Shown here piece after piece: positions 1 to 64,000 of a stretch of DNA of 64,000 bases. Origin of the DNA: Sphaerisporangium rubeum (GTDB lineage Bacteria; Actinomycetota; Actinomycetes; Streptosporangiales; Streptosporangiaceae); the NCBI RefSeq assembly GCF_014207705.1, contig NZ_JACHIU010000001.1:3898501-3962500 (forward strand), written 5' to 3'. Position numbers and translations under genes: made by a program. The notes under the pieces were generated by a model, which saw only the letters and a program-made list of their open reading frames with translations, was not told where the DNA came from and made no database searches. The stretch's first letter is position 1. Each line of letters opens with the position of its first letter.

Positions 1-497
1 AGCGAGCCGAGCATGCTGTTGATCACGCCGAACTGCGCGTCGAGCATGAACCGCCAGAACAGCCCGACCACGACCGGCGACAGCATCATCGGGACCAGGA
101 ACAACGTGGTCAGCAGTCCCCGTCCGTGCGTGCGCCGTGAGATCAGGTAGGCGATGGTGAAACCGAGCACGGTCTGCAGGGTGACCGCGCCGACCACGTA
201 GATCAACGTCGTCAAGGCCCTCAGGTGGACCTGTGCCGAGGTCAGGATCGCGGTGTAGTTCTCGAACCAGACGAAATGAGCGGATCCCCCGCGGGTGGCC
301 GAGTAGTCGGTGAACGACAGGTACAAGGCCCACAGCAACGGGAACACCGACATGGCGAGCAACAGCAGCAACGCGGGGGAGATGAAGGCTACGGCGAGCC
401 AGCGGTCGCTCAGCCGGCGGGACCCCCCCGGTGCAGGCGGCGTCGCGGACGCCGCCTGCACCGGGTGATCGGTCGTCAGAGAGACGGGGTCACTCAC
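1..497 (-). CDS. Sugar ABC transporter permease, N-terminal part (cut by window edge)
   Basis: This is an inner-membrane permease of the MalF/UgpA type, and only about the first 165 residues lie in the window. I translated it by hand from a GTG start at 497-495. After a short Pro/Ala-rich cytoplasmic tail come a hydrophobic segment (FISPALLLLLAMSVFPLLWA), the YLSFTDYS motif usual after TM1 in this family, and a second hydrophobic stretch (LIYVVGAVTLQTVLGFTIAY). The GTG overlaps the TGA of the upstream binding-protein gene (GTGA), so translation is probably coupled. The gene order of binding protein then permease is standard for CUT1 sugar importers. The substrate cannot be read from the sequence. 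Confidence 0.85.
   Translation of the reverse strand, partial: MSDPVSLTTDHPVQAASATPPAPGGSRRLSDRWLAVAFISPALLLLLAMSVFPLLWALYLSFTDYSATRGGSAHFVWFENYTAILTSAQVHLRALTTLIYVVGAVTLQTVLGFTIAYLISRRTHGRGLLTTLFLVPMMLSPVVVGLFWRFMLDAQFGVINSMLGS
427..465 (-). other. Perfect 18-bp-stem hairpin inside the permease start
   Basis: Bases 427-444 and 448-465 are exact reverse complements around a 3-base loop (GCG). The structure lies 33-71 nt into the permease coding sequence, just after the binding-protein stop codon. Such a hairpin would stabilise the binding-protein mRNA or slow expression of the permease, giving the excess of binding protein usual in these importers. That role is inferred. Confidence 0.7.
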
Positions 498-1912
498 AGC
501 CCGCCGCCGCCCTTGCGGCCGCTGGAGTTGAGCACGGCCTGCTGCTCCTTGGCGATGTCGTTGAGCGCGTCCTTCGGCGCCTTCGCGCCGTTGAGAGCCG
601 CGTTCACGTTGGTGTTCTCGATGTCGACGAGGCGCGCGTACTCGGGGACGTTCCACATGTCCCGCATCCGCGGCACCGAGTCGGCGTACACCTGGTTGAA
701 CGGGCCGGCGTTGAGGAACTCCGGCGACTGCAGCGCGTCCGTGCGCGACGGCACGCCACCGGCCGCGGCCCACTTCTTCTGGATGTCGGCCCGCTCGAAC
801 CACTTCATGAAGTTCAGGGCCTCGGCCTGGTTCGCCTCGGAGGAGTAGGCCGACACGTGCATGCCCATGCCGCCGAGAGGCACCAGGTTCGTCTTCTGGG
901 TCGGCAGGGTGGCGAAACCGAGCTTGCCGAGGATCTCCTCGCGCGTCTTGCCGAGCGTCGACTGCTTGGGGTCGAGCAGGCCGCCGCTCGCGGCGATCCA
1001 GTTGAACGCGATGCAGGCCTTGCCCTGGGCGACGGCCGCGTTCACCTCGTCGATGAACCAGTTGCCGGAGCCCTTGGCGGTCAGCGGCTTCATCTTGTTG
1101 ACCAGGACGTCCATCGCCTCCTGGCCCGCGGCGTCGTTGAGGACGCCGTCGATCTTGCGCGACTTGGCGTCCCAGAGGTTGCCGCCGTACACGCCGTTGA
1201 CCGTGTTGTAGGTCACGGCCGCGGCGTCGGAGCCGTTGGCCTGGTGGAAGGCCAGCCCGCTGACGCCGGGGTTGTCCGCCTGGCACTTCTCGGCGGCCGA
1301 GATCATCTCGTCCCAGGTCTGCGGCGGCTTGTCGCCGATCAGGTCCTTGCGGTAGATCATCGTCCAGGTGTCACCGAGCAGCGGCAGCCCGTACAGGCTG
1401 GCGTTCTCGTCACGCTTACCGGTCTCCGCCTGGGGGAACTGGCCGTAGGCCGCCAGGAGGTAGGGGTTGTAGGCGTTGACGTCGATGTTCTTCTTGACGA
1501 AGTCGGTGAGGTCGAGGATGTTGCCGTTGGTCACGGCCTCACCGATGTGCTGCGAGTCCAGGATCGCGATGTCGAAGTCGGTCTTGTGCGCGGCGAACTG
1601 GGTGAACATCGCGTCGTGCCAGTTCGCGTTCGGCACGGTGTTGACCTTGATGGTCGTGTTCGGCCGCTCCTTCTTGTACTCCGCGTTCGCGAAGGCTTCC
1701 AGCGCCTGGGCGGGGGGCCACTCGAACCAGATGAAGCTGAGGGTCAGCGGGTCCTTGGTGAGCTCCGGGATGGTCGCCGGCGCCTTGGGGGCGCTCGCGC
1801 CGTCGTCCCCGCCGCACGCCGTCACGGTCGTGGCCAGCAACAGGACCGCCGTCGCCAGCTGAACCGTTCGACGGGGAACGGACAGTCGTCCTATTCGCTT
1901 CGGATACCGCAT
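494..1912 (-). CDS. Sugar ABC transporter substrate-binding lipoprotein
   Basis: This 472-residue extracytoplasmic solute-binding protein belongs to family 1 (MalE/UgpB-like) and delivers a sugar to the adjacent permease. A signal peptide covers about residues 1-33 and ends in the lipobox TTVTAC, so Cys33 is the lipidation site and the protein should sit on the outer face of the membrane. Family features include the FEWPPAQALEAFANAEY region and the GLPLLGDTWTMIYRKD segment near the hinge. The 3' end overlaps the permease gene by 4 nt. The GntR/FCD regulator at 2308 is divergent and is a reasonable candidate to control this operon. The substrate is unknown. Confidence 0.9.
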   Translation of the reverse strand: MRYPKRIGRLSVPRRTVQLATAVLLLATTVTACGGDDGASAPKAPATIPELTKDPLTLSFIWFEWPPAQALEAFANAEYKKERPNTTIKVNTVPNANWHDAMFTQFAAHKTDFDIAILDSQHIGEAVTNGNILDLTDFVKKNIDVNAYNPYLLAAYGQFPQAETGKRDENASLYGLPLLGDTWTMIYRKDLIGDKPPQTWDEMISAAEKCQADNPGVSGLAFHQANGSDAAAVTYNTVNGVYGGNLWDAKSRKIDGVLNDAAGQEAMDVLVNKMKPLTAKGSGNWFIDEVNAAVAQGKACIAFNWIAASGGLLDPKQSTLGKTREEILGKLGFATLPTQKTNLVPLGGMGMHVSAYSSEANQAEALNFMKWFERADIQKKWAAAGGVPSRTDALQSPEFLNAGPFNQVYADSVPRMRDMWNVPEYARLVDIENTNVNAALNGAKAPKDALNDIAKEQQAVLNSSGRKGGGGL

Positions 1913-2307
1913 CTTCTTGCCTGCTTTCTGGGTGGGGACCTTTGGAGCCTTGCTGCGTGCTTCGCCGAGCAGGTGCCGAATCGTTCAGGCGTGCCGCCGG
2001 CTGCCGCAGGGGCTGACTTGCGGACCGGCGTCACAAGTACGCCGCGACGTAATGGGGCTTCAAGCAGGCGAGAAGTCCTTCGGTCCATGTGCGGCCCGAG
2101 GGCGAATCGAGGAGGACGTCGAGCATGCTCATAGGAGCTCCAACTGATCGAAGCGGAGCGATGGCGGGCGGGTTTCCGCGATGGGTGAGGGATGGGGTGG
2201 CATCCGCCACCTTTCCTATACGATCCGAGTGGGGGCGTCAACATCCAGCAGCGTTGCGACCGATGTCAACAGGTTCCCGAAAACGTAAGAAAGGACCTGA
2301 CGTCACG
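1913..2307. promoter_or_regulatory. Divergent promoter region between transporter operon and GntR gene
   Basis: These 395 bp separate the leftward transporter operon from the rightward GntR gene and must carry both promoters. I found no convincing gene. A locally AT-richer stretch (CCTTTCCTATACGATCC, about 2210-2226) could hold a -10 element or part of a GntR operator. I could not define a clean dyad. Confidence 0.4.
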
Positions 2308-3051
2308 ATGGACGACGAAGTGATGATCGCGCGGCGCCGTGGAGCCAAGACGGGGGGAACACCGCCGAGGAGATCGCGCGGCCGGCTCGCCGACGAGGTG
2401 TACGACACGCTGCTCGGGCAGCTGATGTCGCTACGGATCGAGCCCGGCTCCCGCGTCACGATCGACGTCCTGGCGCGGGAGCTCGGGGTCTCGCAGACAC
2501 CGATCCGCGACGCGCTCAACCGCATGGAGGCCGAGGGCCTGGTCGTGCGTGTCCCCCATGCCGGCTATCGCATTCCCCCTCAGATCACCCGCCACCGGTT
2601 CGAGGACCTGCTCGAGCTCCGCCTGCTCCTCGAACCGGCGGCGGCGCGCAGATCCGCCGAGCGCGCGTCCGTGAAACAGGTGGCCGGTCTGCGGCGGATG
2701 CTGGAGGAGATGGCGGAGCTGGAGGGAGGCGACGGGCCCATGGCCTACGGCGCCTTCGGGCTGCGCGACGCCGCTTTTCACGATCTCGTCGCCCTGAGCG
2801 CAGAGAACCAGGTCATCCGCGAGGCGCTCGCCCGCCTGCACACGCACGTGCACCTGTTCCGGCTTCTCCACGACACCCAGGTCACCCACCTGGCCATGGC
2901 CGAGCACGAGGAGGTCGTGGCCGCGATCGCCGCGCGTGACCCCGACGCCGCCGCCTACGCCATGCGCCGGCACATCCTGCGGTCCGGCGAGCGGTTCCGG
3001 CGATTGTTCGACGAGGTCAAGGACTCGGACGGAATGGAGGTAAAGGCTTGA
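2308..3051 (+). CDS. GntR family regulator, FCD (FadR) subfamily
   Basis: This is a 247-residue transcriptional regulator. The winged HTH (about residues 25-90) contains LADEVYDTLLGQLMS, followed by the recognition region VSQTPIRDALNRMEAEGL. The C-terminal FCD helical domain has the conserved LLELRLLLEPAAARRSAER start and FHDLVALSAENQV, AMAEHEEVVAAIAARD metal/ligand motifs. The ATG at 2308 was chosen because AAGGA lies upstream and the HTH begins soon after; the frame is open further upstream without a good ribosome site. It is divergent from a sugar transporter and followed by two enzyme genes, so a catabolic repressor role is likely but inferred. Confidence 0.88.
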   Translation: MDDEVMIARRRGAKTGGTPPRRSRGRLADEVYDTLLGQLMSLRIEPGSRVTIDVLARELGVSQTPIRDALNRMEAEGLVVRVPHAGYRIPPQITRHRFEDLLELRLLLEPAAARRSAERASVKQVAGLRRMLEEMAELEGGDGPMAYGAFGLRDAAFHDLVALSAENQVIREALARLHTHVHLFRLLHDTQVTHLAMAEHEEVVAAIAARDPDAAAYAMRRHILRSGERFRRLFDEVKDSDGMEVKA

Positions 3052-3144
3052 CGGGCGGGCCGGGCCGAGGAATGCTAACCCAACCGGATCGGATTGGATC
3101 GGATTGGATCCACCGCGCCCGTCCCCAGTTGCGAGGAGAAGCAG

Positions 3145-3714
3145 GTGCCCAGAGCGCTGCTCCTGACCGGCGACGCCGCCGAGGAGCTCGACACCATGTA
3201 TCCCTACTATCGCGTGCAGGAAGGCGGCTGGGACGTCGACGTCTCGTCACGGACGTTGCGTGACGTTCAGCTGGTCATCCACGAGTTCGACCCCAACTCC
3301 GACGCCTACGTGGAGAAGAACGGCCGGAAGCTGCCGGTCGACGTGCCCTGGGCCGAGGTCGACGTCGAGCTCTATGACGCTCTCATCATCCCCGGGGGAC
3401 GCGCCCCCGAGTGGATCCGGGTCGACGCCGACGTCAGGCGCATCACCGAGCACTTCTTCGCGCGCAACCTCCCGATCGCGCTGGTGTGCCACGGCGCGCA
3501 GGTGCCGGCCGTGTACGGGCTGCTGAAGGGCCGCAAGACGGCGTGCTTCCCCCCCATCACCGGTGACATGGAGAACGCCGGCGCGACGGTCATCGACGCT
3601 CCCGACGTCGTGGACGGCAACCTCGTCTCCTGCCGCGGGTGGCCCGACATGCCGCAGTTCGGCAGGGCGATGATGGAGGTCTTCTCCAAGTCCGTGAACT
3701 CCGCATCGGCATGA
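3145..3714 (+). CDS. DJ-1/PfpI family protein
   Basis: This is a 189-residue class I glutamine amidotransferase-like protein. The nucleophile elbow reads ALVCHGAQ, with the reactive Cys followed by His, and the acidic strand region DALIIPGGRAPEWIR precedes it, as in PfpI and related hydratases or proteases. A GTG start at 3145 is supported by GAGGAGAAG 5-13 nt upstream; the ATG at 3094 lies in a GGATCGGATT repeat and is poorer. The gene follows the GntR regulator by about 90 bp and precedes a hydrolase by 19 bp, so all three may be co-transcribed. The substrate is unknown. Confidence 0.85.
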   Translation: MPRALLLTGDAAEELDTMYPYYRVQEGGWDVDVSSRTLRDVQLVIHEFDPNSDAYVEKNGRKLPVDVPWAEVDVELYDALIIPGGRAPEWIRVDADVRRITEHFFARNLPIALVCHGAQVPAVYGLLKGRKTACFPPITGDMENAGATVIDAPDVVDGNLVSCRGWPDMPQFGRAMMEVFSKSVNSASA

Positions 3715-3733
3715 GCGCACCTGGCCTGTCTCG

Positions 3734-4555
3734 GTGACGGCGCTTCGGACCGTCACCGTCGGCGGCTCCCCCGTCCACGTCATGGACAGCGGCACCGGGC
3801 CCGCGGTGCTGATGCTGCACGGCTCCGGGCCCGGGACGACCGGATCCGGGGCCTGGGGGACGACGGCGCAGGCGCTGGGCTCGTCCTGGCGCCTGGTGGC
3901 TCCTGACCAGGCGGGGTTCGGCCGCACACCGATCCCGGCGGGCTCCAGGGGTGGGCTGCGGCTGTGGACCGAGCAGGCCGCGGGCCTGATGGACGCTCTC
4001 GGTGCCGAGCGCTACGCCGTGGTGGGTCACTCCATGGGCGGTGCCGTGGCGCTGGCGCTGGCGGCCGCGCGTCCCGAGCAGGTCACCCGGGTGGTGGCGG
4101 TCTCGACGATGGGGGCCCCCGGAGCGCCGCTGTCCGCCGATCTCGACGCGATCTGGGCCGCCCCCGCCGGCCCGTCCGGGGCACGGGACATGTTGAGCCG
4201 CCTCGTCCTCGACCAGGCGCTCGTGACCGAGGCGGCCGTCGCCGCCCGCGCGGCCGCGATGCAGGCCGGGGCGGCCGCGTTCGCGTCGTTGTTCCCTCCC
4301 CCCAGGGCACGCTGGGCCGACGATCTCACCCTGTCGGCGCGGACGCTGGCGGGGATCCGCGCACCCGTGCTGCTCGTCCACGGCGCCGAGGACCGGGTCA
4401 CCCCGCTCGGGACGGCGGCCCTGCCCCTGCTCGGCCACCTGGCCGACGTCCGTCTGCACGTGCTCGGCCGATGCGGGCACGTGCCGGCGCTCGAGCACCC
4501 GCACGACTTCCGGCGGCTCCTGTCGTGCTTCCTCGGCCGGGAACAAGCTCACTGA
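3734..4555 (+). CDS. Alpha/beta hydrolase, meta-cleavage-product hydrolase-like
   Basis: This 273-residue alpha/beta hydrolase resembles MhpC/BphD-type C-C bond hydrolases. The oxyanion-hole segment is LHGSGPGTTGSGAW, the nucleophile elbow GHSMGG, the acid region HGAEDRVTP, and the histidine GRCGHVPALEHP. The GTG at 3734 is the first in-frame start after the DJ-1 gene stop. The lid region (PLSADLDAIWAAPAGPSG) is short and Ala/Pro-rich. Together with the GntR/FCD regulator and DJ-1 protein it suggests a small catabolic module, possibly for an aromatic or keto acid. The substrate is not evident. Confidence 0.85.
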   Translation: MTALRTVTVGGSPVHVMDSGTGPAVLMLHGSGPGTTGSGAWGTTAQALGSSWRLVAPDQAGFGRTPIPAGSRGGLRLWTEQAAGLMDALGAERYAVVGHSMGGAVALALAAARPEQVTRVVAVSTMGAPGAPLSADLDAIWAAPAGPSGARDMLSRLVLDQALVTEAAVAARAAAMQAGAAAFASLFPPPRARWADDLTLSARTLAGIRAPVLLVHGAEDRVTPLGTAALPLLGHLADVRLHVLGRCGHVPALEHPHDFRRLLSCFLGREQAH

Positions 4556-4603
4556 TCACCGCGGCCACGGCCCGCCAGGCCCGCGTCTCCAGCACGCCGG
4601 CGG

Positions 4604-5833
4604 TCAGGCGGCGCCGGTCACCGTGGCCGGGGCCGCACGTGCGGCGGCGCGGTCCGGGGCCAGGCGCACCATGGCGCGGTGGATCAGGTACTCCAGTGGT
4701 CCTCTGCGCCACCGGCCGCGTACCAAGGTGGCGGCCACCACCACGAAACCGGCGACGCTGAGGAACAGCTGGAAGGAGAACGGGGGCTGGTTGCCGAAGG
4801 GGAACAGCAGCAGGAAATGGCCGACGTAACAGGTGAGCGCGAGGCTGCCGGTGGCGGCCAGCGGCCACAGCAGCCGCTCCCACACCGGGTGGTCCATCAC
4901 GATCAGGAAGAACCCGACCAGCAGGAACCCGATGCCGATCATCATCGGCCCCATGGGGAAGCTGATGTCGAACATGCCGTAGGGCTTCATCATGAACAGC
5001 GAGATCCACGGCATCTCGCCGCCGCCGGGCCGGCTGGGCCGCACCGCGGCCAGTGACCGGAGCCCGCCGAACGGCACGGCGGCGGCCCACCACATCAGCA
5101 GCGACCCCGCGACGGCAGCCGCGCCGGCCGCCATGAGCCGGACCCGGACCGCGTGCGGCCGCAGGTCCAGCCGGCCGAGCCCCATCCCGGCGAACAGCAG
5201 CGCCGCGGCGTAGGGGGTGTCGGGGCCCACCAGGTAGTACGGCCAGGCGGCGGGGTCGAGCAGCAGCGAGAACCCCTCGTCGGGGAACGGGTACTCCCCG
5301 ATGTAGTTGAGCATCACGAACCGGAACAACGGCCCCGCCACCGCGGCCACGGCAGCGGCGGCGAACAGCGGCCGCGCCGTCCACCGGGTGAACGGCAGCA
5401 GCAGGACGAACCACACGCAGTACGACAGCAGGATCGACTCGCCGAACTCCAGCAGGACCAGGGCCAGCGGCAGCATCGCGATGGAGCGGACCACCAGCCG
5501 CCTGCGCACCAGGCTCATCCCCGCTCCCGACGGTGGCCGCGCGCCACCAGTCATCAGGGCCACCGAGACGCCGGCGCAGAACACGAACAGGCTCATCGCG
5601 CGGTTGGTGACGGCCTCGTCCAGCCACAGCAGCCCCGCCACCGGCTCCTGCGGCGCGAGGACGGCCCGCAGCCAGCCGGTGGGCCACACGTGCACGTAGA
5701 TCATGCTGATGATGGCGATGGCCCGCACCACGTCCAGGCCGAGAAGACGGCTACGGGGCCGGGCCGGCACCGCCTGCCCCGGCGCGAGGACGGTGGCGTC
5801 GACGCCGCTCTCACCTGCCACACGGCTGGACAC
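4604..5833 (-). CDS. DUF418-type polytopic membrane protein (first paralogue)
   Basis: This membrane protein of about 409 residues has roughly ten hydrophobic segments. The N-terminal LLGLDVVRAIAIISMIYVHVWP resembles the first helix of acyltransferase/HGSNAT-like proteins, and the C-terminal GRWRRGPLEYLIHRAM is the DUF418 signature (GPLEW.W/R). I chose the GTG at 5833 because a purine-rich run (GGAGAGGGGGTGG) precedes it; an in-frame upstream ATG (5872) gives 13 more residues. It is closely similar to the next gene in tandem. DUF418 proteins are of unknown function; acyl transfer to a surface polymer is a guess from the N-terminal fold. Confidence 0.8.
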   Translation of the reverse strand: MSSRVAGESGVDATVLAPGQAVPARPRSRLLGLDVVRAIAIISMIYVHVWPTGWLRAVLAPQEPVAGLLWLDEAVTNRAMSLFVFCAGVSVALMTGGARPPSGAGMSLVRRRLVVRSIAMLPLALVLLEFGESILLSYCVWFVLLLPFTRWTARPLFAAAAVAAVAGPLFRFVMLNYIGEYPFPDEGFSLLLDPAAWPYYLVGPDTPYAAALLFAGMGLGRLDLRPHAVRVRLMAAGAAAVAGSLLMWWAAAVPFGGLRSLAAVRPSRPGGGEMPWISLFMMKPYGMFDISFPMGPMMIGIGFLLVGFFLIVMDHPVWERLLWPLAATGSLALTCYVGHFLLLFPFGNQPPFSFQLFLSVAGFVVVAATLVRGRWRRGPLEYLIHRAMVRLAPDRAAARAAPATVTGAA

Positions 5834-5949
5834 CGTCCACCCACCCCCTCTCCAGGCGTGACACCGGAGCACGGCGAGCCGGCCGGGCCGTGTCCACGGC
5901 GGCCGGGGCCAAGGGAAAAGGCAGCAACGGAGACATTTCCCATCCTTCT

Positions 5950-5964
5950 TTGACTATCGGTCAA
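5950..5964. promoter_or_regulatory. Candidate operator TTGAC-N5-GTCAA upstream of first DUF418 gene
   Basis: A perfect 5+5 dyad (TTGAC TATCG GTCAA) lies about 117 bp upstream of the GTG start in an AT-richer stretch. Spaced dyads of this form are typical TetR or MarR operators. No regulator gene is immediately adjacent. Confidence 0.4.
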
Positions 5965-6024
5965 GAAAGTTAGTGTCCATCGAATATGGCCGGGGTAAAA
6001 GCCCGTTCCGGCGACGGCGGAGAA

Positions 6025-7248
6025 CTAACGAAGCCCCGGCACGCGCCAGGTGAGGCCCCGGCCGGCCCGCTCAGGGGCCCCGTCACCCGGCACGGCCCAC
6101 ACCATGGCGCGGTGCACCAGCCATTCCAGCGGCCCTCTGCGCCACCGCCGCCGCCAGGCCGCGGCCGCCACGATCAGGACGACCGTGACGCCGGCGAACA
6201 CGGCGAAGCTGTAGGGCAGCGGGTCGTTGAACGGGGCGATCAGCAGGAAGTGCAGGACGTAGCAGGTGAGCGCCACGCTGCCCATCGCCGCGACCGGCCA
6301 CAGCAGCCGGCCGCCGAGCCGGGTATCGGTGACGGCGAGGAACACGCCGATCAGCAGCATCCCGAGGCCGATCATCGAGGCCCCCATGGGGAGACTGATG
6401 TCGTACATCCGGTACGGCCGCATGATGAACAGCGCGATCCACGGCAGCTCCCCGCTGCCGGGACGCGAGGGATGCACCGCGGCCAGCGTGGCCGCCCCGC
6501 CGAAGGGGCCCGCGGCCAGCCCCCACATCGCCAGGGACGCCGCGACCACGGCGCCACCGGCCGCGGTCAGCCGTGCCCGCACCTCACGCCGGTGCAGGTC
6601 CAGGCGGCCGACGGCCATGCCGCCGATCAGCAGCGCCGAGGCGTACAAGGTGTCGGGACCCGCGACGAAATACAGCAGGTCGGCCGGGTGCAGCAGCAAG
6701 GAGAACCCCTCGTGGGGGAACGGCCACCGTCCGACGTAGTTCAGCAGCACGAACCGCAGCACCGGGCCGATCACCGCGCACACCGCCGCGATGGTGAACA
6801 GCGCGCGGGCCCGCAGCCGGGTCAGCGGGATCAGCATCACGAACCAGAAGCAGTACAACGTCAAGATCACTTCACCGTACTGCAGGAGCGCGAGCGCCAG
6901 GGGGAACATCACCGCCGAGCGCACCGCGAGGCGCCGGCGCGCGATCGACATGGCCCGGCCGGACGGCGGGTTCGCGCCGCCGGTGACCAGGGCGATCGAC
7001 ACCCCGGCGCAGAAGATGAACAGGCTCATCGCCCGGTTGGTGAGCGTGACGTCCAGCCAGCCGAGCACCGGCACCGCCGCGGCCGGGGGATGGATCGGGG
7101 TCCACCATCCGGTGGGCCACACGTGCACGAACGTCATGCTCAAGATCGCGACGGCCCGCACCACGTCGAGGCCGAGCAGGCGGTCTCGTGGCGCCGCGGA
7201 CGCCGCCGGGGCCGCGTGAGGCGCGTCGTCGACGCGGCCGAGCGTCAT
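6025..7248 (-). CDS. DUF418-type polytopic membrane protein (second paralogue)
   Basis: This membrane protein of about 407 residues is clearly paralogous to the preceding DUF418 gene. Both share LLGLDVVRA, LTNRAMSLFIFCAGVS, NPPSG, FRFVLLNY, EGFSLLL and the C-terminal RRWRRGPLEWLVHRAM. The ATG at 7248 starts just before the conserved region; the frame runs up to a TTG at 7350. The pair is separated by 191 bp and each gene has its own upstream dyad, so they may be independently regulated. The function is unknown; a membrane acyltransferase-like role is possible. Confidence 0.8.
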   Translation of the reverse strand: MTLGRVDDAPHAAPAASAAPRDRLLGLDVVRAVAILSMTFVHVWPTGWWTPIHPPAAAVPVLGWLDVTLTNRAMSLFIFCAGVSIALVTGGANPPSGRAMSIARRRLAVRSAVMFPLALALLQYGEVILTLYCFWFVMLIPLTRLRARALFTIAAVCAVIGPVLRFVLLNYVGRWPFPHEGFSLLLHPADLLYFVAGPDTLYASALLIGGMAVGRLDLHRREVRARLTAAGGAVVAASLAMWGLAAGPFGGAATLAAVHPSRPGSGELPWIALFIMRPYRMYDISLPMGASMIGLGMLLIGVFLAVTDTRLGGRLLWPVAAMGSVALTCYVLHFLLIAPFNDPLPYSFAVFAGVTVVLIVAAAAWRRRWRRGPLEWLVHRAMVWAVPGDGAPERAGRGLTWRVPGLR

Positions 7249-7342
7249 CGCCCCGGGTTCCCGGACCGGCCGGCGCGGACGCCTCGGCGTAACAGCCCCG
7301 GAAACGACTCGATGGACATGGCCCACCTTTCTGAGAAGGTTG

Positions 7343-7365
7343 CCTGACAAAACGGTTGTGTCAGG
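7343..7365. promoter_or_regulatory. Candidate operator dyad CCTGACA-N9-TGTCAGG
   Basis: Perfect 7-bp arms (7343-7349 and 7359-7365) lie about 95 bp upstream of the second DUF418 gene, where its promoter should be. The spacing and perfect symmetry fit a dimeric repressor site such as a TetR operator. The regulator is not identified; the TetR genes at 10283 and 11237 are candidates. Confidence 0.45.
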
Positions 7366-7814
7366 AAACTAGTCAAGCCGCTAGTAAGGCCCACGTAAAC
7401 CTGGTTTTCATTCACCTTTCAGCCACCCGGGCCCCGTCACCCGCGCGGCAGCCCCCGCGAAAGCCGCGCCGGACGGCCGCCGCACATCCCATCGGCCACC
7501 CCGGCCGAGCCGCGCACCGTGACCGCGGTGAACGACGCCGGCCTCCCCCTGACCGCGACGTGACCTGGAGCGACGGCGGCGTCCGGGGTGGAAGGGGACA
7601 ACGGATCGGTCCCACGTACACCCCGATCCGCGGCGGCGGGAAACGCCGCGGCGCGGGATCGGGTAACGTTGCCCTCCCAGCCGCAGACGGCCCCGAGGAG
7701 GTGGGACCCATCACCGCACGATCAGGCAGGGTTCTCGCTCCCGCGCCGGCGCGGCACGCCGCGGCGTAGGTGACCGGGGGGAGAGCCCATCGGCATCCCG
7801 AAAGGCTCACCTCC
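7366..7814. other. Intergenic region, no gene seen
   Basis: About 450 bp lie between the leftward DUF418 gene and the rightward methyltransferase gene. Open frames here look like G/C-rich noise (Arg/Pro/Gly-rich on both strands). A GGTAACGT element near 7665 could belong to the methyltransferase promoter. Confidence 0.4.
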
Positions 7815-8723
7815 ATGTCGGCCCCTTCGCCGTCCACCCCTTCGTCTCTGTTCGCGTCCGTCGTCGCCGAGCTCCGCGCCGCCGGATGCGTCTTCGCCGA
7901 GGACGAGGCACAGCTCATCCTCGCCACCGCGCGCACCCACGCCGAGGTCACCGCCATGACCGGCCGCCGCGCCGCCGGCCTGCCGCTGGAGCACGTCCTC
8001 GGCTGGGCCGCGTTCGCCGGCCTGCGCGTCACGGTGGACCCCGGCGTCTTCGTGCCCCGCCGCCGCAGCGAGTTCCTCGTCGGCCAGGCCGTGGCCCTGG
8101 CCCGTCCGCCGCTGACCACTCCCCTGGTGGTCGCCGACCTGTGCTGCGGCACCGGCGCCATCGGCGCCGCCGTCACGGCCCGCCTGACCGGAGCGCTCCC
8201 CGGCCCGCACGACCCCCGCACCGGCCCGGTCCCGGTCGAACTGCACGCCGCGGACGTCGACCCCGCGGCCGTGCGGTGCGCGCGGCGCACCATCGCGCCG
8301 TTCGGCGGCCAGGCGCACCAGGGCGACCTGTACGCCGCGCTGCCGTCCCGGTTGCGCGGCCGGATCGGCCTGCTCGTCGCCAGCGCACCCTACGTGCCGA
8401 CCGGCGACATCCGGCTGCTCCCCGCCGAGGCCCGCGACCACGAGCCACGGATCTCCCTGGACGGCGGCGCCGACGGCCTCGACGTGGTGCGGCGGGTCGC
8501 CGCCGGCGCACCCGGGTGGCTGGCCCCCGGCGCGCACCTGCTCCTGGAGACCAGCCCTCTCCAGGCCGAGGCCCTGGCCCGCGACCTCACCGGCGCCGGC
8601 CTGCCGGCCCGCGCCGTCACCGACCCCGGCCTGGACGCGGCCACCGTCATCGCCACGGTCACCGCCACCGGCACCGCCACCGGCACCGGCACCGCGCCGC
8701 ACGAGCCTCCGCGTCGGCGTTGA
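7815..8723 (+). CDS. PrmC-related (glutamine-N5) methyltransferase-like protein
   Basis: This 302-residue class I SAM-dependent methyltransferase is related to HemK/PrmC. Motif I is VADLCCGTGAIGAAV; a PrmC-like N-terminal helical region (QLILATARTHAEV) and the PLEHVLGWAAFAGL, VFVPRRRSEFLV segments precede it. The catalytic motif that is NPPY in PrmC reads SAPYVPT here, so the amide-contacting Asn is replaced by Ser. The NAPYVPT-type subfamily has an unassigned substrate. The ATG at 7815 follows GAAAGG. The C-terminus is a short TATGTATGTGT low-complexity tail. It is probably not the housekeeping release-factor methylase. Confidence 0.82.
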   Translation: MSAPSPSTPSSLFASVVAELRAAGCVFAEDEAQLILATARTHAEVTAMTGRRAAGLPLEHVLGWAAFAGLRVTVDPGVFVPRRRSEFLVGQAVALARPPLTTPLVVADLCCGTGAIGAAVTARLTGALPGPHDPRTGPVPVELHAADVDPAAVRCARRTIAPFGGQAHQGDLYAALPSRLRGRIGLLVASAPYVPTGDIRLLPAEARDHEPRISLDGGADGLDVVRRVAAGAPGWLAPGAHLLLETSPLQAEALARDLTGAGLPARAVTDPGLDAATVIATVTATGTATGTGTAPHEPPRRR

Positions 8724-8772
8724 CCCGCAGGCCGCCGGCGGGACGTGCGCGGGGCTGTCACCGGTGGCGCGG

Positions 8773-9843
8773 TCACGGCCCGCCGGCGGTCTCCCCGTCC
8801 GGTGTGCGAACGGCGGCGGGCTCGCGGGCCGGCATGGCACGCAGCGCCGTGACCAGCAGGTACGCGCCGCACAGCAGCAGCGCGCACAGTTGCACGACCT
8901 GGGTGGCCGTGACGGCACCCGGTCCCGCCGGTGGCCCGGTGAGGTCCACGGCCCTGGCCAGGGCCACCGGCGCCGTCAGCAGCACCAGCGACAGCGCCAC
9001 GTGGGCCTCGCCGCGGGCCCGGGCCGGCACGCAGGCGGCGGTGACCAGCAGCGCCAGGCAGGCCAGGCCGGTCTCGTCCATCCAGGCCCAGGCCAAGGCC
9101 GTGCTCTCCACGTCCCCGGCGAGGGCCGTGCCGGCGTTCAGCACGCTCAGCAGCGCGTACAGCGGTACCGCGGCCACGACGGGGAGGACGGCGAGCCACA
9201 CGGGACGGCGCGGCGCCGCGGCGCCGCGGTGGTACCCGGCCGCCAGCGCGGCCACCGGCAGGCCGAACAGCAGGGTGTGGGTCGCCGTGATCCTGGCGGC
9301 CTCACCGCCGGTGAGTCCAGGGGCCCCCAGCACCCCGCCGTACAGCCACACCAGCGACAGCACCGCGAGCACCTTGGCCGCCCCGGCCCGGCCCCGTGCC
9401 AGCGCGGCGAACGCCGCGACGCCGAGCAGCCCGGCGAACCCCCACACCACATCCAGCAGCCGCTCGGCCGACCCCGCCTCACCTCGCGCGACCGGGCCGA
9501 GCGCGCCGGGGACGTCACCAAGTCCGTAGGCGACAAGGAATCCGGCGAACCATACGCAGCTCAGCACGGCGTGGAAGAGCAGACCGGCGAAAGCGGCCCG
9601 TCGCACGGCACGGCCGAGGACCTGGTAGCGGGGCAGTTCCGGGCCCGCCGCCAGACGCACCCGGACGGCCAGCGCCGCCACACTGGCGACCTCCCCGGCA
9701 CGGGGACGCGGGTTGTCGCCGTCGGACGCTCCCCCCGCGCCGTCCAGGAAGGCGGCCACCATCTCCTCCTCCCGCGCGGCGAGGTACGACGCCGGCAGCA
9801 GCAGCCGCAGCACGAACCGGTAGCGATCCTCCAGCAGGCTCAC
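8773..9843 (-). CDS. Polytopic membrane protein paired with PadR regulator
   Basis: This 356-residue protein starts with a short soluble region (LEDRYRFVLRLLLPASY, REEEMVAAFLDGA) typical of actinobacterial membrane proteins encoded next to PadR regulators, followed by about eight to nine hydrophobic segments. The GTG at 9843 overlaps the TGA of the PadR gene (GTGA), which decides the start and indicates co-translation. I recognise no catalytic or transporter motif. By analogy with other PadR-linked operons it is probably the regulator's target, perhaps a stress or efflux-related membrane protein. Confidence 0.78.
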   Translation of the reverse strand: MSLLEDRYRFVLRLLLPASYLAAREEEMVAAFLDGAGGASDGDNPRPRAGEVASVAALAVRVRLAAGPELPRYQVLGRAVRRAAFAGLLFHAVLSCVWFAGFLVAYGLGDVPGALGPVARGEAGSAERLLDVVWGFAGLLGVAAFAALARGRAGAAKVLAVLSLVWLYGGVLGAPGLTGGEAARITATHTLLFGLPVAALAAGYHRGAAAPRRPVWLAVLPVVAAVPLYALLSVLNAGTALAGDVESTALAWAWMDETGLACLALLVTAACVPARARGEAHVALSLVLLTAPVALARAVDLTGPPAGPGAVTATQVVQLCALLLCGAYLLVTALRAMPAREPAAVRTPDGETAGGP

Positions 9844-10178
9844 GCCGTGCCTCCCTGGTGCCGCAGGCGCAGGCGTTCCCTGGCGCCGGCCACATTGGCG
9901 GCGAGGCGCGCGGCCTCGGTCTCCAGTGCGCGCGCCCCGGCGTCGGTGAGCCGGTAGTAGCGCCGCAGCCTGCCCTGCCACGCCTCCTCGCGGTCGAGTT
10001 CGACCAGCCCGTCACCGGCGAGCCGGTCGAGCACGCCGTACAGGGTGCCGACCTTCAGGCGTACGCCGCCGTCCGACAGTCTGTCCACCTCGGCCACGAT
10101 CCCGTACCCGTGCCGCGGCAGGTCCGCCAGCGCGGTCAGCACCAGGAACGCGGGTTCGGTCATCGCCCGTGCGCTCAT
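9840..10178 (-). CDS. PadR family transcriptional regulator
   Basis: This 112-residue regulator belongs to PadR subfamily 1. The winged helix has the signature LPRHGYGIVAEVDRLS, then VGTLYGVLDRLAGDGLVE and RRYYRLTDAGARALE. The C-terminal helix mediates dimerisation in this family. ATGs at 10178 (used) and 10163 are both possible; no clear Shine-Dalgarno is visible and a TATATA -10-like element lies about ten bases upstream, so the mRNA may be nearly leaderless. It is translationally coupled to the membrane protein gene. Confidence 0.88.
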   Translation of the reverse strand: MSARAMTEPAFLVLTALADLPRHGYGIVAEVDRLSDGGVRLKVGTLYGVLDRLAGDGLVELDREEAWQGRLRRYYRLTDAGARALETEAARLAANVAGARERLRLRHQGGTA

Positions 10179-10187
10179 GCACACCAC

Positions 10188-10212
10188 TATATATCGGCGA
10201 ACAAGATATAGG
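10188..10212. promoter_or_regulatory. PadR promoter/operator dyad
   Basis: The sequence contains CTATAT and ATATAG arms (10188-10193 and 10207-10212) around a 13-bp centre and overlaps the probable -10 of the PadR operon. PadR proteins usually autoregulate through AT-rich dyads of this kind. Confidence 0.5.
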
Positions 10213-10282
10213 GGAAGCCCGGGTATCGGGTACCTGCGGTCACGACGCCGGTCACGGCGGCACGGCGATAGGATCGTCGTCG

Positions 10283-11053
10283 ATGGCCACCGAGTACACC
10301 GGCGCGGGCGACCCCGCGCGCAGCCTCGCCCTGCTGTGGCGCACCCGCGACAAGCCCGGCAGGAAGACCAAAGGCCGGCCCGGTCTCAGCGTCGACGCCA
10401 TCGTGCGGGCCGCCATCGAGGTCGCCGACGCCGACGGCCTGGCCGCGCTGTCGATGCGCCGCGTCGCCGAGCACCTCGGGGTCGGCACCATGTCGCTGTA
10501 CACGCACGTCCCCGGCAAGGCCGAGCTGCTGGACGTGATGCTCGACACCGTCATCGGCGAGTCGCACCGGCCCGCCGTCATCGACGGCGGCTGGCGCGCG
10601 GCCCTCGAGTTCGTCGCCCGCGAGCGCTGGTCGCTGTACCAGCGCCACCCGTGGATGCTGTACGTCGCCACCAGCCGTCCCCCACTCGGCCCCAACGTCA
10701 CCGCCGCCTACGAGTACGAGCTGCGCGCCGTCGACGGCATCGGCCTCACCGACCTGGAGATGGACTCGGTGGTCACCCTGATCGGCGGGTACGTCCACGG
10801 CACGGCCCGCGGCGCCGTCGAGGCGGCCCAGGCCGTCCAGCACACCGGCATGACCGACGAGCAGTGGTGGCACGCGCACGTCCCCTACCTGACCGCCATC
10901 ATGGACGGCTCCCGCTACCCCCTGGCCGCCCGCGTCGGCGCCGCCGCCGGCCAGGAACACAACGCCGCCTACGCGCCGGCCCACGCCTTCGAGTTCGGTC
11001 TCCAGCGCATCCTGGACGGCATCGAGGCCCTCATCCGCTCCCGGACCACCTGA
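10283..11053 (+). CDS. TetR family regulator with TetR_C-type ligand domain
   Basis: This is a 256-residue regulator. The HTH region reads LSVDAIVRAAIEVADADGLAAL, then MRRVAEHLGVGTMSLYTHV, matching the tetracycline-repressor branch (MSLYxHV). The long C-terminal domain (ERWSLYQRHPWMLYVATSRP, TLIGGYVHGTARGAVEAAQ) is of the TetR_C_1 type, which binds small aromatic or polycyclic ligands. The ATG at 10283 has AGGA nine bases upstream. It is divergent from the PadR pair and may regulate a neighbouring membrane protein or one of the biosynthetic loci. Confidence 0.88.
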   Translation: MATEYTGAGDPARSLALLWRTRDKPGRKTKGRPGLSVDAIVRAAIEVADADGLAALSMRRVAEHLGVGTMSLYTHVPGKAELLDVMLDTVIGESHRPAVIDGGWRAALEFVARERWSLYQRHPWMLYVATSRPPLGPNVTAAYEYELRAVDGIGLTDLEMDSVVTLIGGYVHGTARGAVEAAQAVQHTGMTDEQWWHAHVPYLTAIMDGSRYPLAARVGAAAGQEHNAAYAPAHAFEFGLQRILDGIEALIRSRTT

Positions 11054-11236
11054 TCGCCGCCTCCCGCGACGCGCCGGTGCGTGCCGCCCGGAGGGGGGAG
11101 AACGGGGTACCGAGCGGGGCTCACGTTGTGCTTCACTGTGCGGCAGACTCTCCGTCAGGGGGCCCGGCGAGGCCGGAGAGGTCGCCCCGTGGCACGCCGC
11201 CGCAGGCAGAGCCCTCGCCGGGAGAGGCGGGGCAGC

Positions 11237-11797
11237 ATGAGCTCGCAGCGGCCCGAACCCCTGCGCACGGTCGCGCGGCGCAACCGCGACCGGATCCTGG
11301 AGGTCGCCAGGGACGCGCTGGCCGCCTCCGGTGACGCCTCACTCAACTCGATCGCCAGGAAGGCAGGCGTCGGGCCCGCCACCCTCTACCGGCACTTCCC
11401 CACCCGGGAGTCCCTGATGCTGGCCGTCCACCGGCAGGACGTCGAGCAGCTCGTCAGCCTGGCGACCGTCCTGCTCGCCGGTCACCCCCCACTGGACGCG
11501 TTACGGCTGTGGCTGGACCGTCTCGCGCACTATGCCCGGATCAAGCATGGCGTGGCCGACGTGCTGCGTGCCGCGACCGGCGACCCCGCCGCCGGCGCAC
11601 CGCTGACCGGCGCGCTGGCCGTCCTGCTGGAGGCCTGCGATCGCGCCGGCGTCATCCGTCCCGGCATGGGCCCCGCCGACGTGCTGCTGCTGACCGCCTT
11701 CCTGTGGCACCCCGACCCGCCTCCCGGCCGCGACCAGGCCCGCCGCCTGCTCGCCGTCACCCTGGACGGCCTGCGGGCCGGCGCCACCGCCGGCTGA
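11237..11797 (+). CDS. TetR family regulator (short)
   Basis: This 186-residue regulator has an HTH of ILEVARDALAASGDASLNSIA followed by KAGVGPATLYRHFPTRESLM, the standard TetR/AcrR signature, and an SbtR-like C-terminal half. The ATG at 11237 follows GGGAGAGGCGGGG. Such proteins usually repress an adjacent oxidoreductase or efflux gene, but none is next to it here. An 18-bp tandem repeat begins immediately at its stop codon. Confidence 0.87.
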   Translation: MSSQRPEPLRTVARRNRDRILEVARDALAASGDASLNSIARKAGVGPATLYRHFPTRESLMLAVHRQDVEQLVSLATVLLAGHPPLDALRLWLDRLAHYARIKHGVADVLRAATGDPAAGAPLTGALAVLLEACDRAGVIRPGMGPADVLLLTAFLWHPDPPPGRDQARRLLAVTLDGLRAGATAG

Positions 11798-11848
11798 TCA
11801 CCGATCGCACCCTGATCGCCGATCGCACCCTGATCGCCGATCGCACCG
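11798..11848. repeat. 18-bp tandem repeat, about three copies
   Basis: Directly after the TetR stop codon the unit GATCGCCGATCGCACCCT is repeated about three times with one or two changes. GATCG palindromes within the unit could make it a protein-binding array, but no function is evident. Confidence 0.7.
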
Positions 11849-12201
11849 CCACCACCGGCCTCCCGCGCCGATGGAGCCGCCCTGGTGTCACGCTGGTCCC
11901 CCGATGGTCCCCCGGTGATGGCCCGGTGGAGGCCCGCTCGCGGCGGGGCCCGCCGGGCTGATGTGGCCGGTGCGGCGACGTGTGACCCCCCGCCTTGCGG
12001 GGCATGGCGGTCGGGTACGTGAAACGGCGGGGATTCTCCACCCATCCGCCGCCGGTACCCGCTCCGAAGAGAGAGAAGGGGACCGGTGGGAAGCGGGGGG
12101 ATGCGGTGGCCCGCGCGGTGCGCGGGGACGGCAGGCGTTAGGGTCGTCGCTGTGCGGGACGCTCGCCGGACGGACGAGGCTTCAGCGTGGGAGGGATGCC
12201 G
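11849..12201. other. Intergenic region upstream of the RsbW-like gene
   Basis: No gene is supported in this stretch of about 350 bp. It contains a short hairpin (CCCCGCCTTGCGGGG near 11987-12001) and a TTAGGGT element near 12137 that could be part of the promoter of the next gene. Confidence 0.4.
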
Positions 12202-12645
12202 GTGAAGGACAGTGGATCCGTGTCCGCGGAGTGGCCGATCAGTGATGATCTGAGCGCTCTGCGAAGCTGGATCCGCGACTACGCCGCCGGGGCGGGCCTT
12301 GGGGGTGTGCGCCTGCAGGACCTGGTGCTCGCGGTGAACGAGGCCGCGGCCAACGTCCTGGACCACGCCGGCGGTGACGGTCACGTGCGTGCCTGGCTGG
12401 AAGGGGAGTTCGTCACGGTGGAGATCCGTGACTTCGCCGGACGGCTGGTCCCCGCGCACGCCGACGCCGGGGATCCCGGCCTCAACCGACTCCGCGGCCG
12501 GGGCCTGTGGCTCATGCGGCAGCTGTGCGACGAGGTGCGCATCGTCCGCCGGCCCGGCGGCTCGTCCGTCGTCCTGCGCCAGGCGGTCCATGGTCCTCCC
12601 GCCTTCCCCGGGCCGCCGGCCCTCCCGGACGCCGCACAGTCCTGA
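12202..12645 (+). CDS. RsbW/SpoIIAB-like anti-sigma ATPase (HATPase_c_2)
   Basis: This 147-residue GHKL ATPase domain protein resembles RsbW/SpoIIAB serine kinases that control sigma factors in actinomycetes. The N box is VLAVNEAAANVLDHAG, the G1 region is VEIRDFAG, and the G2 region is GRGLWLMRQLCDEVRI. The GTG at 12202 is chosen because GGAGGG ends seven bases before it; the ATG at 12196 abuts that site and is too close. It stands alone, with no anti-anti-sigma or sigma gene beside it, which is common in actinomycetes. Confidence 0.85.
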   Translation: MKDSGSVSAEWPISDDLSALRSWIRDYAAGAGLGGVRLQDLVLAVNEAAANVLDHAGGDGHVRAWLEGEFVTVEIRDFAGRLVPAHADAGDPGLNRLRGRGLWLMRQLCDEVRIVRRPGGSSVVLRQAVHGPPAFPGPPALPDAAQS

Positions 12646-12723
12646 CCGGCCGGCGGCGGCCCGGAGCGGCCCGGACGTGCTCCTGCACCGAGGTCTGATC
12701 GCGCCGGCGCCGGGCTCGCGGGG

Positions 12724-14082
12724 TCAGCCGACCGGGGTGGACATCATCTGGTCCACCAGCGTGGTGGTGTGCTTGGCGTAGCGGAACAGGGGGTGGGCGA
12801 GCACCTCGCGCAGGAACGCCAGGTTGGTGCACACCCCGGGGCCGGTGACGGTGAACTCCTCCAAGGCGCGCTGGGCACGGGCGATGGCCTGCGCGCGGGT
12901 GGGTCCCCACACGCAGACCTTGGCGATCAGGGGGTCGTAGTCGGCGGTGATCACCAGGCCGGGTGCGGCGTGGGTGTCCACCCGGGTGAACGGCCCGCCG
13001 GGGGGTTCGAACCGGTCCAGCACCCCCGGTGCGGGGAGGAAGCCCCGCGCGGGGTCCTCGGCGTTGACCCGGCATTCGACGGCGACGCCGCTCGCGGTGA
13101 GGTCCTGCTGCCGGTACGCCAGCCGCTGTCCGGCCGCGACCAGCAGCTGCTCGCGTACCAGGTCGATCCCGGTGACCATCTCGGTGACGGGGTGCTCGAC
13201 CTGGAGCCGGCAGTTGACCTCGATGAAGTAGCACGCGCCGTCCTCGTCGACGACGTACTCGAACGTCCCGGCGCCGGTGTACCCGGCGGCGCGCGCGGCC
13301 CGCACGGTCAGCTCGCCGAGCCGTTCGGCGGTGCCGGGCGGCAGGCCCGGCGGCGGGGTCTCCTCGACGAGTTTCTGCCGCCGCCGCTGCACCGAGCAGT
13401 CCCGTGCCCCGAGGTGCAGCACCTGGCCGTGCGCGTCGGCGAGGATCTGCACCTCCACGTGCCGGGCCGCGTCCAGGTACTTCTCGACGTACACCCGGGG
13501 GTCGCCGAACAGCGTGGCCGCCTCCTGGCGGGTGGCGGCGAACGCGGCGGCGAAGTCCCCGGGGTCGTGCACCACCGTCATGGCGCGGCCCCCGCCGCCC
13601 GCGCCGGCCTTGATGACCACCGGGTACCCGACGCCGGCGGCGGTCCTCGCGGCCTCGGCGGGGCATTCGGCGGGCCCGGTGCTGCCCGGCAGCACCGGCA
13701 GCCCGGCGGCCACGGCGAACTCCCTGGCCGACACCTTGTCCCCGAGCCGCGCGATCACCGGCGCCGGTGGGCCGATCAGGGTGACGCCGTGCGCGTCGCA
13801 GATCTCGGCGAACTGCGCGTTCTCCGACAGGAACCCGTACCCCGGGTGGACGGCGTCGGCGCCGGTCTGCAGCGCCGCGGCGATCAGCGCGGCCGGGCTG
13901 AGGTAGCTGTGCCGCGGCGCGGCCGGCCCGATCTGCACGGTCTCGTCGGCCAGGCGCACCGCCGCGGTGTCCCGGTCGGCCGTGGAGTGGGCCACCACGG
14001 CCCGCACACCCATCTCGCGGCAGGTCCGGAGCACACGCAAGGCGATCTCGCCCCGGTTGGCGATCAGTACTGTGGTGAACAT
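12724..14082 (-). CDS. accC: Acetyl-CoA carboxylase biotin carboxylase subunit
   Basis: This 452-residue enzyme is the ATP-dependent biotin carboxylase that carboxylates the biotin of the carrier encoded at 14220. Visible motifs are FTTVLIANRGEIALRVLR, HPGYGFLSENAQF, the ATP-grasp glycine loop AGAGGGGRAM (usually GGGGRGM) and EVNCRLQVEHPVTEM. Its length matches stand-alone AccC, not the fused actinobacterial AccA2/AccC-BCCP proteins, so this is a dissociated, E. coli-style ACC. It is third in the accDA-accB-accC set facing the polyketide operon and probably supplies malonyl-CoA to it. Confidence 0.93.
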   Translation of the reverse strand: MFTTVLIANRGEIALRVLRTCREMGVRAVVAHSTADRDTAAVRLADETVQIGPAAPRHSYLSPAALIAAALQTGADAVHPGYGFLSENAQFAEICDAHGVTLIGPPAPVIARLGDKVSAREFAVAAGLPVLPGSTGPAECPAEAARTAAGVGYPVVIKAGAGGGGRAMTVVHDPGDFAAAFAATRQEAATLFGDPRVYVEKYLDAARHVEVQILADAHGQVLHLGARDCSVQRRRQKLVEETPPPGLPPGTAERLGELTVRAARAAGYTGAGTFEYVVDEDGACYFIEVNCRLQVEHPVTEMVTGIDLVREQLLVAAGQRLAYRQQDLTASGVAVECRVNAEDPARGFLPAPGVLDRFEPPGGPFTRVDTHAAPGLVITADYDPLIAKVCVWGPTRAQAIARAQRALEEFTVTGPGVCTNLAFLREVLAHPLFRYAKHTTTLVDQMMSTPVG

Positions 14083-14219
14083 CGCGCTTCATGCTCCAAA
14101 CTCCCGCCGGGTCCCCCGGTCAGGGGGCCGGCCCGGCGGGTCACTCGGGACTCGGGTCCTCGCGGCCTCCCGTCCGCGGTCGCGAAAGTCATCGGTGAGG
14201 TGGGCCGGCGCGGCGGCCG

Positions 14220-14732
14220 TCAGTCGACGGGGGCGAGCGCGAGCAGCGGGTCGTCGTACTGCACGGGGCAGCCGTCGCGGGCCGTGATCTCGCTGACGCG
14301 GCCGCGCCGCTCGGACTGGACGGGGTTCATCAGCTTCATCGCCTCCACGATGCCGATCTGCTGTCCGGGTTCGACGACGTCACCGACCTCGACGAACGGC
14401 GGGGCTCCGGGTTCGCGTGAGCGGTAGAACGTGCCGACCATCGGTGAGCGGATCCAGGTGCCGGCGGTGTCGGCCGGACCGTCCGGCTCCGATGTCCCGG
14501 ATGTTGCCGATGTCTCGGACGGCGCGGCGGGCCCGGCGCCGGGCGGGGCCGGGTGCGCGGGGCCGGCCCATTCGACGTCGACGGCCAGCGTGGCGGTGGA
14601 CACCCTGATGCGGCGCAGCGGCGACCGTCCCGCCTCGCCGAGCCGCGCGGCGTGCCGCACGACCCAGTCGAGCACCTGCTCGGCGGCGTCGCCGGTGGCC
14701 CCGCCGCCGGGCCGGGTGATGTCGGCGGTCAT
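14220..14732 (-). CDS. accB: Acetyl-CoA carboxylase biotin carboxyl carrier protein
   Basis: This is a 170-residue biotin carrier. The C-terminal biotinyl domain has SPMVGTFYR, FVEVGDVVEPGQQIGIVEAMK and the biotinylation site EAMKLMN with Lys133. A Pro/Ala/Ser/Thr linker (about residues 60-92) joins an N-terminal helical region as in E. coli AccB. Its ATG overlaps the accDA stop codon (ATGA), and accC follows 137 bp later. In a polyketide locus it would move the carboxyl group from AccC to AccDA. Confidence 0.93.
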   Translation of the reverse strand: MTADITRPGGGATGDAAEQVLDWVVRHAARLGEAGRSPLRRIRVSTATLAVDVEWAGPAHPAPPGAGPAAPSETSATSGTSEPDGPADTAGTWIRSPMVGTFYRSREPGAPPFVEVGDVVEPGQQIGIVEAMKLMNPVQSERRGRVSEITARDGCPVQYDDPLLALAPVD

Positions 14733-16453
14733 GCGCGGCTCCTCTCACTGCCGGTGCCGCCGCCGGCGACGGTGCCGAACCGGCGGTAGCGGTGGTGGCG
14801 CGCGGCGACCAGGTCGCCGGGGCGAAGGGTGATCAGTTCGCGCAGCGTGGCGGTGACGGCGGTACGGACCAGGCGGCAGGTCCGCACCGGGTCGTGGTGC
14901 GCGCCGCCGCCGGGTTCGGGGATGACGGCGTCGACGACGCCGTGCCGCAGCAGGTCGGCGGCACACAGGCGCAGCGCGGCGGCGGCCTGCGGCGCGGCGG
15001 CGGCGTCACGCCACAAGATGGCGGCGCAGCCCTCGGGGCTGATCACCGAGTAGACGGCGTTGCTGAGCGCCAGGACCCGGTCGGCCACCCCGAGGGCCAG
15101 CGCGCCGCCGCTGCCGCCTTCGCCGGTCACCACGGCGACGATCGGCACCGGCAGCCGCGCCATCAGCCGCAGGTTGGCGGCGATGGCGTGCGCCTGCCCC
15201 CCGGCCTCGGCCTCGACCCCCGCGTACGCGCCGGGGGTGTCGATCAGCGTCACCACCGGCACGCCGAGCTTGGCGGCCAGCCGCATCAGCCGCGCGGCCG
15301 TGCGGAACCCCGCCGGGGTGGCCATGCCGAAGTTGGCGGCGACCAGTTCGCGGGTGTCGTGGCCCTTCTGGTGACCGATCAGCATGATCGGCACCCCGTC
15401 GGCGGTGCCGAGCCCGGCGACCACGGCGGGGCAGTCGCCGCCGGCCCGGTCGCCGCGCAGCCGCCGGAAGTCGTCCAGCAGGACGGCGGCGTAGTCGGCG
15501 GTGGTGGGCCTGCCGGGGTCGCGGGCCAGGGCCACCGCGCTCCAGGGGTCGCCGCCGGCGCCGGGCACCTGGCCGGGGTCGCGCACCAGCTCGGGCCGCG
15601 CGTCACGCCAGGCGGCCGGCACGGGCCGGCCGTCGCGGGCCCAGGACGCGGCGCCGAGCAGCCGCGCGAGGACGGGCCGCAGCGCGCCGCGCGGCGCCAC
15701 GTCGTCCACCAGGCCGCCGGCCAGCAGCGTCTCGGCGGTCTGGAACCCGGCGGGGAGGGTCTGGCCGAGGGTGCCGGCGATGACCCGGGGCCCGGCGAAA
15801 CCCATGTGCGCGCCGGCTTCGGCGACGATGACGTCGGCCAGGGTGGCGTACGACGCGGCGACCCCGCCGTAGGTGGGGTCGGTGACCACCGACACCGTCA
15901 GCAGCCCGGCCTCGTCCAGCCGCGCCATGGCCTGGCTGGTCTTGGCCATCTGCATGAGCGCGAGCGCGCCTTCCTGCATGCGCGCGCCGCCGGACGCGCT
16001 GACGACGATCAGCGGGGTGGCGGTGGCCAGCGCGTGCTCGGCGGCCGCGGTGACGCGTTCACCGGCGCCGCAGCCGAGGCTGCCGCCGAGGAAGGCGAAG
16101 TCCATGACCGCCAGCACCGCCGGCCGGCCCTGCACGGTCACCTCCGCGCACAGCACCGCCTCCTGCAGGCCGGTGTCGCGCCGCGCCGCCGCCAGGCGCG
16201 AGGGGTAGGGACGGGTGTCGGTGAACCGGAGCGGGTCGTGCGGCACCGGCGCCACCTCCAGCGGACGCACCGACCCGGGGTCGGCCAGCGCCGCGAGCCG
16301 TTCCCGCGCGCCGAGGCGTGCGCTGTGGCCGCAGGCCGCGCAGACCCGTGAGGCGCCGGCGAAGTGCGCCTCGAACTGCGGCGTGCCGCAGCCGGGGCAC
16401 GCCGTCCACAGGGAGGCGCGCGGAGCCGGATGCGGGCCGGTGTGCGGCTGCAT
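14729..16453 (-). CDS. Acetyl-CoA carboxylase carboxyltransferase, fused beta-alpha subunits
   Basis: This 574-residue fusion of AccD-like and AccA-like halves transfers the carboxyl group from biotin to acetyl-CoA. The N-terminal zinc ribbon (CPGCG ... CAACG) and the beta-half motifs SASGGARMQEGALALMQMAKT and TYGGVAASYA are followed by the alpha-half motifs MLIGHQKGHDTREL, TLIDTPGAYAGVEAE and GEGGSGGALALGVADRV. The ATG at 16453 has GGGAGGACC upstream. It heads the minus-strand acc set and is divergent from the SARP gene, across a shared 450-bp regulatory region. Fused AccDA genes are known in type II polyketide clusters. Confidence 0.92.
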   Translation of the reverse strand: MQPHTGPHPAPRASLWTACPGCGTPQFEAHFAGASRVCAACGHSARLGARERLAALADPGSVRPLEVAPVPHDPLRFTDTRPYPSRLAAARRDTGLQEAVLCAEVTVQGRPAVLAVMDFAFLGGSLGCGAGERVTAAAEHALATATPLIVVSASGGARMQEGALALMQMAKTSQAMARLDEAGLLTVSVVTDPTYGGVAASYATLADVIVAEAGAHMGFAGPRVIAGTLGQTLPAGFQTAETLLAGGLVDDVAPRGALRPVLARLLGAASWARDGRPVPAAWRDARPELVRDPGQVPGAGGDPWSAVALARDPGRPTTADYAAVLLDDFRRLRGDRAGGDCPAVVAGLGTADGVPIMLIGHQKGHDTRELVAANFGMATPAGFRTAARLMRLAAKLGVPVVTLIDTPGAYAGVEAEAGGQAHAIAANLRLMARLPVPIVAVVTGEGGSGGALALGVADRVLALSNAVYSVISPEGCAAILWRDAAAAPQAAAALRLCAADLLRHGVVDAVIPEPGGGAHHDPVRTCRLVRTAVTATLRELITLRPGDLVAARHHRYRRFGTVAGGGTGSERSRA

Positions 16454-16905
16454 GGGGTGGTCCTCCCGTCGGATGCGGTGGCACGCGGGCCGCCGGCCGG
16501 CGGCGGACCCCGTACCGGCCACCGTGCGCCGGGCCGCTGGTCTGCTGCTGGACCGGTGCTGGAGGGCCGCTCAAGGGGCACTGGAAAGCCACTGACCCGG
16601 CGGCACAACCCGGCGACCGCAGAACATCCGGCGTGTCGAATTGTTTTCCCCGGCTGTTTCCGTGGCTGTTTCCGCCGGGAAAGACCGCCGGCCGCACCGC
16701 AAAGCGGAACCCCGTTTCCGTCCCGTAATCGCCATGGAGCGGCACACTGGAGGGCCAGACCAGCGCTTTTCCCGACATTTTAGGCCGATGAGCCACTTAT
16801 GCGGACGTCGCGCTAGAGGGGGTCACTTAAATTCGAGAAGTCCACCAGCGGGCCGTCCTGTGCCCGGCCTGGTGGCCGGGCCGGACGCAGCCGATGGGGG
16901 AACAC
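16454..16905. promoter_or_regulatory. Divergent control region between acc genes and SARP gene
   Basis: These 452 bp carry the promoters of the acc set and the SARP gene. Three direct TGTTTYCC-like repeats start at 16642, 16655 and 16667, a spacing of 13 and 12 bp, close to the 11-bp phasing of SARP heptamer sites. The right part (16780-16830) is AT-richer and may hold the SARP promoter. No gene is seen. Confidence 0.5.
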
Positions 16906-18873
16906 ATGGAATTCCGGGTGCTGGGCTCCCTCCAGGTCGTCGACGGCCCCGGCGACGACGGCGACCTCACCCCGAGCGCCGCCAAGGTCCGTGCCGTGCT
17001 CGCCATGCTGGTGCTGCGGCACAACCAGATCGTCTCCACCCGCGAGCTGATCGACGAGCTGTGGGGGGAACGGCCGCCGGCGACCGCGCTCGCCACGTTG
17101 CACACCTACGTCTACAAGCTGCGCAAGATGCTCGGCCCCTGCGGCCCGGCGTCGGTCGTCACCAAGCCGTACGGCTACCTGCTGGCCACCGCCCCCGAGA
17201 CCATCGACGTGTACCGGTTCGAACGCCTGGTCGCCGACGGATGGAGCGCGCTGGAACGCGACGACCCCGGCCGCGCCACCGAATCCCTGTCAGGGGCCCT
17301 GGCCCTGTGGCGCGGCCCCGCGCTCGCCAACCTCGCCGCAGGGGAGCTGCTGTCGGCGCAGATCACCCGCCTGGAGGAGGGCAGGCTCCGCGCGCTGCAG
17401 CTGCGCCTGGACGCCGACCTGCGTCTCGGCCGGCACCGTGAACTGATCAGCGAGCTGAAGGAGCTCATCGCCACCCACCCGCTGAACGAGGACTTCTACG
17501 CCAAACTGATGACGGCCCTGTACCAGGCGGGCCGGCGCGGCGAGGCGCTGGAGGTGTACCAGAACCTGCGGCAGATCCTGGTGGGGCAGCTCGGCCTGGA
17601 ACCCTCCCCGGTCCTCTCCCGGCTGCAGCAGCGCCTGCTGTCGGCCGACCCCGGCCTGGAGGACCCCGCCCCCGCGCGGCGTCCCGCCGCGCCGGCCCCG
17701 CGGCCCGCCCCCGCACCGGCGCAGCTGCCGGCCGACATCGCCGACTTCGCCGGACGGCACGACGTCGCCGGCCACCTCGCCGCTCTGCTCACCGGCGGCT
17801 CGGGCACCGCGGCCCCGGTGGTGTGCGTCGGCGGCATGCCCGGCGCCGGCGTCACCGCGCTGGCCGTGCACGCCGCGCACCGGGTCCGCGCCGCGTTCCC
17901 CTCGGGCCAGCTGTTCGCCGCGCTCGGCGCCGGCGGCCGTCCCGCCGGCCCCGGCGAGGTGCTCGGCGCCTTCCTGCGCGCCGCCGGCGTCCCCGTCGCC
18001 GACATCCCCGACGGGGCCGACGAACGCGGCAACATGTTCCGCACGTGGTGCAGCGACCGGCGGGTCCTCATCCTGCTGGACGACGCCGACAGCGCCACCC
18101 AGATCCGGCCGCTGCTTCCCGGCTCCCCCGGGTGCGCCGTCATCGTGACCACCCGCTCGGCCCTGCACGGCGTCGCCGGCGCGCACGCGGTGCGGCTCGG
18201 CCCGCTCACCGCGGCCGAGGGCCTGCCGCTGCTGGCCGGCGTCGCCGGCCAGGCCCGCGTGGACGCCGAACCGCGGGCCGCCGAGCAGATCGTGCACCTG
18301 TGCGGCGGCCTGCCCCCGGCGCTGCGCGCCGCCGCGGCCCGCCTGGCCGCCGCACCCGCCGCCACCTTGGCGTCCATGGCGGCCCGCCTGGCCGACCCCC
18401 GCACCCGCCTGCGCACCCTCGGCGTCGCCGGCCTGGACGTGCGCGCCGCGTTCCGCGCCGCCTACGACCGCCTGCCGGGCCCCGAACGCGGCCTGTTCCA
18501 CCTCCTCGGCCTGCTGCCCTCCCCCCACGTCACCGCCGGCCGCGTCGCCGCGCTGCTCGGCTGCGGGCCCGACCACGCCGAGCACCTGCTGGCCCGCCTC
18601 ACCGCGCGTTTCCTGCTGGAGGCCACCCCCCGTCCCGGCGGCGAGGTCCGCTACACCGTCCACGACCTGATCCGGCTGTTCGCCCGCCAGTGCCTGGAGG
18701 AGGAACTCGGCCGCGACCCGGCAAGCCCGTCCGACCCCGCCGTACGGGTCCCCGCGCGCGGCGGCCCCCTGCTCACCGGCGACATGATCCTCACCGGCGA
18801 CGCCTGCGCGCTCACCACCCGCACCGACCCCGAACGGGCCGAGGGACGGCCCGCGCGCGTGCTCGGCCCCTAG
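16906..18873 (+). CDS. SARP family activator, AfsR-like (OmpR HTH, BTAD, NB-ARC)
   Basis: This 655-residue regulator begins MEFRVLGSLQV, typical of SARPs. Residues 1-95 form the OmpR-type winged helix, about 100-245 the bacterial transcriptional activation domain (LYQAGRRGEALEVYQNLR, LGLEPSPVLSRLQQRLL), followed by a Pro/Ala linker and an NB-ARC ATPase module. The P-loop is GGMPGAGVTAL (about residue 308), with Val in place of the invariant Lys, so ATP binding may be lost; the Walker B region is RRVLILLDDAD. No C-terminal TPR block follows. The ATG at 16906 fits GGGGGA better than the one at 16894. It is probably the pathway-specific activator of the polyketide operon. Confidence 0.9.
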   Translation: MEFRVLGSLQVVDGPGDDGDLTPSAAKVRAVLAMLVLRHNQIVSTRELIDELWGERPPATALATLHTYVYKLRKMLGPCGPASVVTKPYGYLLATAPETIDVYRFERLVADGWSALERDDPGRATESLSGALALWRGPALANLAAGELLSAQITRLEEGRLRALQLRLDADLRLGRHRELISELKELIATHPLNEDFYAKLMTALYQAGRRGEALEVYQNLRQILVGQLGLEPSPVLSRLQQRLLSADPGLEDPAPARRPAAPAPRPAPAPAQLPADIADFAGRHDVAGHLAALLTGGSGTAAPVVCVGGMPGAGVTALAVHAAHRVRAAFPSGQLFAALGAGGRPAGPGEVLGAFLRAAGVPVADIPDGADERGNMFRTWCSDRRVLILLDDADSATQIRPLLPGSPGCAVIVTTRSALHGVAGAHAVRLGPLTAAEGLPLLAGVAGQARVDAEPRAAEQIVHLCGGLPPALRAAAARLAAAPAATLASMAARLADPRTRLRTLGVAGLDVRAAFRAAYDRLPGPERGLFHLLGLLPSPHVTAGRVAALLGCGPDHAEHLLARLTARFLLEATPRPGGEVRYTVHDLIRLFARQCLEEELGRDPASPSDPAVRVPARGGPLLTGDMILTGDACALTTRTDPERAEGRPARVLGP

Positions 18874-18999
18874 ACCGGCGCTGGTGCCCCACCCCGCACC
18901 CCCCGCCGCACCGGCACAAAAGCCCACACCAGCCCGGCATCAGTGACAAACCAGGCGTGCCGCTGAGCATTGCACCGTATCCACGAAAGGAGACACGCG

Positions 19000-19326
19000 G
19001 TGCATCGGACGCTAATCGTGGCGCGGATGGAACCCTCCGAGACCGAGGCGGTCGCCAAGATCTTCGCCGAATCGGACGCCAGCGAACTACCCCACCTCAT
19101 CGGGGTCGCACGGCGCACCCTGTTCCGCTTCCACGACCTCTACTTCCACCTCGTCGAAGCCGACGCAGACATCACCCCCAACCTCTACAAAGCCCGCACC
19201 CACCCCCTCTACGGCGAGATCAACCAACGCCTCAGCGAACACATCCGCCCCTACGACCCGGGCTGGCGCGAACCCAAGGACGCCATGGCCGACCCCTTCT
19301 ACACCTGGGAGGCCAGCCATGCCTGA
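19000..19326 (+). CDS. TcmI family type II polyketide cyclase
   Basis: This 108-residue protein is of the TcmI/WhiE-ORFVII type, a dimeric alpha+beta-barrel cyclase that closes later rings of an aromatic polyketide. Recognisable features are LIVARMEPSETEAVAKIFAE, SDASELPHLIGVARRTLFRF and the C-terminal WREPKDAMADPFYTWEA. The GTG at 19000 is supported by AAAGGAG seven bases upstream. It is the first gene of the PKS operon and overlaps the cupin gene by 8 nt. Confidence 0.9.
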   Translation: MHRTLIVARMEPSETEAVAKIFAESDASELPHLIGVARRTLFRFHDLYFHLVEADADITPNLYKARTHPLYGEINQRLSEHIRPYDPGWREPKDAMADPFYTWEASHA

Positions 19327-19750
19327 CACCCACCTCACCAAGATCACCGCACACGACGTCCCCCCCAACCACCGCCGCGGCGGCGACATCCGCGTCCTGC
19401 TCAGCCCCAAAACCGTCGGATCCACCTCCGGCTTCATGGGAGTCGCCTACCTCCAGCCCGGCGAACACTTCGTCGAGCACTACCACCCCTACTCCGAGGA
19501 ATTCATGTACATGGTCCGCGGCACCGTCACCGCGACCATCGACGGCCACCAGAAGATCACCCTCACCCCCGGCGAGAGCATGATGATCCCGCCGAACATC
19601 CGCCACCGCGTCGACAACCACGGCGACCAAGAAGCCTGCATGGTCTTCCACGCCTCCCCCCTCGCCCCCCGACCCGACCTCGGCCACGTCGACACCGAAC
19701 ACCCCGCCACCACAGGCACCGGCGGCACCACCACAGGAACCCCCCGGTGA
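19319..19750 (+). CDS. Cupin protein of the type II PKS operon (WhiE-ORFII-like)
   Basis: This is a 143-residue single-domain cupin. The metal-binding motifs are visible as [22 protein letters not shown] and [15 protein letters not shown]. Homologous cupins occur in spore-pigment and aromatic polyketide clusters, where they assist cyclisation or oxidation, though the precise reaction is not settled. The start lies inside the cyclase gene and the stop overlaps the KS-alpha GTG, so the three genes are translationally coupled. The C-terminal [12 protein letters not shown] tail is low complexity. Confidence 0.88.
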
Positions 19751-21126
19751 CCCACACCGGCACCCGCCCCACCGCACGGCGCCGGGCCACGCGGCGGCCC
19801 GGCGCCACCCGCCCCACCACCCCCCGCCACGAACGCCGCGTCGTCATCACCGGCATCGGCGTCGCCGCACCCGGCGGCATCGGCGTCCCCGCCTTCTGGG
19901 ACCTGCTCACCTCAGGCCGCACCGCCACCCGCGGCATCACCCTGTTCGACCCCACCGGCTTCCGGTCCCGCATCGCCGCCGAATGCGACTTCGACCCCAC
20001 CGCACACGGCCTCACCCCCCAGCAGGCCCGCCGCATGGACCGCGCCGCGCAACTCGGCGTCGTCAGCACCCGCGAAGCCCTCACCGACAGCGGCCTCACC
20101 CACACCCACATCCCCCCAGAACGCCTCGGCGTGTCCATCGGCAGCGCCGTCGGCTGCACCATGGGCCTCGAACAGGAATACGTCGTCCTCAGCGACGCCG
20201 GACGCCACTGGCTCGTCGACCCCACCTACGCCGTCCCCCACCTGTACGGCTACATGATCCCCAGCACCATGGCCACCGAGATCGCCTGGGAAGCCGGCGC
20301 AGAGGGCCCCGTCGCCCTCATCTCCACCGGCTGCACCGCCGGCCTCGACTCCATCGCCCACGGCTACACCCTCGTCAAAGAAGGCTCAGCCGACGCCGTC
20401 GTCGCCGGCGCCACCGACGCACCCGTCTCCCCCATCACCGTCGCCTGCTTCGACGCCATCAAAGCCACCTCACCCAGCAACGACGACCCCACCCACGCCT
20501 CACGACCCTTCGACCTCGACCGCAACGGCTTCGTCCTCGGCGAAGGCGCCGCCATCCTCATCCTCGAAGAACACACCACCGCCACCCGCCGCGGCGCCAC
20601 CATCTACGCCGAAATCATCGGCACCGCCGGCCGCAGCAACGCCTACCACATGACCGGCCTCAAACCCGACGGCCGCGAAATGGCAGAAGCCATCCGCACC
20701 GCCATGAACCACGCCCACCTCGACCCCCAAGACATCGACTACATCAACGCACACGGCTCAGGCACCCGCCAGAACGACCGCCACGAAACCGCCGCGTTCA
20801 AAACCGCACTCGGCCACCACGCACACCGCATCCCCGTCAGCTCCATCAAATCCATGATCGGCCACTCACTCGGCGCCATCGGCTCCATCGAAGTCGCCGC
20901 CTGCGCACTCGCCCTCACCCACGGCGTCGTCCCCCCCACCGCCAACCTCCACACCGCCGACCCCGAATGCGACCTCGACTACGTCCCGCTCACCGCCAGG
21001 CACCAGCCCCTGGACGTCGTCCTCAGCGTCGGCAGCGGCTTCGGCGGCTTCCAGACCGCCATGCTGCTCGCCCGCCACCGCGGACGCCGCCCCGCCCGCG
21101 CACCACGGAAAGGCGGCACCCAATGA
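19747..21126 (+). CDS. Type II PKS ketosynthase alpha (KS-alpha)
   Basis: This 459-residue ketoacyl synthase catalyses the iterative decarboxylative condensations that build the polyketide chain on the ACP. The active-site Cys is in [10 protein letters not shown] (about Cys197), the histidines are in [11 protein letters not shown] and [14 protein letters not shown], and GFGGFQTA lies near the C-terminus. The N-terminus has a basic extension (residues 2-30) before [13 protein letters not shown]. The GTG overlaps the cupin stop and the stop overlaps the chain-length-factor start. Glu and Lys codons are mostly GAA and AAA, unlike the flanking genes. Confidence 0.96.
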
Positions 21127-22364
21127 CCCACACCACCGACCACACCACCGACCGGCCCGTCATCACCGGCATCGGCATCACCGCACCCAACGGACTCGGC
21201 ACCCACGCCTACTGGCAAGCCACCCTCGACGGCAAAAGCGGCATCGGCCCCATCACCCGCTTCGACGCCGAACGCTACCCCGTCCGCCTCGCCGGCGAAG
21301 TCACCGGCTTCGACGACACCGAACACATCCCAAGCCGCATCGCCGTACAAACCGACCACTGGAGCCACCTCGGCCTCACCGCCGCCGACATGGCCCTCAC
21401 CGACGCCGGCATCGACCCCACCACCCTCCCCGAATACGAAATGGCCGTCGTCACCGCCTCCTCCTCAGGCGGCACCGAATTCGGCCAACGCGAAATCGAG
21501 AAACTCTGGGCCCAAGGCCCCCAATACGTCGGCGTCTACCAATCCATCGCCTGGTTCTACGCCGCCACCACCGGCCAGATCTCCATCCGCCACGGCATGC
21601 GCGGCCCCTGCGGCGTCATCTGCACCGAACAAGCAGGCGGCCTCGACGTCACCGCACACGCACGCCGCCTCCTCAACAACGGCGCACGCGTCGTCGTCAC
21701 CGGCGGCACCGACGCCTCCCTGTGCCCCTACGGCCTCGTCGCACAACTATCCACCGGACACCTCTCCACCCGCGACGACCCCGAACACGCCTACCTCCCC
21801 TTCGACACCGACGCCTGCGGCTACATCCCCGGCGAAGGCGGCGCCATGCTCATCGCCGAAACCCCCGCCACCGCACACGCACGCGGCGCACGCCCCTACG
21901 GCGCACTCGCCGGCTACGCCGCCACCTTCGACCCCCGCCCCCGGCCCGGCGAACCCCCCCTGTCCAACCTCCGCCGCGCCATCACCACCGCCCTCCACCA
22001 AGCACACCTCACCCCCGCCGACATCGACGTCGTCTTCGCCGACGCACTCGGCGTCCCCGCACACGACCGCCAAGAAGCCCACGCCATCACCACCGTCTTC
22101 GGCCCCTGCGCCGTCCCCGTCACCGCCCCCAAGACCATGACAGGACGCCTCTACGCCGGCGGCGCCGCACTCGACCTCGCCACCGCACTCCTCGCCATCC
22201 GCGACGGCGTCATCCCCCCCACCACCGGCGTCCGCGCCCTCGCCCCCGGCTGCGACATCGACCTCGTCAGGAACACCCCACGCGACGGCCCCGTCCGCAA
22301 CGCACTCATCCTCGCCCGCGGCCACGGCGGCTTCAACGCCGCCTGCGTCCTCACCACCCCCTGA
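21123..22364 (+). CDS. Type II PKS chain-length factor (KS-beta)
   Basis: This 413-residue ketosynthase homologue forms the heterodimer with KS-alpha and sets the chain length. The active-site Cys is replaced by Gln in [10 protein letters not shown] (about Gln170), the diagnostic mark of a chain-length factor. The ATG overlaps the KS-alpha stop codon (ATGA). Conserved KS features such as [12 protein letters not shown] and GGAMLIAE remain. With two cyclases and no ketoreductase in the operon, an unreduced, probably long-chain product of the spore-pigment type is expected, but chain length cannot be read by eye. Confidence 0.95.
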
Positions 22365-22390
22365 CCACACACAACACACACGGAGAAACC

Positions 22391-22645
22391 ATGACCCACT
22401 TCGACCTCGACGACATGAGACGCATCATGAGCGGCTGCGCCGGCGTCCCCGAAACCGTCGACCTCGCCGGCGACATCGGCCACACCACCTTCGTCGACCT
22501 CGGCTACGACTCCCTCGCCGTCCTCGAGATGACCGCACGCATCCAGCAAGAACTCGGCATCCGCATCCCCGACGACGCCGTCGACGACATGAAAACCCCC
22601 CAAGCCGCCGTCGACTACGTCAACCGCCGCCTCACCACCGCCTGA
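22391..22645 (+). CDS. Type II PKS acyl carrier protein
   Basis: This is an 84-residue acyl carrier protein. The phosphopantetheine attachment Ser lies in DLGYDSLAVLE (about Ser41), and the helix II/III region reads IRIPDDAVDDMKTPQAAVDYV. The ATG at 22391 follows GGAGAAACC, 26 bp after the chain-length-factor stop. It carries the growing chain between KS/CLF and the aromatase. No phosphopantetheinyl transferase gene is in the window, so activation must come from elsewhere. Confidence 0.95.
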   Translation: MTHFDLDDMRRIMSGCAGVPETVDLAGDIGHTTFVDLGYDSLAVLEMTARIQQELGIRIPDDAVDDMKTPQAAVDYVNRRLTTA

Positions 22646-22663
22646 CACCGTAAGGACACCCAC

Positions 22664-23134
22664 ATGGCAGGACACGTCGACAACGAGATCATCATCGCCG
22701 CCCCCATGGACCTGGTCTGGACCATGACCAACGACGTCACCTCATGGCCCACCCTGTTCAGCGAATACAAATCCACCCAAATACTCGAACGCCGCGGCCC
22801 CACCATCCGCTTCCGCCTCACCATGCACCCCGACCCCGACGGCAACGAATGGAGCTGGATCTCAGAACGCACCCCCGACCCCACCACCCGCACCGTACAC
22901 GCACACCGCGTCGAACCCGGCTGGTTCAAATACATGAACCTCTTCTGGGAATACACCCAGGTCCCCGACGCCGTCCGCATGCGCTGGATCCAGGACTTCG
23001 AAATGAAACCCGACGCACCACTCAGCGACAAACAAATGACCAAACGCCTCAACGACAACACCGTCATCCAGATGAACCGCATCCGCCAACTCGTCGAAGA
23101 AGCCGCCGACCGCACCGCACCCGCCCCCATGTGA
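22664..23134 (+). CDS. SRPBCC aromatase/cyclase
   Basis: This 156-residue single-domain SRPBCC (START-like) protein resembles WhiE-ORFVI and the N-terminal half of TcmN, which catalyse first-ring cyclisation and aromatisation of the nascent chain. The start HVDNEIIIAAPMDLVWTMTN and SWPTLFSEY are the family's N-terminal signature, and the C-terminal helix DNTVIQMNRIRQLVEEAA is present. Mono-domain members usually act on unreduced chains, which fits the absence of a ketoreductase. It is 18 bp downstream of the ACP gene. Confidence 0.9.
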   Translation: MAGHVDNEIIIAAPMDLVWTMTNDVTSWPTLFSEYKSTQILERRGPTIRFRLTMHPDPDGNEWSWISERTPDPTTRTVHAHRVEPGWFKYMNLFWEYTQVPDAVRMRWIQDFEMKPDAPLSDKQMTKRLNDNTVIQMNRIRQLVEEAADRTAPAPM

Positions 23135-23169
23135 CCACCCCCACCCACAACCACCGGAAAAGAGCACGC

Positions 23170-23799
23170 ATGAACCACACCGACACCGTCTACCGCGTCA
23201 TGGTCAAAATGCGCATCCACCCCGGCATGGAACGCGACTTCGAAAAAACCTGGCGCGACATCGCCACCACCATCGCACGCCACCCCGCCAACATCGCACA
23301 ATCCATCGCCAAAAGCCCCGACGAGGACGGCGTCTACTACATCACCAGCGACTGGCAGAACAAACAACGCTTCCACGAATTCGAACACAGCCCAGAACAC
23401 GCCGCCAACCGCATGCGCCTCGACCCCTACCGCGACCCCGCCGGCACATCGATGACCCCCATGCACGTCACCGCCACCCACCCCAGCCGCCCCCAACCCG
23501 GCCGCGTACGCGTCGCCCTCTACCTCAACGAACCAGAGAACGACCGAGGCTCCATCGAAACCGCCTACCACCAGATCAGCACCACCCTCCGCGGCCGCAC
23601 CGGCCTCCGCGGCAACGAACTCCTCCGCTCCCTCCGCGACCCCGGCCGCTACGCCGTACTCAGCGAATGGGACGACATCCCCACCTACCGCGAATGGGAA
23701 CGCAGCCCCGAACACCTCCCCACCACCTCCCCACTCGCCCGCTACCACGACAAAGGCCTCGGCATCTTCGGCTCCTACGAAGTCCTCGCCGCCTACTGA
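23170..23799 (+). CDS. Tandem antibiotic-biosynthesis-monooxygenase (ABM) protein
   Basis: This 209-residue protein is made of two ferredoxin-like ABM domains (about residues 5-95 and 115-205). Each has the strand-helix pattern ending in W, FE.SPEH: HEFEHSPEHAANR in the first and REWERSPEHLPTTS in the second. ABM proteins are cofactor-independent oxygenases that make quinones from phenolic polyketides, and homologues occur in spore-pigment clusters. The ATG at 23170 is 35 bp after the aromatase gene. A hairpin follows its stop codon. Confidence 0.85.
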   Translation: MNHTDTVYRVMVKMRIHPGMERDFEKTWRDIATTIARHPANIAQSIAKSPDEDGVYYITSDWQNKQRFHEFEHSPEHAANRMRLDPYRDPAGTSMTPMHVTATHPSRPQPGRVRVALYLNEPENDRGSIETAYHQISTTLRGRTGLRGNELLRSLRDPGRYAVLSEWDDIPTYREWERSPEHLPTTSPLARYHDKGLGIFGSYEVLAAY

Positions 23800-23809
23800 C
23801 CACCCCACC

Positions 23810-23841
23810 CCTTCCCGGACGGCCACCCCCGCCCGGGAAGG
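23810..23841 (+). terminator. Intercistronic hairpin between ABM and SchA/CurD genes
   Basis: Perfect 9-bp arms CCTTCCCGG and CCGGGAAGG enclose a 14-base loop, 11 bp after the ABM stop. There is no T tract, so it may be an attenuator or mRNA-stabilising hairpin within the operon rather than its end. Confidence 0.5.
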
Positions 23842-23887
23842 CCCCCCACCCACACCCACCATCAGCCACCCACCACGGAGAACCACC

Positions 23888-24268
23888 ATGCCCTACGCCA
23901 TGCTCACCTTCCGCATCAAACCCGGCCACGAAGAAGAACTCGCCGAAATCTTCTCCGCCGCACCACCCCTGGAATCCCCCATCGTCACCGACGACCGCGG
24001 CGAGGAAACCGCACGCCTCATCGGCACCGGCGTCTTCGTCAAAGACGACGTCCTCGTCCGCCTCGTCCACTACGAAGGCGACTTCACCGGCATCGCCCGC
24101 CACCTCGCCGCACAACAACACGTCCACGTCATAGAAAGCCGCATCGTCCCGTTCCTCACAGAAACCCGCGACACCGGCACACCCGAAGGCTTCGCCGCCT
24201 TCTTCCGCAACGCACGCATGCGCTGCCTCACCCAATCCTCCAGCGAACCCCACTCCACCCCCCTGTAA
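23888..24268 (+). CDS. SchA/CurD-like protein of the spore-pigment type
   Basis: This 126-residue protein matches the SchA/CurD-like domain found in the sch, cur and whiE spore-pigment clusters. Visible elements are IGTGVFVKDDVLVRLVHYEG, IARHLAAQQHVH and the C-terminal TRDTGTPEGFAAFFRNARMR. Its biochemical role is not established; it is a fold related to ABM/EthD-type proteins. It is a strong contextual marker that the polyketide cluster is of the spore-pigment class. Confidence 0.85.
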   Translation: MPYAMLTFRIKPGHEEELAEIFSAAPPLESPIVTDDRGEETARLIGTGVFVKDDVLVRLVHYEGDFTGIARHLAAQQHVHVIESRIVPFLTETRDTGTPEGFAAFFRNARMRCLTQSSSEPHSTPL

Positions 24269-24360
24269 CCCGGCACCCCCGCACCCGCACAAAAAACGCA
24301 CGCCACCGGGGCCGGATCGCACCGCCACGCGACCCGGCCCCCGCCACCCCAGGAGCCGCC

Positions 24361-24816
24361 ATGCCCGCCAGCACCGACCACACCGCGGACATCGACCTCC
24401 TCGAAGCCGTCCCCCGCGAAACCGCCACCCTGCGCACCCAGGCCCACCGCCTCGTCACCGCACTCGCCCTGCGCACCGGCCTCACCGTGCCACAGTTCCG
24501 CTGCCTGGCCCTGCTGTGCCGCCGCGGCCCCCTCACCCCCGCCGAACTCGCCACCCAGGCCCACCTCCCCCCCTCCGCCGCCACCTCCGTCACCACGCGC
24601 CTGGAGAACGACGGCCTCGTCCGCCGCACCACCGCCGCCGACGGCCGCGTCCTGCTGCACGCCACCCCCCGCGCACGCCTCGGCCCGGCGTTCCGCGAGC
24701 TCCGCGAGACCTGGCACTCCCTGCTGCGCGGCCAGGACGACGACCTGGCCCTCATCGCCGGGCTGCTGGCCGATGGGCGAAGGTTGTCTGACCTTGTGAT
24801 CGGCATCGTCAGTTGA
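24361..24816 (+). CDS. MarR family transcriptional regulator
   Basis: This is a 151-residue winged-helix regulator. The MarR signature is visible in LTVPQFRCLALLCRRGPLT, ELATQAHLPPSAATSVTTRL and ENDGLVRRTTAADGRVLL. The ATG at 24361 follows CAGGAGCC. It lies 92 bp after the SchA/CurD gene on the same strand and may sense the polyketide product or a precursor. A copy of the GCC-TTTAC-N3-GTAGATCA element follows its stop. Confidence 0.88.
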   Translation: MPASTDHTADIDLLEAVPRETATLRTQAHRLVTALALRTGLTVPQFRCLALLCRRGPLTPAELATQAHLPPSAATSVTTRLENDGLVRRTTAADGRVLLHATPRARLGPAFRELRETWHSLLRGQDDDLALIAGLLADGRRLSDLVIGIVS

Positions 24817-24822
24817 GCCGAC

Positions 24823-24841
24823 GCCTTTACATTGTAGATCA
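24823..24841. promoter_or_regulatory. GCC-TTTAC-N3-GTAGATCA element, copy 1
   Basis: This copy has TTTAC-ATT-GTAGA at its core and lies between the MarR gene and the recombinase gene, 61 bp before the latter's GTG. Two further copies match it outside the spacer, apart from one extra T in copy 3 (40042, 43533), and a weaker fourth lies at 56603. The partial dyad suggests a repressor site. Confidence 0.45.
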
Positions 24842-24901
24842 AACTAATCGCCACGGCCGGCGGCCTTCACCGGCCAGGCGGGCCCCTCTAAGATCGCCTT
24901 C

Positions 24902-25894
24902 GTGGACGTACCCGTCGTGCGCGATCCCGGCGCCGGTGTCGCCGTCTCCCCCGCCACCGACCCCTACCACGTCTACCTCGACGCGCTGACCAGCGCCGAG
25001 TCCCGGCGGGCCATGCGCGGCTGCCTGGACCGCATCGCCAGGGTCCTCACCGGTGACGACGCCGCCACCGGCGCGGGACAGCCCTGGCACCTGCTGCGGT
25101 ACGAGCACACCGTGCGGATCCGTGCCATCCTCACCGAACGCGGCTGGTCCCCGTCGTACGTCAACAAACACCTGGTGGCACTGCGCCGGGTGATGCGCGA
25201 AGCGTGGCGCCTCGGCCGCATGGACGCCGAGGAGTACCAGCGCGCCGCCGACCTGCCGACCCTCCAGCACACCCGCCTGCCGGCCGGCCAGCACGTGCCG
25301 CCGGAGGTCACCGGCGCCGCGCTCGCCGCCTGCGACGCCGACACCACCCCCGCCGGGGTCCGCGACGGCGCGCTGCTCGCCGTCCTGTACTCCACCGGCT
25401 GCCGGCGCGCCGAGATCGCCGCGCTCACCCTCGCCGACTACGACACCGCGGCCCGGTCGCTGCGGGTACGCGGCAAACGCGACAAGGAACGGCTGGTGTA
25501 CCTCACCGCGCCGGCCGTGGCGCGCGTGGAGGCCTGGCTCGCGGTACGCGGACGCGACGCCGGAGCACTGTTCTGCCCCATCAACAGGGCGGGACGGCTG
25601 CGCGCACCCGGCGGACGGCCGGCGGCCATGACCGGGCAGGCCATCGCCGACATCCTCACCCGCCGGCTGGCGGCGGCCGGCGCCGCGCGGCGCACCCCGC
25701 ACGACTTCCGGCGCACGTTCATCGGCGAACTGCTGGACGCCGGGGTCGACCTGGCCACCACCCAGGCCCTGGTCGGCCACGCGTCCCCCGTCACCACCGC
25801 GCGCTACGACCGCCGGCCGGAAAGCCGCCGCCGCGAAGCCGTGGACCGCCTCCCCATGCCGGCCCCCACCCCCTTGCGTCCGCCGCCTGGATGA
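24902..25894 (+). CDS. Tyrosine recombinase/integrase
   Basis: This is a 330-residue site-specific recombinase. The N-terminal SAM-like core-binding domain (about 15-115) contains WSPSYVNKHLVALRRVMREAW. The catalytic domain has Arg in STGCRRAEIAALT, Lys in the beta hairpin RGKRDKERLV, HDFRRT, GHAS and the Tyr nucleophile in TTARYDRRP (about residue 302), so all active-site residues are present. It is alone: no excisionase, replication genes or att repeats are visible. It could be a XerC-like enzyme or the remnant of an element that brought in the polyketide locus. Confidence 0.9.
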   Translation: MDVPVVRDPGAGVAVSPATDPYHVYLDALTSAESRRAMRGCLDRIARVLTGDDAATGAGQPWHLLRYEHTVRIRAILTERGWSPSYVNKHLVALRRVMREAWRLGRMDAEEYQRAADLPTLQHTRLPAGQHVPPEVTGAALAACDADTTPAGVRDGALLAVLYSTGCRRAEIAALTLADYDTAARSLRVRGKRDKERLVYLTAPAVARVEAWLAVRGRDAGALFCPINRAGRLRAPGGRPAAMTGQAIADILTRRLAAAGAARRTPHDFRRTFIGELLDAGVDLATTQALVGHASPVTTARYDRRPESRRREAVDRLPMPAPTPLRPPPG

Positions 25895-25991
25895 CAGGGG
25901 ACGGAGGCCGCAAGACAGGGGTCCTGCCCCGGTTCACGCGCGAAGTAGGCGGTGCCGGAGGCGCGGACCCCCTCGGGTGGGTTAGTCTCAT

Positions 25992-26105
25992 GGAGGCCGA
26001 TGTGGTTTGTGTCCCCCGGGCCGCAATTACCGCCTTCACGGAATACCGTTCGGCTGGAGCCGTGTTGTGCCTCTCGCCGAGGAGGCGACCGCCACATCGG
26101 CCTTC
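25992..26105 (+). ncRNA. Candidate structured RNA closed by an 11-bp stem
   Basis: Bases 25995-26005 (GGCCGATGTGG) and 26092-26102 (CCACATCGGCC) are exact complements, extended outward by A-U, G-U and G-C pairs. Inside are small hairpins (ACGG-AATA-CCGT, CGGC-TGGA-GCCG, TCGCC-GAGGA-GGCGA). A strong terminator follows eight bases later. The block sits in a 368-bp gap without a gene. It matches no riboswitch that I know. It may be a small RNA or a leader attenuator for plsC. Confidence 0.5.
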
Positions 26106-26112
26106 AACGCGT

Positions 26113-26147
26113 ACGCCCCGCGGGTTCACCCCGCGGGGCGTTTCGTT
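26113..26147 (+). terminator. Intrinsic terminator after the candidate RNA
   Basis: Arms CGCCCCGCGGG and CCCGCGGGGCG (26114-26124, 26130-26140) pair perfectly, with A-T outside and a 5-base loop. TTTCGTTGT follows on the plus strand, a T-rich tail that is unusual for this genome and sets the direction. Confidence 0.75.
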
Positions 26148-26262
26148 GTCCACGGCGGCCGGTTCGTTGGGAGGAGGATGTAACAGTTTGTAGTCTGTCG
26201 TAACACGAAGTTTCCGCTCCGGGCCGTAGGGTGGCAGAGTCGTCGGCGCATCAGGAGAGTTC

Positions 26263-26925
26263 GTGCTGTATCGCATCACAAAGATCATCAGCAGCCCCTT
26301 CCTGCGGCTGCTGTGGCGGCCCGAGATCACCGGCGCGGAGCACGTGCCGCTCAAGGGGGCGGCCCTGCTGGCCTCCAACCACCTGTCCATCCTGGACTCG
26401 GTGTTCCTGCCGCTGATGCTGCCGCGGCAGGTGACCTTCGTCGCCAAGTCCGAGTACTTCACCGGCAACCGCCTCATGGCCATGTACATGCGCGGCACCG
26501 GCCAGGTCGCCATCGACCGGCAGAGCGCCGGCGCCGCACAGGCCATGCTCGACACCGCGCTCGGCGTGCTGCGCGACGGCGGCCTGTTCGGCATCTACCC
26601 CGAAGGCACCCGCTCCCCCGACGGCCGCCTGTACCGCGGCAAGATCGGTGTGGCATGGCTGGCGCTCAGTTCCGGCGCGCCGGTCATCCCGGTCGCCATG
26701 ATCAACACCGACCGCGTGCTGCCACCCGGAGCCGGTGTGCCGAGGCTCGCCAAGATCGGCGTACGGATCGGCGAGCCGATGCGTTTCACCGGGTCCCCGT
26801 CCAGCGCCAGGGACCGCCGCATGGTCACCGACGAGGTGATGCGGGCCATCCAGAAACTGTCCGGCCAGGAGTACGTCCCCCAGTACGCCGCGAGCGTCAA
26901 GGAACGCGGCGACCAGGCGGCCTGA
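26263..26925 (+). CDS. 1-acyl-sn-glycerol-3-phosphate acyltransferase (PlsC family)
   Basis: This 220-residue peripheral membrane acyltransferase makes phosphatidic acid from lysophosphatidic acid or a related acceptor. The HX4D motif is SNHLSILDSVF; motif III is FGIYPEGTRSPDGRLYRGK, and VPVIPVAM-type motif IV is visible as APVIPVAMINTD. The GTG at 26263 follows AGGAGAG. The preceding 120 bp contain the promoter and, further up, a terminated RNA candidate. Confidence 0.9.
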   Translation: MLYRITKIISSPFLRLLWRPEITGAEHVPLKGAALLASNHLSILDSVFLPLMLPRQVTFVAKSEYFTGNRLMAMYMRGTGQVAIDRQSAGAAQAMLDTALGVLRDGGLFGIYPEGTRSPDGRLYRGKIGVAWLALSSGAPVIPVAMINTDRVLPPGAGVPRLAKIGVRIGEPMRFTGSPSSARDRRMVTDEVMRAIQKLSGQEYVPQYAASVKERGDQAA

Positions 26926-27016
26926 CGTCCCCGCAGGAAAAAGTCACCCGCGCACCTCGGTCGCGCAAAAGTCAGGCCACCTGACGTCCCCGCAGGCAGG
27001 AATCACCGCCGGCCCC

Positions 27017-27040
27017 GCCGGACGGGTCCACCCGTCCGGC
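27017..27040 (+). terminator. Hairpin terminator after plsC
   Basis: Arms GCCGGACGGG and CCCGTCCGGC form a perfect 10-bp stem with a TCCA loop. There is no T tract. Upstream, a 17-base copy of the plsC 3' end (CCTGACGTCCCCGCAGG) is duplicated at about 26922 and 26980. Confidence 0.55.
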
Positions 27041-27121
27041 CGGCCTCCCGGTCCGGGAGACCGGCCGCGCGAGGCCGCGCTAGGCTCGGTGCGGACGCCG
27101 AGACACCCGGGGGGAAAGCTC

Positions 27122-28753
27122 GTGCCGCGCGGCAGAACGATCGCCATCATTTCCGTCGCCGTCGTCCTGGTGGCAGGGGCCGCCGCCGGCGGCGCCTACT
27201 ACGTCCTGCACACCAGAGGCAGCGCGCAGGAGACAGCGGCCCGGTTCACCGCCGCGTGGAGCAAAGGCGACCTGGCCGCCATGCGGGCCGAGCTCGCCAC
27301 CCCTGTGCCGGGCTTCGACGCCGCCTACACCCGGCTGGCCACCGACATCGGGGCCGGCCGCACCACCGTGCGCCTCGGTGCGGTCACCCCCGAAGGTGAC
27401 GTCAGCGCCACCGCCGCCTACACCACCACGCTCACGCTGAAAGACCTCGGCGACTGGACCTACACCGGCTCGCTCGACCTCATCGTCAAGGACCGCCACT
27501 GGAAGGTCGCCTGGACACCCCGCGCGGTCCACCCCGCGCTCGGCGACGGGGCCCACCTGACGCTGAAGACCACCTGGCCCGAGCGTGCCGCCGTCACCGA
27601 CGCCACCGGGGCCCGCATCGACGACGGCTCCGCCGGCGGGTCGGTCCAGCAACTGGTCGGCCGCCTGGACAAGGCGACCGCCAAGGACGTCACGCGGCTC
27701 GGGTCGGCGTACAAGCCGGGGAACGCCATCGGCCGAGGCGGGCTGCAGGAGACCTTCCAGAAGGAACTCGCCGGCACGCCGACCACCGAGATCAAGGTGA
27801 CCGGAGCCGACGGCAAGGCCGGCCGGACGGTCAAGACCATCGAGGGCTCCCCCGGGGCCAAGGTGCGCACCAGCCTGGACCCCAAGGCACAGGCGGCGGC
27901 CGTCACCGCGGTCGACAAGGTGGACAAGCCGACGTCGCTGGTGGCGATCCGGCCCTCCAGCGGCGAGATCCTCGCGGTCGTCAACAACCGCGGCGGCTTC
28001 AACCGCGCGCTGGACGGCCGCTACCCGCCAGGATCCACGTTCAAGACCATCACCGCGGCGGCGCTGCTCGCCGAGGGCCTCACCCCCGGCCAGAAGGTCA
28101 CCTGCCCCAAGAAGGTCAACGTCGGCGGCCTGCCGATCCGCAACTCCGAGCACGAGTCGTTCGGGTCGCTGTCGTTCCTCGACTCCTACGCGCACTCCTG
28201 CAACACGACCTTCGCCCCCCTGGCCGCGCGCCACCTGCGGGACGGCAAGCTGGAGGAGTTCTCCGCCAACCTCGGTTTCAACCGGCCGCTGACCATCGGC
28301 GTACCGGCCCAGCGCGGCAGCATGCCGAAACCCACCAGCGACGCCGACCTGGCCGCCGAGTCCTTCGGCCAGGGCCGCATCACCGCGAGCCCTCTGGTCA
28401 TGGCCACCGTGGCCGCCGCCGTCGCCGACGGCACCTGGCGTCCCCCGACCCTGGTCCCCGACCTGAAGCAGAAGGCCACCCCCTGGCCCCTGCCAGGTGA
28501 CATCGCACGCGACCTGCGCACCATGATGTCCGCCGTGGTCACCAAGGGCACCGCCAAGGCCGCCGGCCTCCCCAAGGGCACGGCCGGCAAGACCGGCACC
28601 GCCGAGTTCGGCACCGGTCCCAAGCTGGACTCCCACGCGTGGTTCATCGGCTACCACGGCGACGTCGCCTTCGCCGTGGTGGTGGAAGGCGGCGGCGGTG
28701 GCGGCAAGGTGGCCGCCCCCATCGCCGCGAAGTTCCTGCGCGCTCTTCCCTGA
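27122..28753 (+). CDS. Penicillin-binding protein with NTF2-like N-terminal domain
   Basis: This membrane-anchored D,D-transpeptidase of about 543 residues cross-links peptidoglycan. A single N-terminal TM (about residues 6-28) is followed by an NTF2-like MecA_N domain (about 34-140), a linker/dimerisation region and the transpeptidase domain. The catalytic SXXK is in GSTFKT (about Ser304), SXN is SCN (about 358) and KTG is in GKTGTAE (about 489). The GTG at 27122 is preceded by GGGGGGAAAG; an ATG-type frame opens 33 nt earlier without a ribosome site. The architecture resembles the class B PBPs and PbpA-type proteins of actinomycetes. Confidence 0.9.
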   Translation: MPRGRTIAIISVAVVLVAGAAAGGAYYVLHTRGSAQETAARFTAAWSKGDLAAMRAELATPVPGFDAAYTRLATDIGAGRTTVRLGAVTPEGDVSATAAYTTTLTLKDLGDWTYTGSLDLIVKDRHWKVAWTPRAVHPALGDGAHLTLKTTWPERAAVTDATGARIDDGSAGGSVQQLVGRLDKATAKDVTRLGSAYKPGNAIGRGGLQETFQKELAGTPTTEIKVTGADGKAGRTVKTIEGSPGAKVRTSLDPKAQAAAVTAVDKVDKPTSLVAIRPSSGEILAVVNNRGGFNRALDGRYPPGSTFKTITAAALLAEGLTPGQKVTCPKKVNVGGLPIRNSEHESFGSLSFLDSYAHSCNTTFAPLAARHLRDGKLEEFSANLGFNRPLTIGVPAQRGSMPKPTSDADLAAESFGQGRITASPLVMATVAAAVADGTWRPPTLVPDLKQKATPWPLPGDIARDLRTMMSAVVTKGTAKAAGLPKGTAGKTGTAEFGTGPKLDSHAWFIGYHGDVAFAVVVEGGGGGGKVAAPIAAKFLRALP

Positions 28754-28880
28754 CCCCTCCGGCACAGCTCCGCAGACCACCCGCGGCGGGCCGGCCCGCG
28801 TTCATCCGTGCACGTACCGTGACGTGGCACTCCCCTGACGGTGACAGCCGGAAGAATTCGAGAAATCAGCCGCTTCCCCG

Positions 28881-28907
28881 TGTCGAGAACGCGGCGGCGA
28901 CTCCGTC
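28881..28907 (+). promoter_or_regulatory. Candidate ECF42-type promoter
   Basis: TGTCGA at 28881-28886 and CGTC at 28904-28907 are separated by 17 bp, 66 bp upstream of the VOC gene. ECF42 sigma factors are reported to use TGTCGA at -35 and CGA/TC-like -10 sequences, and an ECF42 gene lies downstream. The match is by eye. Confidence 0.4.
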
Positions 28908-28972
28908 CCAGGCACAACACCGGCCCCCACCGGCCACCACAGGCCGCGCGGCCGGAGAAGGAGACGACCACC

Positions 28973-29413
28973 ATGGCACTGCAGCGGATGGACAACGTCG
29001 GCATCGTCGTCGACGACCTCGACGCCACGATCGCGTTCTTCACCGAGCTCGGCATGGAGCTGGAAGGGCAGACGCTGATCGAGGACCCCTGGGCCGCCAG
29101 GGTCGTCGGGATCGACGGCCAGCGGGTCGGCATCGCGATGATGCGGACCCCCGACGGCCACAGCCGGCTGGAACTGATGAAGTACCACACCCCGGCCGCG
29201 ATCATCCCCGAGCCGGCGAAGGCACCGGTCAACACGCTCGGCATCCGCCGCCTCATGTTCGCCGTCGACGACATCGAGGACGTCGTCGCGCGCCTGCGCG
29301 CTCACGGCGCCGAACCGATCGGCGAACTGGTGCGGTACGAGGACAGCTACCTGCTGTGCTACCTCTACGGCCCCGAGAAAATCATGATCGCGCTGGCCGA
29401 GCGGATCGGCTGA
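28973..29413 (+). CDS. VOC (glyoxalase-fold) protein
   Basis: This 146-residue vicinal-oxygen-chelate protein shows paired beta-alpha-beta modules: RMDNVGIVVDDLDATIAFFTELG at the start, then LMFAVDDIEDVVARLRAHG for the second module, and LCYLYGPEKIMIALAE at the end. Metal ligands are partly visible (Glu in RLELMKY). The ATG at 28973 follows GGAGAAGGAGACGACC. With the PPOX, DGPF and ECF42 genes downstream on the same strand it forms a group common in actinomycetes. The substrate is unknown. Confidence 0.85.
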   Translation: MALQRMDNVGIVVDDLDATIAFFTELGMELEGQTLIEDPWAARVVGIDGQRVGIAMMRTPDGHSRLELMKYHTPAAIIPEPAKAPVNTLGIRRLMFAVDDIEDVVARLRAHGAEPIGELVRYEDSYLLCYLYGPEKIMIALAERIG

Positions 29414-29462
29414 CGAGCGGCTCCACCTCCCGGCGAAGACCACCACACGAGAAGGAACGACC

Positions 29463-29963
29463 GTGGAACCGTACGAGATCGACGAGATCCTGAACCGGCC
29501 GATCAGCCGGGAACTGCTGGCCCGCGACGTGACCCGCATGGCCTACGTCGCCGCGGACGGCACCCCCCGCAACATCCCGATCATCTTCACCTGGAACGGC
29601 TCGCGGATCGTGGTGTGCACCCCGAAGAACGCGCCGAAACTGCGGTCCCTGAGCGTGAACCCGATGGTCGCCTTCACGATCGACACCGAGTCGCACCCGC
29701 CGAAGATCCTGCTCATCCGCGGCCGGGCCGAGCTGGACCCCGTCGACGACATCCCGGACGAATATCTCAAGACGACCAGCACCTACGACATGTCACCCGA
29801 GCAACGGGTCGAGTGGGAGGCCGAGGTGCGGTCCCTCTACCACGACGGCATGGTCCGGATCGTGGTGACCCCGACCTGGGTGAAGCTGATCGACTTCGAG
29901 ACCACCCTGCCGACCCCGGTCGAGGAACTGGTCCGGCGGCGGGAGGAACGGCGACGTGCCTGA
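29463..29963 (+). CDS. Pyridoxamine 5'-phosphate oxidase-fold protein
   Basis: This is a 166-residue split-barrel flavin or F420-binding protein. The pattern TRMAYVAADGTPRNIPIIFTW, then NAPKLRSLSVNPMVAFTID, is that of the PPOX/F420-dependent family. The GTG at 29463 follows GAGAAGGAACG. The C-terminal VEELVRRREERRRA is a charged helix. It is 49 bp after the VOC gene and is probably co-transcribed with it. The reaction is unknown. Confidence 0.83.
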   Translation: MEPYEIDEILNRPISRELLARDVTRMAYVAADGTPRNIPIIFTWNGSRIVVCTPKNAPKLRSLSVNPMVAFTIDTESHPPKILLIRGRAELDPVDDIPDEYLKTTSTYDMSPEQRVEWEAEVRSLYHDGMVRIVVTPTWVKLIDFETTLPTPVEELVRRREERRRA

Positions 29964-30091
29964 ACGGCGTGCGGCCCCCCGTGACCGGGTCGATCACCGC
30001 GGTCCGCCAGGAGACGGCACGGACCCGCCTGTGGTTCCGTCCCGCTCACGGACCCGGCCACAATGGCCGCACCGCACACAGGAGAAACATG

Positions 30092-30499
30092 ATGGCCAAG
30101 TATCTGCTGCTCAAGCACTACAGAGGCGCGCCGGCGCCGGTCAACGACGTGCCGATGGACCAGTGGACGCCGGACGAGCTCTCGGCGCACGTGCAGTACA
30201 TGGTGGACTTCGCCGCCAGGCTGAAGGACACCGGTGAGTTCGTCGACAGTCAGGGGCTCTCCCCGGCAGGGACGTTCGTCCGCTACGACGGGGAGGGACG
30301 GCCGCCGGTCACCGACGGCCCGTTCGCCGAGACCAAGGACCTGATCGCCGGGTGGATGGTGATCGACGTCGAGACCTACGAGCGGGCACTGGAGCTGGCC
30401 GGTGAGTTGTCCGCGGCACCGGGTGCGGGAGGCAGGCCGATCCACGAGTGGCTCGAGCTGCGTCCGTTCCTGGCCGAGCACTCACGGGTGATCGAGTGA
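30092..30499 (+). CDS. DGPF/YCII-domain partner of ECF42 sigma factor
   Basis: This 135-residue YCII-fold protein has the DGPF motif (PPVTDGPFAETKDLIAGWMV, about residue 74), the mark of proteins linked to ECF42 sigma factors. ATG codons at 30089 and 30092 overlap; the second has the better spacing from GGAG. Its stop overlaps the sigma GTG (GTGA), so the two are translationally coupled. DGPF proteins are not classical membrane anti-sigma factors, and their role in ECF42 control is open. Confidence 0.9.
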   Translation: MAKYLLLKHYRGAPAPVNDVPMDQWTPDELSAHVQYMVDFAARLKDTGEFVDSQGLSPAGTFVRYDGEGRPPVTDGPFAETKDLIAGWMVIDVETYERALELAGELSAAPGAGGRPIHEWLELRPFLAEHSRVIE

Positions 30500-31632
30500 A
30501 CGAGCCGCTGCTGCGGGAGCTGGTTCCGGTGGTGATCGGTGTGCTCGTGCGCCGCGGAGCCGGCTTCGCGGCGGCGGAGGACGCCGTGCAGGATGCCTTG
30601 GTCGAAGCCGTACGCGTCTGGCCGGACGGCCCGCCGCACGACCCCAAGAAATGGCTGATCACCGTGGCCTGGCGCAAGTTCCTCGACGCCTCCCGCGCCG
30701 ACACCGCGCGGCGGCAGCGCGAGACACGCCTCGACAGCGAACCGGCCCCCGGTCCGAGCGAGACGGCCGACGACACGCTCCAGCTGTACTTCCTGTGCGC
30801 GCACCCGTCCCTGACCCCGGCCTCGGCCGTCGCGCTCACCCTGCGCGCCGTCGGCGGCCTGACCACGCGCCAGATCGCACAGGCCTACCTGGTGCCGGAG
30901 CCGACCATGGCCCAGCGGATCAGCAGGGCCAAGCGCACCGTCTGGGATGTGCGGCTCAACCAGCCAGGCGACCTCGCCACGGTGCTGCGCGTGCTGTACC
31001 TGGTCTTCAACGAGGGCTACTCCGGCGACGTCGACCTGGCCCGCGAGGCGATCCGGCTCACCCGCCGGCTGGCCGCGATGACCAGCCATGAGGAGGTCGC
31101 GGGCCTGCTCGCGCTCATGCTGCTCCACCACGCACGGCGTACGGCGCGGACCGGTCCCGGCGGCAGGCTCGTGCCGCTGGCCGAGCAGGACCGCACCCTG
31201 TGGGACACCCGCCTGATCGCCGAAGGCGTCGACGTGCTCCAGGCGGCCCTGGCCCGTGACCGGCTGGGTGAGTTCCAAGCCCAGGCGGCCATCGCCGCGC
31301 TGCACGCCGACGCGCCGGTCGCCGCCGAGACCGACTGGGTGCAGATCGTCGAGTGGTACGACGAACTGGTGCGCCTCACCGGCAACCCGGTGGCCCGCCT
31401 CAACCGTGCCGTCGCGGTCGGTGAGGCCGACGGCGCGCGAGCCGGTCTCGCCGCACTCGCCGAGCTCGACCCCTCCCTCCCCCGCTACACGGCCGTCGCG
31501 GCCTACCTGCACGAACGCGACGGCGACCCGGCGACCGCCGCACGCCTGTACGCCGAGGCCGCCGGCCAGGCGCAGAGCGTCCCCGAACGCGACCACCTCA
31601 CCCGGCAGGCCGCACGGCTCAACACGCGCTGA
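30496..31632 (+). CDS. ECF42 group sigma factor with long C-terminal extension
   Basis: This 378-residue ECF sigma factor has region 2 in GAGFAAAEDAVQDALVEAVRVW and PHDPKKWLITVAWRKFLDASR, and region 4 in GLTTRQIAQAYLVPEPTMAQRISRAK. It then carries an extension of about 200 residues with YLVFNEGY and TPR-like helices, characteristic of ECF42 (LTGNPVARLNRAVAV). The extension is required for activity in studied members, which lack a membrane anti-sigma factor. The GTG overlaps the DGPF stop codon. It probably drives the VOC-PPOX-DGPF genes. Confidence 0.92.
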   Translation: MNEPLLRELVPVVIGVLVRRGAGFAAAEDAVQDALVEAVRVWPDGPPHDPKKWLITVAWRKFLDASRADTARRQRETRLDSEPAPGPSETADDTLQLYFLCAHPSLTPASAVALTLRAVGGLTTRQIAQAYLVPEPTMAQRISRAKRTVWDVRLNQPGDLATVLRVLYLVFNEGYSGDVDLAREAIRLTRRLAAMTSHEEVAGLLALMLLHHARRTARTGPGGRLVPLAEQDRTLWDTRLIAEGVDVLQAALARDRLGEFQAQAAIAALHADAPVAAETDWVQIVEWYDELVRLTGNPVARLNRAVAVGEADGARAGLAALAELDPSLPRYTAVAAYLHERDGDPATAARLYAEAAGQAQSVPERDHLTRQAARLNTR

Positions 31633-31726
31633 CCCCGAGGCCGTGACCTGCCGTGATGGTGGCCGCCGGAAATTGTCGGTGGGGTGTGGCAGGCTCCTTT
31701 CGAACACATGAACGAAGGGATCTGGG

Positions 31727-32518
31727 ATGGCCAAGGTGATCTCGGCGGACGGCACCGTCATCGCGTTCGAGCGGCTCGGCGACGGGCCGCCGGTGATCGT
31801 GGTGGGGGGCGCCTTGTGCGACCAGATGTCCACCCGGCCCACGGCCGAGGCGCTGGCGTGGCACTTCACCGTCCTCAACTACGACCGCCGCGGCCGAGGA
31901 GCCAGCGGGGACACCGAGCCGTACGCCGTGGAGCGCGAGATCGACGACCTGGCCGCACTGATCGACGAGGCCGGCGGCCGGGCCGCGGTGTACGGCCACT
32001 CGTCGGGGGCGGCGCTGGCCTTACGCGCGGCGGCGCACGGCCTGCCGGTGACCCGCCTGGTGCTGCACGAGCCGCCCTACAACCCCGACGACGACGCACT
32101 CCGCCGCGAGGCCCGCCGGTGGGCAGCCACCGTCACGGCCCTGCTGTCCGCCGGCCGGCGCGCTGACGCGGTGGAGTCGTTCATGCGGCTGACCGGCGTC
32201 TCCGGCGACGAGGTCCGCCAGATGCGCCACGAACCCTGGTGGCCCGCCATGGAGTCCAGAGCCCACACCCTGCGCTACGACTCCGAGGTCATGGCCGACG
32301 CCACCGGCGGCACCCTCCCCCCTGATCTCCCCGGCACCGTGCCGGCCCCCACCCTGGTCCTGACCGGCGGCGAGAGCCCGTCCTGGATGCTCACCACCAA
32401 CCAGCGCCTCGCCGAAGCCCTCCCCCACGGCCGCCTCCACGTGCTCCCCGGCGAGGAACACGTGGTCCCCCCCGAGATCCTCACCCCCGTGCTGGTCGAG
32501 TTCCTCGGAGACCGGTGA
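31727..32518 (+). CDS. Alpha/beta hydrolase
   Basis: This is a 263-residue alpha/beta hydrolase. The oxyanion region is VIVVGGALCDQM, RGRGASGDT is the strand-4 loop, and the nucleophile is in VYGHSSGAALAL. The catalytic His is in PGEEHVVPPE. The acid usually found at LxGxxD is TGGESPSW here, so the acid may be Glu or lie elsewhere. It follows the ECF42 gene by 94 bp and may be part of the same regulon. The last bases resemble the 84-bp repeat that follows. Confidence 0.82.
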   Translation: MAKVISADGTVIAFERLGDGPPVIVVGGALCDQMSTRPTAEALAWHFTVLNYDRRGRGASGDTEPYAVEREIDDLAALIDEAGGRAAVYGHSSGAALALRAAAHGLPVTRLVLHEPPYNPDDDALRREARRWAATVTALLSAGRRADAVESFMRLTGVSGDEVRQMRHEPWWPAMESRAHTLRYDSEVMADATGGTLPPDLPGTVPAPTLVLTGGESPSWMLTTNQRLAEALPHGRLHVLPGEEHVVPPEILTPVLVEFLGDR

Positions 32519-32867
32519 GCCGACCATGCCGACATCCCAGGACCACCCGGCACCGCCTAGATCCTCAGTCCCCCACCGGTCCAACCCCTCGATGACCGAT
32601 GAAAGGAGGATCCCGGCACCACAGCGACTCGCAGCACGACCTGGGACCTCAGTCCCCCACCGGCCCAACCTCTCGGAGACCGATGAAAGGACGATACCGA
32701 CATCACAGAACCACCCAGCACCACCTAGGACCTCACTCCCCCACCGGTCCAAGATGACCGGTGAGACGGCGATCTCGACACCACAGGAGCGCGCGGCACC
32801 ACCTGGCCCTTCGGTCCCCGACCGAGCGAGTTCCTCGATGAGCGGTGAGGCGGTGAGGTTTCCGATG
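32519..32867. repeat. 84-bp imperfect tandem repeat, four units
   Basis: The landmark CAGTCCCCCACCGGT starts at 32566 and recurs at 32650 (exact 84 bp), 32734 (84 bp) and about 32812 (78 bp) with changes. Each unit also holds a copy of TCGGAGACCGATGA, which matches the 3' end of the preceding hydrolase gene, so the array may have grown from that end. The period is a multiple of three and both strands stay open, but the encoded peptides look like no protein. I treat it as non-coding. Confidence 0.75.
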
Positions 32868-33137
32868 TCACAAAGGAAGGGCGGCGGCGTCGTGGCGGAA
32901 CACCAAGATGAGCAGCGTGGTGATCAACGTGGCGATCAGCAGCCAGCTCACCAAGATGATCACCGTGGAGCGTCCCATCCGGCGGCGGGCCCGCGGCGCG
33001 CGCTTACGGCGGCCGGTGTGCTCGCGGCTCGCACGCTCGTTGAAGGACTCCAGCCGTGCCGCAAGTCGCGGATCGTCGTCGCTGAGGTACCGCTCGATCT
33101 GTGCGAGCATCCGCTCCTCGTCCTGCGACCAAGGCAT
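32868..33137 (-). CDS. DUF3040 small membrane protein
   Basis: This is an 89-residue protein. The N-terminus MPWSQDEERMLAQIERYLSD followed by DPRLAARL is the DUF3040 signature (SxxExRxLxxIExxL...DDP). A basic stretch (RKRAPRARRRMGR) precedes one TM helix (TVIILVSWLLIATLITTLLI). GGGAGGCGCAGC precedes the ATG. DUF3040 proteins are widespread in actinomycetes and of unknown function. Confidence 0.88.
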   Translation of the reverse strand: MPWSQDEERMLAQIERYLSDDDPRLAARLESFNERASREHTGRRKRAPRARRRMGRSTVIILVSWLLIATLITTLLILVFRHDAAALPL

Positions 33138-34202
33138 GCTGCGCCTCCCGGCAACGCAAGGTATGTGCCGAGCTTTCTGCCCACCATGAAGATCTTTAGC
33201 CTTTCCAGGAGATTCTTTTTACTCCGCATTTCCCTGCCGCCTCCGGCCCCGGGCCTCCCACCGGGCCGGAGTCCGGCGCCCCTGCGGATCCGCGAACGGC
33301 CGCATCTCCACCGCGTCCCCCCAGGCTCCTGGCCGCTGCTCACCTCCCGCCGTCCCCCCACCGGCCGCTCACCGGCACCGGCAGGCGGCGCACCACCGGC
33401 GGGCCCGTCACCGGCAGTGACGAGCCAGGGATCGCGGAGCCAGAGCCGGAGCCGGGAGTGAGGTAGACGCGCGGCGGCGGCCCTGCCGTGGCGACGCCTT
33501 CCACCACCTCGAGTCCCCACCTCGACTTCCCGTCGTCCGCCTCACCTTCCCCACGGCGGACGGCGGGACCTTCTCCCGCTTCCCACCTCGACTTCCCGCC
33601 GTTCGCCTCGCCTTCCCCACGGCGGACGGCGGGACCTGGTTCCGCTTGCCCACCTCTTACTCCCCGTCGTCCGCCTCACCTTCCCCACGCTTCCCCACGG
33701 CGGACGGCGGGACCCATTCCCCGGCTCCACCACCCCCGGCCTGCCTCCCGGCGTCCGCCTCGCCTTCCCGACGCGGACGACGGGACCTATCTCCCGCTCG
33801 CGCTCCCTCTTACTTCCCGCCGTCCGCCTCACCTTCCCCGCACTTCCCCCACGGCGGACGGCGGGACCTACCACCCGCTTCTCTCTACGTCCATCCCCCG
33901 TTCCACCACCTCCTGCCTCACGCCGTCGGCCCTCCTCCCGGGCTTCTCTCGGCGGCGGGATGCTCACCCTTGCTTCTTCATCCTGTGTCTTTCGCCGTTC
34001 CCCTTGCCTCCCACGAGGTTTCCCGGTGGCCGGCGCCACTTGGCCGGAGGAGGACCGGTTGACGTGATGTTTGAGACTTTTGGTGAGATCAGTCGTTGTT
34101 TTCGCAGGAAGTCGGCGATGAAGTCTTCATGATCAGGTCAATGGGAGAATCGAAGTGGCGCCGGAGTTCGTCCGGCGGTCCTCCCTCATGAGAAAGGCCA
34201 CG
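33138..34202. other. Long non-coding region between DUF3040 and UvrA-like genes
   Basis: About 1 kb lies between divergent genes. The first 60 bp are AT-richer and should hold the DUF3040 promoter. The middle contains the hairpin array listed separately. The last 150 bp (TGATGTTTGAGACTTTTGG, TTGTTTTCGC) are again AT-richer and should hold the promoter of the UvrA-like gene. Open frames are Pro/Ser/Thr or Arg-rich and shift with every repeat, so I see no gene. Confidence 0.6.
33529..33866. repeat. Array of five related hairpins
   Basis: GCGGACGGCGGG, or the variant GCGGACGACGGG, ends at 33567, 33633, 33711, 33784 and 33865. In each unit it is preceded by its complement (CCCGYCGTCCGC-like, with single changes) across a pyrimidine-rich loop CTCACCTTCCCCAC. 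Spacing is 66, 78, 73 and 81 bp. Each unit can fold into a 10-12 bp stem with a loop of about 14 bases. Confidence 0.8.
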
Positions 34203-36536
<2,334 letters not shown>

Positions 36537-36550
36537 CCGTTCACGCCGGT

Positions 36551-36593
36551 GGCCGGTGACGCGCCGGGACACCTCCAAGGCGCGTCACCGGCC
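36551..36593 (+). terminator. Strong hairpin after the UvrA-like gene
   Basis: GGCCGGTGACGCGCC and GGCGCGTCACCGGCC form a perfect 15-bp stem around a 13-base loop, 14 bp after the stop codon. This is a typical T-less actinomycete terminator. Confidence 0.75.
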
Positions 36594-36730
36594 GGGGCCT
36601 CGACGTGGCGACCGCGGCGGCGGATCATGGAAGGCGGCGGAATGTAGGGGTGCGGTTACCACGAGGAGGCGTGCAGCCGGAAAGATGGCCGCCAGCAGTG
36701 CAGAACGCTCCGGAACGAACGTGAGGATCG

Positions 36731-39700
36731 ATGTCCGCATATATCCGGTTTCCCGCGATCTTCGAGGATTTGGTGGCGTTCACCGCCGAAGACGACCTGT
36801 GGACGGTGTCCAGCCAAGGAGGACGGGCCCACCGCCTCACCGCCGGACTCGCCGAGGCCACCTACCCCCGGTTCTCACCGGACGGCGGCCTGCTCGCGTT
36901 CGTCGGCTGCGAAGAAGGACCCGAAGAGGTCTACATCATGCCCGCCGACGGCGGCCCCGCACGCCGCCTCACCTACGACGCGGCACTCTGCACCGTCACC
37001 ACCTGGTCCCCCGACGGCGACGTCATCTACGCCAGCGACGCACGCCAGCCGTTCAACCGCCGCAAACACCTCCACCGCGTGGACACACAAGGACACACCC
37101 GGCCACTCCCCCACGGCCCCGCCAACACCATCGCCTACGGCCCCGGCGGCGCCGTCGTCCTCGGCCGCAACACCGCCGACCCCGCACGATGGAAGCGCTA
37201 CCGCGGCGGCACCGTCGGCGACCTGTGGATCGACAGAGAAGGCGACGGCAACTTCGCCAGGCTCATCGCCCTCGCCGGCAACCTCGCCTCCCCCTGCTGG
37301 GCCGGCGACCGCGTCTACTTCCTGTCCGACCACGAAGGCATCGGCAACGTCTACTCCTGCACCCCCACCGGCACCGGCCTGCGCCGCCACACCGACCACG
37401 GCGAATACTACGCACGCAACCTCTCGAGCGACGGCACCCGCCTCGTCTACCACTCCGCGGGTGACCTCTACCTCCTCGACCCCGCCGAAGGCGAACCCCG
37501 GCGCCTCGACGTGAGACTCGGCAGCTCACGCACCCAGCGCAACCGCCGCTTCGCCTCCGCCGCGCGCTACCTCGACAGCGCGCGCCTCGCCCCCGACGGC
37601 AGCGGCCTCGCCGTCACCACCCGCGGCAAGGCCTACTCGTTCGGCAACTGGGAAGGCCCCGTACGCCAGCACGGCGAACCCGACGGCGTCCGCTACCGCC
37701 TGCTCAGCTGGCTCCCCGGCCACGACCGGCTCATCGCCGCCGCGAGCGACGACACCGAATGGGAAACCCTCGTCGTGCTCACCGCCGACGGCAGCGCCGA
37801 CCCCATCCGCCTCACCGGCCTCGACACCGGCCGCGCCATCAACCTGGAGGTGTCACCCGGCGCCGACCGCGTCGCACTCGCCAACCACCGCAACCAACTG
37901 CTCGTCATCGACCTCCCCGCCGGACCCGGCGATCAACCCACCCTCACCGTCGCCGACCACAGCCCCTACTCCCGCATCACCGGCCTCACCTGGTCCCCCG
38001 ACGGCGACTGGCTCGCCTACGCCTGCCCCGAATCGGCCCAGACCACGGCCATCAAGCTCTACCAGACCACGACCGGCCGGACCCACCGCGTCACCCGCCC
38101 CGTCCTCCGCGACGGCATGCCCGCCTTCGACCCCGAAGGCCGCTACCTCTACTTCATCGGCGAACGCGTCTTCAACCCCGTCTACGACGCCCTGCAGTTC
38201 GACCTCGGCTTCCCCCTCGGCACCCGCCCCTACGCCGTCACCCTCCGCCACGACGTCCCCTCACCGTTCGTCCCCGAACCCCAGCCCCTCACCGGCGACG
38301 ACGGCAAGAAGACATCCACCGGCGAACCCGGCCAGGACGACGCCGGCACCCCGGCGGACGACACCGAGGACCAGACCGGCGACGAGTCCGGGAACGACGC
38401 CGGCGACGAAGGATTGCGCATCGACCTGGACGGCATCGAACGGCGCGTCATCGCCTTCCCCGTCCCCGAAGGCCGCTACCACCGCATCGCCGGTCTCAAG
38501 GACAAAGTGCTGTTCACCGTCCACCAGGTCACCGGCAGCCGCGCCGACGAGTACGCCGACCACACCGGCGCCACCCTCCAGGCGTACGACCTGCGCAAAC
38601 ACAAAGTCGACACCATCACAGGCGACGTCACCGACTTCCGCCTCGGCCACGACGGCACCACCCTGCTCCTGCGCTCAGGCAACCGCCTGCGCGTCGTCAA
38701 AGCCGGCGACACACCCCCCGACGACGACGCCACCACCCGCACCTCCGGCTGGATCGACCTGCACCGCGTCAAGGTCTCCGTGCTCCCCGACGCCGAATGG
38801 CGCCAGATGTTCCGCGAGGCCTGGCGCCTCCAGCGCGAGCACTTCTGGGCCGAGGACATGGCCGGAATCGACTGGGACGGCGTCTACCGCCGCTACCTCC
38901 CCCTCGTCGACAAGATCACCACCCGCGGCGAGTTCTCCGACCTGCTCTGGGAACTCCACGGCGAACTCGGCACCTCCCACGCCTACGAAGCAGGCGGCGA
39001 ATACCGCGAAAGCCCCCACTACTGGCAGGGCCTGCTCGGCGCCGACACCGAGTACCGCGACGGCGCGCACGTCATCACCCACATCGTCCACGGCGACCCC
39101 TGGGACCCCGAAGCCACCTCCCCCCTCAACCGTCCAGGCCTCGGCATACGACCAGGCGACACGGTCACCGCCGTCAACGGCCAGCCCGCCACCACCCCCG
39201 AAGGCCCCGCTCGCCTCCTGGTCAACCAGGCCGACCAGGAGATCGAACTCACCGTCAGGCGCGGTGACACCCCACCGCGCACCGTCACCGTCAAGGCCAT
39301 GTCCGACGAACAACCGGCCCGCTACCGCGACTGGGTGGAGACCAACCGGGCCCGCGTCCACGAACGCACCGGCGGCCGCGTCGGCTACCTGCACATCCCC
39401 AACATGGGCCCGCTCGGCTACGCCGAGTTCCACCGCGGTTTCCTCGCCGAGCACGACCGCGAGGGCCTGGTGGTGGACGTCCGCTTCAACGGCGGCGGCC
39501 ACGTCTCCGGCCTGCTCCTGCAGAAACTCGCCCGCCGCAGACTCGGCTACGACTTCCCCCGCTGGGGGGTGCCGGAGCCCTACCCCGCCGAGTCACCCCG
39601 CGGCCCGATGGTCGCCATCACCAACGAGCTCGCCGGCTCCGACGGCGACATCTTCAGCCACACCTTCAAACTGCTCAAGCTCGGCCCCCTGGTCGGCAAA

Positions 39701-40000
39701 CGCACCTGGGGCGGCGTCATCGGCATCTGGCCCCGTCACCGGCTCGCCGACGGCACCGTCACGACCCAGCCGGAGTTCTCCTTCGCCTTCGACGACGTCG
39801 GCTGGCGCGTGGAGAACTACGGCACCGACCCCGACGTCGAGGTGGACATCACCCCGCAGGAGTACGCCACCGGCGTCGACTCCCAGCTGGAACGCGCCGT
39901 CGATCTCGCGCTGGAGGCCCTGGCCGAACGTCCCCCGCACACCCCCAACCCGGCCGACCGGCCGCGTCTCACCGTGCCGCCACTGCCACCTCGTGGGTGA
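36731..40000 (+). CDS. Tricorn protease homologue
   Basis: This large cytoplasmic serine peptidase of 1089 residues is thought to trim peptides after the proteasome. The N-terminal half is beta-propeller (FSPDGGLLAF, WSPDGDVIYAS, WSPDGDWLAY). An acidic low-complexity insert (about 520-560, DDTEDQTGDESGNDAGDEG) precedes the C1 domain, a PDZ domain (GIRPGDTVTAVNGQP) and the C2 catalytic domain. The catalytic Ser is in NELAGSDGDIF and the His in GTSHAYE. The ATG at 36731 follows GAGGATCG. The propeller half prefers GAA and AAA codons. Confidence 0.93.
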   Translation: MSAYIRFPAIFEDLVAFTAEDDLWTVSSQGGRAHRLTAGLAEATYPRFSPDGGLLAFVGCEEGPEEVYIMPADGGPARRLTYDAALCTVTTWSPDGDVIYASDARQPFNRRKHLHRVDTQGHTRPLPHGPANTIAYGPGGAVVLGRNTADPARWKRYRGGTVGDLWIDREGDGNFARLIALAGNLASPCWAGDRVYFLSDHEGIGNVYSCTPTGTGLRRHTDHGEYYARNLSSDGTRLVYHSAGDLYLLDPAEGEPRRLDVRLGSSRTQRNRRFASAARYLDSARLAPDGSGLAVTTRGKAYSFGNWEGPVRQHGEPDGVRYRLLSWLPGHDRLIAAASDDTEWETLVVLTADGSADPIRLTGLDTGRAINLEVSPGADRVALANHRNQLLVIDLPAGPGDQPTLTVADHSPYSRITGLTWSPDGDWLAYACPESAQTTAIKLYQTTTGRTHRVTRPVLRDGMPAFDPEGRYLYFIGERVFNPVYDALQFDLGFPLGTRPYAVTLRHDVPSPFVPEPQPLTGDDGKKTSTGEPGQDDAGTPADDTEDQTGDESGNDAGDEGLRIDLDGIERRVIAFPVPEGRYHRIAGLKDKVLFTVHQVTGSRADEYADHTGATLQAYDLRKHKVDTITGDVTDFRLGHDGTTLLLRSGNRLRVVKAGDTPPDDDATTRTSGWIDLHRVKVSVLPDAEWRQMFREAWRLQREHFWAEDMAGIDWDGVYRRYLPLVDKITTRGEFSDLLWELHGELGTSHAYEAGGEYRESPHYWQGLLGADTEYRDGAHVITHIVHGDPWDPEATSPLNRPGLGIRPGDTVTAVNGQPATTPEGPARLLVNQADQEIELTVRRGDTPPRTVTVKAMSDEQPARYRDWVETNRARVHERTGGRVGYLHIPNMGPLGYAEFHRGFLAEHDREGLVVDVRFNGGGHVSGLLLQKLARRRLGYDFPRWGVPEPYPAESPRGPMVAITNELAGSDGDIFSHTFKLLKLGPLVGKRTWGGVIGIWPRHRLADGTVTTQPEFSFAFDDVGWRVENYGTDPDVEVDITPQEYATGVDSQLERAVDLALEALAERPPHTPNPADRPRLTVPPLPPRG

Positions 40001-40041
40001 CGGGGTTGGAAATTGCCAAGGGAATCTGATCTCCACCTGGC

Positions 40042-40060
40042 GCCTTTACGATGTAGATCA
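40042..40060. promoter_or_regulatory. GCC-TTTAC-N3-GTAGATCA element, copy 2
   Basis: The core is TTTAC-GAT-GTAGA. It lies between the convergent tricorn and SGNH genes, and its TCA end is the stop codon of the SGNH gene on the minus strand, exactly as in copy 3. Confidence 0.45.
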
Positions 40061-41056
40061 CTGAGTGCTCCAACCGGCGGCGGGCCACTGCGCGATCGCG
40101 CCGTCGGCCGGCAGGGACGGTTTTGGTGTCGCGGACGGCGAAGGGGGCGGCACCGGCTCCTCCTCCGGCGGCGTCCGCTGTTCCGGCGCGTCCTGCTCGG
40201 GCTTGCGCTGTGCCAGAGGGTCCTCGCGGGCCAGCGGCGAGCGGTCGAACGAGAAGCCGTTCGTGAACGTCGCCTGCGCCAGGGCCCGCTGGCCGTCGGC
40301 GTTGGGGTGGAAGAAGTCCCACTTGCTCACGTGGTCCAGCGTGAACGGGTAGGAGAAAACCGCGCCGCCGTCGTACCGGCAGCCGGGGCCGTACGCCGCG
40401 CAGGCCTCGGCCATCTGCGCGTTGTACTCCTGCACCCGCTCACGCACACGGTCGCGGCGCGCCTTGTCCTTCTTGGCGTCGGAACCGGCATTGGCCAGCA
40501 TTGTGGGGCAGATGCCGCCGATCGCCCAGAACGACTTGGCCAGGACGTTGTCCTTGCCGATGCGCCACAGCCGCTTCAGATCGGGGATGCTGGCCGCGAA
40601 CACCTTCGCCCCGGACGGCGCGAGCACCGCCAGCGCGCGGTCGATGCGCGCGCGGTAGGTCGCCACCGGGGTCATCTTGGACTCGCTCGCCACGCACGCG
40701 TCCTGCGCGCCGATCAGCAGCGTGACGTACCCGGCCTTGGCGGCCACGGCCTTCTGCGCCTGCGCGGCCATGTCGGCGCTGGTCGACCCGGGGACCGCGA
40801 AGTTGCGGTTGTGGCCCTTGATGGCCGGGCCGAGGGCCAGCAGCCGCAGGTAGTGGCTGTTCACCCCCGGGTGGTCACCCGCCGACCAGGACCGCGAGGT
40901 GCACGAGACGTACCAGCCGCAGGCGTTGAACCCCGCGCTGATCGAGTCGCCGAGCGCCGCCATCACCGGCGGGACCGGGTCGGCGGCGAGCGCCACCGCC
41001 GTACCCGGAGCCCCCGCCACCGCGGCGGCGAGCACGAACGCGATCCTTTTGACCAT
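40058..41056 (-). CDS. Secreted SGNH/GDSL hydrolase
   Basis: This 332-residue extracellular esterase or lipase has a signal peptide (about residues 1-24, FVLAAAVAGAPGTAVALAA). Block I is ALGDSISAGFN with the catalytic Ser, block III is LIGAQDAC (GxND variant) and block V is WDFFHPNADGQ with Asp and His. The Cys residues in ACGWYVSCTSRSW suggest disulfides, as in the Streptomyces SGNH lipase group. The C-terminus is a Pro/Glu-rich tail (QDAPEQRTPPEEEPVPPPSP). The ATG at 41056 starts directly at the signal peptide. Confidence 0.9.
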   Translation of the reverse strand: MVKRIAFVLAAAVAGAPGTAVALAADPVPPVMAALGDSISAGFNACGWYVSCTSRSWSAGDHPGVNSHYLRLLALGPAIKGHNRNFAVPGSTSADMAAQAQKAVAAKAGYVTLLIGAQDACVASESKMTPVATYRARIDRALAVLAPSGAKVFAASIPDLKRLWRIGKDNVLAKSFWAIGGICPTMLANAGSDAKKDKARRDRVRERVQEYNAQMAEACAAYGPGCRYDGGAVFSYPFTLDHVSKWDFFHPNADGQRALAQATFTNGFSFDRSPLAREDPLAQRKPEQDAPEQRTPPEEEPVPPPSPSATPKPSLPADGAIAQWPAAGWSTQ

Positions 41057-41305
41057 GGGCACCTCACCTGGGACACGATCTACGGGAGAGATCGGAAGAA
41101 CGAGCACCCAAGGTAGAGATCGGCGACGACCTGCTCTATTACCTCTGAGCAAGGCGTTGCTACCGTTGACCAAGTTCCTATCGCGGCTTGACAGGGCAGG
41201 AGCGCGTGTGCAGCCGGAGACGGCCCGACATCACCTTCCCCCCACCCGGCTGTGAGAGGTGCCCCCGATGTCGAACGTGTTCAGTTTCCGCATAAGGTGG
41301 GCAAG

Positions 41306-42535
41306 GTGAGTGTCGCGCTCGGGATGACCCGCCCCCCGCTGGTTCGCACCATTCCCGTTCACGACCCGGAGGACCTGGTCGCCCGCCTGCCGCAGGCACC
41401 CCCGTACGCCTGGATCCACCAGGGGGACGGCCTGGTCGCCTGGGGAGAGGCGGCCAGAGCCACGGTGCCGCCGGGTGCGGGACGCTTCGACTGGGCACGC
41501 CGCTGGCTGGCGCGCGTGTTCGCCGGGACCCGCGTCGAGGACGACGTCCTGGTCCCCGGCTCGGGTCCGGTCGCGTTTGGTTCGTTCACCTTCGACCCGG
41601 CCTCCGCCGGTTCGGTGCTCGTCGTCCCTCGCATCGTGCTCGGCCGCCGGGACGGCCGCGCGTGGCTGACCACCGTCGGCGACCCCCCCATCGACCTGAT
41701 GGCCCCACCCGAGAGCCCCGGCGGCGTGCTGTACGCCGACGGCTCGCGCACCGCGCCGGAGTGGGAGCACGCGGTGGCCCGCGCCGTCGGCGAGATCCGG
41801 TCGGGACGGCTGGAGAAGGTCGTGCTCGCCCGCGACCTCGTCGCCACCACCGAACGCGACATCGACGTACGGCTGCTGCTGGACCGCCTGGCCCGCGCCT
41901 ACCCCGAGTGCTACACGTTCTCCTGCGACGGCCTGGTCGGCGCCACCCCCGAACTCCTGGTGCGCCACACCGGCCAGGCCATCGAGTCCCTTGTCCTCGC
42001 CGGCACCACCGCCAGAGGCGCCACCCCCGCCGAGGACAAGGAACGCGGCCAGGCCCTGTTCGACTCCCCCAAGAACCGCCACGAGCACGTCTGCGCCGTC
42101 GCCTCGGTCCGCGACGCGCTCGCCCCCCTGTGCGCGGAGCTGACCGTCCCCGACGAACCGGAACTGCTGACCCTCCCCAACGTCCAGCACCTGGCCAGCC
42201 GGGTGCACGGCCGCCTGTCCGACGGCGCCTCCGTGCTCGACGTCGTCGCCGCCATGCACCCCACGGCCGCCGTCGGCGGCACCCCCACCGCCGTGGCCCT
42301 CGACGTCATCCGCCGGCTCGAAGGCATGGACCGCGGCCGCTACGCCGGCCCGGTCGGCTGGATCGACGCGCGCGGCGACGGCGAATGGGGCATCGCCCTG
42401 CGCAGCGCCGAGATCACCGGCCCCACCGCACGCCTGTTCGCCGGTTGCGGCATCATGCGCGACTCCGACCCCGCCGCCGAGCTCGCCGAGGCCCAGGCCA
42501 AGTTCCGCGTGATGCGCCAGGCCCTGGAGGGCTGA
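41306..42535 (+). CDS. menF: Isochorismate synthase
   Basis: This 409-residue chorismate-utilising enzyme converts chorismate to isochorismate, the first step of classical menaquinone synthesis. Visible motifs are GRLEKVVLARD, PKNRHEH, HPTAAVGGTP, GPVGWIDARGDGEWGIALR and GCGIMRDSDPAAELAEAQAKF. The GTG at 41306 is preceded by AAGGTGGGC; an ATG at 41315 or an open frame to 41252 are alternatives. menD, menB and menE lie at 49.6-53.5 kb, so menaquinone is the likely pathway rather than a siderophore. Confidence 0.88.
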   Translation: MSVALGMTRPPLVRTIPVHDPEDLVARLPQAPPYAWIHQGDGLVAWGEAARATVPPGAGRFDWARRWLARVFAGTRVEDDVLVPGSGPVAFGSFTFDPASAGSVLVVPRIVLGRRDGRAWLTTVGDPPIDLMAPPESPGGVLYADGSRTAPEWEHAVARAVGEIRSGRLEKVVLARDLVATTERDIDVRLLLDRLARAYPECYTFSCDGLVGATPELLVRHTGQAIESLVLAGTTARGATPAEDKERGQALFDSPKNRHEHVCAVASVRDALAPLCAELTVPDEPELLTLPNVQHLASRVHGRLSDGASVLDVVAAMHPTAAVGGTPTAVALDVIRRLEGMDRGRYAGPVGWIDARGDGEWGIALRSAEITGPTARLFAGCGIMRDSDPAAELAEAQAKFRVMRQALEG

Positions 42536-42648
42536 GCCGGCGGCCCGCGCCGCACGCCACGGCCCCGCTCACCGGCCGGCGTCCGCGACCCGTTCCGCTC
42601 CGTGTGCCGCGGCATAAGGGGTCTTCCTGACCTGCACGGTTCACTTGG

Positions 42649-42674
42649 GTCAGAATTTGTCAGGACATTCTGAC
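42649..42674. promoter_or_regulatory. Operator/promoter of the GntR-UTRA gene
   Basis: Perfect 8-bp arms GTCAGAAT (42649-42656) and ATTCTGAC (42667-42674) flank a 10-bp centre that contains the -35-like TTGTCA. TAGCCT at 42681 is a possible -10 with 18-bp spacing. The site is 52 bp upstream of the GntR start and is probably autoregulatory. Confidence 0.6.
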
Positions 42675-42725
42675 GTCCGCTAGCCTCTCACCGTAAGCGG
42701 TCGGTCACGGAGCCGGGAGTACGCG

Positions 42726-43466
42726 ATGAGCACTCGACTCGACATCGATCTCGACCGGTCGAGCCCGGTGCCGCTGTACTTCCAGGTGGCCGAGCAGATC
42801 GCCGAGGCGATCAAGCGGGGCGAACTGGGGCCGGGTGCGCGGCTGGACAACGAGATACTGCTGGCGGACCGGCTCGGGCTGTCACGGCCCACGATCCGGC
42901 AGGCGATCCAGTACCTCGTGGACAAGGGCCTGCTGGTGCGCAAACGCGGCGTCGGCACGCAGGTCGTGCACGGACAGGTGAAGCGGTCGGTGGAGCTGAC
43001 CAGCCTGTACGACGACCTGCGGCGCGCCGGGCAGGAGCCGGGAACGCGGGTGCTGGCACTGGAGGCGGTGGGGGCCGACGACGCGATCGCCGCGGTGCTC
43101 GGGGTCGCGGCCGGCACGCCGGTGGTGCGGGTCGAACGGGTGCGGTACGCCTCAGGGGAGCCGCTGGCGGTGCTGCACAACTGGCTGCCCGCCGGGCTCG
43201 GGCCGCTCACCGCGCAGGCACTGGAGGAACGCGGGCTGTACGAGCTGCTGCGCGCCGCCGGGGTCCGCATGCGCGTCGCGAACCAGCGCATCGGGGCCAA
43301 GGCCGCCACCAACGTCGAGGCCCGGCTGCTGGACGAGCGGCGCGGCGCTCCCCTGCTCACCATGACGCGCACCACCTACGACGACCAGGGACGGGCCGTG
43401 GAGCACGGGTCGCATGTCTACCGTGCCACGCACTACTCGCTGGAGGTCACGCTCATCGAGCGCTGA
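42726..43466 (+). CDS. GntR family regulator, HutC/UTRA subfamily
   Basis: This is a 246-residue regulator. The winged HTH contains PLYFQVAEQIAEAIKRGEL and LADRLGLSRPTIRQAIQYLV followed by the wing GLLVRKRGVGTQV. The UTRA ligand domain (about 90-240) has VVRVERVRYASGEPLAVLHN and the final HVYRATHYSLEVTLIER. The ATG at 42726 follows GGGAG. It converges on the RiPP operon and lies between it and menF. Its ligand and targets are not evident; autoregulation through the upstream dyad is likely. Confidence 0.9.
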   Translation: MSTRLDIDLDRSSPVPLYFQVAEQIAEAIKRGELGPGARLDNEILLADRLGLSRPTIRQAIQYLVDKGLLVRKRGVGTQVVHGQVKRSVELTSLYDDLRRAGQEPGTRVLALEAVGADDAIAAVLGVAAGTPVVRVERVRYASGEPLAVLHNWLPAGLGPLTAQALEERGLYELLRAAGVRMRVANQRIGAKAATNVEARLLDERRGAPLLTMTRTTYDDQGRAVEHGSHVYRATHYSLEVTLIER

Positions 43467-43532
43467 ACCGGGACAGCCGGCCGGGTGACGGAGGTCCGGC
43501 AGCAGGCGGACAGGGGTCGTGACCACCCAGGT

Positions 43533-43552
43533 GCCTTTTACAAAGTAGATCA
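43533..43552. promoter_or_regulatory. GCC-TTTAC-N3-GTAGATCA element, copy 3
   Basis: The core is TTTAC-AAA-GTAGA with one extra T before it. It lies between the convergent GntR gene and the RiPP operon, and its TCA is the stop codon of the last RiPP gene on the minus strand. Confidence 0.45.
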
Positions 43553-44632
43553 GCCGGAGTTCTGGCTGAGGAGGTAGTCGCGCGCCTTCTCCAACGGAGA
43601 CACCCCGTACTCCTCCTCCACCGCCGAGGCGATCAGATGGCAGAACAGGTGCCGCTGGATCGCGGTGACACCGAGCCGGGCCAGGTGCGCGTAGAGCATG
43701 TTGACCACGAGGCGATGAGCGAGGAACCAGTCCGATTCGAGAACCTCGCTCCGGAACCGGCCGGTGGACATGAGCACGTCGAAATAGCCGACGGGGTGGC
43801 GCTGGACCACGGGCTGGTCGGGGAAGTCCAGGTCGATCTCCTTACGGGCCAGCAGCGGGAGAGCCGTCTCCTTCTGGCGGCGGGTGAAGGCGATCCAGTC
43901 GCGTACGTGCGGCGGCGGGTCGCCGGCGTCGATCGCCGCGACCACGCCGGTCACCGTCGCGCGCATCTGCCTGGCGTTCTGGCGGTACCGGGCCTCGAAC
44001 GCCGCCATGAGCGCGTCGCGGTCCTCGCAGCACGAGGCGGCCGCCTCGACGTGCGAGCGGTACGACATGTACCCGCGGGCGATCGGGGGGACGCTCACGT
44101 GGGCCACGGCGACCATGAGGTCGATGACGGCCGTGAACAGCGCGAGCTCGCCCCGCCGGACCCGGTCGAGCGTGCCGAACGCGAGCCTGGTGCTCTCCGC
44201 GGCGGCCTCGTCGATCAGGTCCGCCAGCACCTGGCCGCCGAAGACGCGCAGCCGGTCGTCGTACGGCTCGGTCTGCAGGGAGTTGTCCGGGTACCACGGC
44301 GACAGCGGCCCGGTCTCGTGTTCCCGCACGGCGAGCAGGCGGTGCGCGGCGAGATGCTCGTGCTCGTCGAGGCGGGTGGTGGACGGGTGCTCACGCAGAT
44401 ACCGGGTGATCGCCTCGGTGGCGGCAGGGAGGATCTCGCGGTCCCAGTCCCCCGTGGCCGCTCGGAAGTTGAGCCGCAGGTGAGGGCCCTGGCGCCAGTG
44501 GCGGACGATGTACGGCCGCTGGACCAGGCCGTCCAGGCGCCGCAGGAGCGGCCGGACGCAGTCCAGGATCAGGCCGTCCTTGTCCTGGTCGTAGTACCGG
44601 ATCTGGACGGCGCGCCAGGTGACGTCACTCAT
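43550..44632 (-). CDS. SpaB_C-domain protein, candidate [4+2] pyridine synthase (pyritide/thiopeptide D-type)
   Basis: This 360-residue protein belongs to the thiopeptide-type bacteriocin biosynthesis (SpaB_C) family. Near the N-terminus it has QIRYYDQDKDGLILDCVRPL and RHWRQGPHLRLNFRA; the C-terminus has LVVNMLYAHLARLGVTAIQR. In thiopeptide and pyritide operons this position and size belong to the enzyme (TbtD/MroD) that joins two dehydroalanines into a pyridine and releases the leader. The ATG at 44632 overlaps the preceding gene's stop (ATGA), which rules out the longer frame to 44743. It could instead be a second elimination-like protein; assignment rests on gene order and on the lack of the HLFCNRLG motif of its neighbour. 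Confidence 0.75.
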   Translation of the reverse strand: MSDVTWRAVQIRYYDQDKDGLILDCVRPLLRRLDGLVQRPYIVRHWRQGPHLRLNFRAATGDWDREILPAATEAITRYLREHPSTTRLDEHEHLAAHRLLAVREHETGPLSPWYPDNSLQTEPYDDRLRVFGGQVLADLIDEAAAESTRLAFGTLDRVRRGELALFTAVIDLMVAVAHVSVPPIARGYMSYRSHVEAAASCCEDRDALMAAFEARYRQNARQMRATVTGVVAAIDAGDPPPHVRDWIAFTRRQKETALPLLARKEIDLDFPDQPVVQRHPVGYFDVLMSTGRFRSEVLESDWFLAHRLVVNMLYAHLARLGVTAIQRHLFCHLIASAVEEEYGVSPLEKARDYLLSQNSG

Positions 44633-45678
44633 GGCCTCTCCTCTTTCCGCGCCTGCGCCTGCAGGGTGGCGGCGCTCAGGTACCGCAGGTGCGCCTCTTC
44701 GGCGATCGACAGGCCGAGCCGGTTGCAGAACAGGTGGACGCACCGGTCCAGCACGATCAGGACGTCGTCCCGTGCCGCGTCGGCGGGGCCGTCAAGGCGA
44801 GGACCACCGGGGACACGGAGGCTCGTGTCCTGTCGGGCCGGACCGAAGCGGCCGGCCCGCCGGAGCGCGTCGAGCCGCCGCCGCAGGGTGCCGATCGACC
44901 GCCACCAGGCCCCGGCGTGAGATTCCTGCGGAGGCGGCCCACCGGCACGGCCGGCCGGTGGGTGGTCCCCGGACATGACGGCGCGGGAGGCGACGGCTCG
45001 GCAGCGCTCGGCCTGTGCGACGAGGGCTTCGCGCCGGCTCGCGAAGATCTCCGCCTGCCGTGCGCGAGCCGGAGCCGGATCCCAGCGGCCGCGTTCCCGG
45101 GTCAGCAGAAGGCCGAGGCGGCGAGGGTCGGGTTCCCCGGCCATGAGGGTGAGCATCGTCGCGGCGAGAGCGTGGCCGAGGCGCCGCCGGTGGTCGGGCT
45201 CGGCGCGCAGGATCGCCAGCGCGATCCGGCTGGAGTCGGTGAAGTGCCGTTCGACGGCCGTGACGGCCTCCGGCCCGCCGAACGTCGCGTACTCCGGCCG
45301 GTAGGCGACGGCCTCGACGTGGTCGTCGGGACGAAGCCGTTCGTCGTACGCGGCCAGGCCCTCGCGCCGCGCGAACTCCCGCGCCAGCAGCGCGTAGTGC
45401 TCACGGTCCCAGGTGCCGGCCGACGGATGCGCCACGAGGTGCTCCTCCAGTACGGCGGTGGCACGTTTCCCGATCGTCGCGGCGTCGCCGGCGTCACGCG
45501 GCAGCAGGCGGAGCCGGAGATGCGGGCCGCCCTCCCAGTACCGCAGGAAGAAGAACCCCTCCAGCCGCGGATCCAGCTCTCCGACCAGACCGTCGACGGC
45601 CGTGGTGAGCAGCAGGTCGGTGCCGGCCCGGTGGAAGGCGTGCAGCGAGATCCAGCGGTCGGTCATGGCCTCAGTCAT
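44629..45678 (-). CDS. Split LanB elimination-domain protein (C-type)
   Basis: This 349-residue SpaB_C protein probably removes glutamate from glutamylated Ser/Thr to leave dehydroamino acids. The family's core is clear: WISLHAFHRAGTDLLLT, then FFFLRYWEGGPHLRLRL with the two conserved Arg, and DRCVHLFCNRLGLSIAEEAHL near the end, which carries the His and Asn-Arg seen in LanB elimination domains. A disordered Pro/Gly-rich insert (about residues 232-262) interrupts the middle. It overlaps the upstream B gene by 8 nt (ATG 45678; ATG 45666 is an alternative) and the D gene by 4 nt. Confidence 0.82.
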   Translation of the reverse strand: MTEAMTDRWISLHAFHRAGTDLLLTTAVDGLVGELDPRLEGFFFLRYWEGGPHLRLRLLPRDAGDAATIGKRATAVLEEHLVAHPSAGTWDREHYALLAREFARREGLAAYDERLRPDDHVEAVAYRPEYATFGGPEAVTAVERHFTDSSRIALAILRAEPDHRRRLGHALAATMLTLMAGEPDPRRLGLLLTRERGRWDPAPARARQAEIFASRREALVAQAERCRAVASRAVMSGDHPPAGRAGGPPPQESHAGAWWRSIGTLRRRLDALRRAGRFGPARQDTSLRVPGGPRLDGPADAARDDVLIVLDRCVHLFCNRLGLSIAEEAHLRYLSAATLQAQARKEERP

Positions 45679-48280
45679 GGTTCACCTCGACCACGTACTC
45701 GGTCACATGGCGGTGCTCGCCGGGCCGCTCGCCGGGCCGCTCGCCGGACCGCTCGCCGCCGCCGGCGATGACGACGGCCGCCTCGAAGTCCGGCAGCAGC
45801 TCATGGAAGACGACCATCGGCCCGCTGGTGTCCAGCCCTCGGTCGAACAGCGCGACCAGCGCGGGGTCGGCCAGATCGAGATATGTCGGTTTGGCGTGCC
45901 GCGCGAGGCGCAGCCGCTCGCGGACCTGTGTGCCGGGGGCCGACGAGGAGACGAAACACCGTTCCGGCAGGCCGTGAGAGGCGAACCACCCGGCGAGCGC
46001 CAGCAGGTGTGCCGCCTCCGAGTCGCCTTTGCCCCGGCGCGGGATCTGGCGACTCGGGACATACCAGGCGACCCGCGCCACGGTGACCCGGCCGACCGTC
46101 ACCCGGCCCCTGCGCACGACGTGGGACGGCACGGACTCGGGCCGCGGGGAGAAGACCGACTCCAGGTCCGTCACGGGGCTCGGCATGTCACCGAAGACCT
46201 GCAGCAACAGGCGTGCCGTACGCGGCAGCAGCATGGGAGCGACCATTCCCGTGTACACCGGCATGAGCCGGGTGCCGTACGTCATGTGCGTCAGGACGAG
46301 GCCACCGGGCTCGTGCCGGACCGCGAGGTCCCCCATGGCGCACGTGTCCGGACCACGCGGAACCGCGCCTGGATAGCCGAGCTCCTGGGCCGCCACCGGG
46401 GAACGCAGGTTGACGTTGCTGCCGAACAGCCCGGTGATCTCCACCGGCGTGCCGCGTTCCGTACCGAGGAGGCGGTTCTCCCCCACCGGAACGCCGGCGA
46501 CCCGCAGCAGGCGGTGCACGCGGCTGCGCATCGCGCCGTGCCCCGGGCCGAGACCGTTCAGCACCAGGCGTACCGGCGTGCCGTCCGGCGGGCCGATCGT
46601 CTGCACGAAACAGGACAGCGACCCCACCGGACGGACGAACGCGGGGCGGCCGGCCGCCGAGCCGGCCAGCACCTCCGGATCGATGGTCAGTGTGCCGGGG
46701 GTCTCGCGCAGCGGCCCGCGTACCGCGGCCAGCGCCGCGGTCCTGGCGTCCTGGAGTTCGCCGAGCCGGGGAACGGCGGGGGTGCGGCCGGCCGGGGGCC
46801 GCTCCTGCCACGGGTACATGAGCGCGTGCAGCTCGCCGGCCGGGGTGCCGGGGGCCGCTCGGTGGGTCCGCTCCGCGAGCGTCCGGTGGAACCGGCCGAA
46901 CGGCACCTGCTCGCCGGGGCCGAACCACTCCGCGAACAGGTCGGCGGCGAGCAGCCTCGCGACGCCGTCCCGGTCGAACACGGCCGCGAAATCGGTGATC
47001 ACGTGCAGATCGCGGAGAGCGGGACGCCAGGCGGCAAGGCCGAGCCACGGTCCGGGGGTGGTGAGCACGGCGTTCTCGTGGAAGAGGTTGCGATCAGGCA
47101 GGCGGTCGGCGTCGTTTCCCGCCAGCGCGGCGAACGCGGACCGGACCTCACGCCGCAGCGCCTCACGTTCCGGCACGCCGGCCGCCTCCGGGTAACGGGT
47201 GAGCGCCTCCTGCGCGGCGGCCAGTGCCTTGCCTGCCGGATGCGTGCCGAGCCGGTCGGCCAGGCCGGCGAGATGCGCGGCGGCCTGGTCGGCGACCGGG
47301 GGACGGAGCTCCAGCACGCCGAGGCCGGCCAGCCGGCCGAACGCGCCGCCGGCCCGGACACGCAGATCGTCGTGCGGCGGGCTCAGCAGCCGCCGGAGCG
47401 GCTCGGACGCGGCGACGCCGCGGTAGACGTCCTCCTGGCCGGTCAGGTACCAAAGGCGGCCGTCGTCCTCGTCGAGGCTCGGGTTGGGCCGCACGTCGAA
47501 GAGGGCCGCGAGCGTGTCGTCGGTTCGCGCGAGGCCGGTGAGCAGGCCGAGCAGCAGCGGCACGTTCGGCTCGACCGCGCCGCGCCACTCCCAGGGCCCG
47601 TCCCAGCGGACCGGCTCGCCGTCGTCGCTCCACTCGCCGAGCGCCGCCATCATGAAGGTCGCGTGCGGGCTGGTCTTCGCCACCACGCGGGCCAGATAGC
47701 GGGTGAGCCGTAGCGCGACCTGGCGCGGCGGTACGCCGCCGGCCGGCCCGGCCAGCCAGCGGCTCAGCGCGGCCGACATCTCCGGTCCCGCCTGGAGCAC
47801 GCCGAAGCGGAACGCGTCGGTGCCGGCCCACCGGCGCAGCGCCTCGCCGGCGTCCCGGCGCTCCTGGTCGAGCAGGCCGGGCAGCCGCGTGACGAGCGCG
47901 TCGTGCCGGTCGAGGTCCGCGACCCAGGCCGCGACGCGTGGATCGAGGCCGTGGCCGATCTCCACCGGCCAGGCGCGGCGTCCCGGCCGCTTCGCGTTGT
48001 ACAGCGCGCGCCGCAACGCCACCAGCGCCGGCCGCACCGGGCCCGGGCCTGCCGCGCCGATCACCGGTTCGAGTTCCCCCGCCAGCCGCCTCCCCTCGGC
48101 GGCCAGCCGGTCGCGGACCGCGAGGATCTCCTGGACGCTCCGCCATGTGGCCGCGCATCTCAGCTGCGCGAGCGCCGCCACCGGCAGCGCGGCGGCCCTG
48201 GCGACCACTGCCGCGTCCGCCGTGCGTCCCGGCGCGCCGATCTCGACGCGTCCCGGCAGGCCACGACGCGTCGAGACCAT
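45671..48280 (-). CDS. Split LanB glutamylation protein (Lant_dehydr_N, B-type)
   Basis: This 869-residue protein is a lantibiotic dehydratase N-terminal domain without the elimination domain. Such proteins use glutamyl-tRNA to glutamylate Ser and Thr of a precursor peptide. Family regions visible include the start RVEIGAPGRTADAAVVARA, RLTRYLARVVAKTSPHATFM, PLGRLGVLEL-like segments and FGSNVNLRSPVAAQELGYPG. It starts 11 bp after the precursor stop and is coupled to the C gene. The C-terminus holds an odd GERSGERPGERPGE repeat. A PEARL-type ligase is an alternative, but the separate elimination protein argues for dehydration. Confidence 0.85.
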   Translation of the reverse strand: MVSTRRGLPGRVEIGAPGRTADAAVVARAAALPVAALAQLRCAATWRSVQEILAVRDRLAAEGRRLAGELEPVIGAAGPGPVRPALVALRRALYNAKRPGRRAWPVEIGHGLDPRVAAWVADLDRHDALVTRLPGLLDQERRDAGEALRRWAGTDAFRFGVLQAGPEMSAALSRWLAGPAGGVPPRQVALRLTRYLARVVAKTSPHATFMMAALGEWSDDGEPVRWDGPWEWRGAVEPNVPLLLGLLTGLARTDDTLAALFDVRPNPSLDEDDGRLWYLTGQEDVYRGVAASEPLRRLLSPPHDDLRVRAGGAFGRLAGLGVLELRPPVADQAAAHLAGLADRLGTHPAGKALAAAQEALTRYPEAAGVPEREALRREVRSAFAALAGNDADRLPDRNLFHENAVLTTPGPWLGLAAWRPALRDLHVITDFAAVFDRDGVARLLAADLFAEWFGPGEQVPFGRFHRTLAERTHRAAPGTPAGELHALMYPWQERPPAGRTPAVPRLGELQDARTAALAAVRGPLRETPGTLTIDPEVLAGSAAGRPAFVRPVGSLSCFVQTIGPPDGTPVRLVLNGLGPGHGAMRSRVHRLLRVAGVPVGENRLLGTERGTPVEITGLFGSNVNLRSPVAAQELGYPGAVPRGPDTCAMGDLAVRHEPGGLVLTHMTYGTRLMPVYTGMVAPMLLPRTARLLLQVFGDMPSPVTDLESVFSPRPESVPSHVVRRGRVTVGRVTVARVAWYVPSRQIPRRGKGDSEAAHLLALAGWFASHGLPERCFVSSSAPGTQVRERLRLARHAKPTYLDLADPALVALFDRGLDTSGPMVVFHELLPDFEAAVVIAGGGERSGERPGERPGEHRHVTEYVVEVNHD

Positions 48281-48291
48281 GTCCGGGACGC

Positions 48292-48450
48292 TCAGATGAG
48301 CCAGCTGGTACGGCCGGTGATACCCGAAGCGCCTACCTCGGTGTTGCCGAGGCCCATGCCGAGGGCCTTCACGAGGTCCTCGCCGGGGAGCTCGACCGTC
48401 ATCACGTCGAGCGTGTCCAGATCGAGGCGGAGCGGTTCTTCTGTCGCCAT
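48292..48450 (-). CDS. Cys-free thiopeptide-like (pyritide-type) RiPP precursor, 52 aa
   Basis: I translated this small gene by hand. The leader begins MATEEPLRLDLDTLDVMTVE and ends LGMGLGNTEVGA. TEVGA matches the leader end of thiazolyl peptide precursors of the thiomuracin/GE2270 family (MTEVGAS or MPEVGAS). The inferred core is SGITGRTSWLI: Ser1, Thr4, Thr7 and Ser8 can be dehydrated, and there is no Cys, so no thiazole is possible. GGGAGAG lies 6 nt upstream of the ATG. It is first in an A-B-C-D operon with split LanB genes. Joining Dha1 with Dha8 would give a pyridine macrocycle with a Trp-Leu-Ile tail; this is inference. Confidence 0.88.
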   Translation of the reverse strand: MATEEPLRLDLDTLDVMTVELPGEDLVKALGMGLGNTEVGASGITGRTSWLI

Positions 48451-48901
48451 CTGCTCTCCCATTCTCACCCGCGGGAGCGGGCCATATCGGTGACGAGAAC
48501 CACGCTAAACAGGGCCAGGGGACCCGTCCATCCGGCCGATGGGTCCGAAATCACCGGATCGAATGACGGCCGAACAGGAATCGACTCTCCCTCGCGCCTC
48601 GGCGCGTAAGATGGCCTTCCTGAGCAGGCAGGCGTCACTGTCAGCATGTTTACAAGAACAGTCAGGCCCGCGATGGTGAGTATTTACTGTCCGCCGGAGT
48701 ACGGCCTCTTTTCGACACTCGTTCCGCTTTTGGGACGGACACGACAGAGGATTCCGGGGTAACCCCGCGGACCAGCGAGATTAACCGTCAATCAATATGT
48801 GTTACGTCTTTGTTTCGCGTAATCACGGAAAGGGTGCGCGGCGTCACGGAACGCCGCAGGACCCGGTGATGCCAGGCCCCGGCGAGACGCAGTGGTGACG
48901 C
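48451..48901 (-). promoter_or_regulatory. Leader and promoter region of the RiPP operon
   Basis: These 451 bp precede the precursor gene and are clearly AT-richer between about 48620 and 48840 than the rest of the window. A short dyad ACTGT...ACAGT (48633-48660) surrounds TTTACAAGA, and a CGGGG-TA-ACCCCG hairpin lies near 48755. The operon promoter should be here. No transporter, protease or regulator gene is hidden in it. Confidence 0.5.
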
Positions 48902-49597
48902 CTAGCCGGCCGCCTCGGGAACCGCCTTGGCGGCCGGGTCCGGCGGCGCCGGCTCCTCGGCGTCGCCGGTGTCGCTCGCGTCCGCGGTGTGCGCGGCGGC
49001 GGCGCGGGTGGCGCGGCGCTTGATGTACAGCGTGGTGCCGATGCCGAACAGGACGGCGACCACCAGGCCGACCCAGGAGAAGCCCTTGAGCCACCGCTCG
49101 GCCACGATGCCGAGGTAGTAGATCACCGCGGTGGTGCCGCCGGCCCACAGGATGCCGCCGAGCACGTTGGCGACAAGGAAACGCCAGTACGGCATGCGCA
49201 GCGCGCCGGCGAGCGGCCCGGCGAGGATGCGCAGCAACGCGATGAACCGGCCGAAGAACACGGCCCACATGCCCCACTTGTCGAACGACTCCCTGGCCTT
49301 CTGCAGGTGCGCGGGGCCGAAGTGCTTGGGGAACCGCCTGCCGAGCCGGTCGAACAGCGGCTGGCCGCCCTTGCGGCCGATGGCGTACCCGATGGAGTCG
49401 CCGATGATCGCGCCGACGCTCGCGCAGACCCCGACCCACAGGGGGTTGACGACGTGCTGCGCCGACAGCAGCGCCGCGCTGACCAGCACCACCTCGCCGG
49501 GCAGCGGGATGCCGAGGCTCTCCAGGCCGATGACCATCCCGACGAGCGCACAGATCCATAGGGGATCGATGGCCCGCAGCCATTCGTCGACATGCAT
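48902..49597 (-). CDS. DedA family membrane protein
   Basis: This 231-residue DedA/SNARE-associated protein is probably a polytopic lipid scramblase-like protein. The motifs are ESLGIPLPGEVVLVSAALL, GAIIGDSIGYAIGRKGGQP and FFGRFIALLRILAGPLAGAL, with the E, D and FxGR residues important in DedA proteins. A basic/Ala-rich C-terminal tail follows the last helix. It lies 10 bp downstream of menD on the same strand, so it is probably the last gene of that transcript. Confidence 0.9.
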   Translation of the reverse strand: MHVDEWLRAIDPLWICALVGMVIGLESLGIPLPGEVVLVSAALLSAQHVVNPLWVGVCASVGAIIGDSIGYAIGRKGGQPLFDRLGRRFPKHFGPAHLQKARESFDKWGMWAVFFGRFIALLRILAGPLAGALRMPYWRFLVANVLGGILWAGGTTAVIYYLGIVAERWLKGFSWVGLVVAVLFGIGTTLYIKRRATRAAAAHTADASDTGDAEEPAPPDPAAKAVPEAAG

Positions 49598-49607
49598 GGC
49601 TCACAGC

Positions 49608-51296
49608 CTATGTGGTGAGATGCTCCGACTCGCCGGTCGCCGTGAGAAAAGCCAGCACCGCCTCCTGCGCGGCCTCACGCATCGCCACGTGCACCGCGGC
49701 GTTCTCGGCGCGGTCGGTGCGGACCTCGACCATACGCGGTCCTTCGCCTCTGATGGCCTTCGGCAGGTCGCCGGCGGAGGTGAGCAACGTGTACGGGGTG
49801 CCGGTCGCCGCGGCGACGTAGGCGAGGTCGACGCCGTGCGGCGTGCCGAAGACCCGTTCGAACGGCGCGGTGAGCCCGGCCTGCGGCAGCAGCGAGAAGA
49901 TGCCGCCGCCGTCGTTGTTGACCACGACCAGGCACAGATCGGGACGCGGCTCGCGCGGGCCGAGGATCAGGCCGTTCTGGTCGTGCAGGAACGCGAGATC
50001 GCCGAGCAGCGCGTAGGAGGGGCCGTTGTGCGCGAGCGCGGCGCCGACCGCGGACGACACCAGGCCGTCGATGCCGGCCGCGCCGCGGTTGGCGAGCAGC
50101 CGCAGGCCGCGGCGGGGCCGCATGGCCTGGTCCAGGTCGCGGATCGGCATGGAGGACGCGCAGAACAGCAAAGCGTTGTTGGGCAGCGCCTCGGCCAGGT
50201 CGCGGGCCAGGCGCGGCTCGCTGATGCCGGAGTCGTCGAGCACGGCGTCCACGGCGTCCCGCGCGGCGGCCTCGGCCGACCGCCAGGACCGCAGCCAGGA
50301 GTCGTCCCCCGCGGCGACCGGGATCTCCACGGCGGGGGCGACCTGGGTGGCCGACCGGCTCGGGTCCGGCCAGCGGGACATGTCCGGGCTCACCACGATG
50401 TGCTCCCCCGCGCGGCCGAGCCAGCCGAGCAGCGGCCGGGACAGCGTGGGCCGGCCGAGCGTGACCACGACGTCCGGCACGTGCGCGTCGGCGAACTCCG
50501 GGATGCCGAGCAGGAAGTGGTACGCCGAGATGGAGTGGTCGCCGTACCGCGCGCCGCCGGTGGGTTCCGACAGCACCGGCCAGCCCGCCATGCCGGCGGC
50601 GGCGACGTACCGGCGGACGTTGGCGGCGCCGTCGCCGACGACGAGCACCCCGCGCCGCGTCGGCGCGACGTGCAGGCCCGCCGACGGCGGCGCCACGCGG
50701 GAGCGCACCCACGGACCGGAGGCCGCGCCGGTGAGCGGCTCGCTCCAGGTGTCGTCCCCGTCGGGGATCAGCGGCTCGCGGAACGCCAGGTTGAGGTGCA
50801 CGGGCCCCGGGTCGCCGGGGCCGAGGGACCGCTGGTAGGCGCGGCAGGTGAGCGAGCGCCAGTAGGCCACCTGGCCGGGACGGTCCTCCGGCACGCCGAC
50901 CTCGGCGAACCAGCGGACCGCGCCGCCGTACATCTTGATCTGGTCGATGGTCTGACTGGCACCGGTGTCGCGCAGTTCAGGCGGCCGGTCGGCGGTCAGC
51001 ACCAGCAGCGGCACCCCGGACTCGTGGGCCTCGATCACCGCCGGGTGGAAGTTGGCGGCGGCGGTCCCCGACGTGCACACCAGCGCGACCGGACGCTCGG
51101 ACCTGCGGGCCAGGCCGAGCGCGAGGAAAGACGCCGACCGCTCGTCGACGCGCACGTGCAGGCGGACCCGGGGGTCGGCGTGCGCGGCGATGGCCAGCGG
51201 CGCGGAGCGGGACCCGGGGGCCAGCACCACCTCGGTCAGGCCGCAGCGCACCAGCTCGTCGACCAGCACGGACGACAGCGCGGTCGCGGGGTTCAC
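49608..51296 (-). CDS. menD: 2-succinyl-5-enolpyruvyl-6-hydroxy-3-cyclohexene-1-carboxylate synthase
   Basis: This 562-residue ThDP enzyme condenses isochorismate with 2-oxoglutarate in menaquinone synthesis. The N-terminal signature is VVLAPGSRSAPLAIA, followed by VDERSASFLALGLAR and VCTSGTAAANFHPAV. The ThDP/Mg motif is LGDLAFLHDQNGL ... VVVNNDGGGIFSLLPQ. The start is a GTG at 51296. It is followed closely by dedA, and menB is upstream on the same strand. Confidence 0.95.
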   Translation of the reverse strand: MNPATALSSVLVDELVRCGLTEVVLAPGSRSAPLAIAAHADPRVRLHVRVDERSASFLALGLARRSERPVALVCTSGTAAANFHPAVIEAHESGVPLLVLTADRPPELRDTGASQTIDQIKMYGGAVRWFAEVGVPEDRPGQVAYWRSLTCRAYQRSLGPGDPGPVHLNLAFREPLIPDGDDTWSEPLTGAASGPWVRSRVAPPSAGLHVAPTRRGVLVVGDGAANVRRYVAAAGMAGWPVLSEPTGGARYGDHSISAYHFLLGIPEFADAHVPDVVVTLGRPTLSRPLLGWLGRAGEHIVVSPDMSRWPDPSRSATQVAPAVEIPVAAGDDSWLRSWRSAEAAARDAVDAVLDDSGISEPRLARDLAEALPNNALLFCASSMPIRDLDQAMRPRRGLRLLANRGAAGIDGLVSSAVGAALAHNGPSYALLGDLAFLHDQNGLILGPREPRPDLCLVVVNNDGGGIFSLLPQAGLTAPFERVFGTPHGVDLAYVAAATGTPYTLLTSAGDLPKAIRGEGPRMVEVRTDRAENAAVHVAMREAAQEAVLAFLTATGESEHLTT

Positions 51297-51370
51297 CTGC
51301 CCTCCTCGGGCACGGCCGCGCCACGGGCCCGGCGGGGACGCCGGGTCGCGGGCACGGGCAGACAGGTCAT

Positions 51371-52198
51371 CTAGGGACGGCGGGGGAATCTGGAGAAGTC
51401 GGGACGCCGCTTCTCCTTGAACGCGTCACGGCCCTCCTGCGCCTCCTCGCTCATGTAGTACAGCAGCGTGGCGTCCCCGGCGAACTGCTGCATGCCGGCG
51501 GCGCCGTCGCTGACCGCGTTGATGGCACCCTTGAGCATGCGCAGCGCCAGCGGCGACTTGTCCAGCATCTCGCGGCACCACTGGACGGTCTCGGCCTCCA
51601 GCTCGGCCAGCGGCACGACCTTGTTGACCAGGCCCATGGCCTCGGCCTCGGCCGCGTTGTAGAAACGGCACAGGTACCAGATCTCGCGGGCCTTCTTCAG
51701 GCCGACGGTCTCGGCGAGCAGCCACGCGCCGTACCCGCCGTCGAACGAGCCGACCTTGGGGCCGGTCTGCCCGAAGACGGCGTTGTCGGCGGCGATGGTG
51801 AGGTCGCAGCAGACGTGGAGCACGTGGCCGCCGCCGACCGCGTACCCGGCGACCATGGCGACGACCGGCTTCGGCAGGCGGCGGATCTGGATCTGCAGAT
51901 CAAGGACGTTGAGGCGGCCGATGCCGTCCGGGCCGACGTAGCCGTCGTCGCCGCGGATCTTCTGGTCGCCGCCGGAGCAGAACGCCTCGGTGCCGGCGCC
52001 GGTGAGAATGATCACACCGACCTCGCCGTCGTCCCGTGCGGCCTCGAAGGCGGCACGGAGCTCGAACAGCGTGGTGGGGCGGAAGGCGTTGCGCCGCTCG
52101 GGACGGTTGATGGTGATCTTCGCGATGCCTTCGCCGGTCTCGTAGATGATGTCCTCGTAGTCACCGGACCGCTTCCAGTCGACAGTGCTCACGGTCAC
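51371..52198 (-). CDS. menB: 1,4-dihydroxy-2-naphthoyl-CoA synthase
   Basis: This 275-residue crotonase-family enzyme closes the naphthoquinone ring from o-succinylbenzoyl-CoA. MenB hallmarks include [46 protein letters not shown], the bicarbonate-site region [16 protein letters not shown] and the C-terminal [14 protein letters not shown]. The start is a GTG at 52198. It is upstream of menD (74 bp gap) and divergent from menE across about 90 bp. Confidence 0.96.
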
Positions 52199-52289
52199 AC
52201 TCGCTCCTCACTCACCTGCGCTCACCTGCGCGTCGCCCGGCCGGCGACTCGGGCGGGGGCGTGCATACGACGGGACTAACCTTACGACC

Positions 52290-53465
52290 GTGAGTGAGCG
52301 GCCTGTGCACGCGGTGGTGGCACCCCCCGGCGGCGGCCTCGCCGACCGGATACGCCTGGCGCTCGGCGGCGAGGGCCCCGCCGTGCTGCCGCTCGACCCG
52401 GGGCTGCCGGGCCCGGCGCTGCGCGCGGTGCTCGCGGAGCTGCGGCCCACCCATGTGGTCACACCGGAGGGCACCAGGGCCTACCCCGGCGGCGTGGCCG
52501 CGGCGCCGGGCACGGCGGTGATCATCGCGACGAGCGGGTCCACCGGCACCCCTAAAGGGGTGGAGCTTTCCGCCGCCGCGCTGATCGCCTCGGCGGAGGC
52601 GTCCCTGCGGCGGCTCGGGGCCCGGCCGGGGGAACGCTGGCTGTGCTGCCTGCCGCCGTCGCACGTCTCGGGGCTGCAGGTCCTGGTCCGGTCGGTGCTC
52701 TCCGGGACCGAGCCGCTGATCCATGAGCGCTTCTCCCCCGCCGCGGTCGCCGCGAGCGGCGCCGACCACGTGTCCCTGGTGCCGACGCAGCTGCGGCGCC
52801 TGCTCGACCACGGCGCCGGCCTGTCGCGGTTCCGCACCGTGCTGCTCGGCGGCGCCGCCGCGCCGCCTGACCTCGTCCGGCAGGCCGGCACGCGGGTCGT
52901 GACGACGTACGGCATGAGCGAGACCTGCGGCGGGTGCGTGTACGACGGCGTGCCGCTGGACGGCGTGGAGGCGGCGATCGGGCCCGGCGGACGCGTCAGG
53001 ATCCGGGGGCCGGTGCTGTTCTCCGGGTACCGGCTCGGGACGGCGCCGTCGAACCTCGAAGGCGGCTGGTACGTCACTACAGATGTGGGAGAGTTCCGGG
53101 ACGGCAGACTGCTCGTGCTCGGCCGCGCGGACGACGTCATCAACACCGGCGGCCGTAAGGTCGCCGCCGGGCCCGTCGCCGGGGTGCTCACGCGCCACCC
53201 GGCGGTACGCGACGCGGTGGTCATGGGACGGCCGCACCCGGAGTGGGGTGAGGAGGTGGTCGCGGTCGTCGTCCCGGCCGATCCCGCGGCGCCGCCGACG
53301 CTCGGGGAGCTGCGTGCCGCGGTCAAGGAGACGCTGCCGGGCTACGCGGCGCCGCGCGCGCTGGAGGTGCTCGACGGATTCCCCCTGCTCGCCAACGGAA
53401 AACACGACCTCGTAGCCATCCGTCGTACTATTTTCGGCTTTGCTGGCATGAAAGATGAATCTTGA
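52290..53465 (+). CDS. menE: o-Succinylbenzoate-CoA ligase
   Basis: This 391-residue AMP-forming ligase activates o-succinylbenzoate for MenB. The P-loop-like motif is IATSGSTGTPKGVEL, the A5 motif TTYGMSETCGG, the A7/A8 region TTDVGEFRDGRLLVLGRADDV, and the catalytic Lys is in ANGKHDLVAIR. It is short for the family, as usual for actinobacterial MenE. The GTG at 52290 is used; the frame is open upstream into the menB promoter. Confidence 0.93.
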   Translation: MSERPVHAVVAPPGGGLADRIRLALGGEGPAVLPLDPGLPGPALRAVLAELRPTHVVTPEGTRAYPGGVAAAPGTAVIIATSGSTGTPKGVELSAAALIASAEASLRRLGARPGERWLCCLPPSHVSGLQVLVRSVLSGTEPLIHERFSPAAVAASGADHVSLVPTQLRRLLDHGAGLSRFRTVLLGGAAAPPDLVRQAGTRVVTTYGMSETCGGCVYDGVPLDGVEAAIGPGGRVRIRGPVLFSGYRLGTAPSNLEGGWYVTTDVGEFRDGRLLVLGRADDVINTGGRKVAAGPVAGVLTRHPAVRDAVVMGRPHPEWGEEVVAVVVPADPAAPPTLGELRAAVKETLPGYAAPRALEVLDGFPLLANGKHDLVAIRRTIFGFAGMKDES

Positions 53466-53544
53466 CCACAATGTCCGGTCAAGGGAACCAGAAGTCGCAT
53501 CCGGCGCGTCATACCGGCGAACCGGACCCAGGAAGGACGACGTC

Positions 53545-53889
53545 TTGATCAAGCCGACCCGCAACATGTGGATCTCCGCCGGCATCGCCGGAGTGATCCT
53601 CGCCGGGGGCATCTCCGTCGCGGCCGCGGCCACCTCGGGAGGACTGGGCAACGGACGCCCCAGCGGCACCTCGACCGACGCGCCAGGCGAGGCGCCGGGA
53701 CGCATCCCCGGCCCCGAGGTCCCGCAGAACGCCGAACCGACCCGCTCGCCCGAGGAGTTCGTGGTCCGCGAGGACCTCGACGGCGACCCCAAGAAGGTCG
53801 CCGAGTTCTGGACCGAGAAGCGCCTGGAAGACGCCGAGCCACTCCCCATCCCGGTCCTCACGCCTGACAAGCCCAAGAAGAAGGACTGA
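53545..53889 (+). CDS. Small secreted or membrane-anchored protein of unknown function
   Basis: This is a 114-residue protein. The TTG at 53545 is chosen because AGGAAGGACG lies just upstream; no better start exists before the signal-like helix MWISAGIAGVILAGGISVAAAA. The rest is Pro/Gly-rich then acidic (SPEEFVVREDLDGDPKKVAEFW) and ends in KPKKKD. I recognise no domain. A very strong terminator follows 30 bp later, which separates it from the sigma factor gene. Confidence 0.7.
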   Translation: MIKPTRNMWISAGIAGVILAGGISVAAAATSGGLGNGRPSGTSTDAPGEAPGRIPGPEVPQNAEPTRSPEEFVVREDLDGDPKKVAEFWTEKRLEDAEPLPIPVLTPDKPKKKD

Positions 53890-53918
53890 CGACCGCACCG
53901 CCACCAGGGGCTACCAGC

Positions 53919-53955
53919 GCGAGAGGCGGGCCGCCGCGGGCGGCCCGCCTCTCGC
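53919..53955 (+). terminator. 17-bp-stem terminator
   Basis: GCGAGAGGCGGGCCGCC and GGCGGCCCGCCTCTCGC are perfect complements with a GCG loop, 30 bp after the preceding stop codon. It is one of the strongest hairpins in the window. Confidence 0.85.
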
Positions 53956-54147
53956 CATGCGGGGACCCCGCGCGCCGCAGGAGGAGTGCGACCAGGGAAG
54001 ATGGGTAACAGAGGACGGCGGTGCCGATGGGTCCCCACGCGGACGCCGGGAACAAACGGCGTCCTGAAACGTTATTGATACTGGTGCGCCTGGATGCCGC
54101 GCCACCCCATCGAACGTAGAGAACTCCGTGACGGAGGAGGTGTGCTC

Positions 54148-55638
54148 ATGCCCCGAACCGCCGTGGCGACCTCGACTGAGCGCGAGGCCACCCCGACAAT
54201 CGTCGCCCAGGTCATCGACCGCGGGCGAGCGCAAGGTCACCTTTCCCTCGCGGAACTTCGCGAGGCGTTCCACACGGCGCGGGTCACACCCGCGCGAGGG
54301 CGGACGATCCTGCGACAGCTCACCGACGCCGGAGTGAGTCTCACCGCGGACGATCAGCCCACGCGGACCGGAGCCCCGGCGAGGAAGACCCGTAAGAGCA
54401 CCACTGTGAAGACTACCGCGAAGACCGCAATGACCCGCACCGTGAGCTCCACGAAGCACGCCGCCAAGCCCGCCACAGGACCCGCCTCTGGGCCCGATAC
54501 CGAGAGCGCCGCCGCCACCGAGAGCGCCGCGACCGGCGAGGGCCGGCCGGACGGCGGGACCGCGCGCGCACGGCGGCCCGCCACCCGCCGTACCCGCAAG
54601 TCCGCCGCGGCCGAGGTCCCGGCACCCCGTCCCGAGCAGGGCCGCGAACCCGGTGACGCCGAGGACGCCTGGGAGGAGCCCGACGAGGCCGAGCTGCAGA
54701 GCGAGACGCTCGACCTCGACGACCAGTCCTCGGTCATGGGCGACTCGGTGCACACCTACCTCAAGTCGATCGGCCGCCGCACGCTGCTCACCGCGGCCGA
54801 GGAGGTCGAGCTCGCCAAGCGCATCGAGGCGGGGCTGTACGCCGAGCACAAGCTGGAGAACGAGATCCTCACCGGCGAGGAGCGCACCGACCTCGAATGG
54901 GTCGCCGCCGACGGCCGGCGCGCCAAGGACCACATGCTGGAGGCCAACCTCCGGCTGGTCGTCTCGGTGGCGAAGAAGTACACCGACCGGGGCATGGCGC
55001 TGCTGGACGTCGTCCAGGAGGGCAACCTCGGGCTGATCCGGGCCGTGGAGAAGTTCGACTACTCCAAGGGCTACAAGTTCTCCACCTACGCCATGTGGTG
55101 GATCCGGCAGGCCATCCAGCGCGGCTTCGCCGACTCGGCCCGCACCATCCGGCTGCCGGTGCACGTGCTGGAGATGCTGTCCAAACTGTCACGCGTCGAG
55201 CGCGACATGCACCAGCGTCTCGGCCGCGAGCCCACCCCCGAGGAACTGGCCGTGGAGCTCGACAAGACCCCCGACCAGATCGAGGAACTGCTGCGCACCA
55301 GCCGCCAGCCGATCAGCCTCAACGCCACCATCGGCGAGGACGGCGAGACCACCATCGGCGACCTCATCGAGGACGTCGACGCCCCCGAGGCCTCGGAGGT
55401 GGTGGACCGCCAACTGCTCGGCGCCGAGCTGCGCGGCGTGCTGGGGAACCTCACCCCGCGCGAGGCCAAGATCATGGCCCTGCGCTTCGGCCTCGTCGAC
55501 GGCAAACCGCACACCCTCGACGAGATCGGCAAGCACCTGGGCCTGACCCGCGAGCGTATCCGCCAGCTGGAGAAGGAGTCCCTCTCCAAGCTCCGCCACC
55601 CGAGCAACACCCGTCCACTGCTCGACTGGGCGAGCTGA
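54148..55638 (+). CDS. Principal-type RNA polymerase sigma factor (HrdB-like)
   Basis: This 496-residue group 1/2 sigma-70 factor has region 1.2 at DSVHTYLKSIGRRTLLTAAE, region 2 at NLRLVVSVAKKYTDRGMALL, EGNLGLIRAVEKFDYSKGYK and STYAMWWIRQAI, region 3 at DMHQRLGREPTPEELA, and region 4 at LDEIGKHLGLTRERIRQLEK. The N-terminal third is a basic, Thr/Ala-rich extension, as in HrdB. The ATG at 54148 has GGAGGAGG seven bases upstream. It is either the housekeeping sigma factor or a close HrdA/C/D paralogue; the full-length N-terminal extension favours the former. Confidence 0.93.
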   Translation: MPRTAVATSTEREATPTIVAQVIDRGRAQGHLSLAELREAFHTARVTPARGRTILRQLTDAGVSLTADDQPTRTGAPARKTRKSTTVKTTAKTAMTRTVSSTKHAAKPATGPASGPDTESAAATESAATGEGRPDGGTARARRPATRRTRKSAAAEVPAPRPEQGREPGDAEDAWEEPDEAELQSETLDLDDQSSVMGDSVHTYLKSIGRRTLLTAAEEVELAKRIEAGLYAEHKLENEILTGEERTDLEWVAADGRRAKDHMLEANLRLVVSVAKKYTDRGMALLDVVQEGNLGLIRAVEKFDYSKGYKFSTYAMWWIRQAIQRGFADSARTIRLPVHVLEMLSKLSRVERDMHQRLGREPTPEELAVELDKTPDQIEELLRTSRQPISLNATIGEDGETTIGDLIEDVDAPEASEVVDRQLLGAELRGVLGNLTPREAKIMALRFGLVDGKPHTLDEIGKHLGLTRERIRQLEKESLSKLRHPSNTRPLLDWAS

Positions 55639-55645
55639 CCCGCCA

Positions 55646-55682
55646 CGAGACCCCCGTGCGGCCACGCCGAACGGGGGTCTCG
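55646..55682 (+). terminator. Terminator of the sigma factor gene
   Basis: CGAGACCCCCGT and ACGGGGGTCTCG form a perfect 12-bp stem with a 13-base loop, seven bases after the stop codon. Confidence 0.85.
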
Positions 55683-55737
55683 CCGTCCGGGGCGAGCTGC
55701 GTGCCGGCCGGCCGCGGGAGTCGACCGGCGCGTCCGA

Positions 55738-56136
55738 TCAGCCGGCGGCGGGGACGGGACGGGGGACGCGCGCGATGCCGGTGAGCCGGTGCTCCTCGCG
55801 CAGGGTGCGCAGCCGCTCGACCTCGGCGGTCCACATGGCGCCGCGCGGCGTGGCGACACCCTTGCGGCGGCGGATGCGGTCGTCGTAGGCCCGCACCCCG
55901 AGAGCGGCCCGCTTGGCGGCCTCCGCGGCGCGCAGGGCCTCGGTGAGCGCGCGGTCATAGGCCAGCCCGGCGGCCCGCAGCTCGTCGGCCCCCACACCGG
56001 CGGCCTGAGCGCGGCGCAACTCGGCCTCCGCCACACGCGCCTTGTCGAGCAACGCGGGATAGCCCTCGCCGACCTCGTGGTCGGCGTGCTGCCTGACCTC
56101 GGCCTCCCGGCTGACCCTCGGTCGGAAAAACGCCAT
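55738..56136 (-). CDS. Conserved small protein of unknown function
   Basis: This 132-residue charged, mostly helical protein starts MAFFRPRVSREAEVRQHADH and contains Ala/Arg/Glu-rich helices (RVAEAELRRAQAAGVGADEL, AAEAAKRAALGVRAYDDR), so a coiled coil is likely. The ATG at 56136 follows GGAAAGGGGCGGGG; the frame continues upstream through repeat DNA and should not be used. I recognise no family. It converges with the sigma factor gene. Confidence 0.72.
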   Translation of the reverse strand: MAFFRPRVSREAEVRQHADHEVGEGYPALLDKARVAEAELRRAQAAGVGADELRAAGLAYDRALTEALRAAEAAKRAALGVRAYDDRIRRRKGVATPRGAMWTAEVERLRTLREEHRLTGIARVPRPVPAAG

Positions 56137-56265
56137 CGCCCCGCCCCTTTCCGGCACACCGCCGGTCGTCCCGGCGTTCGTCGATGGAGCCCAGCGTACG
56201 GCCCCGGCGAAGCGCGCCGGTACCGGGTGCCACCTGACCGGCGAGCCCGACCGATCATGTGCCGC

Positions 56266-56598
56266 CACACGACCCACCGGCTCCAGGCCGGCACATCGAG
56301 GGCACCGATGAGACGACCCCGGCCCGTGCTTCAGCGGAAGGTGCCGCGCAGGCCTGACCAGCGTACGGCGGGGACCCACAGCCCACCGGCGTCAGATCGG
56401 TGAATTGCCGAGACCGGCGGGACCAGATCCCGGGCCGCCGCTTCCATGGAAGTCGCGGCGCGTGCCTCACCGGAACACGGGGAGACACACAGCCGACCGG
56501 CCCCGGATCGGCACAGCGTCGGCACCGGCGAGATGGTCCCGACTCGTGCTTTCGCTCCGGTGCGACGCATGCCGGACCGAGGTACGGCCTGCTCGGCG
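56266..56598. repeat. 111-bp imperfect tandem repeat, three units
   Basis: A CACAGCC/CACACGACCC-ACCGGC landmark recurs at 56266, 56377 and 56488, exactly 111 bp apart. Each unit contains GATCGG or GGCACA, a GAGA/CGACCCC stretch and a run near GTGCTT. The copies are diverged. Both strands stay open because the period is a multiple of three, but no protein is recognisable. Confidence 0.65.
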
Positions 56599-56602
56599 CG
56601 GT

Positions 56603-56620
56603 GCCCTTTACAAAGTAAGT
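56603..56620. promoter_or_regulatory. TTTAC-AAA-GTAAG dyad upstream of TetR gene (copy 4, divergent)
   Basis: GCCC-TTTAC-AAA-GTAAG resembles the three GCC-TTTAC-N3-GTAGATCA elements but lacks the ATCA end. It lies 23 bp before the TetR ATG, a typical position for an autoregulatory TetR operator. Confidence 0.5.
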
Positions 56621-56642
56621 GGGAGTGTGGATCATCAGGGGC

Positions 56643-57254
56643 ATGCCTGCGAAACGACCCCCGGTCCCGCTCTCACGTGACCGCATCATCGAGGCCGCGT
56701 TGCACATCGCCGACGGCCAGGGCCTGCGGCGGCTCACCATGCGGCGGCTCGGCGACGCGCTGCAGGTGGAGGCAATGGCGATCTACCACCATCTTCCCCG
56801 CGGCAAAGAGGCCCTCCTCGACGCGCTGGCCGAGCACGTCACCACCGTCGCCGTGGACCCCTCCGGGCTCGGGGGCTGGCCGGATGTGGCACGCGCGTGG
56901 GCCCACGCCGGCCGCTCGGTCCTGCTGGAGCATCCCGGGGTGCTCGCGCTCGCGCTCACCAAACCACCCCAGGGGACGGCGCTGCTGGCCATCAGGGAGC
57001 AGACCGAGCAACTGGCCGCCGCCGGCCTGGCCGACCCGGCCCCCGCGGTGCGCACCTTGCGCGCCTACACCATGGGCAGCGTCGCGGTTGAGATCCAGCG
57101 CTCCGGCTGGGCCGCACCCGCCGAGCCGGACGAAGCGGGGAACGGCTCCGCCCCCTCGCCACTCCCCCGCGCGGCGACCGAGTCCGCCGATGCCGCGATC
57201 GAGGCCTTCGAGCGGGGGCTTTCCGCCGTGCTCAAAGGCCTCGGAGGGCCGTAA
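56643..57254 (+). CDS. TetR family regulator
   Basis: This is a 203-residue regulator. The HTH is DRIIEAALHIADGQGLRRLT followed by MRRLGDALQVEAMAIYHHLP, the tetracycline-repressor branch. The C-terminal domain (EHPGVLALALTKPPQG) is short. The ATG at 56643 is used; an in-frame GTG at 56619 overlaps the operator-like dyad and is unlikely. The upstream TTTAC-AAA-GTAAG dyad suggests autoregulation. It has no obvious adjacent target gene. Confidence 0.87.
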   Translation: MPAKRPPVPLSRDRIIEAALHIADGQGLRRLTMRRLGDALQVEAMAIYHHLPRGKEALLDALAEHVTTVAVDPSGLGGWPDVARAWAHAGRSVLLEHPGVLALALTKPPQGTALLAIREQTEQLAAAGLADPAPAVRTLRAYTMGSVAVEIQRSGWAAPAEPDEAGNGSAPSPLPRAATESADAAIEAFERGLSAVLKGLGGP

Positions 57255-57583
57255 TTCATCGTTTATGTGTTCGGCGGCGAGTCGTGCTTGGACCGTTATA
57301 TTCGATGGGGCACGCTTGTGTCGCAGGTCACATGGCCGGACCAGCCCCGAAGACCTACCCGGACCCCTGACTCACGACCGGAAACCGTCCTAACGGGCTA
57401 TGTCGCGCGCATGTGACCCGCAGCACACTTACCCTAGAGATGTGCCCTCGCGCACACGGCAAGTAGACAGCGCTCGGCCCCGTCCTACGGGGGTACGGGG
57501 GAAGGGGCAGGAGGCGCCGCCTCCCTGCCCGCGGGATCCCGGCCGAGCACAACAGATCGAGAGAGAAATCCGGAGGCACACCC
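57255..57583 (+). promoter_or_regulatory. Promoter and leader of the DUF5999 gene
   Basis: A TACCCTAGAGATG stretch near 57429-57441 is a plausible -10 region. The leader that follows can fold GGGCAGGAGGCG against CGCCTCCCTGCCC (57505-57530, one bulge). No gene is seen in this 329-bp gap. Confidence 0.45.
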
Positions 57584-57784
57584 ATGTGCCCGCATGAGCC
57601 GTCCTGTCCGAGCAGTTCCGCGTCGGACCGCGAAGCCGCCCGCACGATCGCGGCACACCCCGAGCAGGGGTGGAGCCTGCTGTGCAACGGCATCGTGCTT
57701 TTCGAGGACACCGGGGAGCTCCTGCCCGACGGCGCGGTCATCGCCCCGCACCGCCCCACCGACCTCGCCATCAGCGCCGCCTGA
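57584..57784 (+). CDS. DUF5999 family small protein
   Basis: This 66-residue protein is conserved in filamentous actinomycetes. It starts MCPHEPSCPSSSASDREAAR and contains HPEQGWSLLCNGIVLFEDTG and LLPDG, the family's hallmark. The Cys and His residues (Cys2, His4, Cys8) could bind a metal. CCGGAGGC precedes the ATG at 57584. The function is unknown; conservation in sporulating lineages suggests a developmental or regulatory role. Confidence 0.9.
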   Translation: MCPHEPSCPSSSASDREAARTIAAHPEQGWSLLCNGIVLFEDTGELLPDGAVIAPHRPTDLAISAA

Positions 57785-58296
57785 CCACACCGGCACCTCA
57801 CACACCTTCCGGCACGCACCACCGACCAGCCGGACGGTGACACCGGCCGATCATCGCCGGCCCGGAGGCAAGGGGACCAGCCTCCCGGACCGCGCGACGG
57901 TCGGCCACCGGCGGTCACCGACCGACCGCCACGCCGAGATCTCGCATACCTGCCGGCCACGGGCCGTCCCCTCTGTCCACCTGCCGCAGACAACCGGCCG
58001 TGTACCGGCGAGAGAGCGGATGCCGTCCACTCCACCCGCGCCGCCGACCGGCGCTCCGGCGGCCCCGCAGCGCGACTACCTCTTGCCACCTCCCAGGCGC
58101 TCATCCAGCCGACCCCGCCAGGGAACTGACGGCCACCCCGGGCCATGGCCTCACCATTCACGACTCCCTGCCCCGGAACTCCAGAGGCAGTCGATTCATC
58201 CGAACATAGGATGTCCTCAAAGTGTAGCGCCTTCGTAGGGCTGACTCGTCGCCCCGTTCTTGCGCCTCGAGAGAACGGCACGACCGGCTGGCACGG
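57785..58296. other. Gap between convergent genes, nothing recognised
   Basis: About 510 bp separate DUF5999 from the convergent hydrolase gene. Open frames are Pro/Arg/Thr-rich and lack ribosome sites. The right 100 bp (ATTCATCCGAACATAGGATG) are AT-richer. I see no terminator, repeat or gene. Confidence 0.5.
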
Positions 58297-58890
58297 TCAG
58301 GGGAACATGGGGGCGAGCCACGCCGCCACGGCCTCGCCGACGCGTTGGGGGGTCTTCTTGAGGTCGTGGTTCTCCCCTGGGACCACGACCACCTGGGTGG
58401 CGTCCCCTTCGGCTGGGACGCCGAACGGGTCGCGGTCACCGCTGACGGCCAGGACGTCGACGCCGGCACCCCGTAGCTCGTCTGCTCGCGAACGGTCTGG
58501 CTTCCCTGGGGGGACCAGGGGAAAGGCCAGGGCTACCGCGGCCCTCGCGCCGACCGCTCGTGCGGTTCGGCAGGCGACCCTGGCGCCGTTGCTCCGTCCT
58601 CCCTGCACCAGGGGGAGGCCGGGGTAGGCGGCGCGGACCGCCGCGAGCACCTCGGCCCATGCCTCGTCCTGCCGTTGCGGTGATCCAGGTGCCCTGGCTC
58701 CGGCGAGGCGGAACGGCTGGGTGACGCGGGCCACCGTACCGCCGGCCGTACGGACCGCGTCCCGGACGGCGAGCAGGTCGGGAGCGTCCACGCCACCCGC
58801 TGATCCGTGGGTGAGCACAAGCAGGAAACGAGGCTCCTCCGCCTCGTCGACCAGCACCTCCGCCGCTCCCCGGCCGGTCATGACACGCAT
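58297..58890 (-). CDS. Alpha/beta hydrolase of the TEX30/KANL3-like family
   Basis: This is a 197-residue small alpha/beta hydrolase. LTHGSAGGVDAPDLLAV is the oxyanion strand, RVTQPFRLAG follows, the nucleophile is in GGRSNGARVA, the acid in SGDRDPFGVP and the His in PGENHDLKK. This pattern matches the dienelactone-hydrolase-like TEX30/KANL3 group found in many actinomycetes. The ATG at 58890 is used because the frame upstream is Arg/Gly-rich noise. The substrate is unknown. Confidence 0.85.
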   Translation of the reverse strand: MRVMTGRGAAEVLVDEAEEPRFLLVLTHGSAGGVDAPDLLAVRDAVRTAGGTVARVTQPFRLAGARAPGSPQRQDEAWAEVLAAVRAAYPGLPLVQGGRSNGARVACRTARAVGARAAVALAFPLVPPGKPDRSRADELRGAGVDVLAVSGDRDPFGVPAEGDATQVVVVPGENHDLKKTPQRVGEAVAAWLAPMFP

Positions 58891-59096
58891 GCCGGCCACG
58901 CTAGCCGACCTGCCACCTCGCCACTCCCCCGACGGGCCACGACACACCAGCCGACCCACCTCCCGTCGCTCCGCCACCGATCCCGGGCCGGGGTTCGACC
59001 CTGGCTGTGCGGCCGGGGATTCCGTTCCAATGGACGAGAGGGCTCTAGTTCTCCGGGGGGATGCCGCCTGTCGGGAATGTGTGCCAGATTAGGGAC

Positions 59097-59489
59097 GTGC
59101 CGGAGAATTCATCCCTGCCGCGCGACGAGCTTCGCGCCACGGTCGAGGCCCGTCGGGACCTTGGGCCAGAGTATGAGAACGCGTTGGTGGAGTCGTTCCT
59201 CGACAAGGTCGACGGCGCCATCCAGGCTCGGGTTCGCGCCGAGGTGGCGGCGCAGTCGGGTCACGGCTACACGCCTCCCGAGCCGCACGGCGCGGCTCCT
59301 TACGCCAACCCGCCGCAGAAGCAGCGTCAGGGGGACGGCACGATTCCGATCGCGCTGGGCTCGCTGGGCATCGGCGTCCCTCTCACGGCCATCGCGGTGA
59401 CCCAGGCCGGACCGGCCGGGTTGTTCCTCGCCTGGGCCGGCATCGTCGTGGTCAACGTCGCGGCCGCCTTCGGTCGTCGCCGGCGCTGA
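59097..59489 (+). CDS. Small membrane protein
   Basis: This protein of about 130 residues has a helical N-terminal half (RDELRATVEARRDLGPEYEN, VESFLDKVDGAIQARVRAEV), a Pro/Gln linker, and two hydrophobic segments near the end (IPIALGSLGIGVPLTAIAV, LFLAWAGIVVVNVAAAF) followed by GRRRR. The GTG at 59097 lies seven bases after an AGATTAGG -10-like element, so the mRNA may be leaderless; a GTG at 59079 is an alternative. It is a conserved actinobacterial architecture of unknown function. Confidence 0.72.
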   Translation: MPENSSLPRDELRATVEARRDLGPEYENALVESFLDKVDGAIQARVRAEVAAQSGHGYTPPEPHGAAPYANPPQKQRQGDGTIPIALGSLGIGVPLTAIAVTQAGPAGLFLAWAGIVVVNVAAAFGRRRR

Positions 59490-59533
59490 CTCCACGCTCG
59501 GCCGCCTGCCGCCGTCGTCTCGTCCGAACCACG

Positions 59534-59870
59534 ACCGGCGGCGTCCGGACGTCGCCTCCACCGACCCCGGACCGGCGGCGTCCGGACGTCGTCTCCCTTG
59601 ACTGACTCCGGACCTGGGGGGTCTCCGGACGTCGTCTGCTTCGACCCTGGATCGACGGTATTCGGACGTCGCCTCGCTAGACCTCGGACCGGCGGTCTCC
59701 GGACCTCGTCTCACTTGACCTCGGACCGGCGGTCTCCGGACCTCGTCTCACTTGACCTCGGACCGGCGGTCTCCGGACCTCGTCTCACTTGACCCCGGAC
59801 CGGCGGTCTTGGACCTCGTCTCGCTTGACCCCGGGGTCGGCGGCGTTCGACGTCATCGCCTCCCCTGGCC
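59534..59870. repeat. 37-bp tandem repeat, nine units
   Basis: Units start at 59534, 59571, 59612, 59651, 59688, 59725, 59762, 59799 and 59835. Units 5, 6 and 7 are 37 bp and nearly identical (ACCGGCGGTCTCCGGACCTC followed by GTCTCACTTGACCTCGG); the others vary and range from 36 to 41 bp. There are no spacers between units, so this is not a CRISPR array. It fills the gap between the membrane protein gene and the convergent TPR gene. Confidence 0.9.
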
Positions 59871-59922
59871 GTCTTGGCGTCGGGAGGCTGGTGCATGGCC
59901 TTTGTGTGGTTCAGGTTCGGGG

Positions 59923-60963
59923 TCACGCCTCTGTGGGGGGCTGCGGGGTGGCCTGTTCCAGGCGGTGGGTGATCTCATCGGCTGTCGTGGGGTCGCGGTC
60001 GAGGCGTAGGGCCACCTGTTCGGCCACCGACGGGTCGGGGTGGCGCAGGCCGTAGGTCCAGGTGGCTTCGGCATCCTCGTCGCGGCCGCGTAACGGGAGG
60101 GTGCGGGCCAGGAGTTCCAGGGCCAGGGCCACGGTGTCGGGGTCGTCGGCGGTCTCGGCGGCGGTGGCCAGTTCGGCGCAGGCCATGTCGAGGTGGGCCA
60201 TGCCGAGCAGGACGCGCAGGCGGGGTGCGTCGGCCACCTCGGGCAGGTCCAGTGCGGTCAGCAGGACGTCGGCGGCCTCGCCGGGGGCCGCGCCTGCGAG
60301 GTGGTACTCGGCGAGGTGCTGTGCGGCGCTGGAGGCCAGGTCGGGGTCGCCGGTGGCCAGGGTGGCCCGCAGCGCCGACTCGGCCTCGGCGTCGTCACCC
60401 CGCTCGGCGGCGAGGCGGGCCAGCGCCATGTGGGCCGCCGGGAGGTAGGCGGGGGTGCCGAGGCCGATCACGGCCTGCCACGCGGCGCGGGCCTGGTCGG
60501 GGAGGTCGTCGCGTTCGAAGCCGCGGGCCAGGTGGCACGCGGCCTGGGCCGCGTACTCGGGGTGGCCGGTGGCGAGAGCGGTCCGGGCCGCGGCGCGGGC
60601 TCCTGCGACGTCGCCACGCTCCTCGAGCACCACGGCGAGCCCGACGGCCGCCTGCGCGCGGTCCTCCTGGTGGTCGTCGGCGAGCAGTTCCGTGAAGATC
60701 TCCGCGGCGCCGTCGAGATCGCCGCTCTCGGCTCTGCGCCGCGCGGCCTCGATCAGCCGCCCCGACCCCGTCTCGTACGCCGCCATGGCGACCTCGTCCG
60801 GCTCCGGCCCTCCCCCGTGAGCCCCGGTGGCGACCTCGTCCCGCCGCCGTGACCCTTCCTCGTGAGCCGCCGTCGCGACCTCGTCCTGCCGCCCTGACTG
60901 CACCTCGCGCGCCGCCATAGCGACCTCGTCTTTCGGATAGGGGGAATCCGCCGGCACCACCAC
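59923..60963 (-). CDS. TPR-repeat protein with N-terminal 15-residue repeats
   Basis: This is a 346-residue protein. Residues about 12-70 are four repeats of the pattern DEVAxAAxExGSxRx. From about 70 onward the sequence is helical TPR/Sel1-like: AARRRAESGDLDGAAEIFTE, AAVGLAVVLEERGDVAGARA, ALARLAAERGDDAEAESALR. TPR proteins are scaffolds for protein interactions, and the partner is unknown. Several GTG codons start the frame at 60963; a shorter start after the repeats is possible. It lies 79 bp downstream of gcvP. Confidence 0.78.
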   Translation of the reverse strand: MVVPADSPYPKDEVAMAAREVQSGRQDEVATAAHEEGSRRRDEVATGAHGGGPEPDEVAMAAYETGSGRLIEAARRRAESGDLDGAAEIFTELLADDHQEDRAQAAVGLAVVLEERGDVAGARAAARTALATGHPEYAAQAACHLARGFERDDLPDQARAAWQAVIGLGTPAYLPAAHMALARLAAERGDDAEAESALRATLATGDPDLASSAAQHLAEYHLAGAAPGEAADVLLTALDLPEVADAPRLRVLLGMAHLDMACAELATAAETADDPDTVALALELLARTLPLRGRDEDAEATWTYGLRHPDPSVAEQVALRLDRDPTTADEITHRLEQATPQPPTEA

Positions 60964-61042
60964 GCCGCGACCATTATGCCGACACCGGCCCCCTCCCGAG
61001 GCCGATGCCCGCTCTTGGCATGTGTCGTCCCGGTGGCGGTGG

Positions 61043-63901
61043 TCAGTCCTCGTAGGCCTCCAGCGGAGGGCAGGCGCAGACCAGGTTGCGGTCGCCGTAG
61101 GCCTGGTCGATGCGGCGGACCGGGGGCCAGTACTTGGCGTCGGTCAGGTCCGGCACGGGGTAGGCGGCCTCGGTGCGGGTGTAGGAGTGCGGCCAGGGGT
61201 CGGCGAGCAGGGACTCGGCGGTGTGCGGCGCGTTGCGCAGCGGGTTGTCGTCGCGGTCGTAGGTGCCGTCGGCGACCTTGCCGATCTCGCCGCGGATGGC
61301 GATCATGGCGTCGCAGAAGCGGTCCAGCTCGGCCAGGTCCTCGCTCTCGGTGGGCTCGATCATCAGGGTGCCGGCCACGGGGAAGGACATCGTGGGTGCG
61401 TGGAAGCCGTAGTCGATGAGGCGCTTGGCCACGTCGTCGACGGTCACGCCGGTGTCCTTGGTGATCTGGCGCAGGTCGACGATGCACTCGTGGGCCACCA
61501 GGCCCTCGCGGCCGGTGTACAGGACGGGGTAGTGCGGCGCGAGGCGGCGTGCCACGTAGTTGGCGGACAGGATGGCCTGCTCGGTCGCGGCCCGCAGGCC
61601 GTCGGCCCCCATCATGCGGACGTAGGCCCACGAGATCGGAAGGATGCCCGCCGAGCCGTACGGCGCGGCGGAGACGGGACCCACGGGGCCGCTCTCCATC
61701 GGGTGGGACGGCAGGTACCGAGCGAGGTGCTCGCGGACCGCGACGGGGCCGATGCCGGGGCCGCCGCCGCCGTGGGGGATGCAGAAGGTCTTGTGGAGGT
61801 TCAGGTGGGAGACGTCGGCGCCGAACCAGCCGGGCTTGGCGAGGCCCACGAGTGCGTTGAGGTTGGCGCCGTCCACGTAGACCTGGCCGCCGGCCTGGTG
61901 GACCAGCTCGCAGATCTCGGTGATGGTCTCCTCGTACACGCCGTGCGTCGAGGGGTACGTCACCATGATCGCGGCGAGGCGGTCCGCGTGCTTGGCGATC
62001 TTGGCGGTGAGGTCCGGCACGTCGACGTTGCCCTGGTCGTCGCAGGCCACCACGACGACCCGCATGCCGGCCATCACGGCGCTCGCGGCGTTGGTGCCGT
62101 GCGCGGACGACGGGATGAGGCAGACGTCGCGCGCGTCGTCGCCGTTGGCCCGGTGGTAGGCGCGGATGGCGAGCAGGCCGGCGAACTCGCCCTGCGAGCC
62201 GGCGTTCGGCTGGAGCGACACCGCGGCGTACCCGGTGACCTCGGCGAGCCAGCTCTCCAGGTCGCCGATGAGCCGCAGGTACCCCTCGGCCTGTCCGGCC
62301 GGCGCGTAGGGGTGGACGCCGGCGAACTCCGGCCAGGTGATCGGCTCCATCTCGGTCGTCGCGTTGAGCTTCATGGTGCAGGACCCGAGCGGGATCATGG
62401 ACCGGTCGAGCGCGATGTCCTTGTCCTGGAGCCTGCGCAGGTAGCGCAGCATGGACGTCTCGGAGTGGTGCGCGGAGAACACCGGGTGGGTGAGGTAGCC
62501 GGTGGTGCGCAGCAGCCCGGCGGGGAGCGCGTCGGCGGTGGCGGTGTCGAGGTCGTCCAGTACGGCGTCCGCGCAGCCGAACGCCTCCCACACATCGCGC
62601 AGGTGGCCGGCCGTGGTGGTCTCGTCGCAGGTCACGCCGACGTGGTCGGGCCCGTCCTGCCGCAGGTTGACGCCGAGCGCGACGGCCGCGGCGACGATCT
62701 CGCCGGCCCGGCCCGGGACGTGGGCCCGCACGGTGTCGAAGAACTCGTCGTGGACGACCTCGACGCCGCCGGCGCGCAGCCCGGCGGCGAGGACGGCCGC
62801 GTGGCGGTGCACGCGCTGCGCGATGCGCCGCAGGCCTTCGGGGCCGTGGTAGACGGCGTACATGGAGGCGATGACGGCGAGCAGGACCTGCGCGGTGCAG
62901 ATGTTGCTCGTGGCCTTCTCACGGCGGATGTGCTGCTCGCGGGTCTGCAGGGCCAGCCGGTACGCCTGGTGGCCGTCGGCGTCCTTGGACACGCCGACGA
63001 GACGGCCGGGGAGCTGGCGCTGCAGGCCCTCGCGCACCGCCATGTAGGCGGCGTGCGGCCCGCCGAACCCGAGCGGCACGCCGAAACGCTGGGTGGAGCC
63101 GATCGCGATGTCGGCCCCGAGGGTGCCGGGGGCCTCCAGCAGGGTGAGGGCCAGCAGGTCGGCGGCGGCGACGACGAGCGCGCCGCGCTCGTGGGCCGCT
63201 TCGGCGACCGCCTGGAAGCCGGCGAGCCTGCCGCTCGCGCCGGGGTACTGCACGAGCACGCCGAAAAGATCTCCCTCGGGGAGGCCGGCGGCGAGGTCGG
63301 CCTCGACCAGTTCGATGCCGAGCGGCTCGGCCCGGGTGGCCAGCACGGCCTTGGTCTGCGGCAGCGCGTCGGCGTCCACCACGAAGCGGACGCCTCGGCC
63401 GCGGCCGGCCCGGTGGGCCAGGGTCATCGCCTCGGCGGCGGCGGTGGCCTCGTCGAGCAGCGAGGCGCCGGCGACGTCGAGGCCGGCGAGGTCGGACACC
63501 ATGGTCTGGAAGTTGAGCAGCGCCTCCAGGCGACCCTGCGAGATCTCCGGCTGGTAAGGGGTGTAGGCGGTGTACCAACCGGGGTTCTCCAGCAGGTTGC
63601 GCCGGATGACCGCCGGGGTGATGGTGTCGTGGTAGCCGAGCCCGATCATGGAGGTCAGCACGCGGTTACGGCCCGCGAGGTCGCGCAGCTCGGCGACGGC
63701 CTCGGTCTCGCTCGCGGCCCGCGGCAGGTCGAGCGGCTTGTCGGCGCGGATGGCGCCGGGTACCGCGACGGCGACCAGGTCGGCCACCGAGGCGTAACCG
63801 ACGGCTTGGAGCATGCGGGCCTGTTCGGCGTCGGAGGGGCCGACGTGCCGGGTGACGAACGGCGGTGCGGACAGGTCGCGAAGCGGTGACCGATCGGTCA
63901 T
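61043..63901 (-). CDS. gcvP: Glycine dehydrogenase (decarboxylating), P protein
   Basis: This 952-residue single-chain PLP enzyme of the glycine cleavage system decarboxylates glycine and passes the aminomethyl group to lipoylated GcvH. The N-terminal [17 protein letters not shown] and [36 protein letters not shown] are diagnostic. The PLP Lys is in [18 protein letters not shown] (about Lys704), and [12 protein letters not shown] and the [12 protein letters not shown] loop are intact. CAGGAGAG precedes the ATG, and a glycine riboswitch lies directly upstream. gcvT and gcvH are not in the window. Confidence 0.97.
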
Positions 63902-63944
63902 GAGGCTCTCCTGACGTGGCTCGGAGCAGGCGCGCGGCCGCGCC

Positions 63945-64000
63945 TGGTCTCCCCCTCTGTCAGCGCGACGACCTCGCCGCGACCTGAGAGCTTCACCCCC
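63945..64000 (-). promoter_or_regulatory. Glycine riboswitch, 3' part (cut by window end)
   Basis: Read on the minus strand, GAAGCTCTCAGG (ending at 63983) is followed by a variable stem and GACAGAGGGGGAGA (63961-63948). These are the conserved CUCUCAGG and GACAGAGGGG elements of the glycine aptamer. It lies about 45 bp before the gcvP ATG. In such systems glycine binding switches on the cleavage genes. The 5' part, and any second aptamer, is beyond the window. Confidence 0.88.

Follow-up and report, generated by a model that had tools for sequence, protein, structure and literature searches.

What does a compact run of four minus-strand genes in Sphaerisporangium rubeum make, when it combines a short precursor peptide with a split LanB dehydratase and a candidate pyridine synthase? 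A sequence-only reading of the window, the whole 64-kb stretch of DNA analysed here, had suggested a pyritide-type operon producing a small pyridine macrocycle. The family membership of the last enzyme, the conserved anchors of the precursor and the lack of a nearby YcaO gene support this proposal, and we consider it highly probable (roughly 0.93) that the genes form a complete four-gene pyritide operon, with the reactions, ring closure and product mass predicted from Micromonospora rosaria MroBCD and from TbtD.

The operon occupies 43550-48450 in the order A, B, C, D, and the coordinates, lengths, overlaps and tight coupling of the four genes were borne out (Table 1). The ATG of precursor A follows GGGAGAGCAG, A and B are spaced by 11 bases, B overlaps C by 8 bases and C overlaps D by 4 bases; none of the four frames is interrupted, and their starts and stops are coupled. 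The longest mechanical ORF of D is 397 aa with a GTG start; in homologues at L032 and L033 the alignment likewise begins at the 360-aa ATG start. Identical gene order was present in eight other genomes, and the precursor differed from that at L035 by 11 synonymous and 4 non-synonymous codons out of 52; because of this recurrence and the synonymous excess, the four-gene set is not a product of chance. The four genes encode neither export nor self-protection functions.

Table 1. Features of the pyritide locus and its surroundings, in window coordinates.
Feature	Coordinates	Strand	Description
Precursor A	48292..48450	minus	52 aa: 41-aa leader ending LGNTEVGA and core SGITGRTSWLI; 8 homologues (L035-L042)
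B	45671..48280	minus	869 aa; putative glutamylating half of a split LanB dehydratase, dependent on tRNA-Glu (MroB/TbtB type)
C	44629..45678	minus	349 aa; predicted glutamate-eliminating half of that dehydratase (MroC/TbtC type)
D	43550..44632	minus	360 aa; predicted pyridine synthase, formal [4+2] macrocyclase with leader release (MroD/TbtD/PbtD type)
Promoter-like element TGGACG-N17-TANNGT	48502..48530	minus	upstream of A, beginning 80 bases from its start
Insertion stretch	43467..48995		absent from the congeners' site; right edge known within ~100 bases
GntR/UTRA regulator	42726..43466	plus	left flank, outside the operon; no match in the flanking sequence retrieved for the 8 other operons
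VTT-domain membrane protein	48902..49597	minus	right flank, outside the operon; no match in the flanking sequence retrieved for the 8 other operons

Analysis of the three enzymes revealed a split dehydratase followed by a pyridine synthase. Pfam assigned Lant_dehydr_N only to B and Lant_dehydr_C to both C and D, in agreement with the domain reading made from the sequence. B aligned over residues 24-832 (228 bits) with PDB 6ec7, a lantibiotic dehydratase domain protein that we take to be TbtB. C scored only 69 on the NCBIfam model NF045556 (thiopeptide maturation pyridine synthase, equivalog) and instead exceeded the cut-off of TIGR03891; a PDB sequence search with C returned no match at 0.001. 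Together with His315 of C, discussed below, these matches indicate at the sequence level a LanB pair split over separate genes. D, in contrast to C, reached 387.9 bits on NF045556 (cut-off 325), and its matches in the PDB included PbtD (E 6.8e-51) and TbtD (E 6.3e-42). A predicted model of D, of middling confidence (mean pLDDT 71.3, 4 sequences used), found its best fold matches in PbtD and TbtD (E 3.4e-16), followed by TsrL, with LanB dehydratases at a distance; the structure of a Y293F variant of PbtD has been solved.

Phylogenetic comparison led to the same assignment. A family search at 1e-30 or better, in which five candidates were scored per genome, located D loci in at least 62 of the 341 genomes of the family; the 78 loci yielded 77 D proteins (L034 was dropped as a copy of L074), and 13 of 59 C proteins within the length and score limits were added. 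In the resulting tree, built by a quick search with SH-aLRT support and no bootstrap, D and C proteins separated at 100%, and the nine D proteins encoded with pyritide precursors formed a single clade, also at 100%. L108_D, which is TbtD (795.9 bits versus 5wa3), was placed among the other D proteins. Long branches in other parts of the tree drew a warning from the software. The column of TbtD Tyr319 was Tyr in 76 of 77 D proteins (Tyr314 in the window, one His) and His in 58 of 59 C proteins (His315 in the window, one gap). PMC12018205 describes Tyr319 as key to TbtD catalysis, with Y319F and Y319A TbtD accumulating an intermediate, which for Y319F is the unaromatized one. The profile match, the tree, the catalytic Tyr and the predicted fold support D as a pyridine synthase of the TbtD/PbtD/MroD type; it grouped with these proteins rather than with elimination domains. 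Clustering of D with elimination domains or with the partners of peptide aminoacyl-tRNA ligases (PEARLs) had been set as a refutation, and the proposal passed this test.

Precursors of this kind were found in nine operons among the 341 genomes, and in all nine the leader ends in LGNTE[VI]GA, directly followed by the core. In addition to the window core, these are SGLTGRTSWLI (L035), SGIARTSWLI (L036), SGIGRTSWLI (L037), SGYMRTSWVV (L038), SGCTSGKSWLI (L039), SGTWTSGKSWLV (L040), SGAWTSRTSWLV (L041) and SGTWTSSKSWLV (L042). A degenerate DNA pattern for GNTE[VI]GASG matched 11 of the 341 genomes, namely the nine carrying the pyritide D clade and two others, and a reversed control pattern matched none of the 341. 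The two additional matches (G304 and G307) were rejected as precursors and judged to be chance occurrences, lying inside a 321-codon frame without a pyritide core.

Alignment of the nine cores revealed two conserved ends enclosing a variable ring segment. Ser1, Gly2, a second Ser at position −4 and Trp at −3 are invariant, position −2 is Leu in eight cores and Val in one, and position −1 is Ile in five and Val in four; the window core shows this arrangement, having Ser1 and then a second Ser ahead of Trp-Leu-Ile. The residue before the second Ser (−5) is Thr in six cores and Lys in three, and Thr4 occurs in three. As noted from the sequence, the window core lacks Cys; eight of the nine cores are Cys-free, the exception being L039 with one. 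Lack of conservation of Ser1 and Ser8 had been set as a second refutation, and this test too was passed: Ser1 and Ser(−4) were present in 9/9 cores. The second Ser lies at position 7, 8 or 9, so that it is fixed when counted from the C-terminus and not as number 8. The rings predicted for the nine operons accordingly contain 17, 20 or 23 atoms, with 20 for the window.

These features can be compared with the pathway reconstituted from M. rosaria (PMC9247985), in which MroA1 has the leader end LGNTEVGA and the core SGWLGSWVI, and the core of MroA2 is SGFFGRSWLI as deduced from residue numbers in the text. In that system MroB and MroC turn Ser1 and Ser6/Ser7 into dehydroalanine, and MroD closes the pyridine and releases a leader amide. 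By analogy, B of the window would esterify core Ser1 and Ser8 with glutamate from Glu-tRNA, C would eliminate glutamate to give two dehydroalanines, and D would join both in a formal [4+2] reaction, with loss of water, aromatization of the pyridine and expulsion of the leader as an amide. The predicted product is a 20-membered macrocycle holding Gly-Ile-Thr-Gly-Arg-Thr and bearing a Trp-Leu-Ile tail, with both Thr unmodified; subtracting three waters and one ammonia from the core, in keeping with MroBCD, gives an expected [M+H]+ of 1119.595. The released leader amide would weigh 4311.17 Da, or 131.04 Da less if the first Met is removed. Applied to pyritides A1 and A2, the same arithmetic gives the 14- and 17-membered rings that have been published.

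MroA2 tolerated only conservative changes at Gly2, Trp8, Leu9 and Ile10 and all single ring changes examined; multi-residue ring variants were cyclized in 44 of 56 cases (PMC9247985). Judged from their sequences, the nine natural cores vary at Gly2 and the last three residues no more than MroA2 tolerated. We suggest that the enzymes would grip the precursor at its leader and at the C-terminal Trp-Leu-Ile, leaving the ring largely free to vary. In the same study MroD was aided by Arg or Lys in front of the second Ser, and MroA2 itself has Arg6; the internal Arg of the window core, thought unusual in the sequence-only reading, is thus not exceptional. Of 10 didehydrated substrates with Thr at this place, MroD used 6 poorly or not at all, although the authors remark on the prevalence of Thr there in natural variants (their Table S7). 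Because MroBCD handled Thr poorly and left 12 of the 56 ring variants uncyclized, the ring cannot be wholly free and the enzymes found here must differ in preference; from the Thr in its own core, D of the window probably prefers Thr before the second Ser.

An alternative that we regard as unlikely retains the same operon but has one or both Thr also dehydrated to Dhb, giving a product lighter by 18 or 36 Da. Dhb in pyritides is allowed in a review (PMC11920963), and six of nine cores have Thr before the second Ser. However, MroBC bypassed Thr at this position in all substrates examined (PMC9247985), Thr4 is found in only three of nine cores, and three of nine have Lys in place of Thr next to the second Ser, suggesting recognition rather than modification. 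The early suggestion that the two Thr may become Dhb is therefore doubtful, and both core Thr probably remain unmodified.

Upstream of A, the element TGGACG-N17-TANNGT, with its 17-base spacer, was present in all five operons of the window's subclade and in none of the four of the other subclade, a count made in the same alignment from which the pattern was derived; it has one match in the 64-kb window. A generic sigma-70 scan for a promoter found nothing. The retention of this element in 5/5 operons, the four intact frames with coupled starts and stops and the predominance of synonymous differences between A and its L035 homologue argue against the idea that this strain's operon is silent or decaying, which we consider quite improbable despite the presence of a pyritide operon in only 2 of 11 genomes of the genus.

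Comparison of the site with ten congeners indicated that the pyritide operon was placed between genes that are otherwise neighbours. In all ten, 16-68 unmatched bases separate the GntR side from the VTT side, versus ~5,528 in the window; in S. melleum the GntR side was located by DNA only, its protein falling below the 1e-40 criterion. Because this site is empty in 10/10 congeners, we regard the operon as a self-contained cassette. DNA similarity to the S. melleum operon extends from within the end of D to ~86 bases before A, and a search of the insertion edges for exact repeats of at least 10 bases, direct or inverted, found none.

To the right of the VTT gene lie MenD-, MenB- and MenE-like genes, names that are based on Pfam domains. 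No matches to GntR, VTT, MenD or MenB were found in the flanks of the eight other loci (up to ~10 kb, shorter at contig ends), and at L040 and L041 the flanks matched only the AMP-binding (MenE-like) protein, at 28-31%. A functional link to the menaquinone genes was considered and dropped, as the flanking genes are not shared by other pyritide loci. When flanking ORFs of at least 80 aa that passed a GC3 filter were compared between loci, no gene was common to all nine; beyond the close pair L040/L041, sharing was limited to L035/L039, L039/L042, and L039 with L040 and L041 (15% coverage).

D identity to the window was 86% in S. melleum, 83% in G138 and 59% in G184, and MenD identity was 85%, 81% and 83%, respectively. 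Since D has diverged about as much as MenD in S. melleum and G138, the gain need not be recent, and these sequence comparisons leave a recent transfer of the operon not proven. G138 and G184, which belong to one genus, carry different pyritide subclades, and the disparity in their D identities (83% versus 59%) beside similar MenD identities argues against simple descent. Viral contigs scanned with D contained no relative; seven plasmid records had a D relative, at best 36% identical, and none contained A. A scan of genome contigs with one protein query, which reaches less far than an alignment query, yielded three loci. In two overlapping draws from the class (394 genomes at 1e-60 and 216 at 1e-10), the pyritide D clade occurred in only three genomes, all of the window's own family, and these were also the three matches of the precursor pattern among the 394. 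A further 22 genomes of one family, drawn around another centre, gave no match at 1e-40, a result that has no bearing on M. rosaria.

The absence of azole-forming genes was assessed through YcaO, the sole gene type of this function sought, in 18 of the 62 genomes. Consistent with the initial observation that the operon has no YcaO gene, the window genome contains only one partial match (G000:C1:1866603-1867115, 78.4 bits, above the cut-off), 2.07 Mb from the operon. None of the nine pyritide genomes has a YcaO match within 1.2 Mb on the same contig, a distance to be read in the light of contig ends that in some cases come as near as 10 kb or less to the operon (in S. melleum, ~3 kb above A): G071 has none at all, five have matches on other contigs only, and three have matches at 1.23, 1.77 and 2.07 Mb. 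In nine comparison genomes with thiopeptide-like D genes, YcaO was found within 6 kb of 11 of 14 D genes, at least one per genome, and the other three lack YcaO within 170 kb on the contig; because of these three, a missing YcaO alone is no mark of a pyritide operon. The partial match leaves room for a reduced thiopeptide pathway whose azole-forming genes lie elsewhere in the genome, but its distance, the lack of Cys in the core and the same kind of cassette in G071, which has no YcaO match, make this highly improbable; an azole-bearing thiopeptide operon would combine YcaO with a Cys-rich core, and the window operon has neither. PEARLs share the LanB N-domain without an elimination domain, as does B, and a PEARL system consists of a LanB-like ligase without an elimination partner that extends a scaffold peptide at its C-terminus. 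That B is such a ligase, in a pathway adding amino acids to a scaffold peptide, is scarcely credible, since the operon also encodes C, an elimination protein in its own right, and the pyridine synthase D, B matches 6ec7 over most of its length and the precursor bears the pyritide anchors.

Returning to the pyritide reading, the reconstituted route rests on a single strain, M. rosaria, and the nine natural operons allow the model of two-site recognition derived in vitro to be tested by evolution: among the positions kept in nature are those where MroA2 accepted nothing but conservative changes. We lean somewhat towards a broader view, in which pyritide operons are self-contained cassettes at unrelated sites that act as natural macrocycle libraries, gripping only the two ends of the precursor and leaving ring sequence and size (17, 20 or 23) free, including a free Cys beside two dehydroalanines; the window core would then specify a natural pyritide with Arg in a 20-membered ring that has yet to be made. 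These operons offer enzymes that may prefer the Thr before the second Ser that MroD handles poorly, and the predicted 20- and 23-membered natural rings could be useful for making peptide macrocycles.

The sequence-only reading knew of no described product with this core. A literature text search found no paper with SGITGRTSWLI or RTSWLI, and on pieces of the core returned only PMC9247985, matched via TEVGASG; topic searches brought up no paper on the operon. A prior listing, for instance in Table S7 of PMC9247985, may exist. The pyritide class itself is known, and the core, by its sequence, is a new ring sequence and a close natural variant of MroA2, which tempers its novelty.

Among known systems, the Mro pathway of M. 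rosaria is alike in its A, B, C, D set without azole genes, in the identical leader end of MroA1 and in the Ser1-Gly2 start, Ser-Trp-aliphatic-Ile end and Arg near the second Ser of MroA2. It differs in having two precursors versus the one found in the window, in its 17- (A2) and 14-membered (A1) rings versus a predicted 20 with the second Ser at 8, and in Arg-Ser in MroA2 versus Arg-Thr-Ser; D of the window is linked to MroD through the precursor and shared family rather than by direct alignment. The thiomuracin pathway of Thermobispora bispora has TbtB, TbtC and TbtD homologous to B, C and D, and TbtD shares the catalytic Tyr and, by the predicted model, the fold; in contrast, the window has no nearby YcaO and no core Cys, and the pyritide D proteins form their own clade, that of the window being 34% identical to TbtD. 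In the PDB, D is matched best, by structure and by sequence, by PbtD of the GE2270 pathway, which closes a Cys-rich, azole-bearing core, unlike that of the window. The operon of Sphaerisporangium melleum JCM 13064 (L032, the same site as L035) has a precursor 92% and a D protein 85-86% identical; it lies elsewhere in its genome, where the GntR-VTT junction is empty, and the predicted mass of its product equals that of the window product.

The window holds an apparent menaquinone locus, with genes on both sides of the pyritide operon, that looks to be interrupted by the pyritide cassette (table below). The stretch from the VTT-domain side to MenD was approximately 0.7-1.8 kb longer at three congener loci (L115, L118 and L119; genomes G214, G217 and G221, respectively) than in the remaining congeners, and the VTT-MenD junction is therefore variable within the genus.

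Coordinates of the precursor and flanking genes discussed here
Feature	Position	Remark
Isochorismate-synthase-like, MenD-, MenB- and MenE-like genes	window 41252-42535 and 49608-53465	both sides of pyritide operon
Pyritide precursor L039	near 14095-14250 (genome G184)	core SGCTSGKSWLI

The cores of the pyritide precursors L040, L041 and L042, with predicted rings of 23 atoms, carry internal Ser and Thr in addition to the two anchor Ser, and their leaders contain repeated LD-rich units, which differs from the window's subclade. The core of L039 contains one Cys, and a YcaO search found no match on its contig; a free thiol next to two dehydroalanines could form a thioether, either replacing or accompanying the pyridine.

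Among thiopeptide-like D genes, three (G155:C2:447443, G257:C3:258065 and G257:C8:435658, given as genome, contig and position) had no YcaO within 170 kb on the same contig, and the locus of the second (L061) includes a Cys-containing precursor candidate. Thiopeptide-like precursors adjoined by B, C and D genes were found at 11 loci (L043-L046, L048, L050, L052, L056, L058, L060 and L062), with few Cys and many Ser, as in the core SSAAGYCSSYLSATSCWAPEA, and YcaO was close to D in all four genomes checked from this set.
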